Of a stretch of DNA of 64,000 bases, positions 1 through 64,000 are shown piece by piece. The DNA comes from Streptomyces ipomoeae 91-03 (GTDB taxonomy: Bacteria; Actinomycetota; Actinomycetes; Streptomycetales; Streptomycetaceae). Every line of letters begins with the position of its first letter. Position 1 is the stretch's first letter. The notes beneath the pieces are model-generated. The model did no database searches. It was not told the origin of the DNA and saw only the letters and a program-made list of their open reading frames with translations. A program made the translations under genes and the position numbers. The stretch is taken from positions 1 through 64,000 of the forward strand of contig NZ_AEJC01000490.1 in NCBI RefSeq assembly GCF_000317595.1, read 5' to 3'.

Positions 1-27
1 CTTCACATCAAGTGCCTGCTCTGTCGA

Positions 28-1143
<1,116 letters not shown>

Positions 1144-1160
1144 CTATACATGCCGGTGTT

Positions 1161-1188
1161 GTCCGTACCCGCCGGTAGGGGTACGGAC
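1161..1188. promoter_or_regulatory. Perfect 10-bp inverted repeat upstream of gap
   Basis: The arms GTCCGTACCC and GGGTACGGAC flank an 8-base loop. The repeat lies 129 bp upstream of the gap start and 103 bp past the stop of the carboxypeptidase gene, both read leftward. No T tract follows it. It could be a factor-independent terminator for the upstream gene or an operator for gap; the sequence alone does not decide. Confidence 0.55.
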
Positions 1189-1290
1189 CGCCCTGGTTTT
1201 GCAAGGTGATTACCTTTTGAGCGGCCGTCCGATCATCTGATTCCAGACGTTCGGGGAGGCCTCTTGTCAGCTGATCGGAGCAGCCGGCGC

Positions 1291-4245
1291 TCAGTTCTTC
1301 AGGGCCGCCAGCGCCTTGCCGATCAGTGCCGTTCGGTCGGCCGCCAGGGTCACCTGCTCCAGGCCGAAGCCCAGCAGCACGGTGTCCTTCGTGGTGACCG
1401 CTCCGTACGTCTTGAACAGCTCACCGGACAGACCCCACTCGTTGACGACCGCCGGGCTGCCCGCGGGCGGGCCCGGGGTACTCCAGGCGCCGAGGGAGGT
1501 CTCGAAGCCCTCGACGGCACCGGCCGTGCCGCCGATGACGACCGTGGCGTTGTCGGCGAGGAGGCCGCGACCGCCGCTACCGGGGTCGGTGATGTAGCTG
1601 AGCGACACCTCGACCGTCTTGCCGGCGTAGGCGGACAGGTCGAACTCGACCTGCTGCCAGCCGTCGGAGGCCCCGGTGAAGCTGTTCCAGGAGCCGCTGG
1701 TACCGGTGGGCGTGCACCCGCCGGAGCCCAGGGTCAGATACCGCTTCAGGGCCGGGTGGGCCTTGATGAAGTACCCGGCCTCGCACTCGACGGGCACGGC
1801 GGTGGAGGTGGCGCCGCCGGCCTCCGGCAGCGTCGTCCAGTCGTCCGCCCCGGCCGTGTGCGCCTCCAGGACCGCGTGGTCGTAGCCCTCCTCGGTGCTC
1901 CACAGGAGCTGGGTGCGCAGGGTGGGCTTGTCGGCGGCGCTCACCGAGGTGAGGTCGATGGTGCGGGTGAGACGGTTCCAGGCGTAGTCGGAGTGCGTGA
2001 CGGCCGCCATGGACGCGCCCGCGTACGGGCCGTACGGGTTGGTGGTCCCCGGGTACTGGCCCGCCCCGGCGCTCGCGAACTGCGGGAACGTCTCCGTGGG
2101 CAGGGCGTCCGAGGTGAGGCCGAAGGATCCGGCGGTGTCCAGCGGGTTGCCCGGCGCGGCACCGAGGGCACCGGTGACGCCCGCCAGCTTGCCGCTGCCC
2201 GCGAAGGCGGTGACGTTCGGCAGGGACGTACGGCTGTAGGCGCCCAGGTAGTACTGACTGAAGTCGTTCGACAGGGTGCCGCCGCCGAGGTCGACGGAGC
2301 CGCCGGCGCTCTCGCCCGCCTCGATCAGCTTGCCGCCCTCGTTGAGGTAGGCGCGCAGTTCCACCTGGGTGGCCACGCCCGGGCGCACGGCGCCCGTGTA
2401 GTGAACGACCTGCTTGAAGTGCTTCAGTACGCCGAGCGCGTCGGGTGCGCCCTGGGTCGCGACGTCCCAGACGAGCGCCTTCTTGCCGTTGGCCTTCAGC
2501 GCGTTCACATACGCCTGGGCCTGGGTCTGGGCCGCGCCCTCCTCGGCGACGACGAGCGTGTCGGCCTTGGGGCGTTCGGCGATGGTGTACGTGAAGCGCT
2601 CGCTGCGAGTGGGCTTGCCGCCCTTCGTCCTGCCGGTGAACCAGACCTCGACCTTGTCGCCGGGCTCGCCGCCTCGCACCTTGGCCCGGTACTCGTCGAA
2701 GTAGAGGTTGTCCTCACCGCCGAACGTCTCACCGCCCTTCCAGGCCTTGAGCGTCCGGTCGTGGGTACGGCCGCCGTTGACGCGGTACTTCATCTCCTTG
2801 TCGCGCACGGACTTGCGTACGACGACGGAGATCTCCTGGTCGGCGCCGCGCGAGTACGACGTGGTGAAGCCGGCCGGGGTGAAGTCGGGGGCGTCGAGGC
2901 CGACCGAGGACTTGGGCTGGTCGGGCCTGGCCGCGGTCTCGGCGACGGAGAGCGCGAACGGGATGTTCTTCTGGAACTCCTGCTGGATCAGCTTCTCGTC
3001 GTCCGGGAACGTGAAGACGGAGGCGCAGTCCTCGGGCTTCCAGGCGTCGTCCGGGTCGATGTTCGACGCCGTCTGGCAGGTCGACATCTCCGGGGTGAAC
3101 ATCGCCGTGCCGTTGACGTTGGCCGCGTGGCCGTCCGCCTCACCGTTGGTGGTGTACAGCTCGGAGGAGAGCTGGGGGTGGTAGCCGGGGATCGCGGGGT
3201 TCTCCGGTGTTCCGGCCAGCGCCTTGTAGAGCACGTCGTCCGGGGTGGGCGTGGCCACCTGCCAGCCGACTCCGTAGAGGATCAGTTCGGCGGCGGAGTG
3301 GTAGTTGATGCCGTACTCGAAGCCGATGCGCCGCTCGAAGGCGTCCAGGGCCTTTGTCTCGGGCTCCGAGTCGGGGCCGGCGCCGCGATAGGTCTCGCTG
3401 GTGGGGTAGGGGGACGAACCCTCGTTGTCGTAGCCCCACTTGTAGGCGAAGTTGCGGTTGAGGTCGACGCCGTCGCCGACGGTGATGGCGCCGTCGCCGT
3501 TGACGTCCCGCAGGTTCTTGCGCCACTGGCGGTTGGCGTCCGCCTGGTGCGTGAAGTCGTAGCCGTCCGGGTTGGCGGTGATCACGAACCACAGCTCGGT
3601 GGTGTCGACGATCTTCTTGATCCGCTTGTCCGTCTTGTAGTTGTCCAGGTAGTAGTGCATCAGGCGCCGGGTCATCTCCGGCGTGATCCACTCGCGCGCG
3701 TGCTGGTTGGACAGGTACAGGACGGAGGGCTTGACGCCGTCCTTGGTCTTCTTCGCGTTCTTGGTCAGTTTGAGCGCGAGGATGTCCTGCCCCTGGAGGG
3801 TCTTGCCGATGGAGACCACCTTGGTCAGGGACGGGTTCTCCTGGCCCGTCCGGATGATCTCCTCCTTGATGTTGCCGGCGCCGCTGTACGGGCGGTAGAC
3901 GCCGTCGCCGGCGGCGGCCACCCGGGCCTCGGCCTTGCGGGTGAGCTTGTGCTCCTTGAGCTCGACGCCCTTGTCCTCCAGGGCCGCCGCCTGCTTGTCG
4001 GTGAGGTAGACCTCGACCGAGGCGGTGCCCTTCTTCGGCGCCTGCTCGCTGAGTTCATGGCCGTCCTGGCCGGCCGCGAGCAGCAGCGGAACCTGCTGCT
4101 TCGTCACCTCGGCGCGGAAGACCTTGACTTCTTCCGTCTCCGTGGAACCGTCGTTCTCGGCCGCCTGGGCGAGTGGCGCGAAGCCCGCACCGCCGCCCAG
4201 CAGAAGCGCGCCCGCGGCGAGGATCGATCTGGCTCTTCGTCTCAT
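1291..4245 (-). CDS. Secreted M14 zinc carboxypeptidase, large multidomain
   Basis: A predicted exported metallocarboxypeptidase of 984 residues. A signal peptide (MRRRAR, hydrophobic stretch, ALAQA-type cleavage near residue 28) begins at the ATG at 4245, which has an AAGGGGGG ribosome binding site. The M14 domain shows the zinc motif HAREW (His182, Glu185), the substrate-binding segments NPDGYDF and DLNRNF, the third zinc ligand region GINYHS and the catalytic Glu in FTPEMST. After about residue 430 come beta-rich modules of the kind found in secreted proteases (immune-inhibitor-A-like), probably binding or prosegment functions. It likely trims peptides outside the cell for nutrition. The upstream TGACATGAG region may hold its promoter, but I see no clear -35/-10 pair. 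Confidence 0.93.
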   Translation of the reverse strand: MRRRARSILAAGALLLGGGAGFAPLAQAAENDGSTETEEVKVFRAEVTKQQVPLLLAAGQDGHELSEQAPKKGTASVEVYLTDKQAAALEDKGVELKEHKLTRKAEARVAAAGDGVYRPYSGAGNIKEEIIRTGQENPSLTKVVSIGKTLQGQDILALKLTKNAKKTKDGVKPSVLYLSNQHAREWITPEMTRRLMHYYLDNYKTDKRIKKIVDTTELWFVITANPDGYDFTHQADANRQWRKNLRDVNGDGAITVGDGVDLNRNFAYKWGYDNEGSSPYPTSETYRGAGPDSEPETKALDAFERRIGFEYGINYHSAAELILYGVGWQVATPTPDDVLYKALAGTPENPAIPGYHPQLSSELYTTNGEADGHAANVNGTAMFTPEMSTCQTASNIDPDDAWKPEDCASVFTFPDDEKLIQQEFQKNIPFALSVAETAARPDQPKSSVGLDAPDFTPAGFTTSYSRGADQEISVVVRKSVRDKEMKYRVNGGRTHDRTLKAWKGGETFGGEDNLYFDEYRAKVRGGEPGDKVEVWFTGRTKGGKPTRSERFTYTIAERPKADTLVVAEEGAAQTQAQAYVNALKANGKKALVWDVATQGAPDALGVLKHFKQVVHYTGAVRPGVATQVELRAYLNEGGKLIEAGESAGGSVDLGGGTLSNDFSQYYLGAYSRTSLPNVTAFAGSGKLAGVTGALGAAPGNPLDTAGSFGLTSDALPTETFPQFASAGAGQYPGTTNPYGPYAGASMAAVTHSDYAWNRLTRTIDLTSVSAADKPTLRTQLLWSTEEGYDHAVLEAHTAGADDWTTLPEAGGATSTAVPVECEAGYFIKAHPALKRYLTLGSGGCTPTGTSGSWNSFTGASDGWQQVEFDLSAYAGKTVEVSLSYITDPGSGGRGLLADNATVVIGGTAGAVEGFETSLGAWSTPGPPAGSPAVVNEWGLSGELFKTYGAVTTKDTVLLGFGLEQVTLAADRTALIGKALAALKN

Positions 4246-4435
4246 GAACCCCCCTTGGCGTGGTCCGCCACAGTGGCGAACCCACGCCAGGCTCATGTCA
4301 GTTCTGAGTCAAGTCAAGGGGGTCACACAGGCCACACAAGGATTTCACGCCGCAAGCGGAACGCCGGTGCCGATCACTACAACTAAGCGTCGGCACCGGC
4401 GAGTTGGTCCGTCCGGGGTGGAGGATGACAGGGCG

Positions 4436-5425
4436 TCACCCGGCGAGGTTATCGGCCATCTCCTCGGTGAGGCTGGCCTCGGTCCCCGGGATGCCGAGGT
4501 CCTGCGCGCGCTTGTCCGCCATGGCCAGCAGTCGGCGGATACGGCCCGCGACGGCGTCCTTGGTGAGCGGCGGGTCGGCGAGCGCGCCCAGCTCCTCCAG
4601 GGAGGCCTGCTTGTGCTCCATGCGCAGCCGGCCGGCGGCGGCGAGGTGCTCGGGGACGTCGTCGCCGAGGATCTCCAGGGCGCGGCCCACGCGGGCACCG
4701 GCGGCGACGGCGGCGCGGGCCGAGCGGCGCAGGTTGGCGTCGTCGAAGTTGGCGAGCCGGTTCGCGGTGGCGCGGACCTCGCGGCGCATCCGCCGCTCCT
4801 CCCAGGCCAGCACGGACTCATGGGCGCCGAGCCGGGTCAGCAGCGCGCCGATCGCGTCGCCGTCGCGGACGACCACCCGGTCCACGCCCCGTACCTCGCG
4901 GGCCTTCGCGGCGATCGACAGCCGGCGGGCCGCGCCGACCAGCGCGAGCGCGGCCTCCGGGCCCGGGCAGGTCACCTCCAGGGAGGACGAGCGGCCGGGC
5001 TCGGTGAGGGAGCCGTGTGCCAGGAAGGCGCCGCGCCAGGCGGCCTCGGCGTCACAGGTGGCCCCGGAGACGACCTGCGGGGGCAGGCCCCGGATGGGGC
5101 GGCCCCGGCCGTCCACCAGACCGGTCTGGCGGGCCAGCTGGTCGCCGCCCGCGACCACGCGCACGACATAGCGCGAGCCGCGGCGCAGTCCGCCGGGTGC
5201 CATCACGATCAGTTCGGAGCTATGACCGAAGATCTCCAGGATGTCCCGCTTGAGCCGACGCGCCGCCATCGCCGTGTCCAGCTCCGCCTCGATCACGATG
5301 CGACCGCTCACCAGGTGCAGCCCGCCCGCGAACCGCAGGATCGCCGAGACCTCCGCCTTTCTGCAGCAGGTCCGGGTGACGGGTAGCCGGGAGATCTCGT
5401 CCTTCACCGCTGCCGTCATCGCCAT
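4436..5425 (-). CDS. whiA: WhiA sporulation and division regulator
   Basis: WhiA is a DNA-binding protein needed, together with WhiB, for sporulation-septation gene expression in aerial hyphae. It combines a LAGLIDADG homing-endonuclease-like domain (N-terminal two thirds, no nuclease function) with a C-terminal helix-turn-helix seen here around [21 protein letters not shown]. The 329-residue product begins [15 protein letters not shown] as in other streptomycetes. Its start overlaps the 3' end of yvcK by 10 bases, so it is the last gene of the uvrC-rapZ-yvcK-whiA run. Known WhiA genes also have an internal promoter that rises during sporulation; I could not mark one by eye. Confidence 0.97.
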
Positions 5426-6486
5426 GGGCCGATCCTTCCATGCATCCGAAAAATACGGTCGTACGCGGCGGCCAACAGCTCCGGATCGTGCCGCGGAGAT
5501 CCATCGGTCCGGGCCACCGGCGCCAGCTCGACCGCGGCGCCGAACCGTTCGGCGGCGTCGGTCAGGGATTCGCGGTCGGGCACGGCGGCCTTGTCGGCCA
5601 GCACCACGTCCAGGGCGAGTTTAGGGGCGTGTCGTGCCAAAACCTCCAAATGACGCTGCGGGGAGAAGCCATCGGTTTCTCCCGGCTGCGGGGCGAGGTT
5701 CAGGGACAGCACGAGTCTGGCCTTGGTCTCGGTGAGGGCGTCCAGCAGCTCGGGCACGAGCAGGTGCGGGATCACCGACGAGAACCAGGAGCCGGGACCG
5801 AGGACCACCCAGTCCGCGTCCAGGACCGCCTCGACGGCCTCGGGCACGGCGGGCGGATCATGCGGTACGAGATGCACGGACTGCACCTCGCCGGGGGTGA
5901 GCGCGACGGTCGCCTGTCCCCGTACGGTCTCGATCTCGTCCGGACGCTCCGGGTCGTGGCCCTTGACCAGGGCCTGCAGCTCCAGGGGTACGGCGGACAT
6001 GGGCAGGACGCGGCCCTGGGCGCCCAGGAGCCTGCCGACCAGGTCGAGGGCCTGGACGTGGTCGCCGAGCTGCTCCCAGAGGGCGACGATCAGCAGGTTC
6101 CCGACCGCGTGCTCGTGCAGGTCGCCCTTGGACTGGAAGCGGTGCTGGATGACACGGGCCCAGGTCTGACCCCAGTCGTCGTCGCCGCACAGCGCGGCCA
6201 GCGCCTTGCGCAGATCACCGGGCGGCAGGACACCCAGCTCGTCCCTCAGGCGTCCGCTGGAGCCGCCGTCGTCGGCCACGGTGACGACGGCGGTGAGGTC
6301 GCCGGTGATCCGGCGCAGGGCGGCGAGCGAGGCGGACAGGCCCATGCCGCCGCCGAGCGCGACGACCTTGGGCTGGGCGCCCCGGCGGCGGGGCCTCGCC
6401 CCCCGCGCCTCGGCGGGCCTGCCCGCGCGGGCCTCGGGGGTGACCCGGCGCAGCCTGCTCAGCCGCAGGGCAGCACGTCCGGTCAC
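5416..6486 (-). CDS. yvcK: YvcK/CofD-like gluconeogenesis factor
   Basis: A 356-residue member of the CofD/YvcK family. These bind UDP-sugars and influence carbon flux and cell-wall metabolism in Gram-positive bacteria. The nucleotide-binding motif [13 protein letters not shown] follows a basic, disordered N-terminus of about 35 residues, and [11 protein letters not shown] and [11 protein letters not shown] are further family signatures. The GTG start at 6486 overlaps the rapZ stop (GTGA), implying translational coupling. The same reading frame continues upstream through rapZ, but that part is antisense-type noise and not protein. The conserved pairing with rapZ and whiA suggests a role linking metabolism to cell division or sporulation. 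Confidence 0.94.
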
Positions 6487-7535
6487 TCGCGCCCCATGTC
6501 CCGGTGCACGACCACGGTCTCGACGCCCTGGGAGGACAGACGGGCGGCCAGCTTCTCGGCGGTGGCGACCGAGCGGTGCTTGCCGCCGGTGCAGCCGACC
6601 GCGATGGTCACATACCGCTTGCCCTCGCGGCGGTACCCGGCGGCGATCATCTGGAGCAGCTCGGAGTAGCGGTCGAGGAACTCCTTGGCGCCGGGCTGGT
6701 TGAAGACGTACGCGGAGACCTCCTCGTTGAGGCCGGTGTACGGGCGCAGCTCCGGGACCCAGTGCGGGTTGGGCAGGAAGCGCATGTCCACGACCAGGTC
6801 GGCGTCGACCGGGAGGCCGTACTTGAAGCCGAAGGACATGACGGTGGCCCGCAGCTCGGGCTCCTCCTCGCCGGCGAACTGGGCGTCCATCTTGGCGCGC
6901 AGCTCGTGCACGTTCAGGCTGGAGGTGTCGATCACCAGGTCGGCGTCGCCGCGCAGCTCGCGCAGCAGCTCCCGCTCGGCGGCGATGCCGTCGACGATGC
7001 GGCCGTCGCCCTGGAGGGGGTGCGGGCGGCGCACCGACTCGAAGCGGCGCACCAGGGCGTCGTCGGAGGACTCCAGGAAGACGATCCGCCGGGTGACGTT
7101 CTTCGTCTCCAGGTCGGCGAGGGAGTCGCGCAGGTTGTCGAAGAAGCGCCGGCCGCGGACGTCGACGACGACCGCGATCCGCGCCACGTTGCCCTGGGAG
7201 CGGGCGCCCAGCTCCACCATGGTGGGGATCAGCGCGGGTGGCAGGTTGTCGACGACGAACCAGCCGAGGTCCTCCAGACACTTGGCGGCCGTGGACCGTC
7301 CGGCGCCGGACATGCCGGAGATGATGACCAGCTCGGGGATGGCCGTCTCGGGGACCCCGGCTGTTTCGATGCCCGTACTCACGTGTGCTCCGTCTTCCTG
7401 TGGCGCTGGGTGCTGCGAGGCATGGTCGCCCGCGGCGCTGTGCGCTTCCCCGCGCTGTGCTGTGTGCTCGTCGTGCTCTTCTTCCGGACGCTCGAAGCGC
7501 TCCGGAGGTTCTGGGCGCTCGTCGTGCTCGGTCAT
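6483..7535 (-). CDS. rapZ: RapZ-type nucleotide-binding RNase adapter
   Basis: A homologue of E. coli RapZ/B. subtilis YvcJ, 350 residues. In E. coli RapZ presents the small RNA GlmZ to RNase E to control glucosamine-6-phosphate synthesis; the actinomycete role is not settled. A Walker A motif GMSGAGRS is at about residues 74-81, followed by the Walker-B-like [10 protein letters not shown] and the C-terminal [10 protein letters not shown] motif. The first 65 residues are acidic, proline/glutamate-rich and probably disordered. The ATG at 7535 overlaps the uvrC stop (ATGA), so it is translationally coupled to uvrC and probably shares its damage-responsive promoter. Confidence 0.95.
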
Positions 7536-9730
7536 GTCTCCTGTCCCGATCGCCGGTCCGGGGCGCCCGCGGCCACGGGCTCCCCAGAGGGGTCCGCCGT
7601 CGTTCCGGGTTCCTCCTCCTCCATGATCTCCCCAGTGGCCGTGTTCACGGCGGGTGCGGCCGAGGCCGCCTGGGCGAGGGCCGCGGCGATCGTCTCGGCC
7701 GTCTTGCGGCCTATGCCGGGGACCTCGCAGATCTGGTCGAGGGTCGCGGAACGCAGCTTCTTCAGCGAACCGAAGTGCTTGAGCAGCGCCTGCTTACGGG
7801 TGTCGCCGAGCCCCGGTACGTCGTCCAGGGGGCTCGACCGGAAGCGCTTGGCCCGTTTGGTGCGCTGGTAGGTGATGGCGAAGCGGTGCGCCTCGTCGCG
7901 GACCCGCTGGAGCAGATACAGGCCCTCGCTGGTGCGGGGCAGCACCACCGGGTCGTCCTCGCCGGGCACCCAGACCTCCTCCAGCCGCTTGGCGAGCCCG
8001 CACACCGCGATGTCGTCGATGCCCAGCTCGTCGAGCGCCCGCTGGGCGGCGGCGACCTGCGGCTGACCGCCGTCGACCACGACCAGCTGGGGCGGGTAGG
8101 CGAAGCGCTTGGGGCGGCCGTCGTCGTCCTTGAGGGCGTTGGCCGAACCGGCGAGACCGCTGGTGGGGCCGCCGAGACCGTTCATGGGGCCGCCGAGACC
8201 GTCCCCGGAGTCGCCGGACCCGCTCGCGGTGAGGTCGGAGCCGCTGCCGGAGGCATCGGAGCCGTTCCTCGTGGTGTCGGTGCCGTTCCCCGCGGTGTCG
8301 GTGCCGTCGTCCATCCACTCGCCGGTCTTCTCCTTCTCGGCGAGGTAGCGCCTGAAGCGGCGGGTGATGACCTCGTGCATCGAGCGGACGTCGTCCTGCC
8401 CCTCGAAGCCCTTGATCTGGAAGCGGCGGTACTCGCTCTTGCGGGCCAGCCCGTCCTCGAACACGACCATGGAGGCCACCACGTCGTCGCCCTGGAGGTG
8501 GGAGATGTCGTAGCACTCGATCCTGAGCGGGGCGCTGTCCAGGGCGAGGGCGTCGGCGATCTCCTCCAGGGCCCGGGAGCGGGTGGTGAGGTCGGAGGCG
8601 CGCTTGGTCTTGTGCAGGGCGAGCGACTGCTGGGCGTTGCGCTGCACGGTCTCCATGAGGGCCTTCTTGTCGCCCCGCTGCGGAACGCGCAGGGAGACAT
8701 TGGAGCCGCGGCGCCCGGTGAGCCACTCCTGGACGGGCTCGACGGGGTCGGGCAGCGCCGGGACCAGGACCTCCTTGGGCACCGAGTCGCCGGTCTCCTC
8801 GCCGTAGAGCTGCTGGAGCGCGTGTTCGACGAGATCACCGGTGGTGACGGCCTCGACCTTGTCGGTGACCCAGCCGCGCTGGCCGCGCACCCGCCCGCCG
8901 CGTACGTGGAAGATCTGGACGGCCGCCTCCAGCTCGTCCTCGGCGACGGCGATCAGGTCGGCGTCGGTCGCGTCGGCGAGCACGACCGCGTTCTTCTCCA
9001 TGGCCTTCTTCAGGGCCTCGATGTCGTCGCGCAGCCGGGCGGCCCGCTCGTACTCCATCTCCTCGGCCGCGTCCATCATCTGCTTCTCCAGACGACGGAT
9101 GTATGTGCCGGTGCGGCCGGCCATGAAGTCGCTGAACTCCTCGGCCAGCTCGCGGTGCTCCTCGGCGGAGATCCGCTCGACGCAGGGGGCCGAGCACTTG
9201 CCGATGTAGCCGAGCAGACAGGGCCGTCCGGTGCGGGTCGCGTTCTTGAAGACGCCGGCCGAGCAGGTGCGGACGGGGAAGACGCGCAGCAGCAGGTCCA
9301 CGGTGTCGCGGATCGCCCACGCGTGCGCGTACGGGCCGAAGTACCTGACGCCCTTCTTCTTGTGACCGCGCATCACCTGCACGCGCGGGTACTGCTCGTT
9401 CAGGGTGACGGCGAGGTACGGGTAGCTCTTGTCGTCGCGGTACTTGACGTTGAACCGGGGGTCGAACTCCTTGATCCAGGAGTACTCCAGCTGCAGCGCC
9501 TCGACCTCCGTGGACACCACGGTCCACTCCACGGAGACGGCCGTGGTGACCATCGTGCGGGTGCGCGGGTGGAGGCCCGCCAGGTCCTGGAAGTAGTTCG
9601 CCAGGCGCTGGCGCAGGCTCTTCGCCTTCCCGACGTAGATCACCCGACGGTGCTCGTCGCGGAACTTGTACACCCCGGGAGAGTCCGGGATCTGCCCCGG
9701 ACTGGGGCGATAGCTGGAGGGGTCGGCCAT
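7532..9730 (-). CDS. uvrC: Excinuclease ABC subunit C
   Basis: UvrC makes the 3' and 5' incisions flanking a lesion marked by UvrA and UvrB. The 732-residue product has an N-terminal GIY-YIG nuclease domain (GVY at 19-21, YVG at 32-34), a UVR motif around residues 210-240 for UvrB contact, the RNase H-like nuclease with YDISHLQG and [10 protein letters not shown], and tandem C-terminal helix-hairpin-helix motifs (DDVPGLG, CEVPGIG). A Gly/Ser/Asp/Asn-rich insertion of about 60 residues (roughly 472-530) interrupts the RNase H-like domain. The ATG at 9730 lies 7 bases after a TAGGGT -10 box, so the mRNA is probably leaderless. Confidence 0.98.
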
Positions 9731-9737
9731 GCAACAC

Positions 9738-9760
9738 ACCCTACTGGCGGCCACTGACAC
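9738..9760 (-). promoter_or_regulatory. RecA-NDp/PafBC-type damage promoter of uvrC
   Basis: Read on the minus strand the element is GTGTCAGTG, 8 bases, then TAGGGT. This matches the LexA-independent DNA-damage promoter consensus TTGTCRGTG-N8-TANNNT known from actinomycetes and activated by PafBC in mycobacteria. The -10 box ends 7 bases before the uvrC ATG, so transcription would start at or next to the start codon. Confidence 0.85.
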
Positions 9761-9876
9761 AGCGAGGGCCCGCGCCCGGAAGGGGCGCGGGGCCGTATGC
9801 CGCGTGGGCGCGACCAGCCACACAGAGCCCGCGGTCGCCGGACGGCAGCCACGACCGGGCTCTCAGGTGCCCGAAC

Positions 9877-10548
9877 TCAGCGCGTCTCCAAAAACGTCAG
9901 CACGGCAAGCACCCGCCGATGATCGTCCGGCTCCTCCGGCAACCGCAGCTTCCCCAGAATGCTGCGCACATGCTTCTCCACGGTCCCTTCGGTGACCCAC
10001 AGCCGCTTCCCGATCCCGGCGTTGGAGCGACCCTCGGCCATGAGGCCGAGGACTTCCCGCTCGCGGTTGCTCAGCATCGCCAGCGGATCGTCCCGGCGCT
10101 GCGCGGCGACCAGCTCCTGCACCAGCGACGGATCGACCACGGACCCGCCCCGGCGGATCCGGTCGAGGGTCTCCAGGAACTCGTCCACGACGGTGATCCG
10201 GCTCTTGAGCAGATAGCCGATGCTGCGGCCACCGGCCAGCAGCTCCAGCGCGTCCTCGACCTCGACGAACGCCGACAGGACCAGGATCCCCACGGCCGGA
10301 TGGCGCTCCCGGATCTCACGGGCCGCCTTCAGCCCCTCCGTGGACTGGGTCGGCGGCATGCGGATGTCGATGATCGCGATGTCCGGGTGTTTCGCCTCGA
10401 CGAGGTCCATGAGCCCGTCGGCGTCCCCGGCCTGGCCCACCACCTCGTAGCCGACGCGCTCGCAGAGGCTTGCCAGCCCCTCCCGCAGGAGCACGTCGTC
10501 GTCCGCGAGAACCACTCGTCCGAGCTCTGGATGCTGATCGGCGTCCAT
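9877..10548 (-). CDS. NarL/LuxR-family response regulator
   Basis: A 223-residue two-component regulator. The receiver domain (1-125) has the acidic pocket (VLADDD), phosphoacceptor Asp61 in IIDIRMPP and a conserved Lys in YLLKSR. The LuxR-type DNA-binding domain occupies about 152-215 (LSNREREVLGLMAEG, TVEKHVRSIL). The ATG at 10548 follows a GGGGGAAGG ribosome binding site. The NIT-domain kinase 361 bp upstream on the same strand is its likely partner. A TTCCGGCTAGCCG element 69 bp upstream is shared with the far end of this signalling island and is a candidate autoregulatory site. Confidence 0.93.
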   Translation of the reverse strand: MDADQHPELGRVVLADDDVLLREGLASLCERVGYEVVGQAGDADGLMDLVEAKHPDIAIIDIRMPPTQSTEGLKAAREIRERHPAVGILVLSAFVEVEDALELLAGGRSIGYLLKSRITVVDEFLETLDRIRRGGSVVDPSLVQELVAAQRRDDPLAMLSNREREVLGLMAEGRSNAGIGKRLWVTEGTVEKHVRSILGKLRLPEEPDDHRRVLAVLTFLETR

Positions 10549-10909
10549 GGTCTCGGCCTTCCCCCTTGCCCGACCTGTTCGGTTCTTCCCAGCAGCCTGC
10601 CCGAACTGGGGACTTACGGCTAGCCGGAAGCCTAGTTGGGGGAGGGCCGGGAGGACACCGGAACGTTTGAGCGTCATGCTCGAATCCGTGCAGTCGCAGA
10701 TGGATCCGCCGTCTCTGGCGAGGGGTGGCAGGTCATCGGCCGCAAGGCTGTCGGCCGAGCATCCGCGACTGGCCCGGCACGGCGGAACTCCCGCCACCGG
10801 GCCGGACGGCCGTCTCCGCTGTCCGACCTGACCGCCCGGGACGTACGCTCGCCACCGAGTCCAAGAACTCCCCCCTTGCTTGGGCCGCCAACGCGTACGC
10901 TTCGGGCGG
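10549..10909 (-). promoter_or_regulatory. 361-bp gap with TTCCGGCTAGCCG motif upstream of the regulator
   Basis: No credible gene lies in this gap between the kinase stop and the regulator start. On the minus strand at 10617-10629 it contains TTCCGGCTAGCCG, whose core is nearly the palindrome CCGGCTAGCCGG. CTAG is rare in such GC-rich DNA. The same sequence recurs at 17031-17043. The size of the gap suggests the regulator has its own promoter and is not only co-transcribed with the kinase. Confidence 0.6.
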
Positions 10910-13609
10910 TCATCCATGTCCGAGGACGTCGACCTGCCCCGGAGGCGGTGTCACGGGCAGTCGCACGGTGATCGTCGTACCGCTGCCGGGTGGGCTGACG
11001 ACGGTCAGCCGGCCGCCGCTGGCCTCCACGCGGTCGATGAGCCCGATCAGCCCCGAGCCCTTGTCCGGCTCCGCTCCCCCGTCCCCGTCGTCGCGGACGA
11101 CGAGCTCCAGCACGCCCTCGTGGTCCCGGCCCTCGACGGTCACCACGCTCGCGCGCGCGTGCTTGACGGCGTTGGTGAGGCACTCGGAGGTGACGTAGTA
11201 CGCCGCCACCTCGACCTGTTCCGGGAAGCGGGCCGTGGAGAGCTTCAAGTCGAGTTCCACGGGTACGGCGCAGCGGCGCGCGAGGGAGCGCAGGGCGGGG
11301 CCCAGGCCGCCCTTGGAGAGGATGGCGGGGTGGATGCCACGGGCCACCTGGAGGAGGTCCTGGAAGGTGTCGTCGAGGCCCTTGCCGAGGTGGGCCAGCT
11401 GCTGAGCGAGGGCGGATGAGCGGTCCTCGACCAGGGACTCCGTCATCCGCAGCTCCAGTTGGAGCGAGACCAGGCGCTGCTGGACGCCGTCGTGCAGGTC
11501 GCGTTCGATACGGCGCCGGGAGGCGTCCCCGGCGGCGACGACACGCGCGCGTGAGGCTCTCAGTTGGTCGCGGCTGTCGGCGTTGGCGATGGCGGTGGCG
11601 ATCAGTTCGGTGAAGTCGGCGAGCCGGGACTCGGTGCCCTCGGGGAGCGGGTCGAGCGGCGAGGCGGCGACGACGACGCCCCACAGCCGGCCCTCGACGA
11701 CGATCGGCGCGCCCACGGCGCTGCCGGCCCGGGCCGCGGACCGGGTGCGAGCCACCCCGTGGATCACCTGCCGCGCCGCCTCGCGTCGCACCAGTCGCGC
11801 GTCCTCGGCGCGCGCGATGCCCAGGACCGTGTTGGCGCCGTCGGGCTCGTAGCGCAGTACGGCCGCGGCCGTGCTCAGCAGGGCCCCCACCTCCTCGGCC
11901 ACCTTGGCGAACACCTCGGACGGCGGCACCCCGCGCGCGACGGCGGTGGCGACCCTGCGCAGCGCGGCCTGTTCGAGGGCGGCCAGGCGGCTCTCGGTGA
12001 CGTCGCGGGCGGCGGCGTAGATGAGCCCTTCCTCGCGGACGGCCCGGGCGCTCCACTGCAGCCAGCACTCGGTGCCGTCCGCGCGGACGTACCGGTTCTC
12101 GAACTCGGCGATCTCGTCGCCGCCCGCGAGCCGCGCAAGGGCCTCCTCGGTGCTGTCCCGGTCCTCCTCGCGGACGAAGTCCATGAGCGGTCTGGAGGTC
12201 AGCGTCTCGCTCGAATATCCGAGAGTGCGTTCGAAGGCGGGGTTGACGCGCTTGAAGTGGCCGTCGAGTCCGCTGATGCACAGCAGGTCGAGGGAGAGGT
12301 TGAAGATGCCCTCCAGTTCCTGTTCGGCCCGCCTGCGCCGGCCGTGGGCGGCGGCGAACGACGCCATGGTGCCGTTCATGCCGCCCAGCAGCTGGGCCCA
12401 GGTGCCGTGGAAGGCGTCGACCTCGGCCCGGTGTTCGAGCCGGCCCGCGTCGATCGCCGTGTTCATGGCCCGGATCTGCTCGGCCAGCCGTTCGGTGGTC
12501 ACCCGCAGCTCGCGGAAGGTGTCGGCGACGTCCCCGAGCTCGTCACGCCCGGCGTAGCGGATGTCGTACGAGAGGTCGCCGTCGGACAGGGCCCGGGCGC
12601 CCTCGGCGACCTGGCCGAGGGGCTGGGTGATCGAGCGGCGCAGGGCCAGCGCCAGGACGGTGACCAGGCACAGGACGGTCAGCGAGACGCCCAGGTCGGT
12701 GAACGCCTGCCGCCGTGTGGTGCGCAGGTCGCGGTCGGCGGTGACGGCGAGTTCGCGCGCCGCCCGGTGCTGGATGGCGTGCAGATCCTCGACATAGGCC
12801 CCGGACTGAGCGAGCCAGCGGTCGTACGAGGGCCAGTCGGCGGGCCGGGTGGCGGAGTCGGCGAGCATGTCGCGGACCTTGCGGACGGCGCGGCCGGGAG
12901 CCTGGAAAGCGGCGCTGTCCAGCTCGGTCTCCAGCTCGTCGGAGGCATTCAGGCGGAATGCCCTCAGCTCGGCCTCCTCCAGTTCGGTCCAGCGGCCGGC
13001 GGCGGTGGGGCGTTCACCGGCGGGGGCATCGAACAGGATGGCGAGCTCGGCCCGCTCCCGTTCAGTGGCCGCGATGGCCCTCAGCAGCACGATGTGGGCG
13101 TCGGCCGCCCGGCCCGCGGCCCTGGTCGGCCGCCCGGACTCCAGGCCGGCGATGGTGTCGAGGAGAACGTTCTCGATGGCCTCGTACCGTCTGGCCACGG
13201 TCGGCGCGTCCAGCGAGGCGGTGCCCGTCTCGACGCGCAGCGCGTGCAGTTGCCGGCGTACGGAGTCGAGGACACCGGCGATGTCGGCCCCCGGCCGGTC
13301 GAGGGCCCGTTCGGTGGCCCGCCGCAGTGCGCCGTCTGTGGCCCGCTGGGCCGCGGCACGCTCGCGCGCGGTGTCTGTCGCGGGGCGCAACCTGTGCTGC
13401 ACCGCGGCGATCCGCTCCCGGGCGACCGCTTCGGAGACCTCACTCGTCGCGAACGACACCCGGATCGCGGTGTCGAAGTCCCCCAGCCTGCGCGCCTCCT
13501 CCCACCGGGTCACGGCGGCGAGGGCCGTGAAGGCCAGCAGAACGGTCACCGGCAGCAGCACGAGCAGCATCAGCTTGGGACCGACCCGCAGCCGGGACAG
13601 GAACGGCAC
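10910..13609 (-). CDS. NIT-HAMP-PAS-GAF sensor histidine kinase
   Basis: A membrane sensor kinase of 899 residues. Order: TM1 (13-33); an extracytoplasmic NIT-type helical domain (about 55-260); TM2 (304-324); HAMP (325-376); PAS (about 432-540); GAF (545-680); HisKA_3 with phospho-acceptor His706 in RRRIERDLHDGVQQRL; and a C-terminal HATPase domain (VRDDGDGG, GSGLIGL). NIT domains are linked to nitrate or nitrite sensing in some proteins, but the ligand here is unknown. The GTG at 13609 is chosen for GGAGG 4 bases upstream. The frame stays open to 14032 only because a 36-bp repeat array multiplies in steps of three. Its neighbours, a NarL regulator and two lipoproteins, suggest one sensory unit. 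Confidence 0.9.
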   Translation of the reverse strand: MPFLSRLRVGPKLMLLVLLPVTVLLAFTALAAVTRWEEARRLGDFDTAIRVSFATSEVSEAVARERIAAVQHRLRPATDTARERAAAQRATDGALRRATERALDRPGADIAGVLDSVRRQLHALRVETGTASLDAPTVARRYEAIENVLLDTIAGLESGRPTRAAGRAADAHIVLLRAIAATERERAELAILFDAPAGERPTAAGRWTELEEAELRAFRLNASDELETELDSAAFQAPGRAVRKVRDMLADSATRPADWPSYDRWLAQSGAYVEDLHAIQHRAARELAVTADRDLRTTRRQAFTDLGVSLTVLCLVTVLALALRRSITQPLGQVAEGARALSDGDLSYDIRYAGRDELGDVADTFRELRVTTERLAEQIRAMNTAIDAGRLEHRAEVDAFHGTWAQLLGGMNGTMASFAAAHGRRRRAEQELEGIFNLSLDLLCISGLDGHFKRVNPAFERTLGYSSETLTSRPLMDFVREEDRDSTEEALARLAGGDEIAEFENRYVRADGTECWLQWSARAVREEGLIYAAARDVTESRLAALEQAALRRVATAVARGVPPSEVFAKVAEEVGALLSTAAAVLRYEPDGANTVLGIARAEDARLVRREAARQVIHGVARTRSAARAGSAVGAPIVVEGRLWGVVVAASPLDPLPEGTESRLADFTELIATAIANADSRDQLRASRARVVAAGDASRRRIERDLHDGVQQRLVSLQLELRMTESLVEDRSSALAQQLAHLGKGLDDTFQDLLQVARGIHPAILSKGGLGPALRSLARRCAVPVELDLKLSTARFPEQVEVAAYYVTSECLTNAVKHARASVVTVEGRDHEGVLELVVRDDGDGGAEPDKGSGLIGLIDRVEASGGRLTVVSPPGSGTTITVRLPVTPPPGQVDVLGHG

Positions 13610-13763
13610 CGCACCTCCGGCGGCGGCCCGCCGCCGGAGGTGCGCGAGGGCGGGCCGGAGGGCCGGGGGTCGGCTTTGCGAAGGTAAGGCGTGCGGGGCC
13701 GGGACACGACCCAGTGCGCGTGAGCGGCGAAGGGCAGGGGTGCGTCTCTCCGAGGGCGAGTCG

Positions 13764-14052
13764 CGGGGGTCTGCGGCACGGCTTTCGGAAGCTGATCGGC
13801 CTGGGTCGGTGGCGCGGTATTCAGAAGGCAATCGGCCCGACTCGGTGGCACGACTCTCCGAAAGGGACCGGCTCCCGTCGGTGGCACGGCCACCCGAAAG
13901 CGACCGACCCGACTCGGCAGCCGAGCCGTCCGAGAGCGACCGACCCCCGTCGACAGCCGGGCCATCCGAAAGCAACCGACCCCCATCAACAGCCCCACCC
14001 TCCGGAAGCAACCAACCCCCGTTGACGGGCACGGCCGCTCGAAGGGGACCGG
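13764..14052. repeat. Eight tandem degenerate 36-bp units
   Basis: Contiguous units start at 13764, 13800, 13836, 13872, 13908, 13944, 13980 and 14016 (the last is 37 bp). They share a core like GTCGGTGGCACGG followed by CCGAAAGCGACCGA. There are no spacers, so it is not CRISPR. Because 36 is a multiple of three, at least three reading frames stay open across it, which makes apparent coding here uninformative. It fills most of the 493-bp gap (13610-14102) between the downstream lipoprotein gene and the kinase; the rest of that gap holds only the kinase ribosome binding site. Confidence 0.9.
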
Positions 14053-14102
14053 CCCGGGTCGTCCGGTCGGTTTCGTGAAGGTGATCGGCGCATCGCCGGG
14101 CC

Positions 14103-15491
14103 TCACGAACCGGTGGGCGGGTAGTAGCGGTGGTCGGCCAGGTCCTTGTCGACGGCGCGCACGGCCTCGTCCAGGGCGGGTTTCACGGGGGCTCCGCGCA
14201 TGATCTCGGTGAACGCGTGGGCGAAGGCCTTGCTGATCGCCGGGTAGGCGGGGGTCTGCGGCCGGGGCCGGGCGACTCCGCTGCGCAACTGTTCGATGTA
14301 GAGCCGGGCGGGGCCGTCCTCCGCGAACATACCGGTGCGTTCGACGGCGGTTCCGGTGGCGGGTATCGCGCCGTTGGCCTCCGTCATGCGCAGGATCTCG
14401 TCGCACCGCAGCAGGAAGGCCAGGAACCGCCACACCGCGTCGCCGTCGGCGCCGCCCGCCGGGACGCCCCACTGCCAGGAGCCCATGCCCGTGGCGGTGC
14501 CCGTGCCGAAGTCGGGCAGCGGCACGATCGCCACGTCGCCGGGGAACGCCTCGGAGTAGCGCCGGTACCACCAGTGGCCGGTCCAGGACACGGGGCTCCT
14601 GCCTTTCTGAAAGGCCTCGGCGTCCTTGTCCGCGTCCACGTATCCCGCCTTCGCCCAGCCCTGCAGCGTCGTCAGCGCCTCGACCGTCCGCGGCCCGTTG
14701 AGCACGCCGTCGGCCGTTCGATAGGTGGAACGTTCGACCAGATCACCGCCCGCCGACCACACCGCCGGGGCGAATCCGTACGTTCCCCACTCGGTGTCGG
14801 CCCACGCCAGCTGGAGGTCCAGCGGCCTCTCGTAGCCCAATGAGCGCAGTTTCTTCAGAATGCCGGTGAACTCGTCGGCGGTCCAGGCGTCGCCGATGCC
14901 CTTCGGGACGCGGACACCGGCCTTCTTGAGCACCGAGGGCCGTATGTAGAGGCCGAGTCCGGAGTCAAAGGTTCCGAGACCCCACAACCTGCCCCGGTAG
15001 GTGCCCTGTTCGAGGATCGAGGGGAGCAGATCCGCGCGCAGGGCCTCCGGGACGCAGGAGTCGATCGGTCTGAGGTCGCCCGCCCAGGCGTGGCTGAACA
15101 GGTTCGTGGCGTCGAAGTCGAGCAGGTCGGGCAGTTCGCCGTCGGCCGCCGCCTCGCGGACCAGGTCGTCGTAGTCGCCCTTGGGCAGACTGACGAGCCG
15201 GACCTTCACCTCGTCCTGGGCGGCGTTGAAGGCCCGTACCTGTGCCCGCACGGCATCCAGTTCACCCCGCGCGGCCGGTGCGTGGAACCACATGGTGATC
15301 TGCGTGGAGCCACCGTCGATCCGCCCGTCGCAGGTCGCGTCGGCCCGCCGCCGGGCGCCGTCGTGACCGTCCGAGTCCGTGTCGCACCCGGCGAGGAGCA
15401 GCGCCGTGCAGAGCACTACGGCGAGAAGGGGGCGGCCGGGTGCCTTCGGTCTCGCGGCAGCGCGCCCCCGCGTCCCGACGCCGAATCTCAT
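14103..15491 (-). CDS. Family 1 solute-binding lipoprotein (second copy)
   Basis: A 462-residue extracellular solute-binding protein with a lipobox LLLAGC (Cys36), so predicted to be anchored to the outer face of the membrane. It has the fold signatures of ABC sugar-binding proteins (TMWFHAPAARGELDAV, ELPDLLDFDATN). It is a close paralogue of the gene directly upstream; both share CDGRIDG, DSCVPE, GTFDSGLGLY, SWQWG and RSGVARPRPQTPAYPA, and have identical length. Its ATG at 15491 overlaps the upstream stop (ATGA). No permease or ATPase lies nearby, so a sensing role with the downstream kinase is more likely than transport by a local importer (inference). Confidence 0.9.
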   Translation of the reverse strand: MRFGVGTRGRAAARPKAPGRPLLAVVLCTALLLAGCDTDSDGHDGARRRADATCDGRIDGGSTQITMWFHAPAARGELDAVRAQVRAFNAAQDEVKVRLVSLPKGDYDDLVREAAADGELPDLLDFDATNLFSHAWAGDLRPIDSCVPEALRADLLPSILEQGTYRGRLWGLGTFDSGLGLYIRPSVLKKAGVRVPKGIGDAWTADEFTGILKKLRSLGYERPLDLQLAWADTEWGTYGFAPAVWSAGGDLVERSTYRTADGVLNGPRTVEALTTLQGWAKAGYVDADKDAEAFQKGRSPVSWTGHWWYRRYSEAFPGDVAIVPLPDFGTGTATGMGSWQWGVPAGGADGDAVWRFLAFLLRCDEILRMTEANGAIPATGTAVERTGMFAEDGPARLYIEQLRSGVARPRPQTPAYPAISKAFAHAFTEIMRGAPVKPALDEAVRAVDKDLADHRYYPPTGS

Positions 15492-16876
15492 GGCTTGCTC
15501 TGTGGGTAACCGTCGTGGGCGGCCAGATCCTTGTCGATGTCCTCGACGGCCCGGTCCAGCGTCTTGCGCGCGGGGGCGCCGGCGAAGACGATCTCGGCGA
15601 CCGCGCGGGCGAAGGCCTGGGTGACCGCAGGGTAGGCGGGGGTCTGCGGCCGGGGCCGGGCGACGCCGCTGCGCAACTGCTCGATGAACAAACGTTCGTG
15701 ACCGTTCTCGTCGTACTGCTTCGACAGCTTCACCGCTCTCTCGGTCGCCGGAATGGCGCCGTTGGCCTCGCTCATCCTGAGCACCTGCTCCGGCTGCAAC
15801 AGGTACTCCAGGAAGCGCCACACCGCGTCGCCGTCGGCGCCGCCCGAGGGGATGCCCCACTGCCAGGACCCCATCCCGGTGACGGTGCCGGTGCCGAAGT
15901 CGGGCAGCGGCACGATCGCCACGTCGTCCGGGTGCGCGGCACTGAACTCGCCGTACTTCCAGTGCCCCATCCAGGAGATGGGGCTGCGGCCCTTCACGAA
16001 CGCGCTCTTGTCCTCGCCCCGGTCGACGTACCCCTCCTCCACCCAGCCCCGCAGGGTGGTGAGCGCGTCGACGGACTGCGGGCTGTTGAGGAACCCGTCG
16101 GCGGTACTGAACTTCTCGGGGTCGATGAGGTCGCCGCCCGCGGACCAGACCGCCGGGGCGAAGGCGTAGGTGTTCCACTCGTCGGGGCGCGCGGAGTCGA
16201 CGAAGTTGAGGTCCAGCGGCGCCTCGTAGCCCTCCGCGCGCAGCGTGCGCAGGATCCCCGTCAGCTCGTCGGCGGTCCAGGCGTCCTCGATGCCCTTCGG
16301 GACGCGGACGCCCGCCGCCTTGAGCACCGAGGGCCGTACGTACAGGCCGAGCCCGGAGTCGAAGGTGCCGACGCCCCACAGCCGTCCGTCGTACGTGCCC
16401 TGCCGGCGGATCGAGGGGAGCAGATCGTCGCGGACCGTCTCGGGCACGCAGGAGTCGATCGGCTTGAGCTTGCCGGACCAGGCGTAGCTGTAGAGGTTCG
16501 GGCCGTCGAAGTCGAGCAGGTCCGGCAGGTCGCCGCTGGCCGCCGCGGACAGGACGAGTTCGGTGTACGGACGCTGTTCGGGCAGGGTGACCAGTTCGAC
16601 CCGCACCTGCCGCTGGGCCTTGTTGAACTCCTTGACCTGGCTGCGCAGGGTGCTCAACTCGCCGCTCTGTCCGGCATGGAACCACAGCGTGATGTGAGCG
16701 GTGCCGTCGATCCGGCCGTCGCAGGTGGTGTCGCCCGCCGCCTTGTCGCCCTCGCCCCGCCGGTCCTCCCCGTCGCCGCCGCTGCATCCCGCCAGCAGTA
16801 AGACGGCAGTCGACATTCCGGACAGCAGGGCGCGACGGATCCGACGCGCGCCGACGTCTCTGTGCGGCGCCCTCAT
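15488..16876 (-). CDS. Family 1 solute-binding lipoprotein (first copy)
   Basis: A 462-residue extracellular solute-binding lipoprotein with lipobox LLLAGC (Cys31). It is paralogous to the next gene along its whole length and translationally coupled to it. The ATG at 16876 is preferred; a GTG at 16879 is immediately upstream and equally placed relative to a GTGGGGGTG purine stretch. It is the first gene of a leftward unit that leads to the NIT-domain kinase and the NarL regulator, and it is divergent from a single-domain receiver gene. The ligand cannot be told from the sequence; family 1 usually binds oligosaccharides or glycerol-phosphate compounds. Confidence 0.9.
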   Translation of the reverse strand: MRAPHRDVGARRIRRALLSGMSTAVLLLAGCSGGDGEDRRGEGDKAAGDTTCDGRIDGTAHITLWFHAGQSGELSTLRSQVKEFNKAQRQVRVELVTLPEQRPYTELVLSAAASGDLPDLLDFDGPNLYSYAWSGKLKPIDSCVPETVRDDLLPSIRRQGTYDGRLWGVGTFDSGLGLYVRPSVLKAAGVRVPKGIEDAWTADELTGILRTLRAEGYEAPLDLNFVDSARPDEWNTYAFAPAVWSAGGDLIDPEKFSTADGFLNSPQSVDALTTLRGWVEEGYVDRGEDKSAFVKGRSPISWMGHWKYGEFSAAHPDDVAIVPLPDFGTGTVTGMGSWQWGIPSGGADGDAVWRFLEYLLQPEQVLRMSEANGAIPATERAVKLSKQYDENGHERLFIEQLRSGVARPRPQTPAYPAVTQAFARAVAEIVFAGAPARKTLDRAVEDIDKDLAAHDGYPQSKP

Positions 16877-16996
16877 CACGCACCCCCACTCGAACGAACG
16901 CCCTGGGCCCCAGGGCAGCGACATGCTACTCCTCGTGGCGCGTTCGATTCCCTGCGTGAGTGCGAACGGATCGATCCGGTAAAGGACTTCAGCACA

Positions 16997-17044
16997 TTCC
17001 GGCTAACGGGAATCCGGCCGGGACGACACTTTCCGGCTAGCCGG
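16997..17044. promoter_or_regulatory. Paired TTCCGGCTARCSGG elements in divergent promoter region
   Basis: Two direct copies lie between the divergent lipoprotein and receiver genes: TTCCGGCTAACGGG at 16997-17010 and TTCCGGCTAGCCGG at 17031-17044, starting 34 bp apart. The second contains the perfect 12-bp palindrome CCGGCTAGCCGG. A third copy precedes the NarL regulator gene 6.4 kb away. I read them as binding sites of one regulator, perhaps that NarL protein itself. Confidence 0.65.
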
Positions 17045-17080
17045 GATGTGCGTCCCCGAGCACGTTGGGAGGCTGACGGC

Positions 17081-17467
17081 ATGTCCATGCGCTGTCTGAT
17101 CGTCGATGACAGTGCCCGTTTCCTGGAGGCCGCCCGCACGCTTCTGGAGCGCGACGGGATCCGTGTCGTCGGTGTGGCCTCCACTGGTGCGGAGGCGCTC
17201 GCGCGAGCCGTGGAACTGGCCCCGGACGTCGTCCTGTTGGACATCGATCTCAACGGCGAGAGCGGGCTGGAACTCGCGCCACGACTCGCACGCACCGCTT
17301 CCTCCATCATCATCATCCTCACGTCGACGCACTCGTTGGACGACATCCAGGAACTCGTCGCGGCCAGTCCTGCCAGGGGTTTTCTCCACAAATCGAAGCT
17401 CTCCGGACAGGCTCTGCGAGACCTGCTGGGGCCCGATCCCCGGCCCCCGGCGCATCGAGGGTTCTGA
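17081..17467 (+). CDS. Single-domain response regulator receiver
   Basis: A 128-residue protein made only of a CheY-like receiver domain. The acidic pocket Asp9-Asp10, phosphoacceptor Asp54 in VLLDIDLNG, the Thr/Ser switch (ILTSTH) and Lys in FLHKSKLS are all intact, so it should be phosphorylatable. No output domain follows; the chain ends after a short Pro-rich tail. GGGAGG lies 8 bases before the ATG at 17081. Its divergent placement next to the lipoprotein-kinase cluster, and the shared motif in between, suggest it takes or drains phosphate from that kinase. It is complete, not a truncated LuxR regulator, since no remnant follows. Confidence 0.88.
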   Translation: MSMRCLIVDDSARFLEAARTLLERDGIRVVGVASTGAEALARAVELAPDVVLLDIDLNGESGLELAPRLARTASSIIIILTSTHSLDDIQELVAASPARGFLHKSKLSGQALRDLLGPDPRPPAHRGF

Positions 17468-17673
17468 CGGTGATGACCGGCCATGTCGCACATCAGGTGT
17501 TGTCGGGATCTGGTCAACACGCTTCAATGCGGGGGAACTCGGGGACCGGAACGCTGTCGTACGGATGTAAAGACATGTGGTCGCCAGAACACCGCGCGTC
17601 CACCGGGTGCTCCCCGATCGGCCCTCCGCGCGGTCCGACCAGCCCTCGCGCCTCCTCACAGAAAGGCCCCTGC

Positions 17674-18690
17674 ATGCGGCACGCCCCAGCCCCAGAGCAC
17701 GCGGACGGCGCGGCGGTCACCGACGTCCCGGACGTCCCTGACGCCTTGGACATCCCGGATGCCGCGGACGGCGCCATGGCGGAGTTGGAGTCGGTCCTGA
17801 AAGGCGGCCCCTTCCACGTCGCGCTGCGCGCCGCGATCGCCGCGCGCGGACTGCCGCTGCAGCGTGTGCAGCACCATCTGTCGCGCCATGGGGTCAAGGT
17901 CGGTGTCACCAGCCTCAGTTACTGGCAGCAGGGCGCCAGGCGCCCCCAGCGCCCCGAGTCGCTGCGCGCGGTACGTGCCCTGGAGGAGATCCTCCAACTC
18001 CCGGACGAGTCGCTGATCCGTCTGCTCGTCCAGGCCGACGGACTCTCCGGCCCGGAGCGCCCCGTCGGCCGCTCCTACCGCGCGGTCGTGGAGGCCTCCG
18101 GCGTCCTGGAACGGCTCCTCGACGAACTGGAGGTGTCGCCGGACGGGGGCGTGCACACGGTCGGCCATCACGAGCGGGTCCGGGTCGGCGCCTGCCGGGA
18201 ACTGCTCGGCCGCGAGTCCCAGCACATCGTCCGCGCCCACAAGGACGGCGTGGACCGCTATGTCGCCGTCCACCACGGCGACCCCGGCTGCACACCCGAG
18301 CGCATGGCCGTCCGCGCCCTGGAGAACTGCCGCCGCGGGCGGGTGCGCTGGGACCACGACACCGGGGTCCTCGTCGCCGAGCTCCTCTTCGACACCCGGC
18401 TGCGCAGCGGTGATACGTTCCTCTTCCGCTATGGGTTCGACGACGGTACGGCCGGGGTCTGCACCGAGTACGTCCGCGGCTTCCGCTCCGCCGGCGGACA
18501 GTACGCCCTCCAGATCCGCTTCGACGAGCGCGCCCTGCCGGTGCGCTGCCACCGCTTCAGCCAGCACTCGCCGGCGGCCCCTCGCAGCGGCCGCCAATCC
18601 CTCGCCCTGAGCACCCAGCACCGCTCGGTCCACTTCGTCGAGCCCCGGGTACGGACGGGGATCGTGGGGATCGGGTGGGACTGGGAGTGA
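17674..18690 (+). CDS. Helix-turn-helix-like protein of unknown function
   Basis: A 338-residue soluble protein. After a variable Asp/Pro-rich N-terminus with imperfect DVPDVPDALDIPDAAD repeats, residues 50-110 look like an XRE-type DNA-binding fold (LPLQRVQHHLSRHGVKVGVTS, with a tryptophan-containing recognition-like helix and LEEILQLPDESL). The remaining 220 residues resemble no family I can name; they include a conserved-looking HRF-type cluster near the end. The ATG at 17674 has an AGAAAGG site 7 bases upstream; the shorter start at 17776 is possible. It stands alone between a receiver gene and a sugar kinase. I infer a regulator, with low certainty about its target. Confidence 0.75.
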   Translation: MRHAPAPEHADGAAVTDVPDVPDALDIPDAADGAMAELESVLKGGPFHVALRAAIAARGLPLQRVQHHLSRHGVKVGVTSLSYWQQGARRPQRPESLRAVRALEEILQLPDESLIRLLVQADGLSGPERPVGRSYRAVVEASGVLERLLDELEVSPDGGVHTVGHHERVRVGACRELLGRESQHIVRAHKDGVDRYVAVHHGDPGCTPERMAVRALENCRRGRVRWDHDTGVLVAELLFDTRLRSGDTFLFRYGFDDGTAGVCTEYVRGFRSAGGQYALQIRFDERALPVRCHRFSQHSPAAPRSGRQSLALSTQHRSVHFVEPRVRTGIVGIGWDWE

Positions 18691-18955
18691 GCGGGCGGGG
18701 GCGCGGCGACGGGCGATGAGCGGCAGCGGCCGGGAGTGAGGAGACCCGGGCGGGAGTGAGGGGACGCGGGCGCGGCGACGGACGGCGCATGTCCGGGAAC
18801 CAGGCGGTGGGCCGGCGGGAACTGAGCGCTGTGTGGGCGGACTCGGCGATGACGGGGGCCGGGTCGGCGCGCAGCGCGCAGCACACGGCACACGGCGCAC
18901 GGCGTTGATGGGCCGGTCGTGAGGGCCCGCCCGGCAGAGACCGGCGATCGCGCTG
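18691..18955. other. Part of a 329-bp gap, no gene seen
   Basis: The stretch is G-rich, with imperfect repeats around GGGAGTGAGG (18735-18765) and GGGCGCGGCGACGG (twice, near 18690 and 18770). I see no open frame with a ribosome binding site. The right end of the gap carries the operator-like palindrome described separately. Confidence 0.5.
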
Positions 18956-18969
18956 CGCAAACGTTTGCG
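18956..18969 (+). promoter_or_regulatory. LacI-family operator-like palindrome
   Basis: CGCAAACGTTTGCG is a perfect 14-bp palindrome with the central CG typical of LacI/GalR-family operators. It ends 50 bp before the start of the PfkB kinase gene, a normal position for repression. No LacI-type regulator gene is in the window. Confidence 0.7.
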
Positions 18970-19019
18970 GTACCTTCCGGCCCAGAGTCTGCCGAGTGCC
19001 CCGAGAAAGGATCCGTGGC

Positions 19020-19931
19020 GTGATCGTCGTCGCCGGTGAAGCCCTGATCGATCTGGTCCCCCAGGGTGCGGGCGCGCTCGTGGATCTGCGGCCGGCCCGT
19101 GGTGGCGGCCCCTACAACACCGCGGTCGCCCTCGGCCGCCTCGGTTCCCCCACCGCCTTCTGCTCCCGGGTGTCGTACGACGTCTACGGCGAGGCCCTCC
19201 TGGACGGGCTGCGCGAGGCGGGCGTCGACGTGACCTCCGTGCAGCGCGGCCCCGAGCCGACGACTCTCGCCGTGGCCTCGATCGGCGAGGGCGGTTCGGC
19301 CCGGTACTCCTTCTACGTCGAGGGCAGCGCCGACCGCCTGTTCGAGGCCCCCGACCGCCTCCCCGACGGCACCCGGGCGGTGTCCTTCGGCACCTGCTCG
19401 CTCGTGCTGGAGCCGGGGGCGAGCGCGTACGAGAAGCTGATGCACAGCGCCGCCGCACAGGGCGTGTTCACCGCCCTCGACCCGAACATCCGGCCGGGGC
19501 TGATCCCCGACGCGGACGCCTACCGGGCCCGCTTCAAGAGCTGGCTGCCCTCGGTGTCCCTGCTCAAGCTCTCCGAGGAGGACGCGGACTGGCTCGGCGG
19601 CACCCCGGACCAGTGGCTGGCCTCCGGCCCTTCGGCCGTGGTGATCACCCATGGCGGCGACGGCCTGACCGCCCACACCCGCGACGGCGCCGAGTACTCG
19701 GTACCGGGCGAGAGGATCGACGTCGTCGACACCATCGGCGCCGGCGACACCGTCAACGCGGCCCTCCTCCACGGTCTCGCCACCCGCAACGCCCTCTCCC
19801 CCACCACGCTCGCCGCCCTGACCTCCGACGACTGGACCCGCCTACTCCGCTTCGCCGCCCGCGCCGCCGCCATCACCTGCTCCCGCGCGGGCGCGGAGCC
19901 GCCGTACGCGGCGGAGGTGGGTGAGCTCTAG
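19020..19931 (+). CDS. PfkB-family carbohydrate kinase (fructokinase-like)
   Basis: A 303-residue ATP-dependent sugar kinase. It starts VIVVAGEALIDLVPQ, has the PfkB signature 1 region with ARGGGPYNTAVALGRLG, and the signature 2 DTIGAGDTVNAAL that holds the catalytic Asp. Fructose is the likely substrate by similarity, but ribokinase-like alternatives remain open. The GTG at 19020 is chosen for AGAAAGGA 8 bases upstream. A LacI-type operator 50 bp upstream implies induction by a sugar. A strong hairpin at 20081-20105 ends the unit. Confidence 0.92.
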   Translation: MIVVAGEALIDLVPQGAGALVDLRPARGGGPYNTAVALGRLGSPTAFCSRVSYDVYGEALLDGLREAGVDVTSVQRGPEPTTLAVASIGEGGSARYSFYVEGSADRLFEAPDRLPDGTRAVSFGTCSLVLEPGASAYEKLMHSAAAQGVFTALDPNIRPGLIPDADAYRARFKSWLPSVSLLKLSEEDADWLGGTPDQWLASGPSAVVITHGGDGLTAHTRDGAEYSVPGERIDVVDTIGAGDTVNAALLHGLATRNALSPTTLAALTSDDWTRLLRFAARAAAITCSRAGAEPPYAAEVGEL

Positions 19932-20080
19932 GCCGTCGGCCGTCCCCGCTGCGCGGCGCGCGCCGGCGCCGGAACGCCTCGCGACTGAGCCGGAACCCCA
20001 GGGCCAGGGAGCCTGATCACTCGGGCCTCTACGACTGCGGCTGCTGCAGGGCCAGGGCGGCTGATGGTGGAACGAGCGGC

Positions 20081-20105
20081 GCCCCGCGGGGAGTTCCCGC
20101 GGGGC
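20081..20105. terminator. Bidirectional hairpin terminator between pfkB and uvrA
   Basis: GCCCCGCGGG and CCCGCGGGGC form a perfect 10-bp stem with a 5-base loop. It lies between two convergent genes and can serve both. Confidence 0.85.
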
Positions 20106-20130
20106 ACCTTACTTTCACGCGCTGCTGTCG

Positions 20131-23052
<2,922 letters not shown>

Positions 23053-23107
23053 GCCGGTCCGCACCTTTCTTGAGTGAAATGACAGGAGCGGAGCCCCCGT
23101 GCTTCAC

Positions 23108-23130
23108 AGACTAGGGGGAGCCACTGACAG
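23108..23130 (-). promoter_or_regulatory. RecA-NDp/PafBC-type damage promoter of uvrA
   Basis: On the minus strand CTGTCAGTG is followed after 8 bases by TAGTCT. It matches TTGTCRGTG-N8-TANNNT except for the first base. The predicted start point leaves a leader of about 48 bases with its own ribosome binding site. Confidence 0.82.
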
Positions 23131-23239
23131 CGCCGGTCCTGTTTCCCCGTTCCACAACAATTCCGGGCCTTCCAGCATGCCCGACGCAGAACTCGACCAT
23201 ATAGCACGTGCATTCGATTTTGGGCCGCGGTTCGCCACC

Positions 23240-23268
23240 TTCACCCGAAGGGGTGGCCGAGCTAGGGT
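23240..23268 (+). promoter_or_regulatory. Sigma-70-type promoter, probably leaderless
   Basis: TTCACC and TAGGGT are separated by 17 bp. The -10 box ends 7 bases before the ATG at 23276, so the transcript should begin at the start codon, which has no good ribosome binding site. Confidence 0.65.
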
Positions 23269-23275
23269 CGGCGTC

Positions 23276-23962
23276 ATGATGGATCACGCGCGTGACCTGG
23301 TCTGTGTACGTGAAGCGACCGAGCGGCTGCTCACCGCAGCCGCCAAGTTGGACGACGCCGCCGTCGCCGAACCGTCACGGCTGCCCGGCTGGACCCGCGG
23401 TCATGTCCTGGCCCACCTCGCCCGCAACGCGGACGCCCTCGTGAACGTCCTCGCAGGGCGCCCCATGTACGCCTCCGAGGAGGCCAGGGACACCGATATC
23501 GAGCGGGACGCGCCCCGGCCCCTGGAGGTGCACCTCACCGACGTACGCGAGAGCGCGAACCGCTTCCAGGAGGCCGCCTCGGTGCCCGCCGACTGGTCGC
23601 GCACGGTGGAGTTGCGCAACGGAGTCCTCGACTCCGCGTCCCGGTTGCCGTTCCGCCGCCGGGTCGAGGTGGAGCTGCACCATGTGGACCTGGGGATCGG
23701 GTACGAGCTGGAGGACCTGCCGGAGGAGTTCGTCGAGCGGGAGATCGACTTCCTCGCCGACCGCTTCCGTGGCCATCCCGAGCTGCCGTCCACCCGTGTG
23801 ACGGACGGCACGCGCGCGTGGACCACCGGTAGCACCGCTTCCGGACCCACGGTCACGGTGACCGGGCCCGCGCCCGCGCTGCTCGGCTGGCTGGCCGGAC
23901 GCCGCGACGGGACCGGCCTCGACGTGTCGGGCGGGCCGCTGCCGGCGCTGCCCCCGCTGTGA
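23276..23962 (+). CDS. Maleylpyruvate isomerase-family mycothiol-dependent enzyme
   Basis: A 228-residue member of the DinB-like/MDMPI family, which in actinomycetes uses mycothiol as cofactor. Family features include the N-terminal LTAAAKLDDAAVAEPSRLPG, WTRGHVLAHLARNADAL with the first metal-ligand His, and RRRVEVELHHVDLGIGY with the second His pair. It is similar to maleylpyruvate isomerases, but many relatives act on other thiol-reactive substrates, so the exact reaction is open. It is divergent from uvrA. Two ATGs (23276, 23279) are equivalent. A leaderless promoter fits the first. Confidence 0.88.
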   Translation: MMDHARDLVCVREATERLLTAAAKLDDAAVAEPSRLPGWTRGHVLAHLARNADALVNVLAGRPMYASEEARDTDIERDAPRPLEVHLTDVRESANRFQEAASVPADWSRTVELRNGVLDSASRLPFRRRVEVELHHVDLGIGYELEDLPEEFVEREIDFLADRFRGHPELPSTRVTDGTRAWTTGSTASGPTVTVTGPAPALLGWLAGRRDGTGLDVSGGPLPALPPL

Positions 23963-24067
23963 CGGGCACCTGGTCGGCGGAGCGGGCAGGCCGGGCGCCG
24001 GGACTGCCCCCGCTGCGCCGCGCCCACGACCTGCTCCGCACACCCCTGGCGCCCTAGACTGACCGCC

Positions 24068-24724
24068 ATGACGTACAGCGGAGCAGTGAAGGTCGGCGGC
24101 CCTGCGGATGTGCACGAGCTGCGGGACCTGATGATCTCCAAGGTCGCGGTCGGCCCGATGGACAACAACGCCTATCTGCTGCGCTGCCGGGCCACCGACG
24201 AGCAGTTGCTGATCGACGCCGCGAACGACGCCGACACCCTGCTCACGCTGATCGGTGACGACGGGATCGCGTCCGTCGTCACCACCCATCAGCACGGCGA
24301 CCACTGGCAGGCGCTCGCCGATGTCGTGGCGGCCACCGGCGCCCGTACGTACGCGGGCCGGGACGACGCGGAGGGCATCCCGGTGCCGACCGATGTACTC
24401 GTCGACGACGGCGACACGATCCGAGTGGGGCGCGTGGAGCTCACCGCGCGCCACCTCGTGGGCCACACGCCGGGCTCGATCGTCCTGATCTACGACGACC
24501 CGCACGGCCACCCCCATGTGTTCACCGGGGACTGCCTCTTCCCGGGCGGGGTGGGCAACACCCGCAAGGATCCGAAGGCGTTCGCCAGTCTGATCCACGA
24601 CGTGGAGACGAAGATCTTCGACGTGCTCCCCGACGAGACCTGGGTCTACCCGGGCCATGGCGACGACACGACGCTCGGCGCGGAGCGCCCGCAGCTGCCG
24701 GAGTGGCACGCGCGGGGCTGGTGA
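24068..24724 (+). CDS. Metallo-beta-lactamase-fold hydrolase (glyoxalase II-like)
   Basis: A 218-residue MBL-fold enzyme with the metal motif THQHGDH (His74, His76, Asp78, His79), the later ligands in GHTPGS and FTGDCLF, and the C-terminal YPGHGDDT. The overall layout is that of hydroxyacylglutathione hydrolase-like thioester hydrolases; in actinomycetes the thiol is probably mycothiol. A TAGACT box ends 7 bases before the ATG at 24068, so this gene too may be leaderless. The preceding mycothiol-dependent enzyme makes a shared detoxification role plausible. A small hairpin follows the stop. Confidence 0.88.
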   Translation: MTYSGAVKVGGPADVHELRDLMISKVAVGPMDNNAYLLRCRATDEQLLIDAANDADTLLTLIGDDGIASVVTTHQHGDHWQALADVVAATGARTYAGRDDAEGIPVPTDVLVDDGDTIRVGRVELTARHLVGHTPGSIVLIYDDPHGHPHVFTGDCLFPGGVGNTRKDPKAFASLIHDVETKIFDVLPDETWVYPGHGDDTTLGAERPQLPEWHARGW

Positions 24725-24726
24725 AC

Positions 24727-24744
24727 GCCCCAGTGCCGTGGGGC
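24727..24744 (+). terminator. Short hairpin after the MBL-fold gene
   Basis: GCCCCA and TGGGGC form a 6-bp stem with a 6-base loop, beginning 3 bases after the stop codon. Confidence 0.5.
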
Positions 24745-25096
24745 AGTTGGCGCTTCCCCGACGGGGCGTGTGGTCGTACCTTCACGCGCCCCGTGTGAAT
24801 CGAACGCACGCGCCGGTGCCACGCGCGCGCTCCCGGCGCGCGCCCTGGCGTAGTCCACTGGTGACAGTTCCGCACGGGATGACGGCTCCCGTACGGATGG
24901 GCCGCCGGCCTCTCCGACCCCGCCCTCGGCCGGCGGCCCCGCCCACGCTCCCTGCGCGCGGGACCCGAGGTTCCCTCGCGAGCGATCTCCGGGGCCCTCG
25001 CCGGACGTTCACAGAATTGCAACACGCATTCCCAATATGCGGACAATCGCCTGCGTGACCTCGACAAACCGGACGTCGCGCTGTCAATCTCACGCC
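24745..25096. other. Promoter-bearing gap before the amino-acid importer
   Basis: No gene is supported here. A GC-rich palindromic block (GCGCGC arms, 24820-24845) may be a further hairpin. Near the right end TCGACA (25061-25066) and CAATCT (25085-25090) are 18 bp apart and end 6 bases before the ATG at 25097, a plausible leaderless promoter. Confidence 0.45.
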
Positions 25097-25990
25097 ATGC
25101 GTCTTGCCCTTCGAGCCCCGCGCCCCGTGCGCCGCGCCGTCTCCGCCGCCACCGTCGCCCTGCTCGCCACCGCCGCGGTGGGCTGCGCCCCGCAGCCGGA
25201 GGAGGACGCGTCCGCCTCGGCCTCCGCGTCCGGGGCGGCCTGCGCCAAGGGCGAGTTGGGCACGGAGGCCGCCGGGAAACTGACGATAGCCACCGACTCC
25301 CCCGCGTACGAGCCGTGGTTCAAGGACGACGACCCCAAGAACGGCGAGGGCTTCGAGTCGGCGGTCGCGTACGCCGTGGCGAAGCAACTCGGGTACGACA
25401 AGGGGGACGTCGTCTGGCAGAGCGTGCCCTTCAACAAGGCCTTCGCGCCGGGTGAGAAGACCTTCGACTTCGACATCAACCAGGTGTCCATCAGCGACGA
25501 GCGCAAGAAGGCCGTGGACTTCTCGTCGGGCTACTACGACGTGCGTCAGGCCGTCATCGCCCTGAAGGACTCCAAGGCCGCCAAGGTGAAGAGCATCGCG
25601 GACCTCAAGAATCTGCATCTGGGCGCCCAGGTCGGCACGACCAGCCTGAACTACATCGACGACGTGGTGAAGCCCACCCAGGAGCCCGCCGCGTACGCGA
25701 AGAACGACCAGGCCAAGTCCGCCCTCAAGAACGGCCAGATCGACGCGATCGTCGTCGACCTGCCGACCGCCTTCTACATCACCTCGGCCGAGGTCACGGA
25801 CGCCAGGATCGTCGGACAGTTCGAGAACCAGGGCGGTACACCGGAGCAGTTCGGTCTCGTCCTCGACAAGGGCAGCGCCCTGACGTCCTGCGTGACGGCC
25901 GCCGTGGACGCCCTGCGCGAGGACGGCACGCTGGCGAAGATCGAGCAGCAGTGGCTCTCCGACGCCGTCGACGCCCCGGTGCTCAAGTGA
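25097..25990 (+). CDS. Polar amino-acid ABC importer, binding lipoprotein
   Basis: A 297-residue family 3 solute-binding lipoprotein with lipobox LLATAAVGC (Cys30), followed by an Ala/Ser-rich linker. Family features are GKLTIATDSPAYEPWF near the N-terminus of the mature protein, FDFDINQVSISDERKK and GQIDAIVVDLPTAF. It would capture an amino acid outside the membrane and deliver it to the permease encoded next. The ligand (glutamate, glutamine, cystine or arginine) is not decidable. The stop overlaps the permease GTG (GTGA). No ribosome binding site precedes the ATG, which fits a leaderless mRNA. Confidence 0.93.
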   Translation: MRLALRAPRPVRRAVSAATVALLATAAVGCAPQPEEDASASASASGAACAKGELGTEAAGKLTIATDSPAYEPWFKDDDPKNGEGFESAVAYAVAKQLGYDKGDVVWQSVPFNKAFAPGEKTFDFDINQVSISDERKKAVDFSSGYYDVRQAVIALKDSKAAKVKSIADLKNLHLGAQVGTTSLNYIDDVVKPTQEPAAYAKNDQAKSALKNGQIDAIVVDLPTAFYITSAEVTDARIVGQFENQGGTPEQFGLVLDKGSALTSCVTAAVDALREDGTLAKIEQQWLSDAVDAPVLK

Positions 25991-26904
25991 CGGTCGTCAA
26001 GGAGCAGTCGGGCCCGGAGGGGACGGACGACAACGGGGACATGCCCCGCGCGGACGACGGATACGTCCCCTCCCGGCGGCGGCTCGACCGGGAGCGCTAC
26101 AAGCGCGCCCGGGCCCGCCGCGCCACCGGCATCGCCGCGCTGTCGACCCTGGTCACGGCCGTCGTCCTCTATGTCGTCGTGGTCAACGCACCCGGCTGGC
26201 CACGCACCAAGGAAACGTTCTTCAGCGCGGAGTACGCGCGCGAGGCGCTGCCCAAGGTCCTCGAAGGGCTCTGGCTGAACGTCCGGCTGTTGCTGGTGTG
26301 CGGCGCCGCCGTACTCGTCCTCGGCATGCTCATCGCCGTCGCGCGAACCCTGCGCGGGCCGGTGTTCTTCCCGCTGCGGGCGCTGGCCGCCGCGTACACC
26401 GACTTCTTCCGCGGACTTCCGCTGATCATCAACCTGATGATCGTGGTCCTGGGCGTCCCTGCGCTCCGGCTCCAGGGAGTGACCGTCGATCCGGTGCTGC
26501 TCGGCGGCACCGCGCTGACGCTCACGTACTCGGCGTACGTCGCCGAGGTGTTCCGCGCCGGCATCGAGTCCGTGCACCCCTCGCAGCGTGCGGCGGCGCG
26601 CTCGCTGGGCCTGACCAACCGGCAGGCACTGCGGCACGTCGTGCTCCCCCAGGCGGTACGCCGTCAGGTGCCGCCGCTCCTCAACGACCTGGTGTCGCTG
26701 CAGAAGGACACCGGCCTGGTCTCGATCGGCGGCGCGATCGACGCCGTACGCGCCGCCGACATCATCGTGGGCCGCAGCCTCAACTACACGCCGTACATCG
26801 TCGCGGGACTGGTCTTCGTCGCCCTGACCATCCCGATGACCCGCTTCACCGACTGGGTCACGGCCCGGATGGACCGACAGCGGGCCCAGGGAGGGACGCT
26901 ATGA
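25987..26904 (+). CDS. Polar amino-acid ABC importer, permease
   Basis: A 305-residue inner-membrane permease of the HisM/GltK type. A charged cytoplasmic N-terminus of about 45 residues precedes five predicted helices, beginning with IAALSTLVTAVVLYVVVV. The EAA loop for ATPase contact reads SQRAAARSLGLTNRQALRHVVLPQA. Start is GTG at 25987, overlapping the upstream stop; the end overlaps the ATPase start (ATGA). The strict coupling of all three genes points to equimolar production of one importer. Confidence 0.94.
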   Translation: MTVVKEQSGPEGTDDNGDMPRADDGYVPSRRRLDRERYKRARARRATGIAALSTLVTAVVLYVVVVNAPGWPRTKETFFSAEYAREALPKVLEGLWLNVRLLLVCGAAVLVLGMLIAVARTLRGPVFFPLRALAAAYTDFFRGLPLIINLMIVVLGVPALRLQGVTVDPVLLGGTALTLTYSAYVAEVFRAGIESVHPSQRAAARSLGLTNRQALRHVVLPQAVRRQVPPLLNDLVSLQKDTGLVSIGGAIDAVRAADIIVGRSLNYTPYIVAGLVFVALTIPMTRFTDWVTARMDRQRAQGGTL

Positions 26905-27671
26905 GCGACGCCCCCGAGGTGTCCACCGCCCCCGTGCTGCGGATGGAGTCCGTCCGCAAGACCTTCGGCGGCTCGGTCGTCCTGCGGGACGTCGACCTGG
27001 ACGTCGCCCCGCACACCGTCACCGCGCTGATCGGCGCCTCCGGGTCAGGCAAGTCGACGCTCCTGCGCTGCGCCAACCTCCTGGAGGACATCGACGACGG
27101 GGCGATCTGGCTGGACGGCGAGGAGATCACCGATCCACGCGTCGACCAGGACGCGGTACGGCGCCGTATCGGCGTGGTCTTCCAGTCGTACAACCTCTTC
27201 CCGCACATGACGGTGCTGGACAACATCACCCTCGCTCCACGCCGTGTGCACGGCGTCGCCCGCGCGGAGGCGGAGGAGCGGGCCCGTGAGCTGCTCGACC
27301 GGCTGGGGCTCGACGCCAAGGCGGGCGAGTACCCGGACCGGCTGAGCGGCGGTCAGCAGCAACGCGTCGCCATTGTCCGCGCGTTGGCCGTACGGCCCCG
27401 GCTGCTGCTCCTCGACGAGATCACCGCGGCCCTCGACCCCGAGCTCGTGGGCGAGGTCCTCACCGTCGTCCGGGACCTCAAGGAGGAGGGCATGACCATG
27501 GTCCTCGCCACGCACGAGATGGGCTTCGCGCGGGACGTCGCCGACCAGGTTTGTTTTCTGGACGGAGGGGTGGTGCTGGAACGCGGAACCGCCGAGGAGA
27601 TCTTCGGCGACCCGCAGCAGGAGCGCACACGACGCTTCCTGCGACGGATCGTGGAGGCGGGCCGCCTGTAA
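26901..27671 (+). CDS. Polar amino-acid ABC importer, ATPase
   Basis: A 256-residue ABC ATPase of the GlnQ/HisP group. Walker A GASGSGKST, Q-loop VFQSYNLFPH, signature LSGGQQQRVAIVRAL, Walker B LLLLDEITAALDPE and H-loop ATHEMGF are all intact. It powers the permease encoded upstream. The last gene of its operon, it ends 25 bp from the convergent aroQ. I see no strong terminator in that small gap. Confidence 0.95.
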   Translation: MSDAPEVSTAPVLRMESVRKTFGGSVVLRDVDLDVAPHTVTALIGASGSGKSTLLRCANLLEDIDDGAIWLDGEEITDPRVDQDAVRRRIGVVFQSYNLFPHMTVLDNITLAPRRVHGVARAEAEERARELLDRLGLDAKAGEYPDRLSGGQQQRVAIVRALAVRPRLLLLDEITAALDPELVGEVLTVVRDLKEEGMTMVLATHEMGFARDVADQVCFLDGGVVLERGTAEEIFGDPQQERTRRFLRRIVEAGRL

Positions 27672-27696
27672 GGGACGCGCGCCTGGACAACGGGGC

Positions 27697-28170
27697 TTAC
27701 GCCTCCGCTTTCCCCGTCCCCGCCAGCGCGGCGACCCGCTCGACGCCGAACACATAACCCTGCACCCCGCACCCGGCGATGACCCCGTCGGCGCGCAGCG
27801 AGACATACGAGTGGTGCCGGAAGGTCTCGCGCTTGTGGATGTTGGAGATGTGGACCTCGAGGACGGGCAGGCCGTCGCAGGTGTTGAGGGCGTCCAGAAT
27901 GGCGACGGAGGTGTGCGAGTAGGCGCCGGGGTTGATGACGATCCCGCAGTGGCTGAGGCGTGCCTCGTGGATCCAGTCGACCAGTTCGCCCTCGTGGTTG
28001 GACTGCCGGAAGTCCACCGTGCCGCCGTGCGCGGCTGCAGCCTTGGCGCACATGGCCTCGACGTCGGCGAGCGTGTCGGACCCGTAGATCTCGGGCTGCC
28101 GCTGGCCCAGGAGGTTCAGGTTGGGGCCGTTGAGGATCATGATCGGGGCGTTGGCGAGGGTGCGGGGCAC
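27697..28170 (-). CDS. aroQ: Type II 3-dehydroquinate dehydratase
   Basis: AroQ catalyses the third step of the shikimate pathway, 3-dehydroquinate to 3-dehydroshikimate, and may also serve quinate catabolism. The 157-residue size is typical of the dodecameric type II enzyme. Motifs are [13 protein letters not shown], the catalytic Tyr in [14 protein letters not shown] and [11 protein letters not shown] with the catalytic His. The GTG at 28170 has CGGAGGAA just upstream. It stops with TAA. It is divergent from the S66 peptidase gene. Confidence 0.96.
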
Positions 28171-28271
28171 GGTTCCTCCGGTCCGTTCGGGGTGGGCGGC
28201 CCGTCGGGACCGCTGCTCGGACCCGGTTTATCACGGTGAAACGGCGGGGCGAGAGGCCGTAGCCTCCCCGC

Positions 28272-29318
28272 ATGACCACGCCCTCGTACCCTCCGAAGCC
28301 CGTACCCGGTGACCGTGTGGCCGTCATCTCGCCCTCGGCCGGTCTGCCCGAGCTCTTCCCTCGCCCCTACGAACTCGGTCTGAAGCGACTGCGCGAGGAG
28401 TACGGCCTCGAACCGGTCGAGTACCCGACGACCCGGAAGATGGGCACGACGCCGAGGGAGCGGGCCGACGACATCCACGCGGCCTTCGCCGACCCGGACA
28501 TCAAGGCGGTGTTCTCCTCCATCGGCGGCGACGACCAGATCACCGTGCTGCCGCTGCTCGACCCTGCGTTGCTGCGTGCCGACCCCAAGCCGTTCTTCGG
28601 CCTGAGCGACAACACCAATCTGCTGGCGTTCCTGTACAACGCCGGCGTCGTCGGCTACCACGGCGGAACGGTGATGACCGCGCTGGGCAGGCCCGGTGCC
28701 ATGAACCCCATGACAGCCGACTCCCTGCGCGCGGCGCTGTTCGCCTCGCGGCCGTACGAGCTGAGGCCCGTCGACCGCTTCAACGACATCGAGCGTGACT
28801 GGGCCGACCCCACGACCTTCGACGCGGAGCCGGAGACACGGCCCGGCGCCGGGTGGATCTGGGTGAACCCCGACCGGGTCGTGGAAGGCCGCAGTTGGGG
28901 CGGCTGTCTCGAAATCGTCGGCCGGCTGCTGATGGCCGACCGCGAGGTGCCGCGCGACCTGTCCGTCCTCGATGGCGGAGTGCTCTTCCTGGAGACCTCG
29001 GAGGAACTGCCGAGCGCCACGGAGGTCTTCCGCACCCTGCGGAACATGGGCGAGCGCGGGCTGCTCCAGCGCTTCTCCGCGCTCCTGATGGCCCGCCCCA
29101 AGACATGGTCCTTCGAACGGCCCAACACCCCTGAGGAGGGCGCGCGTTACGCGGCCGAACAGCGGGAGGCCGTGCTGCGCGCGATGCGGGTGTACGCCCC
29201 CGACGCCACGATCGTCTTCGACGTGGACTTCGGGCACACCGATCCCCAGGTCGTCATTCCCTATGGAGGCGTGATCCGGGTGGACGGTCCCGCCCGGCGC
29301 GTCACAGTGACCTACTGA
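28272..29318 (+). CDS. S66-family peptidase (LD-carboxypeptidase/MccF-like)
   Basis: A 348-residue serine peptidase of family S66. The catalytic triad is visible as Ser112 in GLSDNTNL, Glu214 in GGCLE and His322 in DFGHTDP. The family contains LD-carboxypeptidases that trim muropeptides and MccF enzymes that cleave microcin-C-like aminoacyl-nucleotide antibiotics. The length and the GGCLE/DFGHTDP pattern look nearer to the MccF branch, but this needs a tree. A TAGCCT box ends 6 bases before the ATG, again suggesting a leaderless start. The next gene is an MHS transporter, 90 bp on. Confidence 0.88.
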   Translation: MTTPSYPPKPVPGDRVAVISPSAGLPELFPRPYELGLKRLREEYGLEPVEYPTTRKMGTTPRERADDIHAAFADPDIKAVFSSIGGDDQITVLPLLDPALLRADPKPFFGLSDNTNLLAFLYNAGVVGYHGGTVMTALGRPGAMNPMTADSLRAALFASRPYELRPVDRFNDIERDWADPTTFDAEPETRPGAGWIWVNPDRVVEGRSWGGCLEIVGRLLMADREVPRDLSVLDGGVLFLETSEELPSATEVFRTLRNMGERGLLQRFSALLMARPKTWSFERPNTPEEGARYAAEQREAVLRAMRVYAPDATIVFDVDFGHTDPQVVIPYGGVIRVDGPARRVTVTY

Positions 29319-29408
29319 GGCGCGTTGACGCCTCCTGGGACACATTGGCGTCGAACGTGCCTCCGCACGCCCCCGTAACCACCGGTCACTGTGGGTAGTT
29401 GAAGCGGC

Positions 29409-30719
29409 ATGCACAGTGCACGCACCGTAAGACCGCCCTCCATGCTGCGGCTCGCCGCCGCCTCGCTCGTCGGGACGGCCATCGAGTTCTACGACTTCTT
29501 CGTCTACGGGACGGCGGCGGCCCTCGTCCTGGGCCCGCTGTTCTTCCCGACGTTCTCGCCCCTGGCGGGAACCCTCGCGGCCTTCGCGACCTTCGGGGTC
29601 GGGTTCGTGGCAAGACCGTTGGGCTCGGTGCTGTTCGGGCACATCGGGGACCGGCACGGGCGGCGGCCGGTCCTCGTCGCCTCACTGCTGATGACCGGCG
29701 GCGCGACCGTGGCCGTCGGCTGCGTCCCCACGTTCGACTCGATCGGGGTGACCGCGCCCTTCCTCCTGCTCGTGCTGCGCTTTCTGCAAGGGCTGGGGCT
29801 CGGCGGGGAGTGGGGCGGGGCGGTGCTGCTGACGGCGGAGCACGCGCCGGCCGAGCGACGAGGACTGTGGTCGAGCTTCCCCCAGGTGGGGCCGGCGGTG
29901 GGGTTCCTGCTGGCCAACGGGGTGATGCTGGCGCTGTCGGCGAGTCTGACGGAGGCGCAGTTCACCGCCTGGGGCTGGCGGGTGCCGTTCTGGACGGCGG
30001 GAGTGCTCGCCCTGGCCGGGCTATGGCTGCGCTCATCGCTCACGGAGAGTCCGCAGTTCCTCGTCCTCGACGACCACGCGCGCGTGCCGCTCGTCGAGGT
30101 GATGCGCGACCACTGGCGCCTCGTCCTGCTGACCGCCGGAGCCCTCGCGATCGGGTACGCGGTGTTCTACTCGGTGACGACCTGGTCCCTCGCCTACGGC
30201 ACCGAGCGGCTCGGCGTCAGCCGTACCGTCATGCTGATCTGCATCATGGGCGCCGTGGTGGTGAAGGGCGCCCTCACACCGCTGGTGGCGGTGCTCGGCG
30301 ACCGGTACGGGCGGCGCCCGATGTGCCTGATCGGCTGCGGTGTCACCGTGCTGTGGATGTTCCCCATGGTCGCGTTGCTGGCGACCGGTCAGCCCCTGCT
30401 GATCTTCTTCGGCTTCCTGGTGGCGATGCTCGCGTTCGTCACGATGTTCGCCGTCATCGCCGCGTACCTACCGGAGCTGTACGAGCCCCGGGTGCGCTGC
30501 ACGGGGGCCGCGGTGGGCTACAACCTCGGGGGCGTGCTCGGCGGTGCCCTGACCCCGATCGTGGCCACCACCGTGGCCCAGGGCGGACGGGTGCCGTGGG
30601 GCGTGGGCGCGTACCTGACGGGAATCGCGCTGCTGAGCCTTGGCTGCTTCGCGCTGCTGCCGGAGACCCGCCCGGTGCCCGCCGTCACGGCCGAGGCGGC
30701 GGAGGCCACGACGGGGTGA
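29409..30719 (+). CDS. MHS-family MFS transporter
   Basis: A 436-residue twelve-helix transporter of the metabolite:proton symporter branch (shikimate, alpha-ketoglutarate, proline betaine). Family motifs are GTAIEFYDFFVYG at helix 1, GDRHGRRPVL in loop 2-3, RFLQGLGLGGEWGG and the second-half repeat GDRYGRRP. Substrate is unknown; the nearby aroQ makes an aromatic precursor such as shikimate or quinate worth testing (inference only). Start ATG at 29409; no clear ribosome binding site precedes it. Confidence 0.9.
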   Translation: MHSARTVRPPSMLRLAAASLVGTAIEFYDFFVYGTAAALVLGPLFFPTFSPLAGTLAAFATFGVGFVARPLGSVLFGHIGDRHGRRPVLVASLLMTGGATVAVGCVPTFDSIGVTAPFLLLVLRFLQGLGLGGEWGGAVLLTAEHAPAERRGLWSSFPQVGPAVGFLLANGVMLALSASLTEAQFTAWGWRVPFWTAGVLALAGLWLRSSLTESPQFLVLDDHARVPLVEVMRDHWRLVLLTAGALAIGYAVFYSVTTWSLAYGTERLGVSRTVMLICIMGAVVVKGALTPLVAVLGDRYGRRPMCLIGCGVTVLWMFPMVALLATGQPLLIFFGFLVAMLAFVTMFAVIAAYLPELYEPRVRCTGAAVGYNLGGVLGGALTPIVATTVAQGGRVPWGVGAYLTGIALLSLGCFALLPETRPVPAVTAEAAEATTG

Positions 30720-30722
30720 GCG

Positions 30723-31170
30723 GTCTGCACACGGCCGCGGTGCGCGGCGCGGCGACGGTCTCGGGGAGCAGCACGAGCCGGCGCTGCGGGCCGACGGCGC
30801 CTCGGCGTGGTCGTTTGCGGTGATCACCTCGCCGTGCCGGGTGATCGGCAGGAAGTAGTCCCGGCGGCGCACGGTCTGGGTCGCCACGAACAGCCCGTAC
30901 AGGCCCCTGAGGCCGGCGCCCCGGAGCATCAGGCTGAGCGTGGCCAGGGCCGCGATCGTGGCGAGGGCGGCACCGGTGCATCTCGGGGTTGAAGACCGCG
31001 AGCCCGTGAGCAGTGAAGCGACGAGCAGGCAGCGGGAGGCCGACTGAGCCGTTGCAGGTGATCATCACGGCCGCGAAGACGGTGTCGTGGACGAGGGCGG
31101 AGCTCTTGTCGCCGCCGTCGGCCATGAGCATGGCGATCGGGACGACGGCAGTCCCTCGCTCGGTGAGCGG
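30723..31170 (-). pseudogene. Decayed calcium/cation:proton antiporter (ChaA-like)
   Basis: Three blocks of one membrane antiporter are readable in two frames. Block 1 (about 31150-30978) reads through ADGGDKSSALVHDTVFAAV and AVFNPE. At about 30975 the frame shifts, apparently by one extra base, and block 2 (about 30972-30780) continues with TGAALATIAALATLSL and YGLFVATQTVRRRDYFLP. A large part is then missing, and block 3 near 30775-30735 has the LVLLPETVAA motif in the first frame. The N-terminal and C-terminal membrane segments are gone. A functional ChaA is over 350 residues. The remnant sits between the MFS gene and terC. Confidence 0.75.
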
Positions 31171-31300
31171 CCGGAGCCGAGCGAGCACGCGGTGATCGTT
31201 CCAGACATGAAAGGGCCCCGCACTCCGGTCGACGCCGTGGAACTGCGTCGTCGGTCGTACGGGGCCCAAGCGATCGTTCGCGGTGCGGTGTCGGCAGCCG

Positions 31301-32302
31301 TCAGGCCTCGACGCTGTCCTTCTGCGCGCCTTCGGCCTTCTCCTGCTCGGCCTCGGCTCGTGCCTGCTTCTTGGAGGCGATCAGGCTGGTGATCGTGGTG
31401 ACGATCAGGACCGCGCAGATCACGCCCAGCGAGACCGGGATGGAGATCTCGGGCACATGGACGCCGGACTCGTGCAGCGCGTGCAGCACCAGCTTCACAC
31501 CGATGAAGCCGAGGATGACCGACAGACCGTAGGAGAGGTGGACCAGCTTCTTCAGCAGACCGCCGATGAGGAAGTACAACTGCCTGAGACCCATCAGCGC
31601 GAACGCGTTGGCCGTGAACACGATGTACGGGTCCTGCGTCAGGCCGAAGATCGCCGGGATCGAGTCCAGGGCGAAGAGCACGTCGGTGGTGCCGATCGCG
31701 AGCATGACGACCAGCATCGGCGTCATGACGCGCTTGCCGTTCTGCTTGATCCACAGCTTGGTGCCGTGGTAGCGGTCGGCCACGCCGAAGCGCCTCTCGG
31801 CGGCCTTGAGGAGCTTGTTCTCCTCCCACTCCTCCTCCGACTCGTCCGCCCTGGCCTCCTGGATCAGCTTCCAGGCGGTGTAGATCAGGAACGCGCCGAA
31901 GATGTAGAAGACCCAGGAGAAGCTGGCGATGATCGCCGCACCCGCGGCGATGAATATCGCGCGAAGCACCAGGGCTATCAGCACACCGATCAGCAGGACC
32001 CGCTGCTGGTACTGGGAGGGCACGGCGAACTTCGCCATGATCAGGACGAAGACGAAGAGGTTGTCGACGCTCAGGGACTTCTCGGTGATGAAGCCCGCGA
32101 AGAACTCTCCGGCCGGCTGGCCACCGGCGAAGACAAGCAGTCCGAGCCCGAAGAGCGCGGCGAGGACGATCCAGACGACCGTCCAGATTCCGGCTTCCTT
32201 GATGGACACGTCATGGGGCTTGCGGCCGATGAAGAAGTCGACCGCGATGAGGGCGGCAAGGCCCACAACAGTCAGGACCCACAGGGTCGTGGAAACATCC
32301 AC
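31301..32302 (-). CDS. TerC-family integral membrane protein
   Basis: A 333-residue polytopic membrane protein of the TerC/Alx family, with about nine helices. Conserved features are SLSVDNLFVFVLIM (acidic residues in a helix), KRVMTPMLVVMLAIGTTDVLFALDSIPAIFG and a charged loop EEEWEENK. Family members export manganese or act in metal and redox homeostasis. GTG at 32302 is chosen; CCGGAGG lies 4 bases upstream. The gene has a predicted 176-base structured leader able to hide that site, and a good promoter at 32485-32513. Confidence 0.93.
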   Translation of the reverse strand: MDVSTTLWVLTVVGLAALIAVDFFIGRKPHDVSIKEAGIWTVVWIVLAALFGLGLLVFAGGQPAGEFFAGFITEKSLSVDNLFVFVLIMAKFAVPSQYQQRVLLIGVLIALVLRAIFIAAGAAIIASFSWVFYIFGAFLIYTAWKLIQEARADESEEEWEENKLLKAAERRFGVADRYHGTKLWIKQNGKRVMTPMLVVMLAIGTTDVLFALDSIPAIFGLTQDPYIVFTANAFALMGLRQLYFLIGGLLKKLVHLSYGLSVILGFIGVKLVLHALHESGVHVPEISIPVSLGVICAVLIVTTITSLIASKKQARAEAEQEKAEGAQKDSVEA

Positions 32303-32478
32303 TGCGCCTCCGGCAATACGTAACGGCAAATTTCAGCGTCATCGCTACCGGAGGTCTCTTCCACCCGGTCCTCCAGGACGTTCCACAACGCCTGGTGCCG
32401 CCGGGCCGACGCCCCGGGATCTGGATTGATCCGTATTGACGGGTACGCCGCAGCAAGTAGGGAGTACTCCCCTCCGCT
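32303..32478 (-). promoter_or_regulatory. Candidate manganese-type (yybP-ykoY-like) riboswitch leader of terC
   Basis: The predicted transcript starts at about 32478. Helix P1 can form between CGGAGG (32471-32476) and CCUCCG (32349-32354), enclosing about 115 bases. GGAGUA directly follows the 5' strand and AGAGA precedes the 3' strand, like the conserved edges of yybP-ykoY RNAs. Internal hairpins include CCGGG/CCCGG and CCAGGCGUU paired with AACGUCCUGG. The 3' strand CCUCCGG (32348-32354) is perfectly complementary to the ribosome binding site CCGGAGG (32307-32313), so P1 and an anti-Shine-Dalgarno helix exclude each other. Metal ligand is inferred from the family and the TerC gene. Confidence 0.6.
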
Positions 32479-32484
32479 CATAAG

Positions 32485-32513
32485 AGCCTACCCGTTCACC
32501 AAGAAAAGGTAAA
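32485..32513 (-). promoter_or_regulatory. Promoter of terC leader
   Basis: On the minus strand TTTACC and TAGGCT are separated by 17 bp. The start point, about 7 bases on, coincides with the first helix of the structured leader. Confidence 0.65.
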
Positions 32514-32584
32514 GGGTCAGGCAAAGGAAGTATCAAAACTGCTGATCAGAGGGCTTTGCAAGGTCTTGGTGGAGCCCGGATCCC

Positions 32585-34729
32585 TCAGCGGTTCCAGGAG
32601 CGGCGGGCGTCCGCGACCTGAGTGAGCACGGTGTGCAGGACCCGGCTGCCGGGCGGGAGGAGTGAGGGCTCGTACGTCCATGCGTGCCCGACCCATGGGT
32701 CGGCCAGGTGGTCGTCGGGGGTGGGGGTGAGTCGCAGCAGCGAACGCCACAGCGGGTCGAGCAAGGGCCCGTACGCGGCGGCCTCCTGTCGGTCGGCGAC
32801 CATCATCAGCTGGACGCCTACGGCCGGGCCCTCGTCCGCGAGGTAGCGGAGCTGGGTCACGGCGCGGTCGTCGAAGCCGTGGGGGAAGTCGTTGACGATC
32901 AGGAGTTGTTCGGCCGTGTCGAAGCCCGGGGGCAGGGAGTCGGCCGCGCCGCCGCGCACCGCCATCTGCACGAGGTCGACGCGCTGGGTGAGCCGGCCCA
33001 GGACGTCCGAGACGCCCGCGGCTCCGGCGGCCGGCGGTCCGGCGAGGACATCGGCCTGCACCAGCGGCGCGAACGCGGAGGCGCCCGCCCCGGCCGGGTC
33101 GATGACGTGCACACCGAACTCGCCGGGCGGGTACACCGCGAGCAGTCGTGCGGCGAGCGCCACCGCTGTGTCCAGCGCGAGGCGGCGCAGTTCGTCGGAG
33201 TCGGTGAGCGAGTCACGGGAGCCGGTGCGGCCACTGTCGATCCACAGGCCCCGCTCCAGCGGCAGCCGGACCAGCATCGGGATGCGCAGGTCCTCGCTCT
33301 CCGGCAGATGCAGGTCGCCCACGCGCAGGGCCATGGAGATGTCCATCGGGACCCGGTAGCCGTGCCATACCGGGTTGTCCCAGCGTGCGTAGGCGGCGGG
33401 CAGCGCGGGCTCGACGACGTCGGCCTCGGCCCGGAGCTGGGCGAGGTCCCGGTCCAGGGCCTCCCTGGCCTGGTCGACGAGCTGGGCGTGCTTGGCGCGG
33501 GCGGCCTCACGCGCGGCGTCCCCCTGCCCACCGATCCGGCTGCGGGGGTCGGACAGGACCCTGTCCAGCTCCTGTTCCATGCGGGACTCGGCGAAGTCGA
33601 CGGCGCTGCGGTACGCGGCCGTGGTGCGGGCCAGATCCTCGAACATGCCCCACACCTGGTTGTAGAGCCGCTCGTCCATGGACCAGCCGGTGGCGTCACC
33701 GGCGACGGGCTGCGCGGGCTGCCCCGGCTGGGCCGGGGGCGCTGTCGGAGGGGGCGGTGGCGGTGCGGTGTTCTGGCGCCGGGGATGGGTGTAGTCGACC
33801 GGGCCGCCGGTCGCGGGTGCGGCGGGCTGGGTGCCGGTGGACGGGTCCGTCGGTGCCGGGCCGCCGTGCTGTGCGGACGCGTCGTCGGGCAGCGTGGCGT
33901 CCGGGGAAGCGGGGGCGCCGTAGGGAGGCGTGCCGTCGTGCGGTCCCGAGGCGCCGTACGGAGCGGTGGCGTCCGGGGTGCCCGGCGAGCCGTACGGGGA
34001 TGTCGTGCCGTACGGCGAGGTGGGCTGGGCTCCTCCCTGGGCCGGTGCCGTGCTCCCGGAGACGCCCTGTGGTGTTGTGCCGCCGTGGGTCTGGTCGGGG
34101 GCCGGCGTGGGCGCGGCGGTCTGCCGGGGGCGGTCGGCCTCGGGCAGGCGGGGCGGGGGCGCCGCCACCGAGCGGGCGAGGCCTTGGGCCACCGCCTCGT
34201 GAATGCTGCCCGCGAGCTGTCGGGCCTCGGGCAGGCCCTGGTCGGTCAGCAGGTCCATGAGGCCGCCCGCGTACCCCTGGCCGACCGCGCGGACCTTCCA
34301 GGCACCCTGCCTGCGATACAGCTCCAGGGCGATGACGGCGGACTCCGCCTCCAGGCCGGTGATGGTGTAGCTGGCGACCTCGGTGCCGTCGAGGCCGGTG
34401 ACCGCGACGAAGGGGGCGGGGACGGCGCCGAACCGCACCGGGCCACCCGTCCCGGACGGCAGCGCGAGCAGCACGGTGACCCGGTGCACGGACGGCGGCA
34501 GGGCGCTCAGGTCCACGGCGAGGCGGTGGTCGGCCGCCGCCTGCTTGGAGACCTCCAGGCCCGGCAGGGTGGGCGCGCCCGGATGGGCCACCCACTCCAC
34601 GCCGTGCACCCGGCCGTGCTCGTCGCCGAGGGTGGCTCCGGCCACTATCGGCGCGCCGGCCGAGACCCGTATCTCCAGTCGGACCTCGGGCAGCGGATGG
34701 TTCTGCCCCCGGACCAGCTCGGCCGTCAT
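32585..34729 (-). CDS. TerD-domain protein fused to FtsK-like pseudo-ATPase
   Basis: A 714-residue soluble protein. Residues 1-180 are a TerD-like beta-sandwich (LPEVRLEIRVSAG, ITGLEAESAVIALELYRRQGAWKVRAVGQGY). Residues 190-345 are a Pro/Gly/Ala-rich linker with tandem PYG-type repeats. Residues 350-714 resemble the ATPase fold of FtsK-like proteins: the usual Walker A Lys-Ser is replaced (GRTGSRDS), while a Walker-B-like LLIVNDFP and RRLALDTAVALAARLLA helix remain. It is therefore probably catalytically dead. An AGGGGGA site precedes the ATG. It follows terD by 46 bp and likely shares its transcript. Confidence 0.82.
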   Translation of the reverse strand: MTAELVRGQNHPLPEVRLEIRVSAGAPIVAGATLGDEHGRVHGVEWVAHPGAPTLPGLEVSKQAAADHRLAVDLSALPPSVHRVTVLLALPSGTGGPVRFGAVPAPFVAVTGLDGTEVASYTITGLEAESAVIALELYRRQGAWKVRAVGQGYAGGLMDLLTDQGLPEARQLAGSIHEAVAQGLARSVAAPPPRLPEADRPRQTAAPTPAPDQTHGGTTPQGVSGSTAPAQGGAQPTSPYGTTSPYGSPGTPDATAPYGASGPHDGTPPYGAPASPDATLPDDASAQHGGPAPTDPSTGTQPAAPATGGPVDYTHPRRQNTAPPPPPPTAPPAQPGQPAQPVAGDATGWSMDERLYNQVWGMFEDLARTTAAYRSAVDFAESRMEQELDRVLSDPRSRIGGQGDAAREAARAKHAQLVDQAREALDRDLAQLRAEADVVEPALPAAYARWDNPVWHGYRVPMDISMALRVGDLHLPESEDLRIPMLVRLPLERGLWIDSGRTGSRDSLTDSDELRRLALDTAVALAARLLAVYPPGEFGVHVIDPAGAGASAFAPLVQADVLAGPPAAGAAGVSDVLGRLTQRVDLVQMAVRGGAADSLPPGFDTAEQLLIVNDFPHGFDDRAVTQLRYLADEGPAVGVQLMMVADRQEAAAYGPLLDPLWRSLLRLTPTPDDHLADPWVGHAWTYEPSLLPPGSRVLHTVLTQVADARRSWNR

Positions 34730-34775
34730 CGGCTTCGTCCCCCTGTGTCGCTTCGTGCGTGTGGCGTCCGGCTCC

Positions 34776-35354
34776 CTACAGGACCGGCAGGATCGCGGGC
34801 ATCAGGTCCTGGAAGGTGCGGCCGTTGGCGGGCGAACCGATGGCGGTCATCTGCCAGCCCCCGCCCGAGCGGTGCACCTTGGCCATGATCTGGGCCGTGT
34901 ACTGGCCGCCGCCCGCGAGGGTGTAGCGCGCGAGCTCCTGCCCGTTCGTCTCGTCGACCAGTCGGCAGAACGCGTTCTGCACTTCCTGGAACGTCTGACC
35001 CGTGAAGGAGTTCACGGTGAAGATGATCTGGTCGATGTGGACGGGGACACGGGCCAGGTCGACGAGGATCGCCTCGTCGTCGCCGCCCTGGCCTACACCA
35101 CCGACCAGGTTGTCACCGGTGTGACGGACGGAGCCGTCGTCGCTCACCAGGTGACGGAAGAAGACGACGTCGACCGGCTGCTTGTCCGCGAACAGGACGG
35201 CCGAGGCGTCGAGGTCGATCTCACGGGTGCGGGATCCGAACAGGCCGCGCCGGGGGGCAGCCTGCCAGCCGAGACCCATGCGCACCGCGGTCAGGCTGCC
35301 TCCGTCGTTCTTCTGCAGACTGATGGCCTGACCCTTGGTCATGTTGACGGTCAC
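34776..35354 (-). CDS. terD: TerD-family stress protein
   Basis: A 192-residue TerD-fold protein. These are calcium-binding beta-sandwich proteins found with tellurite, phage and DNA-damage stress loci. The motifs MTKGQAISLQK, EIDLDASAVLF and GDNLVGGVGQGGDDEAILVDL with its acidic metal site are intact. GTG at 35354 has AGGGGAA upstream. It probably heads an operon with the TerD/FtsK-like fusion. A damage-type promoter (TTGTCAGTG-N8-TATGGT) at 35412-35434 gives a leader of about 50 bases. Confidence 0.93.
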   Translation of the reverse strand: MTVNMTKGQAISLQKNDGGSLTAVRMGLGWQAAPRRGLFGSRTREIDLDASAVLFADKQPVDVVFFRHLVSDDGSVRHTGDNLVGGVGQGGDDEAILVDLARVPVHIDQIIFTVNSFTGQTFQEVQNAFCRLVDETNGQELARYTLAGGGQYTAQIMAKVHRSGGGWQMTAIGSPANGRTFQDLMPAILPVL

Positions 35355-35411
35355 GCGCTGATTCCCCTCTCGAACTGTCCCCTGTTGCCGCGGAGTCCGC
35401 GGATGTGCAGC

Positions 35412-35434
35412 ACCATACGCAGCGGCACTGACAA
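35412..35434 (-). promoter_or_regulatory. RecA-NDp/PafBC-type promoter upstream of terD
   Basis: On the minus strand TTGTCAGTG, 8 bases, TATGGT: an exact match to the damage-promoter consensus. It lies about 57 bases before the terD start. Confidence 0.82.
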
Positions 35435-35486
35435 TGCCGCAGCCTGTGTCGCACTTTGTGTCGGTCTTGCAACACAGTGCGCCCGC

Positions 35487-35512
35487 GCCGGGGGTGCGGC
35501 CCCTCCCCCGGC
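35487..35512 (-). terminator. Hairpin terminator of uvrB
   Basis: GCCGGGGG and CCCCCGGC form an 8-bp stem with a 10-base loop, 13 bases beyond the uvrB stop codon and 52 bases upstream of the terD promoter. Confidence 0.75.
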
Positions 35513-35525
35513 ATCCGTCGAGCCG

Positions 35526-37655
35526 TCAGGCCAGGCCCGCCTCCTTCATCTGCCGCAGCTCCTTCTTCATCTCCGAGACCTCGTCGCGCAGCCGGGCGGC
35601 GATCTCGAACTGCAAGTCGGCGGCAGCCGCACGCATCCGCGCCGTCATCTCCTCGATCTGCTCGGCGAGGTCGGCCGCGGGACGGTCGGTCGGCACCGTC
35701 TCCTTGGTCTTGCCCTTGGCGGACTTGGCCGCCTTGCCGGCGAGGGATGGCACGGGGGCCTTCGCGCCCTTGCCGTCCTTCCCCTTGCGGTAGCCCGTGC
35801 CGAGCAGCTGTTCGGTGTCGACGTCCTCGCGAGCGATCTGCGCGACGATGTCGTTGATCTTCTTGCGGAGCGGCTGCGGGTCGATGCCGTTCGCCTTGTT
35901 GTACGCGACCTGCTTCTCCCGGCGGCGGTTGGTCTCGTCGATGGCCTTCTCCATCGCCGGGGTGATCTTGTCGGCGTACATGTGGACCTGGCCGGACACA
36001 TTGCGCGCCGCGCGGCCGATGGTCTGGATCAGAGAGGTCCCGGAGCGCAGGAAGCCCTCCTTGTCGGCGTCCAGGATCGCCACCAGGGAGACCTCGGGGA
36101 GGTCGAGGCCCTCGCGCAGGAGGTTGATGCCGACCAGGACGTCGTACTCGCCGGAGCGCAGCTCGCGCAGCAGCTCGACACGGCGCAGGGTGTCGACGTC
36201 GCTGTGGAGGTAGCGGACCTGGATGCCGAGTTCCAGGAAGTAGTCGGTGAGGTCCTCGGCCATCTTCTTGGTGAGCGTGGTGACCAGGACGCGCTCGTCC
36301 TTCTCGGTGCGCTTGCGGATCTCGTGCACCAGGTCGTCGATCTGGCCCTCGGTGGGCTTGACGACGACCTCGGGGTCGACCAGTCCGGTGGGGCGGATGA
36401 TCTGCTCGACCTGACCGTCGGAGCGGGACAGCTCGTACTGGCCCGGGGTCGCCGAGAGGTAGACGGTCTGGCCGATGCGCTTCTGGAACTCCTCCCACTT
36501 CAGGGGCCGGTTGTCCAGGGCGGACGGCAGCCGGAAGCCGTGGTCCACGAGGGTGCGCTTGCGGGAGGCGTCGCCCTCGTACATCGCGCCGATCTGGGGG
36601 ACGGTGACGTGGGACTCGTCGATGACGAGGAGGAAGTCCTCCGGGAAGTAGTCGAGCAGCGTGTTCGGCGGGGAGCCGGGCTCGCGGCCGTCGAAGTGCA
36701 TCGAGTAGTTCTCCACGCCCGAGCAGGAGCCGATCTGGCGGAGCATCTCGATGTCGTAGGTGGTGCGCATCCGCAGGCGCTGGGCCTCCAGAAGCTTGCC
36801 CTGCTTCTCCAGCTCCGCCAGGCGCTCCGCCAGTTCCTTCTCGATGTCGTTGACGGCCCGCTCCATGCGCTCGGGGCCGGCGACGTAGTGGGAGGCGGGG
36901 AAGACGTACAGCTGCTGGTCGTCGCTGATGATCTCGCCGGTGAGCGGGTGCAGCGTGGAGAGGGCCTCGATCTCGTCGCCGAACATCTCGATGCGGACGG
37001 CGAGTTCCTCGTAGACCGGGAAGATCTCGATGGTGTCGCCGCGGACGCGGAAGGTGCCGCGGGTGAACGCCAGGTCGTTGCGGGTGTACTGGATGTCCAC
37101 GAAGCGGCGCAGCAGCTCGTCCCGGTCGTGTTCGTCGCCGACCTTCAGGGGGACCATCCGGTCGACGTACTCCTGGGGCGTACCGAGGCCGTAGATGCAG
37201 GAGACCGAGGCGACCACGACGACGTCGCGGCGGGTGAGCAGCGAGTTGGTCGCGGAGTGGCGCAGGCGCTCGACCTCCTCGTTGATCGAGGAGTCCTTCT
37301 CGATGTAGGTGTCCGACTGCGGGACGTAGGCCTCGGGTTGGTAGTAGTCGTAGTACGAGACGAAGTATTCGACCGCGTTGTTCGGCAGCAGCTCGCGGAA
37401 CTCGTTGGCCAGCTGGGCGGCCAGCGTCTTGTTCGGCGCCATCACCAGGGTGGGGCGCTGGAGCTTCTCGATCATCCACGCGGTGGTGGCGGACTTGCCG
37501 GTGCCGGTCGCGCCGAGCAGGACGACGTCCTTCTCACCTGCTTCGATGCGCCGGGCCAGCTCGGCGATGGCCGTGGGCTGGTCGCCGCTCGGCTGGTAGG
37601 GGCTGACGACCTCGAAGGGCGCCACCGTGCGTTCGATCTTGGAAACGGGCCGCAT
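35526..37655 (-). CDS. uvrB: Excinuclease ABC subunit B
   Basis: UvrB is the helicase-like factor that verifies damage and recruits UvrC. The 709-residue product has Walker A GATGTGKS (47-54), the beta-hairpin region [21 protein letters not shown], motif VI GRAARN and a C-terminal UVR motif ([28 protein letters not shown], residues split across 670-700). A Lys-rich linker ([10 protein letters not shown]) precedes it. The ATG at 37655 lies 6 bases after TACGGT, so the mRNA is probably leaderless. It is 39 bp downstream of the MHYT gene. Confidence 0.98.
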
Positions 37656-37661
37656 GGAACC

Positions 37662-37684
37662 ACCGTACGACTCCGCACTGACAA
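37662..37684 (-). promoter_or_regulatory. RecA-NDp/PafBC-type damage promoter of uvrB
   Basis: On the minus strand TTGTCAGTG, 8 bases, TACGGT, exact to consensus. The -10 box ends 6 bases before the ATG. The element fills the short gap after the MHYT gene, so uvrB has its own damage promoter. Confidence 0.88.
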
Positions 37685-37694
37685 CGGGCTCCGA

Positions 37695-38564
37695 TCAGCG
37701 GTTCTGCGGGGTGCGGTAGTGCCGTTCGCCGTGTACGTGACCGGCCCGGGACAGCGGGCGCCGGCCGGTGTGCACGGGGGCGTGGGCCGGGACGCCGGGG
37801 CGGCGCTCGACGGGGTTGCCGTGGAACCTGCCCATGATCATGAAGGGGTCGAACATGATGACGACACCGGCGAGGATCAGAAAGAGCAGTGGGCCGATGA
37901 TCAGCGGGGCGAGCATCGCGGCGGAGGAGGAGCCCTCGGCCGGGGCGACGGCGGCGGCGCTGTGCAGATGGACGCTGAGGGCGGCCATGCCCGTGTAGTG
38001 CATGCCGCTGACGGCGACGCCCATGACGAGGCTCGCCCCCACGCTCCACAGGAAGCCGCGGACCTGTCCGGCGGCCCACAGGGCGGCGATCGCGGCCACC
38101 ACGGCGATGACGACCGAGGCGGCCACGGTGACGGTGTTGTACTCGAGCTTGCCGTTGAGGCGCATTCCGGCCATGCCCAGGTAGTGCATGGAGGCTATGC
38201 CCAGGCCCGTGACGGTGCCGCCGGTGAAGAGCGCGGCCCCCTTTGCCCCTTTGGAGCCGACGATGAAGATGCCGACGCCGACCATGACGATCGCCAGGGC
38301 GAGACTCGCGAAGGTCATCCCCGCGTCGTAGTGGACCGGGGTCTGCACGACCTTGAATCCCATCATCGCGACGAAGTGCATGGTCCATATGCCGGAGCCG
38401 ATGGCCGCCGAGCCCAGCGCGAGCCAGCCGAGGCGCCAGCGGCCGTCGACGAGCATCGATCTCGCGGTGCAGCGAAGGCCGAGCGCACCTCCGAGGCAGG
38501 CCATGAGATAGGCCACCAAGGGTGTGACGAGTCCATAGCTGAAGCCGTCGACCGTGCCCTGCAT
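37695..38564 (-). CDS. Stand-alone MHYT-domain membrane sensor
   Basis: A 289-residue membrane protein with three MHYT motifs: MHFVAMMGF (62), MHYLGMAGM (126) and MHYTGMAAL (188), in about seven helices. MHYT domains are proposed to bind copper through Met/His and to sense oxygen, CO or NO. Most are fused to GGDEF, EAL or kinase modules; this one ends with a short basic Pro/Arg/His-rich tail and no output domain. ATG at 38564 follows GAAAGGCAG. It is divergent from glpQ and immediately upstream of uvrB. Confidence 0.9.
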   Translation of the reverse strand: MQGTVDGFSYGLVTPLVAYLMACLGGALGLRCTARSMLVDGRWRLGWLALGSAAIGSGIWTMHFVAMMGFKVVQTPVHYDAGMTFASLALAIVMVGVGIFIVGSKGAKGAALFTGGTVTGLGIASMHYLGMAGMRLNGKLEYNTVTVAASVVIAVVAAIAALWAAGQVRGFLWSVGASLVMGVAVSGMHYTGMAALSVHLHSAAAVAPAEGSSSAAMLAPLIIGPLLFLILAGVVIMFDPFMIMGRFHGNPVERRPGVPAHAPVHTGRRPLSRAGHVHGERHYRTPQNR

Positions 38565-38844
38565 GCGCGGCTGCCTTTCCCGCCCTGTCGCGTCCCTGGA
38601 TTCCCTGCACCGCCCCCGCCCCCGGGACCGCCACAACGGTCAGGGTTGTCGCAGAGAGTATGACCCCCACCGGAATGGTCGAACGATTTTCCGGCAAAGA
38701 AACACGCCCTTGCCTCACTTGTGCGGTGCCCGTGAGCGGACTTGGGCAACTCCATTCAATTCGTGGCCATCTTGCACCCTCCTCTCGTTGACCCTCTGCT
38801 GTCACGCTTGAGCTGACCGTGATCGATCGACGCGAGGAGTACGC

Positions 38845-39717
38845 ATGCAGATGCGGGCAGTTGCCGCGACGACCACCGCGTTCATGGGAGCCGCCGCCCT
38901 CGTGCTCCCCACTTCCCCCGCCCAGGCGGCCGCCGACACCGACGGTCCGCTGGTCGTCGCGCACCGCGGAGCCTCCGCCTACGCGCCCGAGAACACCCTG
39001 GCCGCCGTCGACAAGGCCGACGAGATGGGCTTCGACTGGGTCGAGAACGACGTCCAGCGCACCAAGGACGGCCGGCTTGTCGTCATCCATGACGCGACGC
39101 TCACGCGGACGACCGATGTCGAGGAGCTCTACCCGGGGCGGGCGCCTTGGAATGTGTCGGACTTCACCGCCGCGGAGATCGCGCGGTTGGACGCGGGCAG
39201 TTGGTTCAGCGACCGCTACGCGGGGGCGCGCGTGCCGACGCTGCAGCAGTACATGAGGCGTGTGTCACGCAATCACCAGAAGCTCGTCCTGGAGATCAAG
39301 AACCCCCAACTCTACCCGGGCATCGAACAACAGACCCTGAAGGTGCTCTCCAACGAGGGCTGGCTCGCTCCGGGGCACCTCAGGAACCGGCTGGTCATCC
39401 AGAGCTTCAGCGCGGACACCGTACGGCGGGTGCATGAGCTGCGCCCCGGCGTGAAGACCGGTCTGCTGGGCACCCCGGACATCTCCGACCTGCCGGAGTA
39501 CGCGACGTTCGCCGACCAGATCAACTCCTCGTACACGACCATCTCCGAGGCCTACGTCGCCACGCTCCACGCGTCCGAGGGCCCACACGGAAAGCCGTTG
39601 GAGATCCTCACCTGGACCGTGAACGACGCGGACAACGCCCGTCGGGTGGCGCGTTACGGCGTGGACGGCATCATCACGAACAAGCCGGACGTGATCGAGG
39701 AGGCCACTCGGGACTGA
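38845..39717 (+). CDS. glpQ: Secreted glycerophosphodiester phosphodiesterase
   Basis: A 290-residue exported enzyme that releases sn-glycerol-3-phosphate from glycerophosphodiesters and, in Gram-positives, may attack teichoic acids. A signal peptide ends near AQA (residues 26-28). The catalytic motif HRGASAYAPENT holds the first His, and VENDVQRTKDGRLVVIHDATL holds the metal ligands and second His. GAGGAG precedes the ATG. Streptomycete glpQ genes are often phosphate-regulated, but I could not find a convincing PHO box. A strong hairpin follows at 39772. Confidence 0.93.
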   Translation: MQMRAVAATTTAFMGAAALVLPTSPAQAAADTDGPLVVAHRGASAYAPENTLAAVDKADEMGFDWVENDVQRTKDGRLVVIHDATLTRTTDVEELYPGRAPWNVSDFTAAEIARLDAGSWFSDRYAGARVPTLQQYMRRVSRNHQKLVLEIKNPQLYPGIEQQTLKVLSNEGWLAPGHLRNRLVIQSFSADTVRRVHELRPGVKTGLLGTPDISDLPEYATFADQINSSYTTISEAYVATLHASEGPHGKPLEILTWTVNDADNARRVARYGVDGIITNKPDVIEEATRD

Positions 39718-39771
39718 GGGAGCCGTTCAGGGCCGGGGGAGTCTCGCCTCGACCCTGGCACGCCCCTTCTT

Positions 39772-39808
39772 CCGTGGTGTGCGTTCCGGGGCGGAGCGCA
39801 CACCACGG
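39772..39808 (+). terminator. Hairpin terminator of glpQ
   Basis: CCGTGGTGTGCG and CGCACACCACGG form a perfect 12-bp stem with a 13-base loop. It ends 3 bases before the ogt promoter element. Confidence 0.85.
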
Positions 39809-39811
39809 GCG

Positions 39812-39834
39812 TTGTCAGTGACAGGCCGTACGGT
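39812..39834 (+). promoter_or_regulatory. RecA-NDp/PafBC-type damage promoter of ogt
   Basis: TTGTCAGTG, 8 bases, TACGGT, exact to consensus and almost identical to the uvrB element. The -10 box ends 6 bases before the ATG at 39841. Confidence 0.88.
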
Positions 39835-39840
39835 GGTCGC

Positions 39841-40392
39841 ATGAACAGCCATGGGAACGAGCAGCAGGTCGTGTGGGCCGTCGTCGGCACCGACATCGGT
39901 CCACTGCTGCTGGCCGCCACGGACGACGGCCTGGTGAACGTCGTGTTCCACGCCACGGACGAGGTGCGCGACAAGGCGCTGGACCGGCTCGCGTCCCGCC
40001 TGGGCACCGTGCCCGTCGAGGCCCCCGACGCCCCCGCCCTGGCCGAGGCCATACGTCAGTTCGAGGCGTACTTCGCCGGTGAGCGGCATGACTTCGACCT
40101 GCCGCTGGACTGGTCGCTGATCACCGGGTTCAACCGCCAGGTACTGCGCGAGCTGGCGTCCGGTGTGTCGTACGGCTCGGTCGTGGGCTACGGGGACCTG
40201 GCCCGGCGGGTGGGGCAGCCGGGCGCGGCCCAGGCGGTCGGCATCGCGATGGGGTCGAATCCGCTGCCGGTGGTCGTGCCGTGCCATCGGGTCGTCGAGA
40301 GCGACGGCGGCATCGGGGGCTTCGGTGGCGGCTTGGAGACCAAGCGGAAGCTGCTGGCACTGGAAGGAGTGCTTCCGGAGCCGTTGTTCTGA
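39841..40392 (+). CDS. ogt: Methylated-DNA--protein-cysteine methyltransferase
   Basis: This suicide repair protein moves methyl groups from O6-methylguanine or O4-methylthymine to its own cysteine. The acceptor Cys148 lies in VVPCHRVV, and the Asn-hinge, RPGAAQAVGIAMGSNP-like segment and Tyr/Arg DNA-binding helix (YGDLARRVG) are present. At 183 residues it is a normal Ogt without the Ada regulatory domain. No ribosome binding site is visible, consistent with a leaderless transcript from the damage promoter just upstream. Confidence 0.96.
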   Translation: MNSHGNEQQVVWAVVGTDIGPLLLAATDDGLVNVVFHATDEVRDKALDRLASRLGTVPVEAPDAPALAEAIRQFEAYFAGERHDFDLPLDWSLITGFNRQVLRELASGVSYGSVVGYGDLARRVGQPGAAQAVGIAMGSNPLPVVVPCHRVVESDGGIGGFGGGLETKRKLLALEGVLPEPLF

Positions 40393-40424
40393 GACATCTG
40401 TAGGCGATCTGTGCGGTGAGGCAC

Positions 40425-40443
40425 TGGGACGGTCACCGTCCCA
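40425..40443. terminator. Hairpin between convergent ogt and VOC genes
   Basis: TGGGACGG and CCGTCCCA form a perfect 8-bp stem around a 3-base loop, 33 bp after the ogt stop. Confidence 0.75.
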
Positions 40444-40565
40444 CCATGTGGTCGCCCAGCGGCCGAAACGACACCGGAAGGGTGGCCGAAAGCCGCTGAC
40501 GGGAGCGGCTTCCGCCGTGGGCACAGCCGCTGGTGAAGGCCTCTCACCGAGCATGGATCGCCGCG

Positions 40566-40994
40566 CTACTCGTAGTGCCGCGCCTCGAACACGTTGCCGT
40601 CCGGATCCTTGAAGTAGAAGCTGCGCCGGGCCATTCCGCGGGCACCGAAGGAGTCGTACGAGAAGTCCGAGACGGGGACCGCCCGTTCCTCCAGACGGGC
40701 CCTCAGTTCGTCGAAGGCGTCGGTGGGCAGGGCGATGCAGACGTGGTTGACCGGATGGCCCGCGCTGTCGGCGGCGCCGGGCACCATCTTCATGCGCTCG
40801 GCCATGGTGAGCGGCATGAGGTCGAGGATGGTCTCGTCGTTGAGGCGTACGGAGGGGAAGGGCACCTGTCCTGCGGCGTATTCGGTGATCCTCACGGGTT
40901 CCAGGCCGACGGCCTTCTCATAGAAGTCGGCCGCGGCGACCGGCTCCCGCACCCAGAGGACGACGTGGTCGAGACGTGCCGTGTTGTCCGTCAT
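40566..40994 (-). CDS. VOC/glyoxalase-family protein
   Basis: A 142-residue single-domain protein of the vicinal-oxygen-chelate superfamily. It shows the paired beta-alpha-beta-beta-beta modules: LDHVVLWVREPVAAADFYEKAVGL at the start, and VNHVCIALP then FYFKDPDGNVFEARHYE at the end. His and Glu metal-ligand positions look intact. Family members are lyases, dioxygenases or antibiotic-binding proteins, so the reaction is not assigned. The ATG at 40994 is divergent from psuG with a 97-bp gap. Confidence 0.85.
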   Translation of the reverse strand: MTDNTARLDHVVLWVREPVAAADFYEKAVGLEPVRITEYAAGQVPFPSVRLNDETILDLMPLTMAERMKMVPGAADSAGHPVNHVCIALPTDAFDELRARLEERAVPVSDFSYDSFGARGMARRSFYFKDPDGNVFEARHYE

Positions 40995-41091
40995 GCACCC
41001 AGGCTGGTGTCCGGAACCACAGCTCGCAAGGGTTTGGCCGGGCGCGCCGTCCGCCAGAGATGAGGAAGAACGACAGACAGGAGGCAAGCGC

Positions 41092-41997
41092 GTGCTGGTG
41101 GTGTCGGAAGAGGTGCGGGAAGCGGTTGACGCGCGTCGACCCGTGGTGGCGCTGGAGTCCACGATCATCGCGCACGGGCTGCCCCGCCCGCGCAATCTGC
41201 AGGTGGCGCTGGAGCTGGAGGGCGTCGTACGGCAGGAGGGTGCCGTGCCGGCGACGATCGCCGTGCTCGACGGGCGGCCTCACATCGGCCTCGACAAGGA
41301 GCAACTGGAGCGGGTCGCGAACGAGGACGGCATCCGCAAGCTCGGCCACCGGGATCTGCCGCTCGCGGTGGCCTCGGGAGTGAGCGGCGCGACCACCGTG
41401 TCGGCGACCGCCCTGCTGGCATCCCTGGCAGGCGTACGGGTGTTCGCGACGGGCGGGCTCGGCGGCGTGCACCGGGAGTGGACGGTGACCCAGGACGAGT
41501 CCGCCGACCTGGGGCTGCTGGCGCGCGCCCGGATCACGGTGGTGTGCGCGGGCGTGAAGTCGATCCTGGATGTTCCGGCGACGCTGCAGCGCCTGGAGAC
41601 ACTGGGTGTCGCCGTCGCCGGGTACGACACGGAGCGCTTCCCCGGCTTCTATCTCTCCGACTCGGGCTACCCCGTGGAGTGGACGCTCCGGTCGCCGGGC
41701 GAGGTCGCGGAGGTCATGCGCGCCCAGGACGCGCTCGGTGGCCCGGAGTCGGCGCTGATCGTCGCCAACCCGGTGCCCGAGGACGAGCAGCTCGATCCCG
41801 AGCTCCACGCGCGCGTGCTCGCCGAGGCACTGCAGGCGTGCGAGGCGGAGGGGGTGACGGGCCAGGCGGTCACCCCGTTCCTGCTGAGCTATCTGGTACG
41901 GCACACCGACGGCGCCTCCCTGCGCGCCAACCTGGCGGCGGTGCGGGGCAACGTACGGCTCGCGTCCCGGATCGCGGCGGCCTGGGCCGGGGCGTGA
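41092..41997 (+). CDS. psuG: Pseudouridine-5'-phosphate glycosidase
   Basis: PsuG splits pseudouridine 5'-phosphate into uracil and ribose-5-phosphate, clearing the C-nucleoside released by RNA turnover. The 301-residue length is typical. Signatures include VVALESTIIAHGLPRPRN, GVSGATTVSAT, VFATGGLGGVHR and the Lys/Asp active-site regions; FLLSYL is near the end. GTG at 41092 has AGGAGG 9 bases upstream. One base separates its stop from the start of the PfkB-family kinase gene that follows. Confidence 0.95.
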   Translation: MLVVSEEVREAVDARRPVVALESTIIAHGLPRPRNLQVALELEGVVRQEGAVPATIAVLDGRPHIGLDKEQLERVANEDGIRKLGHRDLPLAVASGVSGATTVSATALLASLAGVRVFATGGLGGVHREWTVTQDESADLGLLARARITVVCAGVKSILDVPATLQRLETLGVAVAGYDTERFPGFYLSDSGYPVEWTLRSPGEVAEVMRAQDALGGPESALIVANPVPEDEQLDPELHARVLAEALQACEAEGVTGQAVTPFLLSYLVRHTDGASLRANLAAVRGNVRLASRIAAAWAGA

Positions 41998-41998
41998 G

Positions 41999-43021
41999 GT
42001 GACGCGGCGGGGCGTGAGCGGGGCCGACGGTGGTGCGCGTGGGCCCGGCGGTGAGGCGAGCGGGGCTGACGCGGCATCGGGCGGTGCCGGTGGTCCCAAG
42101 ACCGGGGCCGGCGCCGAGGTGGGTGGAGCTCTGCTTGTCGTGGGTGATGTCGTCACGGATGTCGTCGCCCGGCACCGGGGACCGCTCGCGTCCGGTACCG
42201 ACACGGCCGCCGCGATCCGGACGCTGCCGGGCGGGGCCGGTGCCAACGTGGCGTGTTGGGCGGCTCATTGGGGCTGCGCGGACGTGCGGCTGCTCGGGCG
42301 GGTGGGCGTGGACGCGGTCGCGTGGCACGAGCGGGAGCTGCGGGCTTCCGGGGTACGGCCCCACCTGGTCGTCGATCCGGAGGCGGCGACGGGGACGGTG
42401 ATCTGTCTGGTGGACACGGACGACGCGGCCGAGCGCACGTTCCTCACGGACAGCGGTGCCTCGCTGCGGCTGGACCCGGACGACTGGTCGTCGTCCCTGC
42501 TCGACGGGGTCGCACGGCTGCATCTGTCGGGCTATCTGTTCTTCTCCGAGCCGAGCCGGGCGTTGGTCGCGATGGTTTTGGAGTCGGCACGCGCGCGTGG
42601 GGTGCCGGTGAGCGTGGATCCGGCGTCGGCGGGGTTCCTGAGGGAGCTGGGCGTGGACCGTTTCCTCGAACTCGCCGAAGGGGTCGATGTGTTGCTGCCG
42701 AGCCGGGACGAGGCGTGTCTGCTGACCGGGCTGCCGGACCCGGCCGACGCCGCGGCCAGGCTGAGCCGCCTTGTTCCGCTGGTCGTGGTCAAGCAGGGGG
42801 CTGACGGTGCCCTGGTCGCCCGCGGTGGCAGTGTGGGCTCCCGGGTTCCGGCGGCGCCCGCCGCGGCCCACGACACCACCGGCGCGGGCGACGCCTTCAC
42901 CGGGGCGTTCCTGGCCGCCCTGCTCACCGGCGCGACGGCCGAGGACGCGGCGGTCGAGGGGTGCAGGGCGGGGGCGCTGGCGGTGGAGAAGGTGGGCGGG
43001 AGACCGCCGACAAAGGACTGA
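41999..43021 (+). CDS. psuK: PfkB-family kinase, probable pseudouridine kinase
   Basis: A 340-residue PfkB-type kinase, likely making pseudouridine 5'-phosphate for the glycosidase encoded just upstream. The core starts at about residue 44 (LLVVGDVVTDVVARH) and has LPGGAGANVACWAAHWG and the signature DTTGAGDAFTGAF with catalytic Asp. The first 40 residues are Gly/Ala-rich and disordered. GTG at 41999 sits one base after the psuG stop, suggesting coupling; a later GTG near 42120 would remove the disordered part. The substrate is inferred from context. Confidence 0.87.
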   Translation: MTRRGVSGADGGARGPGGEASGADAASGGAGGPKTGAGAEVGGALLVVGDVVTDVVARHRGPLASGTDTAAAIRTLPGGAGANVACWAAHWGCADVRLLGRVGVDAVAWHERELRASGVRPHLVVDPEAATGTVICLVDTDDAAERTFLTDSGASLRLDPDDWSSSLLDGVARLHLSGYLFFSEPSRALVAMVLESARARGVPVSVDPASAGFLRELGVDRFLELAEGVDVLLPSRDEACLLTGLPDPADAAARLSRLVPLVVVKQGADGALVARGGSVGSRVPAAPAAAHDTTGAGDAFTGAFLAALLTGATAEDAAVEGCRAGALAVEKVGGRPPTKD

Positions 43022-43214
43022 CGCCTTGGGCCGGCCGGCCTCACGGGCCGACTCTGATCGATGAGCGACTGTGCGCAACCGCGCTGCGGCGGCCTGCCCC
43101 CCGGAGGCGGATCAGGCCGGTGGGCAGTGCGAGCCGGCGGGGCCCCGGAGCGTCGGCCGTGAAGGGGCGAAGGCGGCCTCGAAGCTCCACCGCCCCCATC
43201 CGCTATGTCTTCCG

Positions 43215-44012
43215 TCATGGCTTCCGCCCCCAAGCGGAGATCAGCGGGGCGGCGGCGATGTCCATCGTGCCGGCGGCCACGTTGGCCAGATGGCGGTCGA
43301 TCTCCGCGTCCGTGGCGAGGTTCGCCGTGACGAGGTCGGCGCGGAGCTGCTGGATCGTCGAGGTCTCCAGGGCGGCGCAGGCGGGTGCGGCGACGGGGAA
43401 GTAGGCGTCGGCCTGCACGCCGCGCAGGCCGGCCGCGCGAAGCAGACGCGGGAGCCTGCGGCCGTGCGCCGGGTCGACGCCGCGTGCGGAGAGCAGCGCA
43501 CGGGCGGCCTGGCGGAGCCGGTTGGCGAGTTGGTGCTCGGGGTCGGCTTCCTCCAGGCAGGCCAGGGGCTGGAGGGCGAGGTCGGCGTCCTCGACCAGGA
43601 GCCGCCCACCGGGACGCAGGGCCTTGATCATCGACAGTAGCGCCCGCTCGTGGTCCGGCGCGTGGACCAGGGCCAGCCGGGCGTGGACCAGGTCGAAGCC
43701 CTCCCCCGGCGGCTGGTCGACGCCCACGCGGTGGACGAGGACGCCGACCGGTGGGCGGACCACCGAGGGGACGGCCCAGGAGAGGTCGGTGCCGGTCGCG
43801 ATGACCTTGCCGGTCGGTCCGACCTTCTTGGCCAGCCAGGAGACGACGGAGGCGCCTCCCGCGCCGACCTCCCAGCAGCGCCAGCCGGACCCCAGACCGA
43901 AGCCCTCCATGTGCCGGAACGTCGTAGGGTCGAAGAGCGCGGCGAAGGCGTCGGAGTGCTGCCCCGTGTCGGCCTGCCGGTGGTCGAGGAGATACCCGTC
44001 GTTTCGCATCAT
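43215..44012 (-). CDS. Class I SAM-dependent methyltransferase
   Basis: A 265-residue methyltransferase with motif I CWEVGAGGASVVSWLA, the motif II/III region DLVHARLALVHAPDHERALL and post-motif RPGGRLLVEDADL. It resembles the small-molecule methyltransferases common in streptomycetes; the substrate is unknown. Two adjacent ATGs (44012, 44009) open it, with no strong ribosome binding site and an AT-rich TTAAATGGGAT stretch just upstream that may be a -10 box. It is divergent from corA and convergent with psuK. Confidence 0.88.
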   Translation of the reverse strand: MMRNDGYLLDHRQADTGQHSDAFAALFDPTTFRHMEGFGLGSGWRCWEVGAGGASVVSWLAKKVGPTGKVIATGTDLSWAVPSVVRPPVGVLVHRVGVDQPPGEGFDLVHARLALVHAPDHERALLSMIKALRPGGRLLVEDADLALQPLACLEEADPEHQLANRLRQAARALLSARGVDPAHGRRLPRLLRAAGLRGVQADAYFPVAAPACAALETSTIQQLRADLVTANLATDAEIDRHLANVAAGTMDIAAAPLISAWGRKP

Positions 44013-44217
44013 GACGCGATCATCCCATTTAACCGACTTGCCGCTTGTGGCGACGCTCCCGCAGTCCACCAGGTCCGCTCCGGCGGCGGCTGGAAGCTCC
44101 GGAAGGGAAGCGGATGGTTCCGTTCCCACAGCCTTACCCGCCACTCGTTCAGTCCTGGCAAACTGGCGCGACAAGGCACGGAATGCGGTGCGAGGAGATC
44201 CACGCAAGGAGATCCAG

Positions 44218-45345
44218 ATGTCCATGGCAGGGAATCTGCGGAAGGTCACCGGCCTCGACAAGGTCGGCAGCCTCCGCAAGGTGGCACGGCTGGCACGGCG
44301 TCGCGCCCGCGTCGACCTCAGCCATCCGGCCCGCTCCCCGCTGGGCACCTCGGTGGTGAACTGCGTGACGTATCAGAAGGGCGTCCGCTTCCCCGGGGGG
44401 CGCGATGTCATCGAGGCGGTCAGGCAGGTCCGCGGGACCGACCACGGCTTCGTCTGGCTCGGGCTCCACGAGCCGACGGAGCGGGAGTTCGCCGGTATCG
44501 CCGAACTCTTCGATCTGCACCCGCTGGCGGTCGAGGACGCGGTCGAAGCCCATCAGCGCCCGAAGCTGGAGCGGTACGGCGACACACTGTTCGCGGTGTT
44601 CAAGACGGTCTGCTACGTCGAGCACGCGGAGCTGACCGCGACCAGCGAGGTGGTGAACACCGGCGAGATCATGGTCTTCGTCGGCTCCGACTTCGTGATC
44701 ACGGTCCGCCACGGACGGCACGGTTCGCTCGGCCCGCTGCGTGAGGAGCTGGAGGCGAACCCGGAGCAGCTCGCCAAGGGCCCGGCCGCGGTGCTGCACG
44801 CGATCGCCGACCATGTGGTGGACGACTATCTGTCGGTCACGGACTCGGTGCAGGCGGACATCGACCAAGTGGAGACGGATGTGTTCGCCTCGAACGGCGC
44901 GCGCGTCGACCCGGGGCGCATCTACCAGCTCAAGCGTGAACTGCTCGAACTGAAGCGGGCGGTGGCCCCGCTCGCCCGCCCGCTCCTGGAGCTGACCTCA
45001 CGGCCTATCCGGGTGATCGATCCCGAGATACAGGCCTACTTCCGGGACGTCTCCGACCATCTGATGCGGGCCACCGAGCAGATAGCCGCGTTCGACGAAC
45101 TGCTGAACTCGATCCTGCAGGCGCATCTCGCACAGGTCAGCGTCGCCCAGAACGAGGACATGCGGAGGATCACGGCGTGGGCGGCGCTCATCGCCGTGCC
45201 GACCATGGTGTGCGGGGTCTATGGCATGAACTTCGAGCACATGCCCGAGCTGCACTGGAAGTTCGGCTACCCCCTGGTCCTGGGAGTCATAGCCATCGCC
45301 TGCGTCACCCTCTACCGGGGCTTCAAGCGCAACGGCTGGCTGTGA
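44218..45345 (+). CDS. corA: CorA-type magnesium/cobalt channel
   Basis: A 375-residue CorA-family pentameric channel for Mg2+ and similar divalent ions. The large cytoplasmic N-terminal domain is followed by two C-terminal helices, and the selectivity motif GMN (336-338) sits in YGMNFEHMPEL. The first 30 residues are basic. ATG at 44218 follows AGGAG 7 bases on; the next in-frame ATG is 6 bases later. No structured leader was apparent. It is convergent with the CBS-domain gene, 34 bp away. Confidence 0.95.
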   Translation: MSMAGNLRKVTGLDKVGSLRKVARLARRRARVDLSHPARSPLGTSVVNCVTYQKGVRFPGGRDVIEAVRQVRGTDHGFVWLGLHEPTEREFAGIAELFDLHPLAVEDAVEAHQRPKLERYGDTLFAVFKTVCYVEHAELTATSEVVNTGEIMVFVGSDFVITVRHGRHGSLGPLREELEANPEQLAKGPAAVLHAIADHVVDDYLSVTDSVQADIDQVETDVFASNGARVDPGRIYQLKRELLELKRAVAPLARPLLELTSRPIRVIDPEIQAYFRDVSDHLMRATEQIAAFDELLNSILQAHLAQVSVAQNEDMRRITAWAALIAVPTMVCGVYGMNFEHMPELHWKFGYPLVLGVIAIACVTLYRGFKRNGWL

Positions 45346-45379
45346 CCCCCGGGCCGGCGGAAGCGGAGGTACGACCGGG

Positions 45380-45808
45380 TCAGTGCGTCGCGCTCTTCGC
45401 GTAGACGCTCTCGGCCCAGTCGGCGATCTGGTCCTCCGGCAGATTACGGGCCAGGTCGGCCTCGCTGATCATGCCGACGAGACGCTTGTTCTCGATGACC
45501 GGAAGCCGGCGGATCTGGTGCCCCTTCATCTCCTGGAGCACCTCGCTGATGTCGGCGTTCGCGTCGATCCAGCGCGGCGTGCCCTTGGCCAGGTCGCCCG
45601 CCGTGACCTTGGACGGGTCGTGCCCCATGGCGACACAGCCGACGACGATGTCGCGGTCGGTGAGGATGCCGCAGAGCCTTTCGTTCTCGTCGCTGATGGG
45701 GAGCGCTCCGACGTTCAGTTGGCGCATCAGCTGGGCGGCCCGGTCCAGAGTCTCGTGGGCGGGGATCCACTGGGCGCCGCGGTGCATGATGTCTCCGGCA
45801 GTGGTCAT
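45380..45808 (-). CDS. CBS-domain pair protein
   Basis: A 142-residue protein consisting of two CBS domains (a Bateman module), which bind adenosyl nucleotides. Repeats read AAQLMRQLNVGALPISDENERLCGILTDRDIV in the first half and EVLQEMKGHQIRRLPVIENKRLVGMISEADLA in the second (segments each longer than quoted motifs normally are; key residues Gly-Ile-Leu-Thr-Asp-Arg-Asp and Gly-Met-Ile-Ser). No effector domain is attached. GGGAGG precedes the ATG at 45808. A stress or hypoxia-linked role is known for similar proteins in actinomycetes. Confidence 0.9.
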   Translation of the reverse strand: MTTAGDIMHRGAQWIPAHETLDRAAQLMRQLNVGALPISDENERLCGILTDRDIVVGCVAMGHDPSKVTAGDLAKGTPRWIDANADISEVLQEMKGHQIRRLPVIENKRLVGMISEADLARNLPEDQIADWAESVYAKSATH

Positions 45809-45969
45809 GTGGTACCTCCCGGTGCCGGACGGCCGGCGCGGCGCAGGACGCACCGCTAGTCCCGGCACCCTTCATTCTTGCCTCGCCGAGAGGGAAGCGC
45901 ACCCGGAGGAACAGGGCCGTTTCAAGGTGCCGCGGCACAAGGGGACATGGCGGGGAGTCAGCATCCCCG

Positions 45970-46611
45970 TCAGCCGCGCCATGCCGGATGGCGTGGGTCG
46001 TCGGCGCGTATCAGGACGTCGGCGGTGGCGGCCGGGTCGGTCTCGGCGGCGTAGCGCTCGAAGACGGGAAGGGTCCAGTGCTCACTCTCCGGGGTGCGGC
46101 GGCGCAGGGCGCCCGGGGAGAGAAGGACGTGGACGGTCAGATCGAAAGGGAACCAGTTCTTCAGGAGGAGGGGGCCGTGCATCAACAGGAGTGCACCGGG
46201 CTGGAGCTGAACGTAGGGGCTGCGGGTCGCGCGGTCGGTGGCGGGGTCCCAGAGGTCGGGGAGGACTCGGCCGGTGCCGTCGGGTTCGAGCGGGCCGAAG
46301 ACCTCGCGCCAGAGGGCGGCGGTGTCGAACCAGCCGTTGTAGTACGCCTCCACGTCCTCGTGGCCGTACTCGAACCGGAGCGACGCCGGTCGGAGGAAGC
46401 CCTCGGTGCCCACGACGAGGGAGGACCGGCCGCGTATGCGCAGCGCCTCGGACACCCGCGCGGCGAGGTCCCCGGGGCGTGCGGCCGGGGCGCCGTCGAA
46501 GGCGATGCGCGGCCAGGGGCCGCCGTCGGCCGGCTTCAGGTCGAGGAGGCGGTCGGCGAGGAGGTCGCCGAGCCGTTCCCAGGTGATCGCTTCGAATCGC
46601 ACACGGTCCAT
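45970..46611 (-). CDS. Uridine-kinase-like protein with degenerate P-loop
   Basis: A 213-residue protein resembling the P-loop nucleoside kinase family. The place of the Walker A loop (residues 34-45) reads IAFDGAPAARPGDLA, lacking the usual Gly-Lys-Ser/Thr. The later parts, such as FEYGHEDVEAYYNGWFD and GALLLMHGPLLLKNWF, fit the family fold. It is either a non-catalytic homologue or has an unusual phosphate site. ATG at 46611 is chosen; it is divergent from a DUF2293 gene. Confidence 0.75.
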   Translation of the reverse strand: MDRVRFEAITWERLGDLLADRLLDLKPADGGPWPRIAFDGAPAARPGDLAARVSEALRIRGRSSLVVGTEGFLRPASLRFEYGHEDVEAYYNGWFDTAALWREVFGPLEPDGTGRVLPDLWDPATDRATRSPYVQLQPGALLLMHGPLLLKNWFPFDLTVHVLLSPGALRRRTPESEHWTLPVFERYAAETDPAATADVLIRADDPRHPAWRG

Positions 46612-46703
46612 GATGCCGCGCGCGGCGCACCGTGCCCGAGCCACTCGGGAGACCGGCGCGACGGCCGCGTGACCCTGCGGCCACCAGGGGGAATGAACCG
46701 CGT

Positions 46704-47387
46704 ATGGCAGCGCTCGCTACTCCCCCGCCCCGCACCGGACTTGTCGTCGTGCAGGCCCGTAGGAAGAAGCACTGCGCCGAATGCCGGAGCGGGCCGGTGG
46801 CCCTGCTGGTGCTGGAGAAGGGCGCACCGCGCTGCCTCGACTGCGCGGACCTCGGGCATCTGGTGTTCCTGCCACGGGGCGACACCGCGCTCACCCGCCG
46901 GGCCAGGGAGGAGAGTTCGCTGTCGGCGGTGGTCGTGCGGTTCAACCGGCGCAAGAGCCGGTACGAGCGGCAGGGCGTCCTGGTCGAGGAGGCGGCCCTC
47001 GCCCGGGCCGAGGAGCGGTGCCTGGCGGACGCGGAGGCGCGCCGACGCCGCCGGGCGCGGGACGCACGGCGGCGGGCCGCGGAGGACGTGCGCTTCACGA
47101 ACGCGTTCGCGGCGGAGATACGGCGGCTGTTCCCCGCGTGTCCCGCCGAGCGGGCCCACGACATCGCCGTGCACGCCTCGGTACGCGGCAGCGGCCGAGT
47201 CGGCCGGAGCGCGGCCGGACGCGCCCTCACGGAGGTGGCGGTGACCTCGGCGGTCATCGCGTCCATACGGCACCTGAACACGCCGTACGACCGGTTCCTC
47301 ATGAACGGCGTACCACGCCACGAGGCCCGGCGCCGGATCGCGGGGGTGGTGGAGGCGACGCTGCGGGAGTGGCGGGCGGCGGGGTGA
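46704..47387 (+). CDS. DUF2293 protein with zinc ribbon
   Basis: A 227-residue protein of unknown function. A four-cysteine ribbon (CAEC at about 24-27 and CLDC at about 44-47) is followed by a very Arg-rich helical middle and a C-terminal DUF2293 domain (IRRLFPACPAERAHDIAVHA and TPYDRFLMNGVPRHEARRR). Nucleic-acid binding is likely from the charge and ribbon. ATG at 46704 with AGGGGGA 11 bases upstream is preferred. Confidence 0.8.
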   Translation: MAALATPPPRTGLVVVQARRKKHCAECRSGPVALLVLEKGAPRCLDCADLGHLVFLPRGDTALTRRAREESSLSAVVVRFNRRKSRYERQGVLVEEAALARAEERCLADAEARRRRRARDARRRAAEDVRFTNAFAAEIRRLFPACPAERAHDIAVHASVRGSGRVGRSAAGRALTEVAVTSAVIASIRHLNTPYDRFLMNGVPRHEARRRIAGVVEATLREWRAAG

Positions 47388-47451
47388 GCGGCGGCAGGCA
47401 GGGTCGGGAAAACCGGTTGGTGGGGGGTGGCGAGGCGGACAGGGTGGCGTC

Positions 47452-47940
47452 ATGGCCGATCTACTGTGGGATGACGTGAAGTGGTTCTTCGACCCGGTCG
47501 AGATGGGATCGCTGCCGGACGTGTTCGTCCCCGGCACCGCGGTGGAGGACTGGCAGGCGGTCCTTGACCTCATCGGGGAGCGGGGCTGGGCGTTCCGGTA
47601 TTCCGAAGGCGAGACCGTGTTGCCGCTTCCCCGGGCGGAGGTTGTGCTGTCCCGCCCGGCCGATGCCGAGCAGCCTCATCTGGAGGTCTGGCCGGCTCCC
47701 GATGTGTTGGCGATCTTCCGGTTCTATGCGGCGGAGGAGATCGACTTCGATGTTGATCTCCGGCAACTCCAGGGGCAGGAGCGGCTCGATGTGCTCTGCG
47801 GGTTTCTGGCGGCGATCGGGCGGCGTCTGGGGAAGCCGGTGCTGATGGACAGCGAGGGCGGAGGCGGCAGTCGTCCCGTGCTCGGGTTCGATGTCACGGC
47901 CGATCGGGTCGTGGCATTGGTGGAACCGCGGGTCACGTGA
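47452..47940 (+). CDS. Hypothetical protein
   Basis: A 162-residue soluble, acidic protein that I do not recognise. It begins MADLLWDDVKWFFDP, contains Trp-rich segments and a central VEVWPAPDVLAIFRF-like strand-helix pattern, and ends with a FDVTADRVVALVEPR strand. It has no signal peptide or membrane segment. AGGGTGG precedes the ATG. It resembles small immunity-type or contact-system-like proteins in size only; I assign no function. Confidence 0.7.
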   Translation: MADLLWDDVKWFFDPVEMGSLPDVFVPGTAVEDWQAVLDLIGERGWAFRYSEGETVLPLPRAEVVLSRPADAEQPHLEVWPAPDVLAIFRFYAAEEIDFDVDLRQLQGQERLDVLCGFLAAIGRRLGKPVLMDSEGGGGSRPVLGFDVTADRVVALVEPRVT

Positions 47941-48115
47941 CCGACGGGCCCCGCGCGGAGGCGGCGGACGGATGGGGCGGATCGTCCCTGGGCGCTCGCG
48001 TACGGGAGCGCGCCGCCTCGGCCATGGTGACTGTGGTCGTGGACATGTTCACTTTTGGTGATGGCAGGTGCTGGGCAGGGTCTTGGAAATCGGGGGATAT
48101 CAGGTGGGAGCGGAC

Positions 48116-48595
48116 ATGATCGACGGGCCGTACTTCGTACTGACGGTACTGGGGTTGCTCGGGACCGGGATCGTGGCGGGAGTGTTCTGCGGGTTCTCGA
48201 CGTTCGTGATGAGGGCGCTCGCCTCGTTGCCGCCGGCGCAGGGGGTCGCCGCGATGCAGGCGATCAATGTGAGTGCCCTGACTCCGGCGTTCATGCTGGT
48301 GTTCGTCGGTACGGCGGTGCTGTGCGCCGTGCTCGCCGTCGTCACGTTCGTGCTGTGGCCGGACGAGGGCACGGTGGAGTTGCTGCTGGGCAGCGCGCTG
48401 TATCTGTTCGGCTGTTTCGGGGTCACAATGGTGGCGAACGTGCCGCGCAACGACGCGCTCGCCGAGCTGGACGCGGGCACCCCGGAGGCCGCGACGTACT
48501 GGCGGACCTATGTGAGCCAGTGGACGGCGTGGAACCACATACGGATGGTGGCCTCGGCCGCGGCGGCGCTGTCGTATCTGCTGGCGCTCGCCTGA
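48116..48595 (+). CDS. DUF1772/anthrone oxygenase-like membrane protein
   Basis: A 159-residue protein with four predicted helices (YFVLTVLGLLGTGIVAGVFCG, then FMLVFVGTAVLCAVLAVVTFV, LLLGSALYLFGCFGVTMVANV and AAAALSYLLAL). The NVPRN motif after helix 3 and WTAWNHIR before helix 4 are characteristic of DUF1772. Some relatives are anthrone oxygenases of aromatic polyketide pathways, but no polyketide genes are near. ATG at 48116 has GGTGGGAG upstream. Confidence 0.85.
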   Translation: MIDGPYFVLTVLGLLGTGIVAGVFCGFSTFVMRALASLPPAQGVAAMQAINVSALTPAFMLVFVGTAVLCAVLAVVTFVLWPDEGTVELLLGSALYLFGCFGVTMVANVPRNDALAELDAGTPEAATYWRTYVSQWTAWNHIRMVASAAAALSYLLALA

Positions 48596-48724
48596 GGCGG
48601 GCCCGGCGGGGGCGTCGTATCGTGGCGGGAAGAGAGCGCCGCCCGAAGGCGTCGGCATGGCGCAGATCCGAGTCCGCCGGTACGGCCGCGCCGTACCCGC
48701 ACGCGATACGTGAGGGAGACGGCC

Positions 48725-50212
48725 ATGGCCGATCCCAAGGGTTTCCTGACCACCCCACGCGAGGAGTGGCCCCGCCGACCCGTGCGGGAACGGGTACGGG
48801 ACTGGAACGAGGTCTACGTTCCGGGGGCGCTGCTGCCGATCATCAGCAAACAGGCCGACCGTTGCATGGACTGCGGCATCCCGTTCTGTCACGACGCCTG
48901 TCCACTCGGGAACCTGATACCCGAGTGGAACGATCTGGTGTCGCGGGAGGACTGGCGGGCGGCGAGCGACCGGCTGCACGCCACGAACAACTTCCCCGAG
49001 TTCACGGGGCGGTTGTGTCCGGCGCCCTGTGAGGCGGGGTGTGTGCTGGCGATCAACCAGCCGGCGGTGACCATCAAGAACGTCGAGGTGGCCATCGCGG
49101 ACCGGGCCTGGGAGGACGGTTTCACACCACCGCGCCCGCCCGAGCGGCTGACCGGGAAGACGGTCGCGGTCATCGGCTCCGGGCCGACCGGGCTGGCGGC
49201 GGCGCAGCAGTTGACCCGGGCCGGGCACACGGTCGCGGTGTATGAACGGGCCGATCGGATCGGGGGATTGCTGCGGTACGGGATACCCGCGTTCAAGATG
49301 GAGAAGCGGCATCTGGACCGGCGGCTGGAGCAGATGCGGGCGGAGGGCACGAAGTTCCGTACGTCGACGGCTGTGGGGACGGACATCGGGGCGGCGGAGT
49401 TGCGGGCGCGGTACGACGCCGTGGTGGTCGCGACAGGGGCTACGGCCTGGCGGGAGCTGGATGTGCCGGGGCGGGAGTTGGCCGGCGTCCATCAGGCGAT
49501 GGAGTATCTGCCACTGGCCGACCGAGTGTGCGAGGGGGATCTGGAGGTCTCGCCGCTGTCGGCGGCCGGGAAGCATGTGGTGATCGTCGGGGGTGGTGAC
49601 ACGGGGGCGGACTGTCTGGGGACGGCGGTACGGGAAGGCGCCGCGTCTGTGACGCAGTTGGACATCTATCCGCTGCCGGGGGCGGAACGGGACGAGGAGG
49701 TCGAACCCTGGCCGACGTATCCGAAGGTCTACCGGCTCTCTGCGGCGCACGAGGAGGCGCGCGACCTGGAGACGGCGCCGGCCGCGGACGCGGACGCGCG
49801 GTTGTTCGCGGCGTCGACGCTCCGGTTCACGGGGGACGCCGACGGGCATGTGCGGGCGTTGCATCTGGTCGAGGTGGACGAGCGGCGTCGGCCCCGGCCC
49901 GGTACCGGTCGGACGCTCCCCGCCGACCTCGTGCTCCTCGCCCTCGGGTTCTCCGGACCCGACCGCGACGACGGGCTCGTCGAGCAGCTCGGGCTGGCCC
50001 TCGATCCGCGCGGGACCATCGCCCGGGGGCCGGACTTCGGGACGAACGTCCCCGGCGTCTACGCCGCGGGGGACGCCGCCCGCGGGCAGTCCCTCATCGT
50101 CTGGGCCATCGCCGAGGGCCGGGCCGTCGCCGCCGCCGTCAACCACCGCCTGACCGGCACGGAACGCCTGCCGTCCCCGATCGGGCCCTACGACCGGCCC
50201 ATGACGCCGTAA
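48725..50212 (+). CDS. gltD: GltD-like NADPH oxidoreductase (stand-alone)
   Basis: A 495-residue homologue of the glutamate synthase small subunit. The N-terminal Fer4_20 domain has cysteines for two [4Fe-4S] clusters (CMDCGIPFC, CPL, CPAPCEAGC). FAD-binding GSGPTGLAAAQQL and NADPH-binding GGGDTGADCLGTA motifs follow, then the second FAD contact GVYAAGDAARGQS. GltD normally works with GltB, which is not in this window, so this could be a second copy serving another partner. GAGGGAGA precedes the ATG at 48725. Confidence 0.93.
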   Translation: MADPKGFLTTPREEWPRRPVRERVRDWNEVYVPGALLPIISKQADRCMDCGIPFCHDACPLGNLIPEWNDLVSREDWRAASDRLHATNNFPEFTGRLCPAPCEAGCVLAINQPAVTIKNVEVAIADRAWEDGFTPPRPPERLTGKTVAVIGSGPTGLAAAQQLTRAGHTVAVYERADRIGGLLRYGIPAFKMEKRHLDRRLEQMRAEGTKFRTSTAVGTDIGAAELRARYDAVVVATGATAWRELDVPGRELAGVHQAMEYLPLADRVCEGDLEVSPLSAAGKHVVIVGGGDTGADCLGTAVREGAASVTQLDIYPLPGAERDEEVEPWPTYPKVYRLSAAHEEARDLETAPAADADARLFAASTLRFTGDADGHVRALHLVEVDERRRPRPGTGRTLPADLVLLALGFSGPDRDDGLVEQLGLALDPRGTIARGPDFGTNVPGVYAAGDAARGQSLIVWAIAEGRAVAAAVNHRLTGTERLPSPIGPYDRPMTP

Positions 50213-50216
50213 CCGC

Positions 50217-50276
50217 CCACAACCACAACCACAGCCACAGCCACAGCCACTGCCGCTGCCGCTGCCGCTGCCGCCG
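50217..50276. repeat. Ten tandem hexamers downstream of gltD
   Basis: The units run CCACAA twice, CCACAG three times, CCACTG once, CCGCTG three times and CCGCCG once, in perfect phase with no spacer. The orderly drift suggests stepwise slippage and mutation. It begins 4 bases after the stop codon. Confidence 0.9.
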
Positions 50277-50345
50277 GGCACATCGTGATCGAGAGGGCGG
50301 CGGTGTGGGGAGGATGGGGTGCGGCCTGTCCTAGGGTGCGTTCTC

Positions 50346-51761
50346 ATGGTGGATTCCTGGGTCGATTCGGCGGAGCGGATTGGCGCTGATCTGCATCTGG
50401 AGCTGATGGGGGCCGGTGGGCGACGGGCCGCGTTGATTCGGGCGTTGCGGGAAGCGGTGCGTGGGGGACGGTTGGCGCCGGGGACGCGGTTGCCTCCGTA
50501 TCGCTCACTGGCCGCGGATCTCGGTGTCGCCCGCAACACGGTCGCCGACGCGTACGCGGAGCTGGTGGCCGAGGGGTGGCTGACAGCACGGCAGGGCTCG
50601 GGGACGCGGGTCGCCGAGCGGGCGGAACCACTGGGCGCCCCCGCGCACGTACCGAAGAAGGCGCCGTCACGCGCGCGTGGGCCGCGGCACGATCTGCGGC
50701 AGGGCACTCCGGACGCGTCGGCGTTCCCGCGCGCGGCCTGGGCGGCGTCGTACCGCAGGGCGCTGACGCAGGCGCCGAACGAGGTCTTCGGGCCGGGGGA
50801 TCCTGCGGGTCGGAGCGAGCTGCGCGAGGCGCTCACCGAGTACCTGGCACGCGCGCGTGGAGTGCGGACCGAGCCCTCGCGGATCGTGGTCTGTTCCGGC
50901 TTCGCGCATGCCCTGCGGCTGCTCTTCCACGGTCGGGTGCTGCGGGGGCCGCTGGCCGTGGAGTCGTACGGTCTGGGATTTCATCGTGAACTGCTGAGCG
51001 CCGCGTCCGTACGGACCGTTCCACTGCCGCTGGACGAGGACGGCGCGCGGGTGGACGGGCTGGGGCGGGAGAGGGTGGTACTGCTGACGCCCGCGCATCA
51101 GTTCCCCACGGGTGGGCCCTTGCATCCGTCGCGGCGGGCAGCCGTGGTCGACTGGGCACGCGCGCGTGGAGGAGTGATTCTGGAGGACGACTACGACGGG
51201 GAGTTCCGGTACGACCGCAAGCCCGTCGGGGCCGTGCAGGGACTGGATCCCGAGCGGGTCGTGCACATCGGCTCGGTCAGCAAGAGTCTGTCGCCCGCGC
51301 TGCGGCTGGGGTGGATGGTCCTTCCGGAGCGGTACGTCGACGCCGTGCTGGAGGCGAAGGGCGAGCGGGAGGCATGGGCGAGCGTCCTGGACCAACTGGC
51401 GCTCGCGGACTTCCTCGTTTCCGGGGCGTACGACCGTCATGTGCGGCGTATGCGGCAGCGCTACCGTGCGCGGCGCGACCGGCTGGTGGCCGCCCTCGCC
51501 GCACACGCGCCGCATATCGAGGTCACCGGGATCGCGGCCGGGCTGCACGCGGTGCTGCGGCTGCCGGCCGGGGCCGAACGGTCCACGGTGCGGGCGGCAA
51601 CCCGGCAGGGCATCGCGCTCGACGGGCTGGCCGAGTTCCGGCACCCGGAGGCGACGGACACCGACGTACCGGACGGGCTCGTCGTGGGATACGCGACACC
51701 TCCGGAGCACGCGTACGGCGCGGCGGTGGAGGCGCTGTGCGGGGTGCTGCCACCGGGGTGA
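50346..51761 (+). CDS. MocR/PdxR-type GntR regulator
   Basis: A 471-residue regulator. A GntR winged helix (about 20-95, with LPPYRSLAADLGVARNTVADAY) is joined to a fold-type I aminotransferase-like domain containing ILEDDYDGEFRYDRKP and the PLP lysine in SVSKSLSPALRLGW. Such proteins sense PLP or amino compounds; PdxR controls vitamin B6 synthesis. TAGGGT ends 8 bases before the ATG at 50346. The usual divergent target gene is absent, so the target is unknown. Three copies of CACGCGCGCGTG lie in the gene. Confidence 0.93.
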   Translation: MVDSWVDSAERIGADLHLELMGAGGRRAALIRALREAVRGGRLAPGTRLPPYRSLAADLGVARNTVADAYAELVAEGWLTARQGSGTRVAERAEPLGAPAHVPKKAPSRARGPRHDLRQGTPDASAFPRAAWAASYRRALTQAPNEVFGPGDPAGRSELREALTEYLARARGVRTEPSRIVVCSGFAHALRLLFHGRVLRGPLAVESYGLGFHRELLSAASVRTVPLPLDEDGARVDGLGRERVVLLTPAHQFPTGGPLHPSRRAAVVDWARARGGVILEDDYDGEFRYDRKPVGAVQGLDPERVVHIGSVSKSLSPALRLGWMVLPERYVDAVLEAKGEREAWASVLDQLALADFLVSGAYDRHVRRMRQRYRARRDRLVAALAAHAPHIEVTGIAAGLHAVLRLPAGAERSTVRAATRQGIALDGLAEFRHPEATDTDVPDGLVVGYATPPEHAYGAAVEALCGVLPPG

Positions 51762-51826
51762 AGGACAGGGCAGGGGTGAACGACGGAGCCGGAGTGAAGG
51801 ACAGGGCCGGGGTGAAACGACAGGGA
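51755..51826. repeat. Four tandem 18-bp units containing the MocR stop
   Basis: Units start at 51755, 51773, 51791 and 51809 and follow GGGGTGAAGGACAGGGCC. The first carries the TGA stop of the MocR gene, and later copies repeat GGRGTGAA in the same phase. Confidence 0.85.
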
Positions 51827-52093
51827 CGGCGAGTGGCGGGGCGGTCCGGGCTGCAGGTTGACGGTGACTGCCAGGTTGCGGGTACATAAACCCCAGTCGA
51901 CAGGAAATCAACCGGAGTGGGACCATTGGCGCAGGAGGCGTGTCGCCGCCCGCCAGCCGCAGATGCACACACACCGCCGATCACGGATCCACACAATTTG
52001 GACGGTGATCCGCCCCCATCCTTCGTTCCGTCGTCAGGCGTAGGGCCCTCCCGCGCGTCCCCCCTGTTGGCGGCAGGTCCTGGAGGGTGCTCG
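51827..52093. other. Gap before the PEP-utilising gene
   Basis: No gene is supported. TTGACG (51858) and TACATA (51883) are 19 bp apart, a possible weak promoter for the next gene, in the only AT-rich patch. GGAGGG precedes the next ATG. Confidence 0.4.
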
Positions 52094-54433
52094 ATGACGA
52101 CGCTCGACGAACGTCACGGAGAACACCGAGAAGGTGCGCACGACGGGGGACTGCCCCGGGGCGGCGGCACACCCGATCCTCACGTCGTCTCCCTGACCCA
52201 GGCGACGGCCTCGCTCCCCCTGCTCACCGGTTCCAAGGCGGCCCATCTCGCGCGGGCGGCTCGCGCCGGGCTGCCGGTACTGCCCGGCTTCGTGCTCCCC
52301 CACGGTTCGCACACCGCCGCGTCCGCCGTGCAGCGCGCCTGGCGGGAGCTGTCCGGGCACGGTTCGCGCCCCCTCGTCGTACGGTCCTCCTCGCCGCAGG
52401 AGGACACGCGGGAGTCCTCTCTGGCGGGCCGGTTCGACTCGGTGCTCGAAGTGCGGGGGTGGGAGGAGTTCCGCGCGGCGGTGCACACCGTGCGGGAATC
52501 GGCGGGGCGGGTCGACGGGGTCGCCGCGCCCATGGCGGTGCTCGTCCAGCCGATGCTGAGGGCCCGGGTCGGAGGCGTGCTGTTCGGAGCGGACCCCGTG
52601 GCGGGCCGGACCGACCGGATGCTGGTCAGCGCGGTGCGGGGCGGGCCCGACTCGCTGGTCAGCGGCGAACAGCCCGGTACGAGTCACGTGTTGAGCGGAT
52701 GGGGACGGTTGCTGCGGACCGAACCGGCCGAGTCGGGCGAACCGGCGGAGCCGCTCGGCCCGCAGCCTGTGGGGAGCGAACGACAGCCTGCCGGCTCCAG
52801 CCCCTTGCTCACGGCCTCCGAGTTGCGTCGGCTCGCGCGGCTCGCGCGTCGTGCCGCTCGTGTGTTCGGTGGGCCGCAGGACATCGAGTTCGGTTTCGAC
52901 GAGGACGGGCGGTTGTGGCTGTTCCAGAGCCGTCCGATCACGGCGATGGCGGCCCGGCCGGGGCGCGGGGCGCGGTTGCTCGGTCCTGGGCCGGTGGTGG
53001 AGACGCTGCCGGGGCAGTTGGAGCCGCTGGAGGAGGATCTGTGGGTGGCGCCGATGGCACGGGGGCTGGCCGTGGCGCTCGACATCGGCGGCAGTGCGCC
53101 CCGGCGGCTGTTGCGGACGGTGCCGGTCGTCACGACGGTCGGCGGGCGGGCCGCGGCGGACCTGCGGCTGATGGGCACCGTCCCGCCGAGGCACCGCCGG
53201 CTGGCGTTGCTCAACCCGGCGCCGGGTGCCCGGCGACTCGGTGCCTCCTGGCGGGTGGGGCGGCTGGCGTCGACGTTGCCCGACCTGGCGACGGACCTGG
53301 TGGCGGACGTCGACCGGCGGCTCACCGAGACCCCGCCGCCCGGCGAACTGCCGACCGCCGAGCTGATCTCGACCCTCCGCTGGACCCGCGCCGTCCTCGT
53401 CTCACTGCACGCCCAGGAGGCCCTCGCGGGCGCCTTCCTCCCGGAACCCCATGTCACGGCCGCGAGCACCGCCCTCGCCACGCTCGCGGAGACGGGCGCC
53501 CAGCACCTGCCGGACCACCGGCTGATCGCCGCCGAGCCGGTGGTACTCGCGCTGACGGCACCGAGCCTGTGGGCCACCCTGCGGCTGCCCCGGCCCAACG
53601 GGGCGGTCCGACACGACCACGCCGCAGCGGCATCCGGTGTCGAGCGCACCGCATCCCCCGGCGCCGAACACACCGCATCCCCCACAGCGACCGACGCCCC
53701 CACCTCTCCGGCCGCCACCTCCGCGACGGCCACCGCGACCGCTATCGCCACCGCCACCGCCGCCAAGCGACCCCCCGCCCAAGAGCCCGGCCCTCACGCA
53801 CCCGCACCCGTCCCCGGCCCCATCCCTCCCCCAGCCGCCCTCCCACCCCGCGAAGCCCTGCGGCTGCGCGTTCGGTGGGTGCAGGAGTTGCAGGTGCGGC
53901 TGGTACGGGAGGGGGCCCGGCGGCTGGTCGTACGGGGAGCGCTGCGGGAGGACCGGCAGACGGGGCTGTTGCGGTGGAAGGAGTTCGTGGTCGCGTTGGA
54001 GAGCGGGCCGCTCCCCCGTGACCTCGACGAACGGCTGCCCCGGTCCGCCTCCGCGCCGCTCCCGGACGCGTTCCGGCTCGCGGGCGGCGGTGTGGTCGTC
54101 GCCGAGCGCACCGCCCGGCGTTCCGGCGACGGCGCCCGGGGCGTGTCCGGCGGGCGGGCCGTCGGCACCGCCTGGGACGGCGTCGGGCCGCGGCCCCCGG
54201 ACGCCGTGCTCGTCGTACGCACCCTCGATCCGGCGCTCGCCCCGCTCCTGCCCCGCCTCTCCGGGCTGGTCGCGCAGACCGGCAGCCCGTTGTCCCATCT
54301 CGCCGTCCTGGCCCGGGAGTTCGGGGTGCCCACGGTGGTCGGCGCCACCGACGCGGTACGCCGTTTCCCGCCGGGCACCCGACTGACGGTGGACGGCACC
54401 TCCGGCGACGTACGGTCGGAGGGATCACCATGA
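52094..54433 (+). CDS. PEP/pyruvate-binding phosphotransfer enzyme
   Basis: A 779-residue protein of the PEP synthase/rifampin phosphotransferase superfamily. The N-terminal ATP-grasp part shows TGSKAAHLARAARAGLPVLPGF and VVRSSSPQEDTRESSLAG. An Ala/Thr/Pro linker (about 515-585) separates it from the C-terminal swivelling domain with phospho-His735 in SPLSHLAVLAREFGVPTVVG. The middle is less conserved than in PEP synthase. Substrate is unknown; rifampin-like inactivation is only one option. It overlaps the membrane protein gene by ATGA. Confidence 0.82.
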   Translation: MTTLDERHGEHREGAHDGGLPRGGGTPDPHVVSLTQATASLPLLTGSKAAHLARAARAGLPVLPGFVLPHGSHTAASAVQRAWRELSGHGSRPLVVRSSSPQEDTRESSLAGRFDSVLEVRGWEEFRAAVHTVRESAGRVDGVAAPMAVLVQPMLRARVGGVLFGADPVAGRTDRMLVSAVRGGPDSLVSGEQPGTSHVLSGWGRLLRTEPAESGEPAEPLGPQPVGSERQPAGSSPLLTASELRRLARLARRAARVFGGPQDIEFGFDEDGRLWLFQSRPITAMAARPGRGARLLGPGPVVETLPGQLEPLEEDLWVAPMARGLAVALDIGGSAPRRLLRTVPVVTTVGGRAAADLRLMGTVPPRHRRLALLNPAPGARRLGASWRVGRLASTLPDLATDLVADVDRRLTETPPPGELPTAELISTLRWTRAVLVSLHAQEALAGAFLPEPHVTAASTALATLAETGAQHLPDHRLIAAEPVVLALTAPSLWATLRLPRPNGAVRHDHAAAASGVERTASPGAEHTASPTATDAPTSPAATSATATATAIATATAAKRPPAQEPGPHAPAPVPGPIPPPAALPPREALRLRVRWVQELQVRLVREGARRLVVRGALREDRQTGLLRWKEFVVALESGPLPRDLDERLPRSASAPLPDAFRLAGGGVVVAERTARRSGDGARGVSGGRAVGTAWDGVGPRPPDAVLVVRTLDPALAPLLPRLSGLVAQTGSPLSHLAVLAREFGVPTVVGATDAVRRFPPGTRLTVDGTSGDVRSEGSP

Positions 54434-55320
54434 GGCGGCTCGCTTACCTCTTCGGGGGCGCGGCGGCGTTCGGCGCGGGCGTCTACTTCGTCATCTACCT
54501 CTACCGGTGGCAATGGCAGCGGGCGATCCTCTGCGGAGTGCTGCTGCTGATCGTCGGGGTGCTGCTGCTCGGGATCGTGCTGCTGGGGCGTCTCTCGCGG
54601 ATCGAGGAGCGGATCCGGGAGAACGACCGCCGGCAGCAGGACGTGCTCGCCCGACTGGGGCAGACGCAGGCGCGGGAACGGGGCGACCGCTTCCGCTGGC
54701 TGGAGGACCCGGCGAGCCGTACGTATGTCTTCGTGCCCGTGCTGATGGTCGCCGGGGTGGCGCTGTCCGGGATCGCCTGGCTGGTGCAGCGGATCGCGTC
54801 GGCCGCGGCCCGGCCCACGGCCGAGCGACGTCTGGCCGGCCGGTTGGCCGTCCTCACCGCGCCCGAGTCGGCCCCGGACACCGATCTGGAGGACGTACGG
54901 CCGCCCGTCGGCGGCGGTCGGCGTCGGACGGCCCGGCTGGTCACCGTGGGCGTCGTCGGCGCCGCCCTGCTGGCCTCGCTCGTCGTCGGGCTCGCCGAAC
55001 TGACCCAGACCAGGAAAGTGGAGGCGAACGAGGCCGAGGCGACCTCCGTACTGGTCCGCGTCGACATGCGGGGCGTGGCCTCGACCAAGGAGCGGCAGAC
55101 CATGGCCGCACGCCAGGCCTGGGAGCGCTGCCGGAACTCGACGTCCGTACCGCTGCGGCAGACCACACTCGGCGACCTCGGGGACGGTCTGTTCGCCGGG
55201 GTCCTCCGCCCCGCCCTCACCGACCACGACCGGCTACGGCTGCGGGGCTGCCTGGAGGACGCCGACGTCGATCGCGCCCACCTCACGGTGGTGGGCATCG
55301 ACGACGCGGACGAGGAGTGA
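54430..55320 (+). CDS. Membrane protein coupled to PEP-utilising enzyme
   Basis: A 296-residue protein with four predicted helices: two near the N-terminus (residues 4-25, 32-52), a charged coiled-coil segment (RIEERIRENDRRQQDVLARL), a third helix (about 98-118) and a fourth (about 168-190), followed by a 105-residue soluble tail. No family is recognised. Its start overlaps the stop of the phosphotransfer enzyme gene, so the two are probably made together and may act as a complex at the membrane. Confidence 0.75.
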   Translation: MRRLAYLFGGAAAFGAGVYFVIYLYRWQWQRAILCGVLLLIVGVLLLGIVLLGRLSRIEERIRENDRRQQDVLARLGQTQARERGDRFRWLEDPASRTYVFVPVLMVAGVALSGIAWLVQRIASAAARPTAERRLAGRLAVLTAPESAPDTDLEDVRPPVGGGRRRTARLVTVGVVGAALLASLVVGLAELTQTRKVEANEAEATSVLVRVDMRGVASTKERQTMAARQAWERCRNSTSVPLRQTTLGDLGDGLFAGVLRPALTDHDRLRLRGCLEDADVDRAHLTVVGIDDADEE

Positions 55321-55479
55321 GCCGCCGGGAGACGCGACAGCCTGCAGGCAGCGACCGGCAGCGACCGGCAGCGACCCGCAATCGACAAAACGGTAATAAC
55401 GTAGTGAGTTCTCACACAATCGGACAGATCACCCATCGGGTCGGGTTACGATTCCGAGCAGGCCCTCTCCCGCAGGGCC

Positions 55480-55568
55480 TCAGATCCTCTGTCGCAGGGG
55501 CTCGGGCCTTCGCCACCGGGTCCGGGGCCCTCCGTCGCTGGATCTCGGGCCCTCCGTCACTGGGTCTT
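55480..55568. repeat. Four degenerate 22-bp tandem units
   Basis: Units follow TCGGGCCCTCCGTCRCTGGRT with drift from left to right. They lie in the 280-bp gap before the phosphatase gene. Left of them, AT-rich sequence around 55380-55450 probably holds its promoter; CAGCGACCGG is also repeated three times near 55350. Confidence 0.7.
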
Positions 55569-55600
55569 CCACGCCCCCGTCCCCAACCTCCGGGTCGCCC

Positions 55601-56329
55601 ATGTCTGTCACCCTCGTGCCTTCCCCCACGCAGCCAGGTCCGCTCCCCACCGACTCCGGTCGCGCCGGCAGGCTCCGCCGCCGGATCGCGCGTATCGCCG
55701 TCGGAGTCCTGCTCAGCGGTTTCGCCCTGTGGGCGACGGGCACGGTCGGCGTCCTGGCTCTGTCGTACGTGGCGCGCGAGGCGAACCCGGCCCCCGAGGG
55801 GGCCCGCACGGTGCGGGGCATCCACAACTTCCAGCCCGTCGGCACGGACGGCAAACTGTGGCGTGGGGCGGCGCCCTCACCGGCCGGCTACCGGGAGCTC
55901 GCCGACCTCGGCTTCACCACGGTCGTCGATCTGCGCGCCGAGGACCTGAACGCCGCGCAGCTGGCCGAGCCCCGCGAGGCGGGCCTGGACGTCGTACGGG
56001 TGCCGATGCGCGACGGGCAGACCCCGACCCCGGAGCAGGTGCAGCGGCTGCTCGACACCGTCGCCCGAAGCTCCGGACCGGTGTTCGTGCACTGCGGTGC
56101 CGGTGTCGGTCGTACGGGGACGATGGCGGCGTCGTACCTCGTGCGCACCGGGCAGGCGGACTCGTCGGCGGCGGTCTGGCGCAACCTGTCGGTCGGGCCG
56201 CCCTCGATCGAGCAGATCTACTACGGGCTGAGCCTGGAGCCGGACCGCGCGACCGAGAAGCCCCCGCTCCCGGTGGTCGCGGTGAGCCGCTTCGTCGACG
56301 CCCCGCGCCGCATGTGGTCGTACCTGTAG
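55601..56329 (+). CDS. Membrane-anchored tyrosine/dual-specificity phosphatase
   Basis: A 242-residue protein. One N-terminal helix (about 30-55) anchors a phosphatase domain with the P-loop HCGAGVGRTG: nucleophile Cys165 and Arg171, with Asp138 of MRDGQTP as likely general acid. It would face the outside, since few positive residues follow the helix, but the topology is not certain. Substrate is unknown. ATG at 55601 lacks an obvious ribosome binding site. Confidence 0.85.
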   Translation: MSVTLVPSPTQPGPLPTDSGRAGRLRRRIARIAVGVLLSGFALWATGTVGVLALSYVAREANPAPEGARTVRGIHNFQPVGTDGKLWRGAAPSPAGYRELADLGFTTVVDLRAEDLNAAQLAEPREAGLDVVRVPMRDGQTPTPEQVQRLLDTVARSSGPVFVHCGAGVGRTGTMAASYLVRTGQADSSAAVWRNLSVGPPSIEQIYYGLSLEPDRATEKPPLPVVAVSRFVDAPRRMWSYL

Positions 56330-56460
56330 GCCGACACGCGGTTCCCGGCGCCGAGCCCCGCGGCCGGTACCGGACACCACGAACACCGGCCCACGTGCCG
56401 CAGCCGACGCCCCCCCCCACGAACGCCGACCCACATGCCGCAGCCGGCGCCCGGGGCGAC

Positions 56461-56515
56461 GATTCCCGGTGTCGAAGATTCCCGGTGCCGAAGCCTCCGC
56501 TCGACACCGGGAATC
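56461..56515. terminator. Long inverted repeat between convergent genes
   Basis: GATTCCCGGTGTCG and CGACACCGGGAATC (14 bp, perfect) enclose 27 bases, in which a further GATTCCCGGTGCCG lies. Left of it a 40-bp direct repeat occurs twice (56378-56457). Together they can stop transcripts from both sides. Confidence 0.7.
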
Positions 56516-56550
56516 CCCGCGACAGCCGACCGTTTCGACAGCCAGCCGTT

Positions 56551-56598
56551 GTTTCCCACGGCTGCCGTTTCCCACGGCTGCCGTTTCCTACGGCTTGC
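56551..56598. repeat. Three 16-bp units spanning the methyltransferase stop
   Basis: GTTTCCCACGGCTGCC occurs twice exactly and once with three changes. The third copy contains the TAG stop of the minus-strand methyltransferase gene, as with the MocR repeat. Confidence 0.8.
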
Positions 56599-57391
56599 GG
56601 GCCACCGCCCCGTAGCCCGGGATGACTCCGTCGTCCTGGCCGGGGATCGGGTCGCCCAGTTCGGGGTGCCACTTGTGGGGGACCTCGATGCCGGGGTCGA
56701 CCAGTTCGAGGCCGTCGAAGAAGCGGGCGAACTCGTCGCGGGAGCGCAGGGCCAGGGTGACGCCCGCGGCCTTGAGCTTCTCCGTCGCCGCGGCCGACTC
56801 CTCCGGGGTGAAGTCGGCGGTGGCGTGGCTGACGACCAGGTAGCTGCCGGAGGGCAGTTCGGACATCAGCCGGTCGACGAGGGCGTGCGCGCCGTCCTCG
56901 TCGGAGACGAAGTGCAGCAGCGCGATGAGGGAGAGCGCGACGGGCCGGCCGAAGTCCAGCACGCTCTTGGCGCCCTCGAGCACGGCGTGCGGGTCGCGCA
57001 CGTCGGCCTGCAGATACTCGGTGCGCCCCTCGGGCGTACCGCGCAGCAGGGCCGCCGCGTGGGCGAGCACAATGGGATCGTTGTCGCAGTAGACGACGCT
57101 CGCCTCGGGCGCGACCTGCTGCGCGATCCGGTGGAGGTTCGGCTCGGTCGGGATACCGGTGCCGATGTCCAGGAACTGGCGTACGCCCTGCTCGGCCAGC
57201 CACCGCGTGGACCGGTGCATGAAGGCACGGTTGACGCGTGCCATCACCGGCACCCGGGGGTCGAGGGCCAGCATCTGCCTGCCCATCGCCTCGTCCACGG
57301 GGTAGTTGTCCTTGCCGCCGAGGTACCAGTCGTACATCCGGGCCGGATGGGGTCTGCTCGTGTCGATCTCGACGGGGGGACGCCCGTTCAT
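56588..57391 (-). CDS. DUF574-type SAM-dependent methyltransferase
   Basis: A 267-residue member of the actinomycete methyltransferase family once called DUF574. Hallmarks are SRPHPARMYDWYLGGKDNYPVD at the start (key residues His-Pro-Ala-Arg and Gly-Gly-Lys-Asp-Asn), RQFLDIGTGIPT as motif I and YCDNDPIVL. Substrates are unknown. The ATG at 57391 is preferred over 57403 because GGAG lies 6 bases upstream and the family starts at this point. Such genes are often near XRE/DUF397 pairs, as here. Confidence 0.9.
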   Translation of the reverse strand: MNGRPPVEIDTSRPHPARMYDWYLGGKDNYPVDEAMGRQMLALDPRVPVMARVNRAFMHRSTRWLAEQGVRQFLDIGTGIPTEPNLHRIAQQVAPEASVVYCDNDPIVLAHAAALLRGTPEGRTEYLQADVRDPHAVLEGAKSVLDFGRPVALSLIALLHFVSDEDGAHALVDRLMSELPSGSYLVVSHATADFTPEESAAATEKLKAAGVTLALRSRDEFARFFDGLELVDPGIEVPHKWHPELGDPIPGQDDGVIPGYGAVARKP

Positions 57392-57503
57392 GACGAACTC
57401 CATAAGGTTTCGCAGCAGTAGGTGATCAACTCAGTGCCAGTTAAGGAGGATTGACTGAACAACAGGGGGTGCGCAACAAGCTTCAGGGCTCAGGGCTCAG
57501 CGC

Positions 57504-57797
57504 TCAGGACAGCAGGAAGTCGGCCGCACCCGCCTTCGCGCCCTGGATGAAGGCGTTCATCTCGTCGGGCGTGTAGATCAGCGCCGGTCCGTCGGGGTCG
57601 GTGGACTGCCGTACGGCGATCCGGCCGTCGGCGAGCTTCATGGCCTCCAGGCAGTTGCCTCCGTTGCCGCCGCTCCAGGGCTTGTGCCAGCCTTCGCTGC
57701 CCAGCTCGCGGGCGGGCATGCCGTTGTAGGCACGTAGGTGAACATGAGCGTGCTGCGCCTGCGCGTGCGGCTGCGGCTTGATGTTGATGCGGTCCAT
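57504..57797 (-). CDS. DUF397 protein
   Basis: A 97-residue DUF397 protein, the usual small partner of XRE regulators in streptomycetes. The family pattern is visible as GWHKPWSGGNGGNCLEAM, IAVRQSTDPDGPALIYTPDE and the closing FIQGAK segment. Its N-terminus is His/Ala/Gln-rich. It starts 7 bases after the XRE gene stops, within one transcript. DUF397 proteins are proposed to control the paired regulator or act in toxin-antitoxin-like fashion. Confidence 0.93.
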   Translation of the reverse strand: MDRINIKPQPHAQAQHAHVHLRAYNGMPARELGSEGWHKPWSGGNGGNCLEAMKLADGRIAVRQSTDPDGPALIYTPDEMNAFIQGAKAGAADFLLS

Positions 57798-57804
57798 TCG
57801 GTCT

Positions 57805-58665
57805 TCAGAGCTCCTTGCGGAGATCCCTGAGGATCTCCTTCGTGCGTTGTGCCGTGGCGGCCTGCGCCGCCATGCGGTCCATGACCTCGAGGTGGGTCGC
57901 CACCTCTGAGCGGTCGTCCAGGTAGACGGCGCCGGTCAGGTACTCGCTGTAGACCATGTCCGGAAGCTCCGGCATGGCGAATCGGAACAGGACGAACGGC
58001 CCGTACGTGCCGGGATGCGGTCCTGTGTCGAACGTGGTGAGCTGCAGCGTCACATGGGACAGCTCCGTGGCCTCCAGCAGTCTGTCGATCTGGTCGCGCA
58101 TGACGCGCGGTCCGGCGACGGGGCGGCGCAGGACCGTCTCGTCCATCACGAACCACAGCCGGGGCGCGTCCTTACGGGTGAGCAGTTCCTGGCGTTGCAT
58201 GCGCAGGGCCACATGGCGCTCGATGTCGTCGGGTCTGGTCGTGCCGATGGCGCCCGAGACCATGACGCCACGTGTGTAGTCCTCGGTCTGCAGCAGCCCG
58301 GGGACGAAGTGCGGGTCGTAGCCGCGGATCAGGCTGGCCGCGCCCTCCAGGCTGACGTACATGGAGAACCAGCCCGGCAGGATGTCGTGGTAGCGCTGCC
58401 ACCAGCCGGGTTTGTTGGCCTCCTCGGCGAGCCGGACGAAGGTCGCGGCCTCCTCGTCGCTCACGCCGTAGGCCTTCAGCAGAAGCTGGAGGTACGGGAT
58501 CTTGAGGGCGACCTCGGCGGTCTCCATGCGGCGGACCGTGGCGGGGGCGACGTGCAGGATGCGCGCGGCCTCCTCACGTCGGATGCCCGCGCTCTCGCGC
58601 AGGTCCAGCAGGCGACGCCCGAGCACGACCTGGCCGACCGTCGGCGCGGACCGCGGCTCGCTCAC
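57805..58665 (-). CDS. WhiJ-like XRE regulator (DUF5753)
   Basis: A 286-residue regulator: N-terminal helix-turn-helix (LLDLRESAGIRREEAARILHVAPATVRRME, about 18-50) followed by the DUF5753 ligand-binding-like domain (VPGLLQTEDYTRGVM, RQELLTRKDAPRLWFVMDE). WhiJ-type proteins repress development genes. GTG at 58665 with GGAGGTGC just upstream is preferred over a longer open frame. It is followed by DUF397 and divergent from an anti-sigma-like ATPase: the classic three-gene whiJ-type arrangement. Confidence 0.92.
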   Translation of the reverse strand: MSEPRSAPTVGQVVLGRRLLDLRESAGIRREEAARILHVAPATVRRMETAEVALKIPYLQLLLKAYGVSDEEAATFVRLAEEANKPGWWQRYHDILPGWFSMYVSLEGAASLIRGYDPHFVPGLLQTEDYTRGVMVSGAIGTTRPDDIERHVALRMQRQELLTRKDAPRLWFVMDETVLRRPVAGPRVMRDQIDRLLEATELSHVTLQLTTFDTGPHPGTYGPFVLFRFAMPELPDMVYSEYLTGAVYLDDRSEVATHLEVMDRMAAQAATAQRTKEILRDLRKEL

Positions 58666-58891
58666 CTCGCACCTCCATCTGGACCCGAAGGCCCGACACA
58701 CCCCGACACAAGCCCGACACATCCGGTCCCGACAGCCCGGCGGCGCCCTTTGGAAACTCCACTCGCGTGTATCCAACGCATACAGATGAACACTGTGCGT
58801 ACATACGAACGTTCTGCGAGGGATTTCCAACTGGCGCCGCTAAACGTGCTGTTGCGTGCAGTGTGCCATGCCCGTTCAGAGAGTCACACGG

Positions 58892-58927
58892 CACTCTGCA
58901 ATTTTCAGAGTGACACTTGCCAAGTGT
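58892..58927. promoter_or_regulatory. Two adjacent inverted repeats in divergent whiJ-like promoter
   Basis: CACTCTG and CAGAGTG are separated by 7 bases (58892-58912). ACACTTG and CAAGTGT follow with a one-base centre (58913-58927). Both lie just before the ATPase gene start and are likely sites for the XRE protein. Confidence 0.65.
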
Positions 58928-58943
58928 TCTCGGCGAGGCAATA

Positions 58944-59717
58944 GTGGCAAACGTGATTCCGCCCCCTGCGCCCTTAGGAACAGACGCCGCCGGAGACCGC
59001 TTCGGTCTCGGTCCGGCCGCCGGGGCGCGCCCCGAGACAGCCGCCGAACGCCGGTTTCGATTCGAGCTGACCGCGCACCCGGGTGCCGTGGCACAGGCCA
59101 GGCGCGTGACGCGTACCCGGCTCTCCGGCTGGGCCCACTGCGAGGACACCTGCGACACGGCCGCCTTGGTCGTCTCCGAGCTGGTGACCAACGCGATCGT
59201 GCACACCGCGAGCACCCAGATCGTCTGCGAACTGCACGACGGCGACGAGCTGGTCCGCATAGCCGTACGGGACGAGGGCTGCGCTCCGGGCGAGCCACAC
59301 CCCTCACCCCAGCGGCCCGAGGAGGAACACGGGCGGGGGCTGCTCCTCATAGAGTCCCTGTGCCGTTCCTGGGGTGCGCAGCCCTCCGGTCTGGGGCTCC
59401 TGGTGTGGGCGGATCTGCCACGCATGACCACTGCCGGCGGCTTCCGTTCCGGTGCCGACCCGGGTACGGCCACCACGGCCGCCGCGGTCGCGGACACGGG
59501 CGCACGTTCCGACCTGGGCTGGGGTGCGAAGAAGCCGCCCACGGAGGGCCGGGGGGACACGGGCGAGCAGGCAGAGTCCTCTTGTCGCACCCAGTCCTCT
59601 CGCCGGGCCGAGCCTCACCGCGCCGAGTCCTCTCACCGCGCTGAATCCCCTTGTCGTACGGAATCCGGGGGTTGGCCGACGCCCGAACGGGGTCGGACGG
59701 GGGCCGAATGGGTGTGA
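58944..59717 (+). CDS. Anti-sigma-like ATP-binding protein
   Basis: A 257-residue protein with a small HATPase domain of the anti-sigma/serine-kinase group: SELVTNAIVHT (N box), VRDEGCAPG (G1) and HGRGLLLIESL (G2), in about residues 30-165. The last 80 residues are low-complexity with repeats like HRAESSHRAES, made from 15-18 bp DNA repeats. GTG at 58944 has GAGG 6 bases upstream. In such loci the protein is thought to interact with the XRE partner or with sigma-factor control. Confidence 0.85.
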   Translation: MANVIPPPAPLGTDAAGDRFGLGPAAGARPETAAERRFRFELTAHPGAVAQARRVTRTRLSGWAHCEDTCDTAALVVSELVTNAIVHTASTQIVCELHDGDELVRIAVRDEGCAPGEPHPSPQRPEEEHGRGLLLIESLCRSWGAQPSGLGLLVWADLPRMTTAGGFRSGADPGTATTAAAVADTGARSDLGWGAKKPPTEGRGDTGEQAESSCRTQSSRRAEPHRAESSHRAESPCRTESGGWPTPERGRTGAEWV

Positions 59718-60178
59718 GCGCGTCGAACGGACCCACCGAGGCTCCCCGTGGGGGCAGAGTGGCCCGCGTGGTGAGCCTCGACACCCTGACGCGCCTGCAC
59801 CGCGCCCAACGGCGCGCCGCGACGCCCCGTCCCATTCCTCTGCCCGAGGGCATGACCGCCCCCATGGGCCGCGACGCGGTCGCGGTCCCGGCCCGTATCG
59901 GACCGCTGGTCCTGCCCCGGCTGCCCCGCGTGGGCTGTGTCTACGCCGACCGGGCGCACTGGTGGTGGATCGTGCCCGCCGACTCCGACTACGCGCTGGA
60001 GTGGCCGGCGCCGGCCCGCTACACCACCGGCGCGCTCGTCTCCGACGGTTCGGCCGTTCCCGGGCTGATCCTGCGGCCGGAGGGCACCATTCCCTATACG
60101 CCGCCGATACCGCTTTACCTGGCGCTCTGCCGAGTGACGGGGACCACGCCCGCGTGGTCGCGATCCCTGAGCGCGTGA
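59708..60178 (+). CDS. Hypothetical protein, whiJ-locus neighbour
   Basis: A 156-residue protein with no family I recognise. The N-terminus (about 50 residues) is basic and Pro/Arg-rich; the rest has aromatic, strand-like segments (GCVYADRAHWWWIVP, YALEWPAPARYTTGALV). It starts inside the previous gene (ATG at 59708, overlapping 10 bases) so the two are probably coupled. A GTG at 59714 is an alternative start. Confidence 0.7.
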   Translation: MGVSASNGPTEAPRGGRVARVVSLDTLTRLHRAQRRAATPRPIPLPEGMTAPMGRDAVAVPARIGPLVLPRLPRVGCVYADRAHWWWIVPADSDYALEWPAPARYTTGALVSDGSAVPGLILRPEGTIPYTPPIPLYLALCRVTGTTPAWSRSLSA

Positions 60179-60398
60179 GGTTCCGCCGAGGGGCCGGGTT
60201 CTTGAAGGGGGCCTGCGGTCCTGGAAGGTGAAGGGGCCGCGGTCCTCTACCCCCTCCCCCGTCAGATCGCGGCGCACTCCCTTTACCTCCGAGCGCCCCG
60301 CGTGCTCCGTGTGTGCGGCAGTGTGAGCGGTGCGCGCCCTGGTAGGGAGCGGGCGGGGCCGGGATAGTGGCCGTCTCTGACGGAACGGGAGGCCGCGG

Positions 60399-62432
60399 GT
60401 GCCGAAGGCGCGTGAGAGGGGTAAGCCGGAGACGTCCGAGTCGGAGGTGCTGCTGTTCGGAGGGCCGCTGCGGTACGACACCGGGTGGTCGCAGCATGCC
60501 GACGCGTTTCTGGAGCTGAACTTCCGGGCGATGGTGCGGCGGCTGCCGTCACTGCTCGCGTCGAGCTTCCGGCTGGCGTGGCAGGCGGACCGATGGGCCG
60601 CCCGGACCGTGCTGGGCGCCGAGACGGGGCGCGGCCTCGCCCAGGCGGTGGGGCTGCTCGCGGTGAACGCGGTGCTGGCCCGGCTGATGACCGAGGGCAC
60701 GGTCGAGGAGCGGTTACGGGGAGCCGCCCCCGCACTGATCGCGATCGCCGCCGTGTCGTTGGTGGCCACGCTGCTGCGGGCGGCGTCGACGTACGCCACG
60801 GGCCGGCTGGAGCCCAAGGTGGAGCGGGTGGCGACCGAGCTGTATCTGGAGCGGGCGGCGGCCGTGGAGCTGTCGGCGATCGAGGACGACGGCTTCCACA
60901 AGCTGCTGGACACCGCGAAGTACGGCGCCCAGTCGGCCCGCCGCATGATCACCTACTCGGCGCGGGTCGTGAACGCGCTGATCTCCCTGATCGCCGCGGC
61001 CGGCGTGCTGACCGTGCTGCACCCGGCGCTGCTCCCGCTGCTCGTCACGATGACCCTGCCGAGCGCCTGGAGCGCCCTGACGATCGCCCGCCGCCGCTAC
61101 GAGTCCTTCCACGCCTGGGTGCAGCACGCGCGCGCGGGATATCTGCTGAGCTCCCTGCTGATCGAGCCGGAGGCGGCGCCGGAGATCCGGGTGCACGGCG
61201 TCGGGCCGTTCCTGCTGCGCCACTTCCGCTCCATGTCGGAGACGGCGGAGGCCGAGCAGGCCCGTCTGGCCCGGCTCGCGGCCCGTACGGGGCTGTACGC
61301 GGCCCTCTGGACCGGGCTCGCCACCGTGGCGACGTACGCGACGCTGGGCGGGCTGCTGCTCGGCGGCGCCATGGCGCTGTCCGTGGCCGGTACGGCGGTC
61401 ATCGCGATCCGCACCGGCTCCGCCAGCCTCGACACGCTCGTCCTGGAGGTGAACTCCCTCCACGAGGAGGCCCTCTTCGTGGGCGACATGCAGCGCCTGT
61501 ACGTGGAGGCCGCCAAGCGTGCGATCCCGGTGGGCGGCGAACCGCTGCCCGAGGATCCGCGCGAGATCCGGGTGGAGAACGTGACCTTCGCCTACCCGGG
61601 GAAATCCACCCGGCCCGCGCTGAACGATGTGACGCTGACCGTTCCGCTGGGCAAGATCGTGGCCCTCGTCGGCGAGAACGGCTCGGGCAAGACAACCCTG
61701 GTCAAGCTGCTCGCCGGGCTGTACACCCCCGACCAGGGCAAGATCATGTGGGACGGTGTGGACATGGCGACCGCCGACCGGCAGCAGCTGGCCGAGCGCA
61801 TCGCGATGGTCGCGCAGGACTTCAAGCGGTGGCCGTTCACCGCCCGCGTCAACATGGCCATCGGCCGCCCCTCGGCGCCGCTGAGCGACGAGCGGATCGC
61901 CGCGTCGGTCGCCGAGGCGGGGGCGCAGGACGTGATGGACGACCTGCCCCGCGGCCTCGACACACTCCTGGCCAGGGGTTTCAGCGGCGGGCACGAGCTG
62001 TCGGGCGGGCAGTGGCAGCGGCTCGGGATCGCGCGGGCCGCGTACCGGCGCGGTCGCATCCTCATCGTGGACGAGCCGACGGCGGCCCTGGACGCCCGCG
62101 CCGAGCTGGAGGTCTTCGAGAAGATCCGCGCGCTGGCGGGCACCGGGCAGACGGTCGTCCTGATCACCCACCGGCTGGCCTCGGTCCGTCACGCCGACCT
62201 GGTGCACGTCCTCGACCAGGGCCGCCTGGTGGAGTCCGGCACCCCGGAGGAGCTGCTGGCCACGGGGGGCGTGTACGCGGAGCTGTACTCGCTGCAGGCG
62301 GAGCAGTTCGCGGCGAAGGTCCCGACGACGAAGGCTCCGACGGCGAAGGCTCCGAACGGAAAGGCGACCACGGGACAGGCCCCTGCGGGAAAGGCACCCG
62401 CAGCGACGGTCCCCGCGCCGAAGGCGGGGTGA
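60399..62432 (+). CDS. ABC exporter, fused membrane-ATPase, with TTA codon
   Basis: A 677-residue half-transporter with an N-terminal six-helix membrane domain and a C-terminal ABC domain: Walker A GENGSGKTT (about 425-433), signature LSGGQWQRL (about 534), Walker B ILIVDEPTAALD and H-loop ITHRLAS. The layout is that of bacterial exporters of peptides or lipids. An Ala/Lys/Pro repeat tail of about 45 residues follows. GTG at 60399 has GGGAGG upstream. Codon 106 is TTA (60714-60716), so full translation should need the bldA tRNA. Confidence 0.9.
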   Translation: MPKARERGKPETSESEVLLFGGPLRYDTGWSQHADAFLELNFRAMVRRLPSLLASSFRLAWQADRWAARTVLGAETGRGLAQAVGLLAVNAVLARLMTEGTVEERLRGAAPALIAIAAVSLVATLLRAASTYATGRLEPKVERVATELYLERAAAVELSAIEDDGFHKLLDTAKYGAQSARRMITYSARVVNALISLIAAAGVLTVLHPALLPLLVTMTLPSAWSALTIARRRYESFHAWVQHARAGYLLSSLLIEPEAAPEIRVHGVGPFLLRHFRSMSETAEAEQARLARLAARTGLYAALWTGLATVATYATLGGLLLGGAMALSVAGTAVIAIRTGSASLDTLVLEVNSLHEEALFVGDMQRLYVEAAKRAIPVGGEPLPEDPREIRVENVTFAYPGKSTRPALNDVTLTVPLGKIVALVGENGSGKTTLVKLLAGLYTPDQGKIMWDGVDMATADRQQLAERIAMVAQDFKRWPFTARVNMAIGRPSAPLSDERIAASVAEAGAQDVMDDLPRGLDTLLARGFSGGHELSGGQWQRLGIARAAYRRGRILIVDEPTAALDARAELEVFEKIRALAGTGQTVVLITHRLASVRHADLVHVLDQGRLVESGTPEELLATGGVYAELYSLQAEQFAAKVPTTKAPTAKAPNGKATTGQAPAGKAPAATVPAPKAG

Positions 62433-62464
62433 GGCCCAGGCCGGGAGCCGACGGCGGCGTGACG

Positions 62465-62650
62465 TCAGATCTGCGTGGCCGCGGCCGTGTCCGTGCCGCG
62501 CACGATCACCAGGAACATGTCCGTCGCGATGTCCATCACGACCTCGGCCTGCTGACCCTCCAGACGGGCCGCATGCGCGAACTCCTCCGCCGGCCACGAG
62601 CCGCGCGGCCCACCGGCGGGAAAGCGCCCCAGCACCATTCGCCCGTTCAC
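62465..62650 (-). CDS. Small conserved-looking protein, 61 residues
   Basis: A short protein beginning MNGRMVLGRFPAGG, from a GTG at 62650 with GGAGG 6 bases upstream. It has no signal peptide or cysteines. The middle, WPAEEFAHAARLEGQQ then EVVMDIATDMFLVIV, has a helix-strand pattern. The good ribosome binding site and sensible composition support it; function is unknown. Confidence 0.7.
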   Translation of the reverse strand: MNGRMVLGRFPAGGPRGSWPAEEFAHAARLEGQQAEVVMDIATDMFLVIVRGTDTAAATQI

Positions 62651-62882
62651 CCTGCACCTCCATGTAGCGCCGTACTCATGTAGCGCCGTACTCGTAACCC
62701 ATGATTCGCGGGGTCACGCGACTCGTAGAGTTAAACGCCGACCATAGGGTTAACGGCTCGCGAAGTGACGGGACTGAGACGTAGTTGACACTCGGTCAAC
62801 GACGGACCGTGAGATACCTCTCGAAAATCACACGTTCCGGTGACCATTCGTGTTACTCCGGTGGCTTGCCGTAGGACGGGTG
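62651..62882. promoter_or_regulatory. Gap with 16-bp duplication and inverted repeat
   Basis: CATGTAGCGCCGTACT occurs twice head to tail (62661-62692) just before the small gene. GTTGAC and GTCAAC flank 5 bases at 62784-62800. Promoter and operator for the small minus-strand gene are likely here; I cannot fix a -10 box. Confidence 0.5.
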
Positions 62883-64000
62883 TCACTCCGGTGGCTTGTC
62901 GTAGTCCTGGATGCGCCCGCCATGGCTGCGGTCGGTGAGCGCGGCCAGCCGCTCCTCCAGCTCGCGCACGGTCGCGGCCACGTCCAGGGTGAGCAGCTCG
63001 CGGTCGCGCATGAGCACCCGGCCGTCGACGATCGTGGTGCGTACGTCGGCGGAGCGGGCGCTGTGCACGAGGGTGGCGGCGAGGTCGTGCACGGGCTGGG
63101 TGTGCGGCCCGGTGAGGTCCACGAGGATGATGTCGGCGCGCAGGCCGGGCGCGAGGCTGCCGACGCGCTCCCCCAGTCCGACGGCACGCGCGCTCTGCAG
63201 CGTGGCGTGGTGCAGGGCCTGCCGGGAGGTCAGCCAGCGCGGGTCGCCCTCGGTCGACTTCTGCACGAGCGCGGTGAGGGCCATGGACTCCCACACGTCG
63301 AGCGAGTTGTTGGAGGCGGCCCCGTCCGTGGCGAATCCTACGGGGATGCCGATACCGCGCAGTGCGCGCACCGGGGTGGTGGGCCAGGCGAACTTGAGGT
63401 AGCCGCGGGGCGCGGTCGCCACGGCCACCGGCCCCGTCGCCCGCTCCAGTACCGGCAGGTCCCGCTCGACGATGCCGGTGCCGTGCGCGATGAGCACGCC
63501 CGCGTCGACGCCGAGCAGCCCGGTGCGCTCCAGCACCTCGATGGGGGTGACACCGTGCCGGGCCAGGCTGTTGTCGGTCTGGTCGCGGCTCTCCGAGGCG
63601 TGCAGATGCACCGGGAGACCGTGTTCCCGGGCGAGCTCGGCGGTGGCGGCGAGGTCGGCGTCATCGACCGTGTAGGGGGCGTGCGGGGCGAGCGCGGTGG
63701 TGATACGACCACCGGCCGCGCCCCGGTGTCGTAGCGCGAACTCCAGGGACTTCTCCCGGCCTTCCGCGCCCAGCGAGGAGAAGAACGCCTCCCCCAGATG
63801 CGCCCGCATACCGCACTCGGCGACGACCTCGGCGACCGTGTCCATCGAGAAGTAGTGGTCGGCGAAGCACGTCACCCCGCCCCGGATCATCTCCGCGCAG
63901 GCCAGCCGCGCCCCCAACTCCACGTCCCGCGCCGTCAGATTGGACTCGACGGGCCAGATGACGTCGTTGAACCACGCCTCGGCGGGCAGATCCTCGGCGA
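62883..64000 (-). CDS. Amidohydrolase, MTA/SAH deaminase-like (5' end outside window)
   Basis: The C-terminal 372 residues of a metal-dependent amidohydrolase; the start lies beyond 64000. It fits the TrzN/MTA-SAH deaminase group: HLHASESRDQT carries metal and catalytic residues, LIAHGTGI the next His, and FATDGAASNNSLDVWESM the metal Asp. GLRADIILVDL is the usual C-terminal beta-sandwich part. It would deaminate adenosine derivatives or related purines; 8-oxoguanine deaminase is another option. The codons run open to the window edge. Confidence 0.88.
   Translation of the reverse strand, partial: AEDLPAEAWFNDVIWPVESNLTARDVELGARLACAEMIRGGVTCFADHYFSMDTVAEVVAECGMRAHLGEAFFSSLGAEGREKSLEFALRHRGAAGGRITTALAPHAPYTVDDADLAATAELAREHGLPVHLHASESRDQTDNSLARHGVTPIEVLERTGLLGVDAGVLIAHGTGIVERDLPVLERATGPVAVATAPRGYLKFAWPTTPVRALRGIGIPVGFATDGAASNNSLDVWESMALTALVQKSTEGDPRWLTSRQALHHATLQSARAVGLGERVGSLAPGLRADIILVDLTGPHTQPVHDLAATLVHSARSADVRTTIVDGRVLMRDRELLTLDVAATVRELEERLAALTDRSHGGRIQDYDKPPE

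Follow-up and report, generated by a model that had tools for sequence, protein, structure and literature searches.

The best described relatives of the RNA analysed here are leaders of the yybP-ykoY class. The E. coli alx leader, which also precedes a gene of the TerC/Alx family, is reported as a Mn2+ riboswitch in PMC9603457. For the aptamers of L. lactis (yoaB) and X. oryzae, both with solved structures, PMC6754395 gives the L3 bulges as UCA41AU43UC and ACA48U49ACU52, respectively, with A41 and A48 contacting Mn2+, and reports a four-way junction as well as control at the level of transcription. In C. glutamicum, the leader of cg2157 (terC) was filed under RF00080 in 2013, with 49.13 bits from an older Rfam release and RNA-seq support (PMC3890552, Table 2), PMC4046766 mentions two yybP-ykoY motifs in this species, and PMC8164766 names yybP-ykoY as one of the RNAs that studies of Corynebacterium and Streptomyces brought to light. 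Going by these accounts, a terC leader had already been annotated as yybP-ykoY in print, in C. glutamicum. Among the papers listed by our literature searches, none was on, or had an experiment with, a Streptomyces copy of this leader; an earlier annotation in Streptomyces is possible.

Here, we analyse the terC leader of Streptomyces ipomoeae 91-03 in a window of 64,000 nucleotides (positions 1 to 64,000 of contig NZ_AEJC01000490.1). Very probably, this leader belongs to the yybP-ykoY class as an alx-type Mn2+ riboswitch and switches on the translation of terC. To our knowledge, the gap in the present Rfam model, the breadth of the element among actinobacteria and the double use of one of its strands are new.

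Architecture of the terC leader

The terC/alx coding sequence occupies positions 31301..32302 of the minus strand, with a GTG start at 32302, and encodes a protein of 333 aa that belongs to the TerC/Alx family, with 180 bits for PF03741 in the Pfam search and 386 bits for TIGR03718 (TerC/Alx), against a cut-off of 246, in the NCBIfam search. Two genes with TerD domains (32585-34729 and 34776-35354) and uvrB (35526-37655) are located further upstream, also on the minus strand. All parts of the leader are on the minus strand as well, and its length of about 176 nt depends on an inferred transcription start at ~32479-32478. The promoter (32485..32513), identified from sequence and conservation, consists of the -35 element TTTACC (32513-32508), a 17-nt spacer and the -10 element TAGGCT (32490-32485). 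The preliminary description called it a good promoter; it is indeed present, and 80 of 81 sequences (the window plus 80 related loci) share its layout, with TTTACC/T and TAnnnT separated by 17 or 18 nt, but ‘good' overstates a weak match to the consensus, and a consensus scan that requires at least nine of 12 matching positions reports none. The conserved TAnnnT ends 7-9 nt before the P1.1 helix in 80 of the 81 sequences, with locus L028 as the exception.

The aptamer opens with CGGAGG, the 5' strand of the switch helix P1.1 (32471..32476), which is defined by sequence, conservation and covariation across families. It is followed by GGAGUA, the 5' side of the metal-site loop L1 (32465..32470), and CUCC, the 5' strand of helix P1.2 (32461..32464), for which an OFF hairpin found by RNAalifold offers an alternative partner, GGAG at 32475-32472. 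The P3 stem comprises the 5' strand of P3a (CGGCGUACCCG, 32440..32450), the 7-nt L3 bulge UCAAUAC (32433..32439), the P3b hairpin GGAUC-loop-GAUCC (32417..32432), which shows compensatory changes, and the 3' strand of P3a (CGGGGCGUCG, 32407..32416); then comes P4, a hairpin of variable length with the base CCCGG/CCGGG (32364..32405), and both P3a and P4 are recovered by RNAalifold and covary. The 3' side of the aptamer is made up of GGAA, the 3' strand of P1.2 read from the alignment rows (32359..32362), and GAGA, the 3' side of L1 (32355..32358), with an AGAGA edge at 32359-32355. Next to it lies the dual-use strand CCUCCGGUA (32346..32354), in which the first six bases, CCUCCG (32354-32349), are the 3' strand of P1.1 and all nine are the anti-RBS strand. 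According to the covariation analysis of the ON structure, a small hairpin, UAGCG/CGCUG (32334..32347), can form when P1.1 is formed. Finally, UGCCGGAGG (32307..32315), supported by the conserved GGAGG and by pairing counts, includes the ribosome-binding site (RBS) CCGGAGG (32313-32307), to which CCUCCGG (32354-32348) is fully complementary; in the window, the anti-RBS helix extends to nine pairs, one of them G-U.

The outer helix with its flanking GGAGUA and AGAGA, and the perfect complement of the RBS, both put forward in the preliminary description, are borne out in the window and show hardly any variation among 80 Streptomyces-type leaders. Three elements go beyond that description: the inner helix P1.2, the bulged P3 stem (7 nt in the bulge) and P4, the hairpin of variable length.

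The core shared with E. coli alx includes GGGGAGUA, P1.2, the GUCAUUACG bulge, CCGG and GAGACC, whereas the sequence of P1.1, P4 and the downstream platform differ, the start codon following the aptamer after ~80 nt in alx versus 46 nt in the window. The L3 bulge of the L. lactis yoaB aptamer reads UCAAUUC where the window has UCAAUAC, and the sensing A is in the third bulge position in the L. lactis and X. oryzae aptamers, as it is here; no P2 hairpin is evident in the window leader, in contrast to the four-way junction of PMC6754395. With the cg2157 leader of C. glutamicum, the likeness noted is one of phylum and downstream gene name.

Conservation within Streptomyces

From 555 relatives of TerC in named genomes, the best 80 loci were kept, comprising 79 Streptomyces records and one locus (L009) titled ‘Actinobacteria bacterium'. 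The element is present in 79 of these 80 loci and absent in L028 (Streptomyces sp. H39-S7), where terC and the CCGGAGG RBS are kept and the 300 nt upstream of position 1501 contain no riboswitch. The MAFFT alignment A1, from which L028 was left out, has 80 rows including the window. The distance between P1.1 and the start codon varies among the leaders (140-178 nt). The two sides of L1, GGAGUA and GAGA, are each kept in 79 of the 80 rows, and all 80 have the A in the third position of L3 and a GGAGG 4-7 nt upstream of the terC start codon.

Unguided RNAalifold on A1 recovers P3a, P3b, P4 and the anti-RBS helix CCUCCGGC/GCCGGAGG, along with a hairpin in which the 5' strand of P1.1 pairs with CUCC. 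The ON structure is paired in 96.5% of the cells, with seven double-change pairs compared with 3.5 in shuffles (0/500), and the OFF structure in 96.7%, with six double-change pairs compared with 3.5 (1/500); by one of five measures, the number of pair types, the OFF structure does not exceed the shuffles (205/500). The anti-RBS pairing is formed in 98.4% of the cells. P1.1 is nearly invariant within Streptomyces, so that this sample cannot test the helix, and its covariation comes from other families.

Covariation across families and the metal site

Two broader alignments were prepared with the help of R1, a covariance model for which 27 Streptomyces-type aptamers were the sole input. The 88 rows of A3 derive from 86 sources, including alx and seven actinobacterial leaders flagged by RF00080, with four second copies added and without L114 and L119, which were not reached with default filters; A4 has 75 rows, 75 of the 76 sources being kept and L223 falling under the threshold. 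In these alignments, which were fitted to the R1 structure and hence lean towards it, 95.9% of the cells pair in A3, with 450 double-change cells compared with 118.5 in shuffles (0/500) and never more than 70 in slid versions of the structure, and 95.8% pair in A4, with 332 double-change cells compared with 90.4 (0/500) and at most 51 in slid versions. The alignment of terC leaders in search of covarying pairs, a check named in the preliminary description, thus reveals very strong covariation across actinobacteria (332 versus 90.4 in A4).

The helix P1.2, which is not in model R1, pairs in 92.6% of the cells of A3, and each of its four pairs shows double changes; it has the variants UCCC/GGGA, UUCC/GGAA, CUUC/GAAG, CUCC/GGAG and GUCC/GGAC, as well as ACUU/AAGU in alx. 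P1.1 occurs as CGGAG/CCUCC, GCAAG/CCUUG and CGAAG/CCUUC, and four of its six pairs differ between families on both strands. Of the 75 rows of A4, 21 lack the outermost P1.1 pair and 19 lack the P1.2 pair adjoining L1.

The metal-site motifs are kept. In A3, L1 reads GGAGUA in 88 of 88 rows and GAGA in 87 of 88, and the L3 bulge is UCAnnAC in 80 rows, UCAUCUC in one and of the ACAnnCU type in seven, with A always in the third position. Judged by sequence, the A at 32437 is the counterpart of the A41 (L. lactis) and A48 (X. oryzae) that contact Mn2+ according to PMC6754395. The sequence comparison confirms that the leader structure is not a product of chance: among the Streptomyces-type leaders, the outer helix, the loop motifs and the anti-RBS pairing hardly change, and in other families there is covariation in the aptamer helices.

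Relationship to the yybP-ykoY class

The current model of the class, RF00080 of Rfam 15, has no match on the leader at E 10, its 45-bit cut-off not being reached, and none in 16 other Streptomyces loci; among 296 genomes of the same taxonomic class, none has a match above the cut-off and 21 have matches at E 0.1 or less. Three RF00080 matches elsewhere in the genome of the window (the best with 13.2 bits) look like chance. The other families among the 4227 of Rfam produce no match at gathering score in the whole window and, in the leader region, only chance-level matches to unrelated families. Among 14 control genomes, RF00080 exceeds its cut-off in two, and it matches somewhere in the whole E. 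coli genome, at a place that the search does not show; in a control search of the alx locus of E. coli K-12, the alx riboswitch is missed at E 1. Because RF00080 misses alx as well, the lack of a score is not evidence against membership, and a score with this model does not define the class. In C. glutamicum, where an older release gave the terC leader the 49.13 bits cited above, the present RF00080 has matches only at E 10, not over the cut-off, and the model seems to have become narrower.

Models built from the leaders themselves give a different picture. R1 matches E. coli alx (L135, 1376-1499, in the leader at 1375-1500) with 29.5 bits and E 1.4e-4, as well as nine of the nine tested actinobacterial leaders that RF00080 had flagged below its cut-off (27.6-44.2 bits, the next other match having 17.7); it does not single out E. 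coli mntP, which is among the noise with 5.4 bits. These nine leaders come from 21 loci brought in by RF00080, of which ten were read (L114-L123) and nine used, L122 being without the motif. R2, a model made from 75 actinobacterial leaders without E. coli and without the nine flagged leaders, matches alx with 55.9 bits (E 2.4e-11), the nine with 39.7-58.2 bits and, weakly, mntP at its place (L136, 966-1072, between GGGGAGUAGC and GGCGAGACC; 19.8 bits, E 0.011). The check with the yybP-ykoY covariance model that the preliminary description envisaged thus came out empty, and the models built from the leaders themselves retrieved alx.

The L114-L123-type leaders have the same fold as the window and are matched by R1 and R2, but their L3 bulge is of the ACAUACU kind, compared with UCAAUAC in the window, and their RF00080 score stays below the cut-off. 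Seven of the nine precede a gene similar to that of L117, which encodes a GDT1-family protein, and no such gene was found downstream in L114 and L115.

The likeness to yybP-ykoY RNAs noticed in the preliminary description is therefore backed by covariance models, covariation, metal-site motifs and gene context. The leader shares with the class an L1 with GGGGAGUA on its 5' side and GAGA on its 3' side, a 7-nt L3 bulge with an invariant A, the covariation-supported helix order P1.1 - L1 - P1.2 - P3 with bulge - P4, homology to experimentally known members (alx by R1 and R2, mntP weakly by R2) and a position upstream of a gene of the Mn2+-homeostasis type (TerC/Alx; TIGR03718). These results show that a branch of this well-known riboswitch class, with E. 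coli alx among its members, escapes the present Rfam model.

Alternative pairings and the proposed switch

Among the 60 non-Streptomyces loci examined, 50 have a usable terC start and ten do not. The 3' strand of P1.1 pairs with the region before the start, at a score met by no more than 5% of shuffles, in 25 of these 50 leaders (2.5 expected), and in 24 of the 25 at a GGAG- or GAAGG-like site. The other 25 leaders, some of which have misplaced starts, show no significant anti-RBS pairing, so that this expression platform is not universal. In a swap test with the 26 leaders that have a Shine-Dalgarno-like site, out of 36 with a proper start, the cognate anti-RBS pairing scores 20.65 on average compared with 19.67 for swapped pairs, a value reached by 82 of 10000 permutations. 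The mutual exclusion of the two pairings, proposed at the outset, is kept in Streptomyces; among the terC leaders tested from other actinobacteria, roughly half (25 of 50) share it.

Comparison of sequences supports the aptamer fold, the class membership, the gene context and both alternative pairings; we infer Mn2+ as the ligand, the ON direction and the translational level of control. In the presence of Mn2+, L1 (GGAGUA/GAGA) would dock on the L3 bulge UCAAUAC and thereby lock P1.1 (CGGAGG/CCUCCG), which would leave the RBS CCGGAGG free and translation of terC, the gene for a putative metal membrane protein of the TerC/Alx family, switched on. In the absence of Mn2+, the 3' strand of P1.1, within CCUCCGGUA, would pair with the RBS and switch translation off, and the 5' strand of P1.1 could close on CUCC. 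Such a compact design, in which one strand serves either the sensor helix or the block on the RBS, would be easy to test and might furnish a Mn2+-responsive part for Streptomyces.

Under a nearest-neighbour model without docking, metal binding or co-transcriptional folding, evaluated for 79 of the 81 sequences (L028 and L053 left out), the OFF fold has a mean advantage of 11.6 kcal/mol and is the lowest-energy structure in 78 of the 79. Given this gap, switching would need the energy of tertiary contacts and metal, or folding during transcription, which points to a kinetic switch, provided that there is one. Folding of the leader alone, with a z-score of -1.79, likewise yields the OFF fold and is no test of the docked one. 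The strong in silico preference for the OFF fold can also be taken to favour a constitutive leader structure, a leader peptide or a protein-binding site, without any switching by a ligand, and in 77 of 80 leaders a frame of at least six codons begins at a GTG within the 3' part of the aptamer. We consider this very improbable because two competing pairings are both kept, which speaks against a constitutive structure, and the GTG belongs to the aptamer motif in leaders that vary in length (140-178 nt). The leader peptide in particular was rejected, since the sole frame kept in most rows starts inside that motif. Control mainly of transcription or mRNA stability, rather than of ribosome access, by a Mn2+ riboswitch would agree with the half of the other leaders that has no significant anti-RBS pairing and with the transcription antitermination that PMC6754395 describes for a yybP-ykoY member; the RBS, however, is inside the alternative helix in the window and in Streptomyces, and a search of the leader for a terminator-like site found none, which makes this option improbable.

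A different signal is the alternative to which we give the most room, although it is still unlikely: the same fold and switch might respond to alkaline pH together with Mn2+, or to another divalent ion such as Ca2+. For the E. coli alx and mntP reporters, PMC9603457 describes full activation only when alkaline pH and Mn2+ are combined, PMC9495176 reports that a Streptococcus copy binds Ca2+ as well as Mn2+, terC itself encodes an Alx-family protein and a non-standard C.A adjoins L1 in 77 of 80 Streptomyces-type leaders; yet the sensing A is invariant, the Mn2+ site retains its two loop motifs and, by the account of PMC9603457, Mn2+ elicits a response in relatives that share this core. A new riboswitch class, unrelated to yybP-ykoY, was the reading that the preliminary description attached to a covarying leader below the Rfam threshold, and it is true that no Rfam family reaches threshold on the window and that RF00080 is unmatched even at E 10. 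That reading is not supported and is largely refuted, to the point of being extremely improbable, by the strong match of the leader-built models to alx, their weak match to mntP and the failure of RF00080 on alx itself.

The alx-type Mn2+ riboswitch can be elaborated in a more speculative direction that strikes us as decidedly unlikely. The actinobacterial leaders might form a large sub-class of Mn2+ riboswitches below the Rfam cut-off, in which the 3' strand of P1.1 often acts as an anti-Shine-Dalgarno sequence and, in Streptomyces, the C.A pair (77 of 80; otherwise U-A or C-G) creates a combined Mn2+/pH sensor that sets terC expression; if so, closure of the sensor and access of the ribosome would be one pairing event. 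The pair in question adjoins the metal loop at 32464/32359 of the window (C13/A118 of the leader) and is C.A in 77 leaders, U-A in two and C-G in one; C13 is also part of the predicted OFF hairpin.

Distribution and genomic context

At E 0.01 or less per genome, R1 matches 224 of the 394 genomes of the taxonomic class (about four expected by chance), which represent 77 of 137 genera. In a sample of the phylum, 31 of 246 genomes have matches at E 0.001, and 16 of the 31 are outside the class. The genome of the window has a single copy. The 60 non-Streptomyces copies, which were hand-picked from the best-scoring listed R1 matches for family spread and are not a random sample, precede terC on the same strand in 55 cases. 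Thus, terC of Streptomyces and many other actinobacteria is probably under direct Mn2+ control.

In three genomes, the riboswitch stands upstream of a gene for a protein of 288-294 aa instead of terC (L169, 301-395; L174, 1801-1893 on the minus strand; L187, 301-398). These proteins have no Pfam match in the two cases searched (L174 and L187) and no NCBIfam match in the one searched (L187), and a new Mn2+-regulated protein is possible. In the genome of L187, another copy of the riboswitch lies upstream of terC (L173). Some loci have two aptamers close together: in L217, L222 and L177, they are on opposite strands and back-to-back, and L204 has two on the same strand, with a second terC match downstream.
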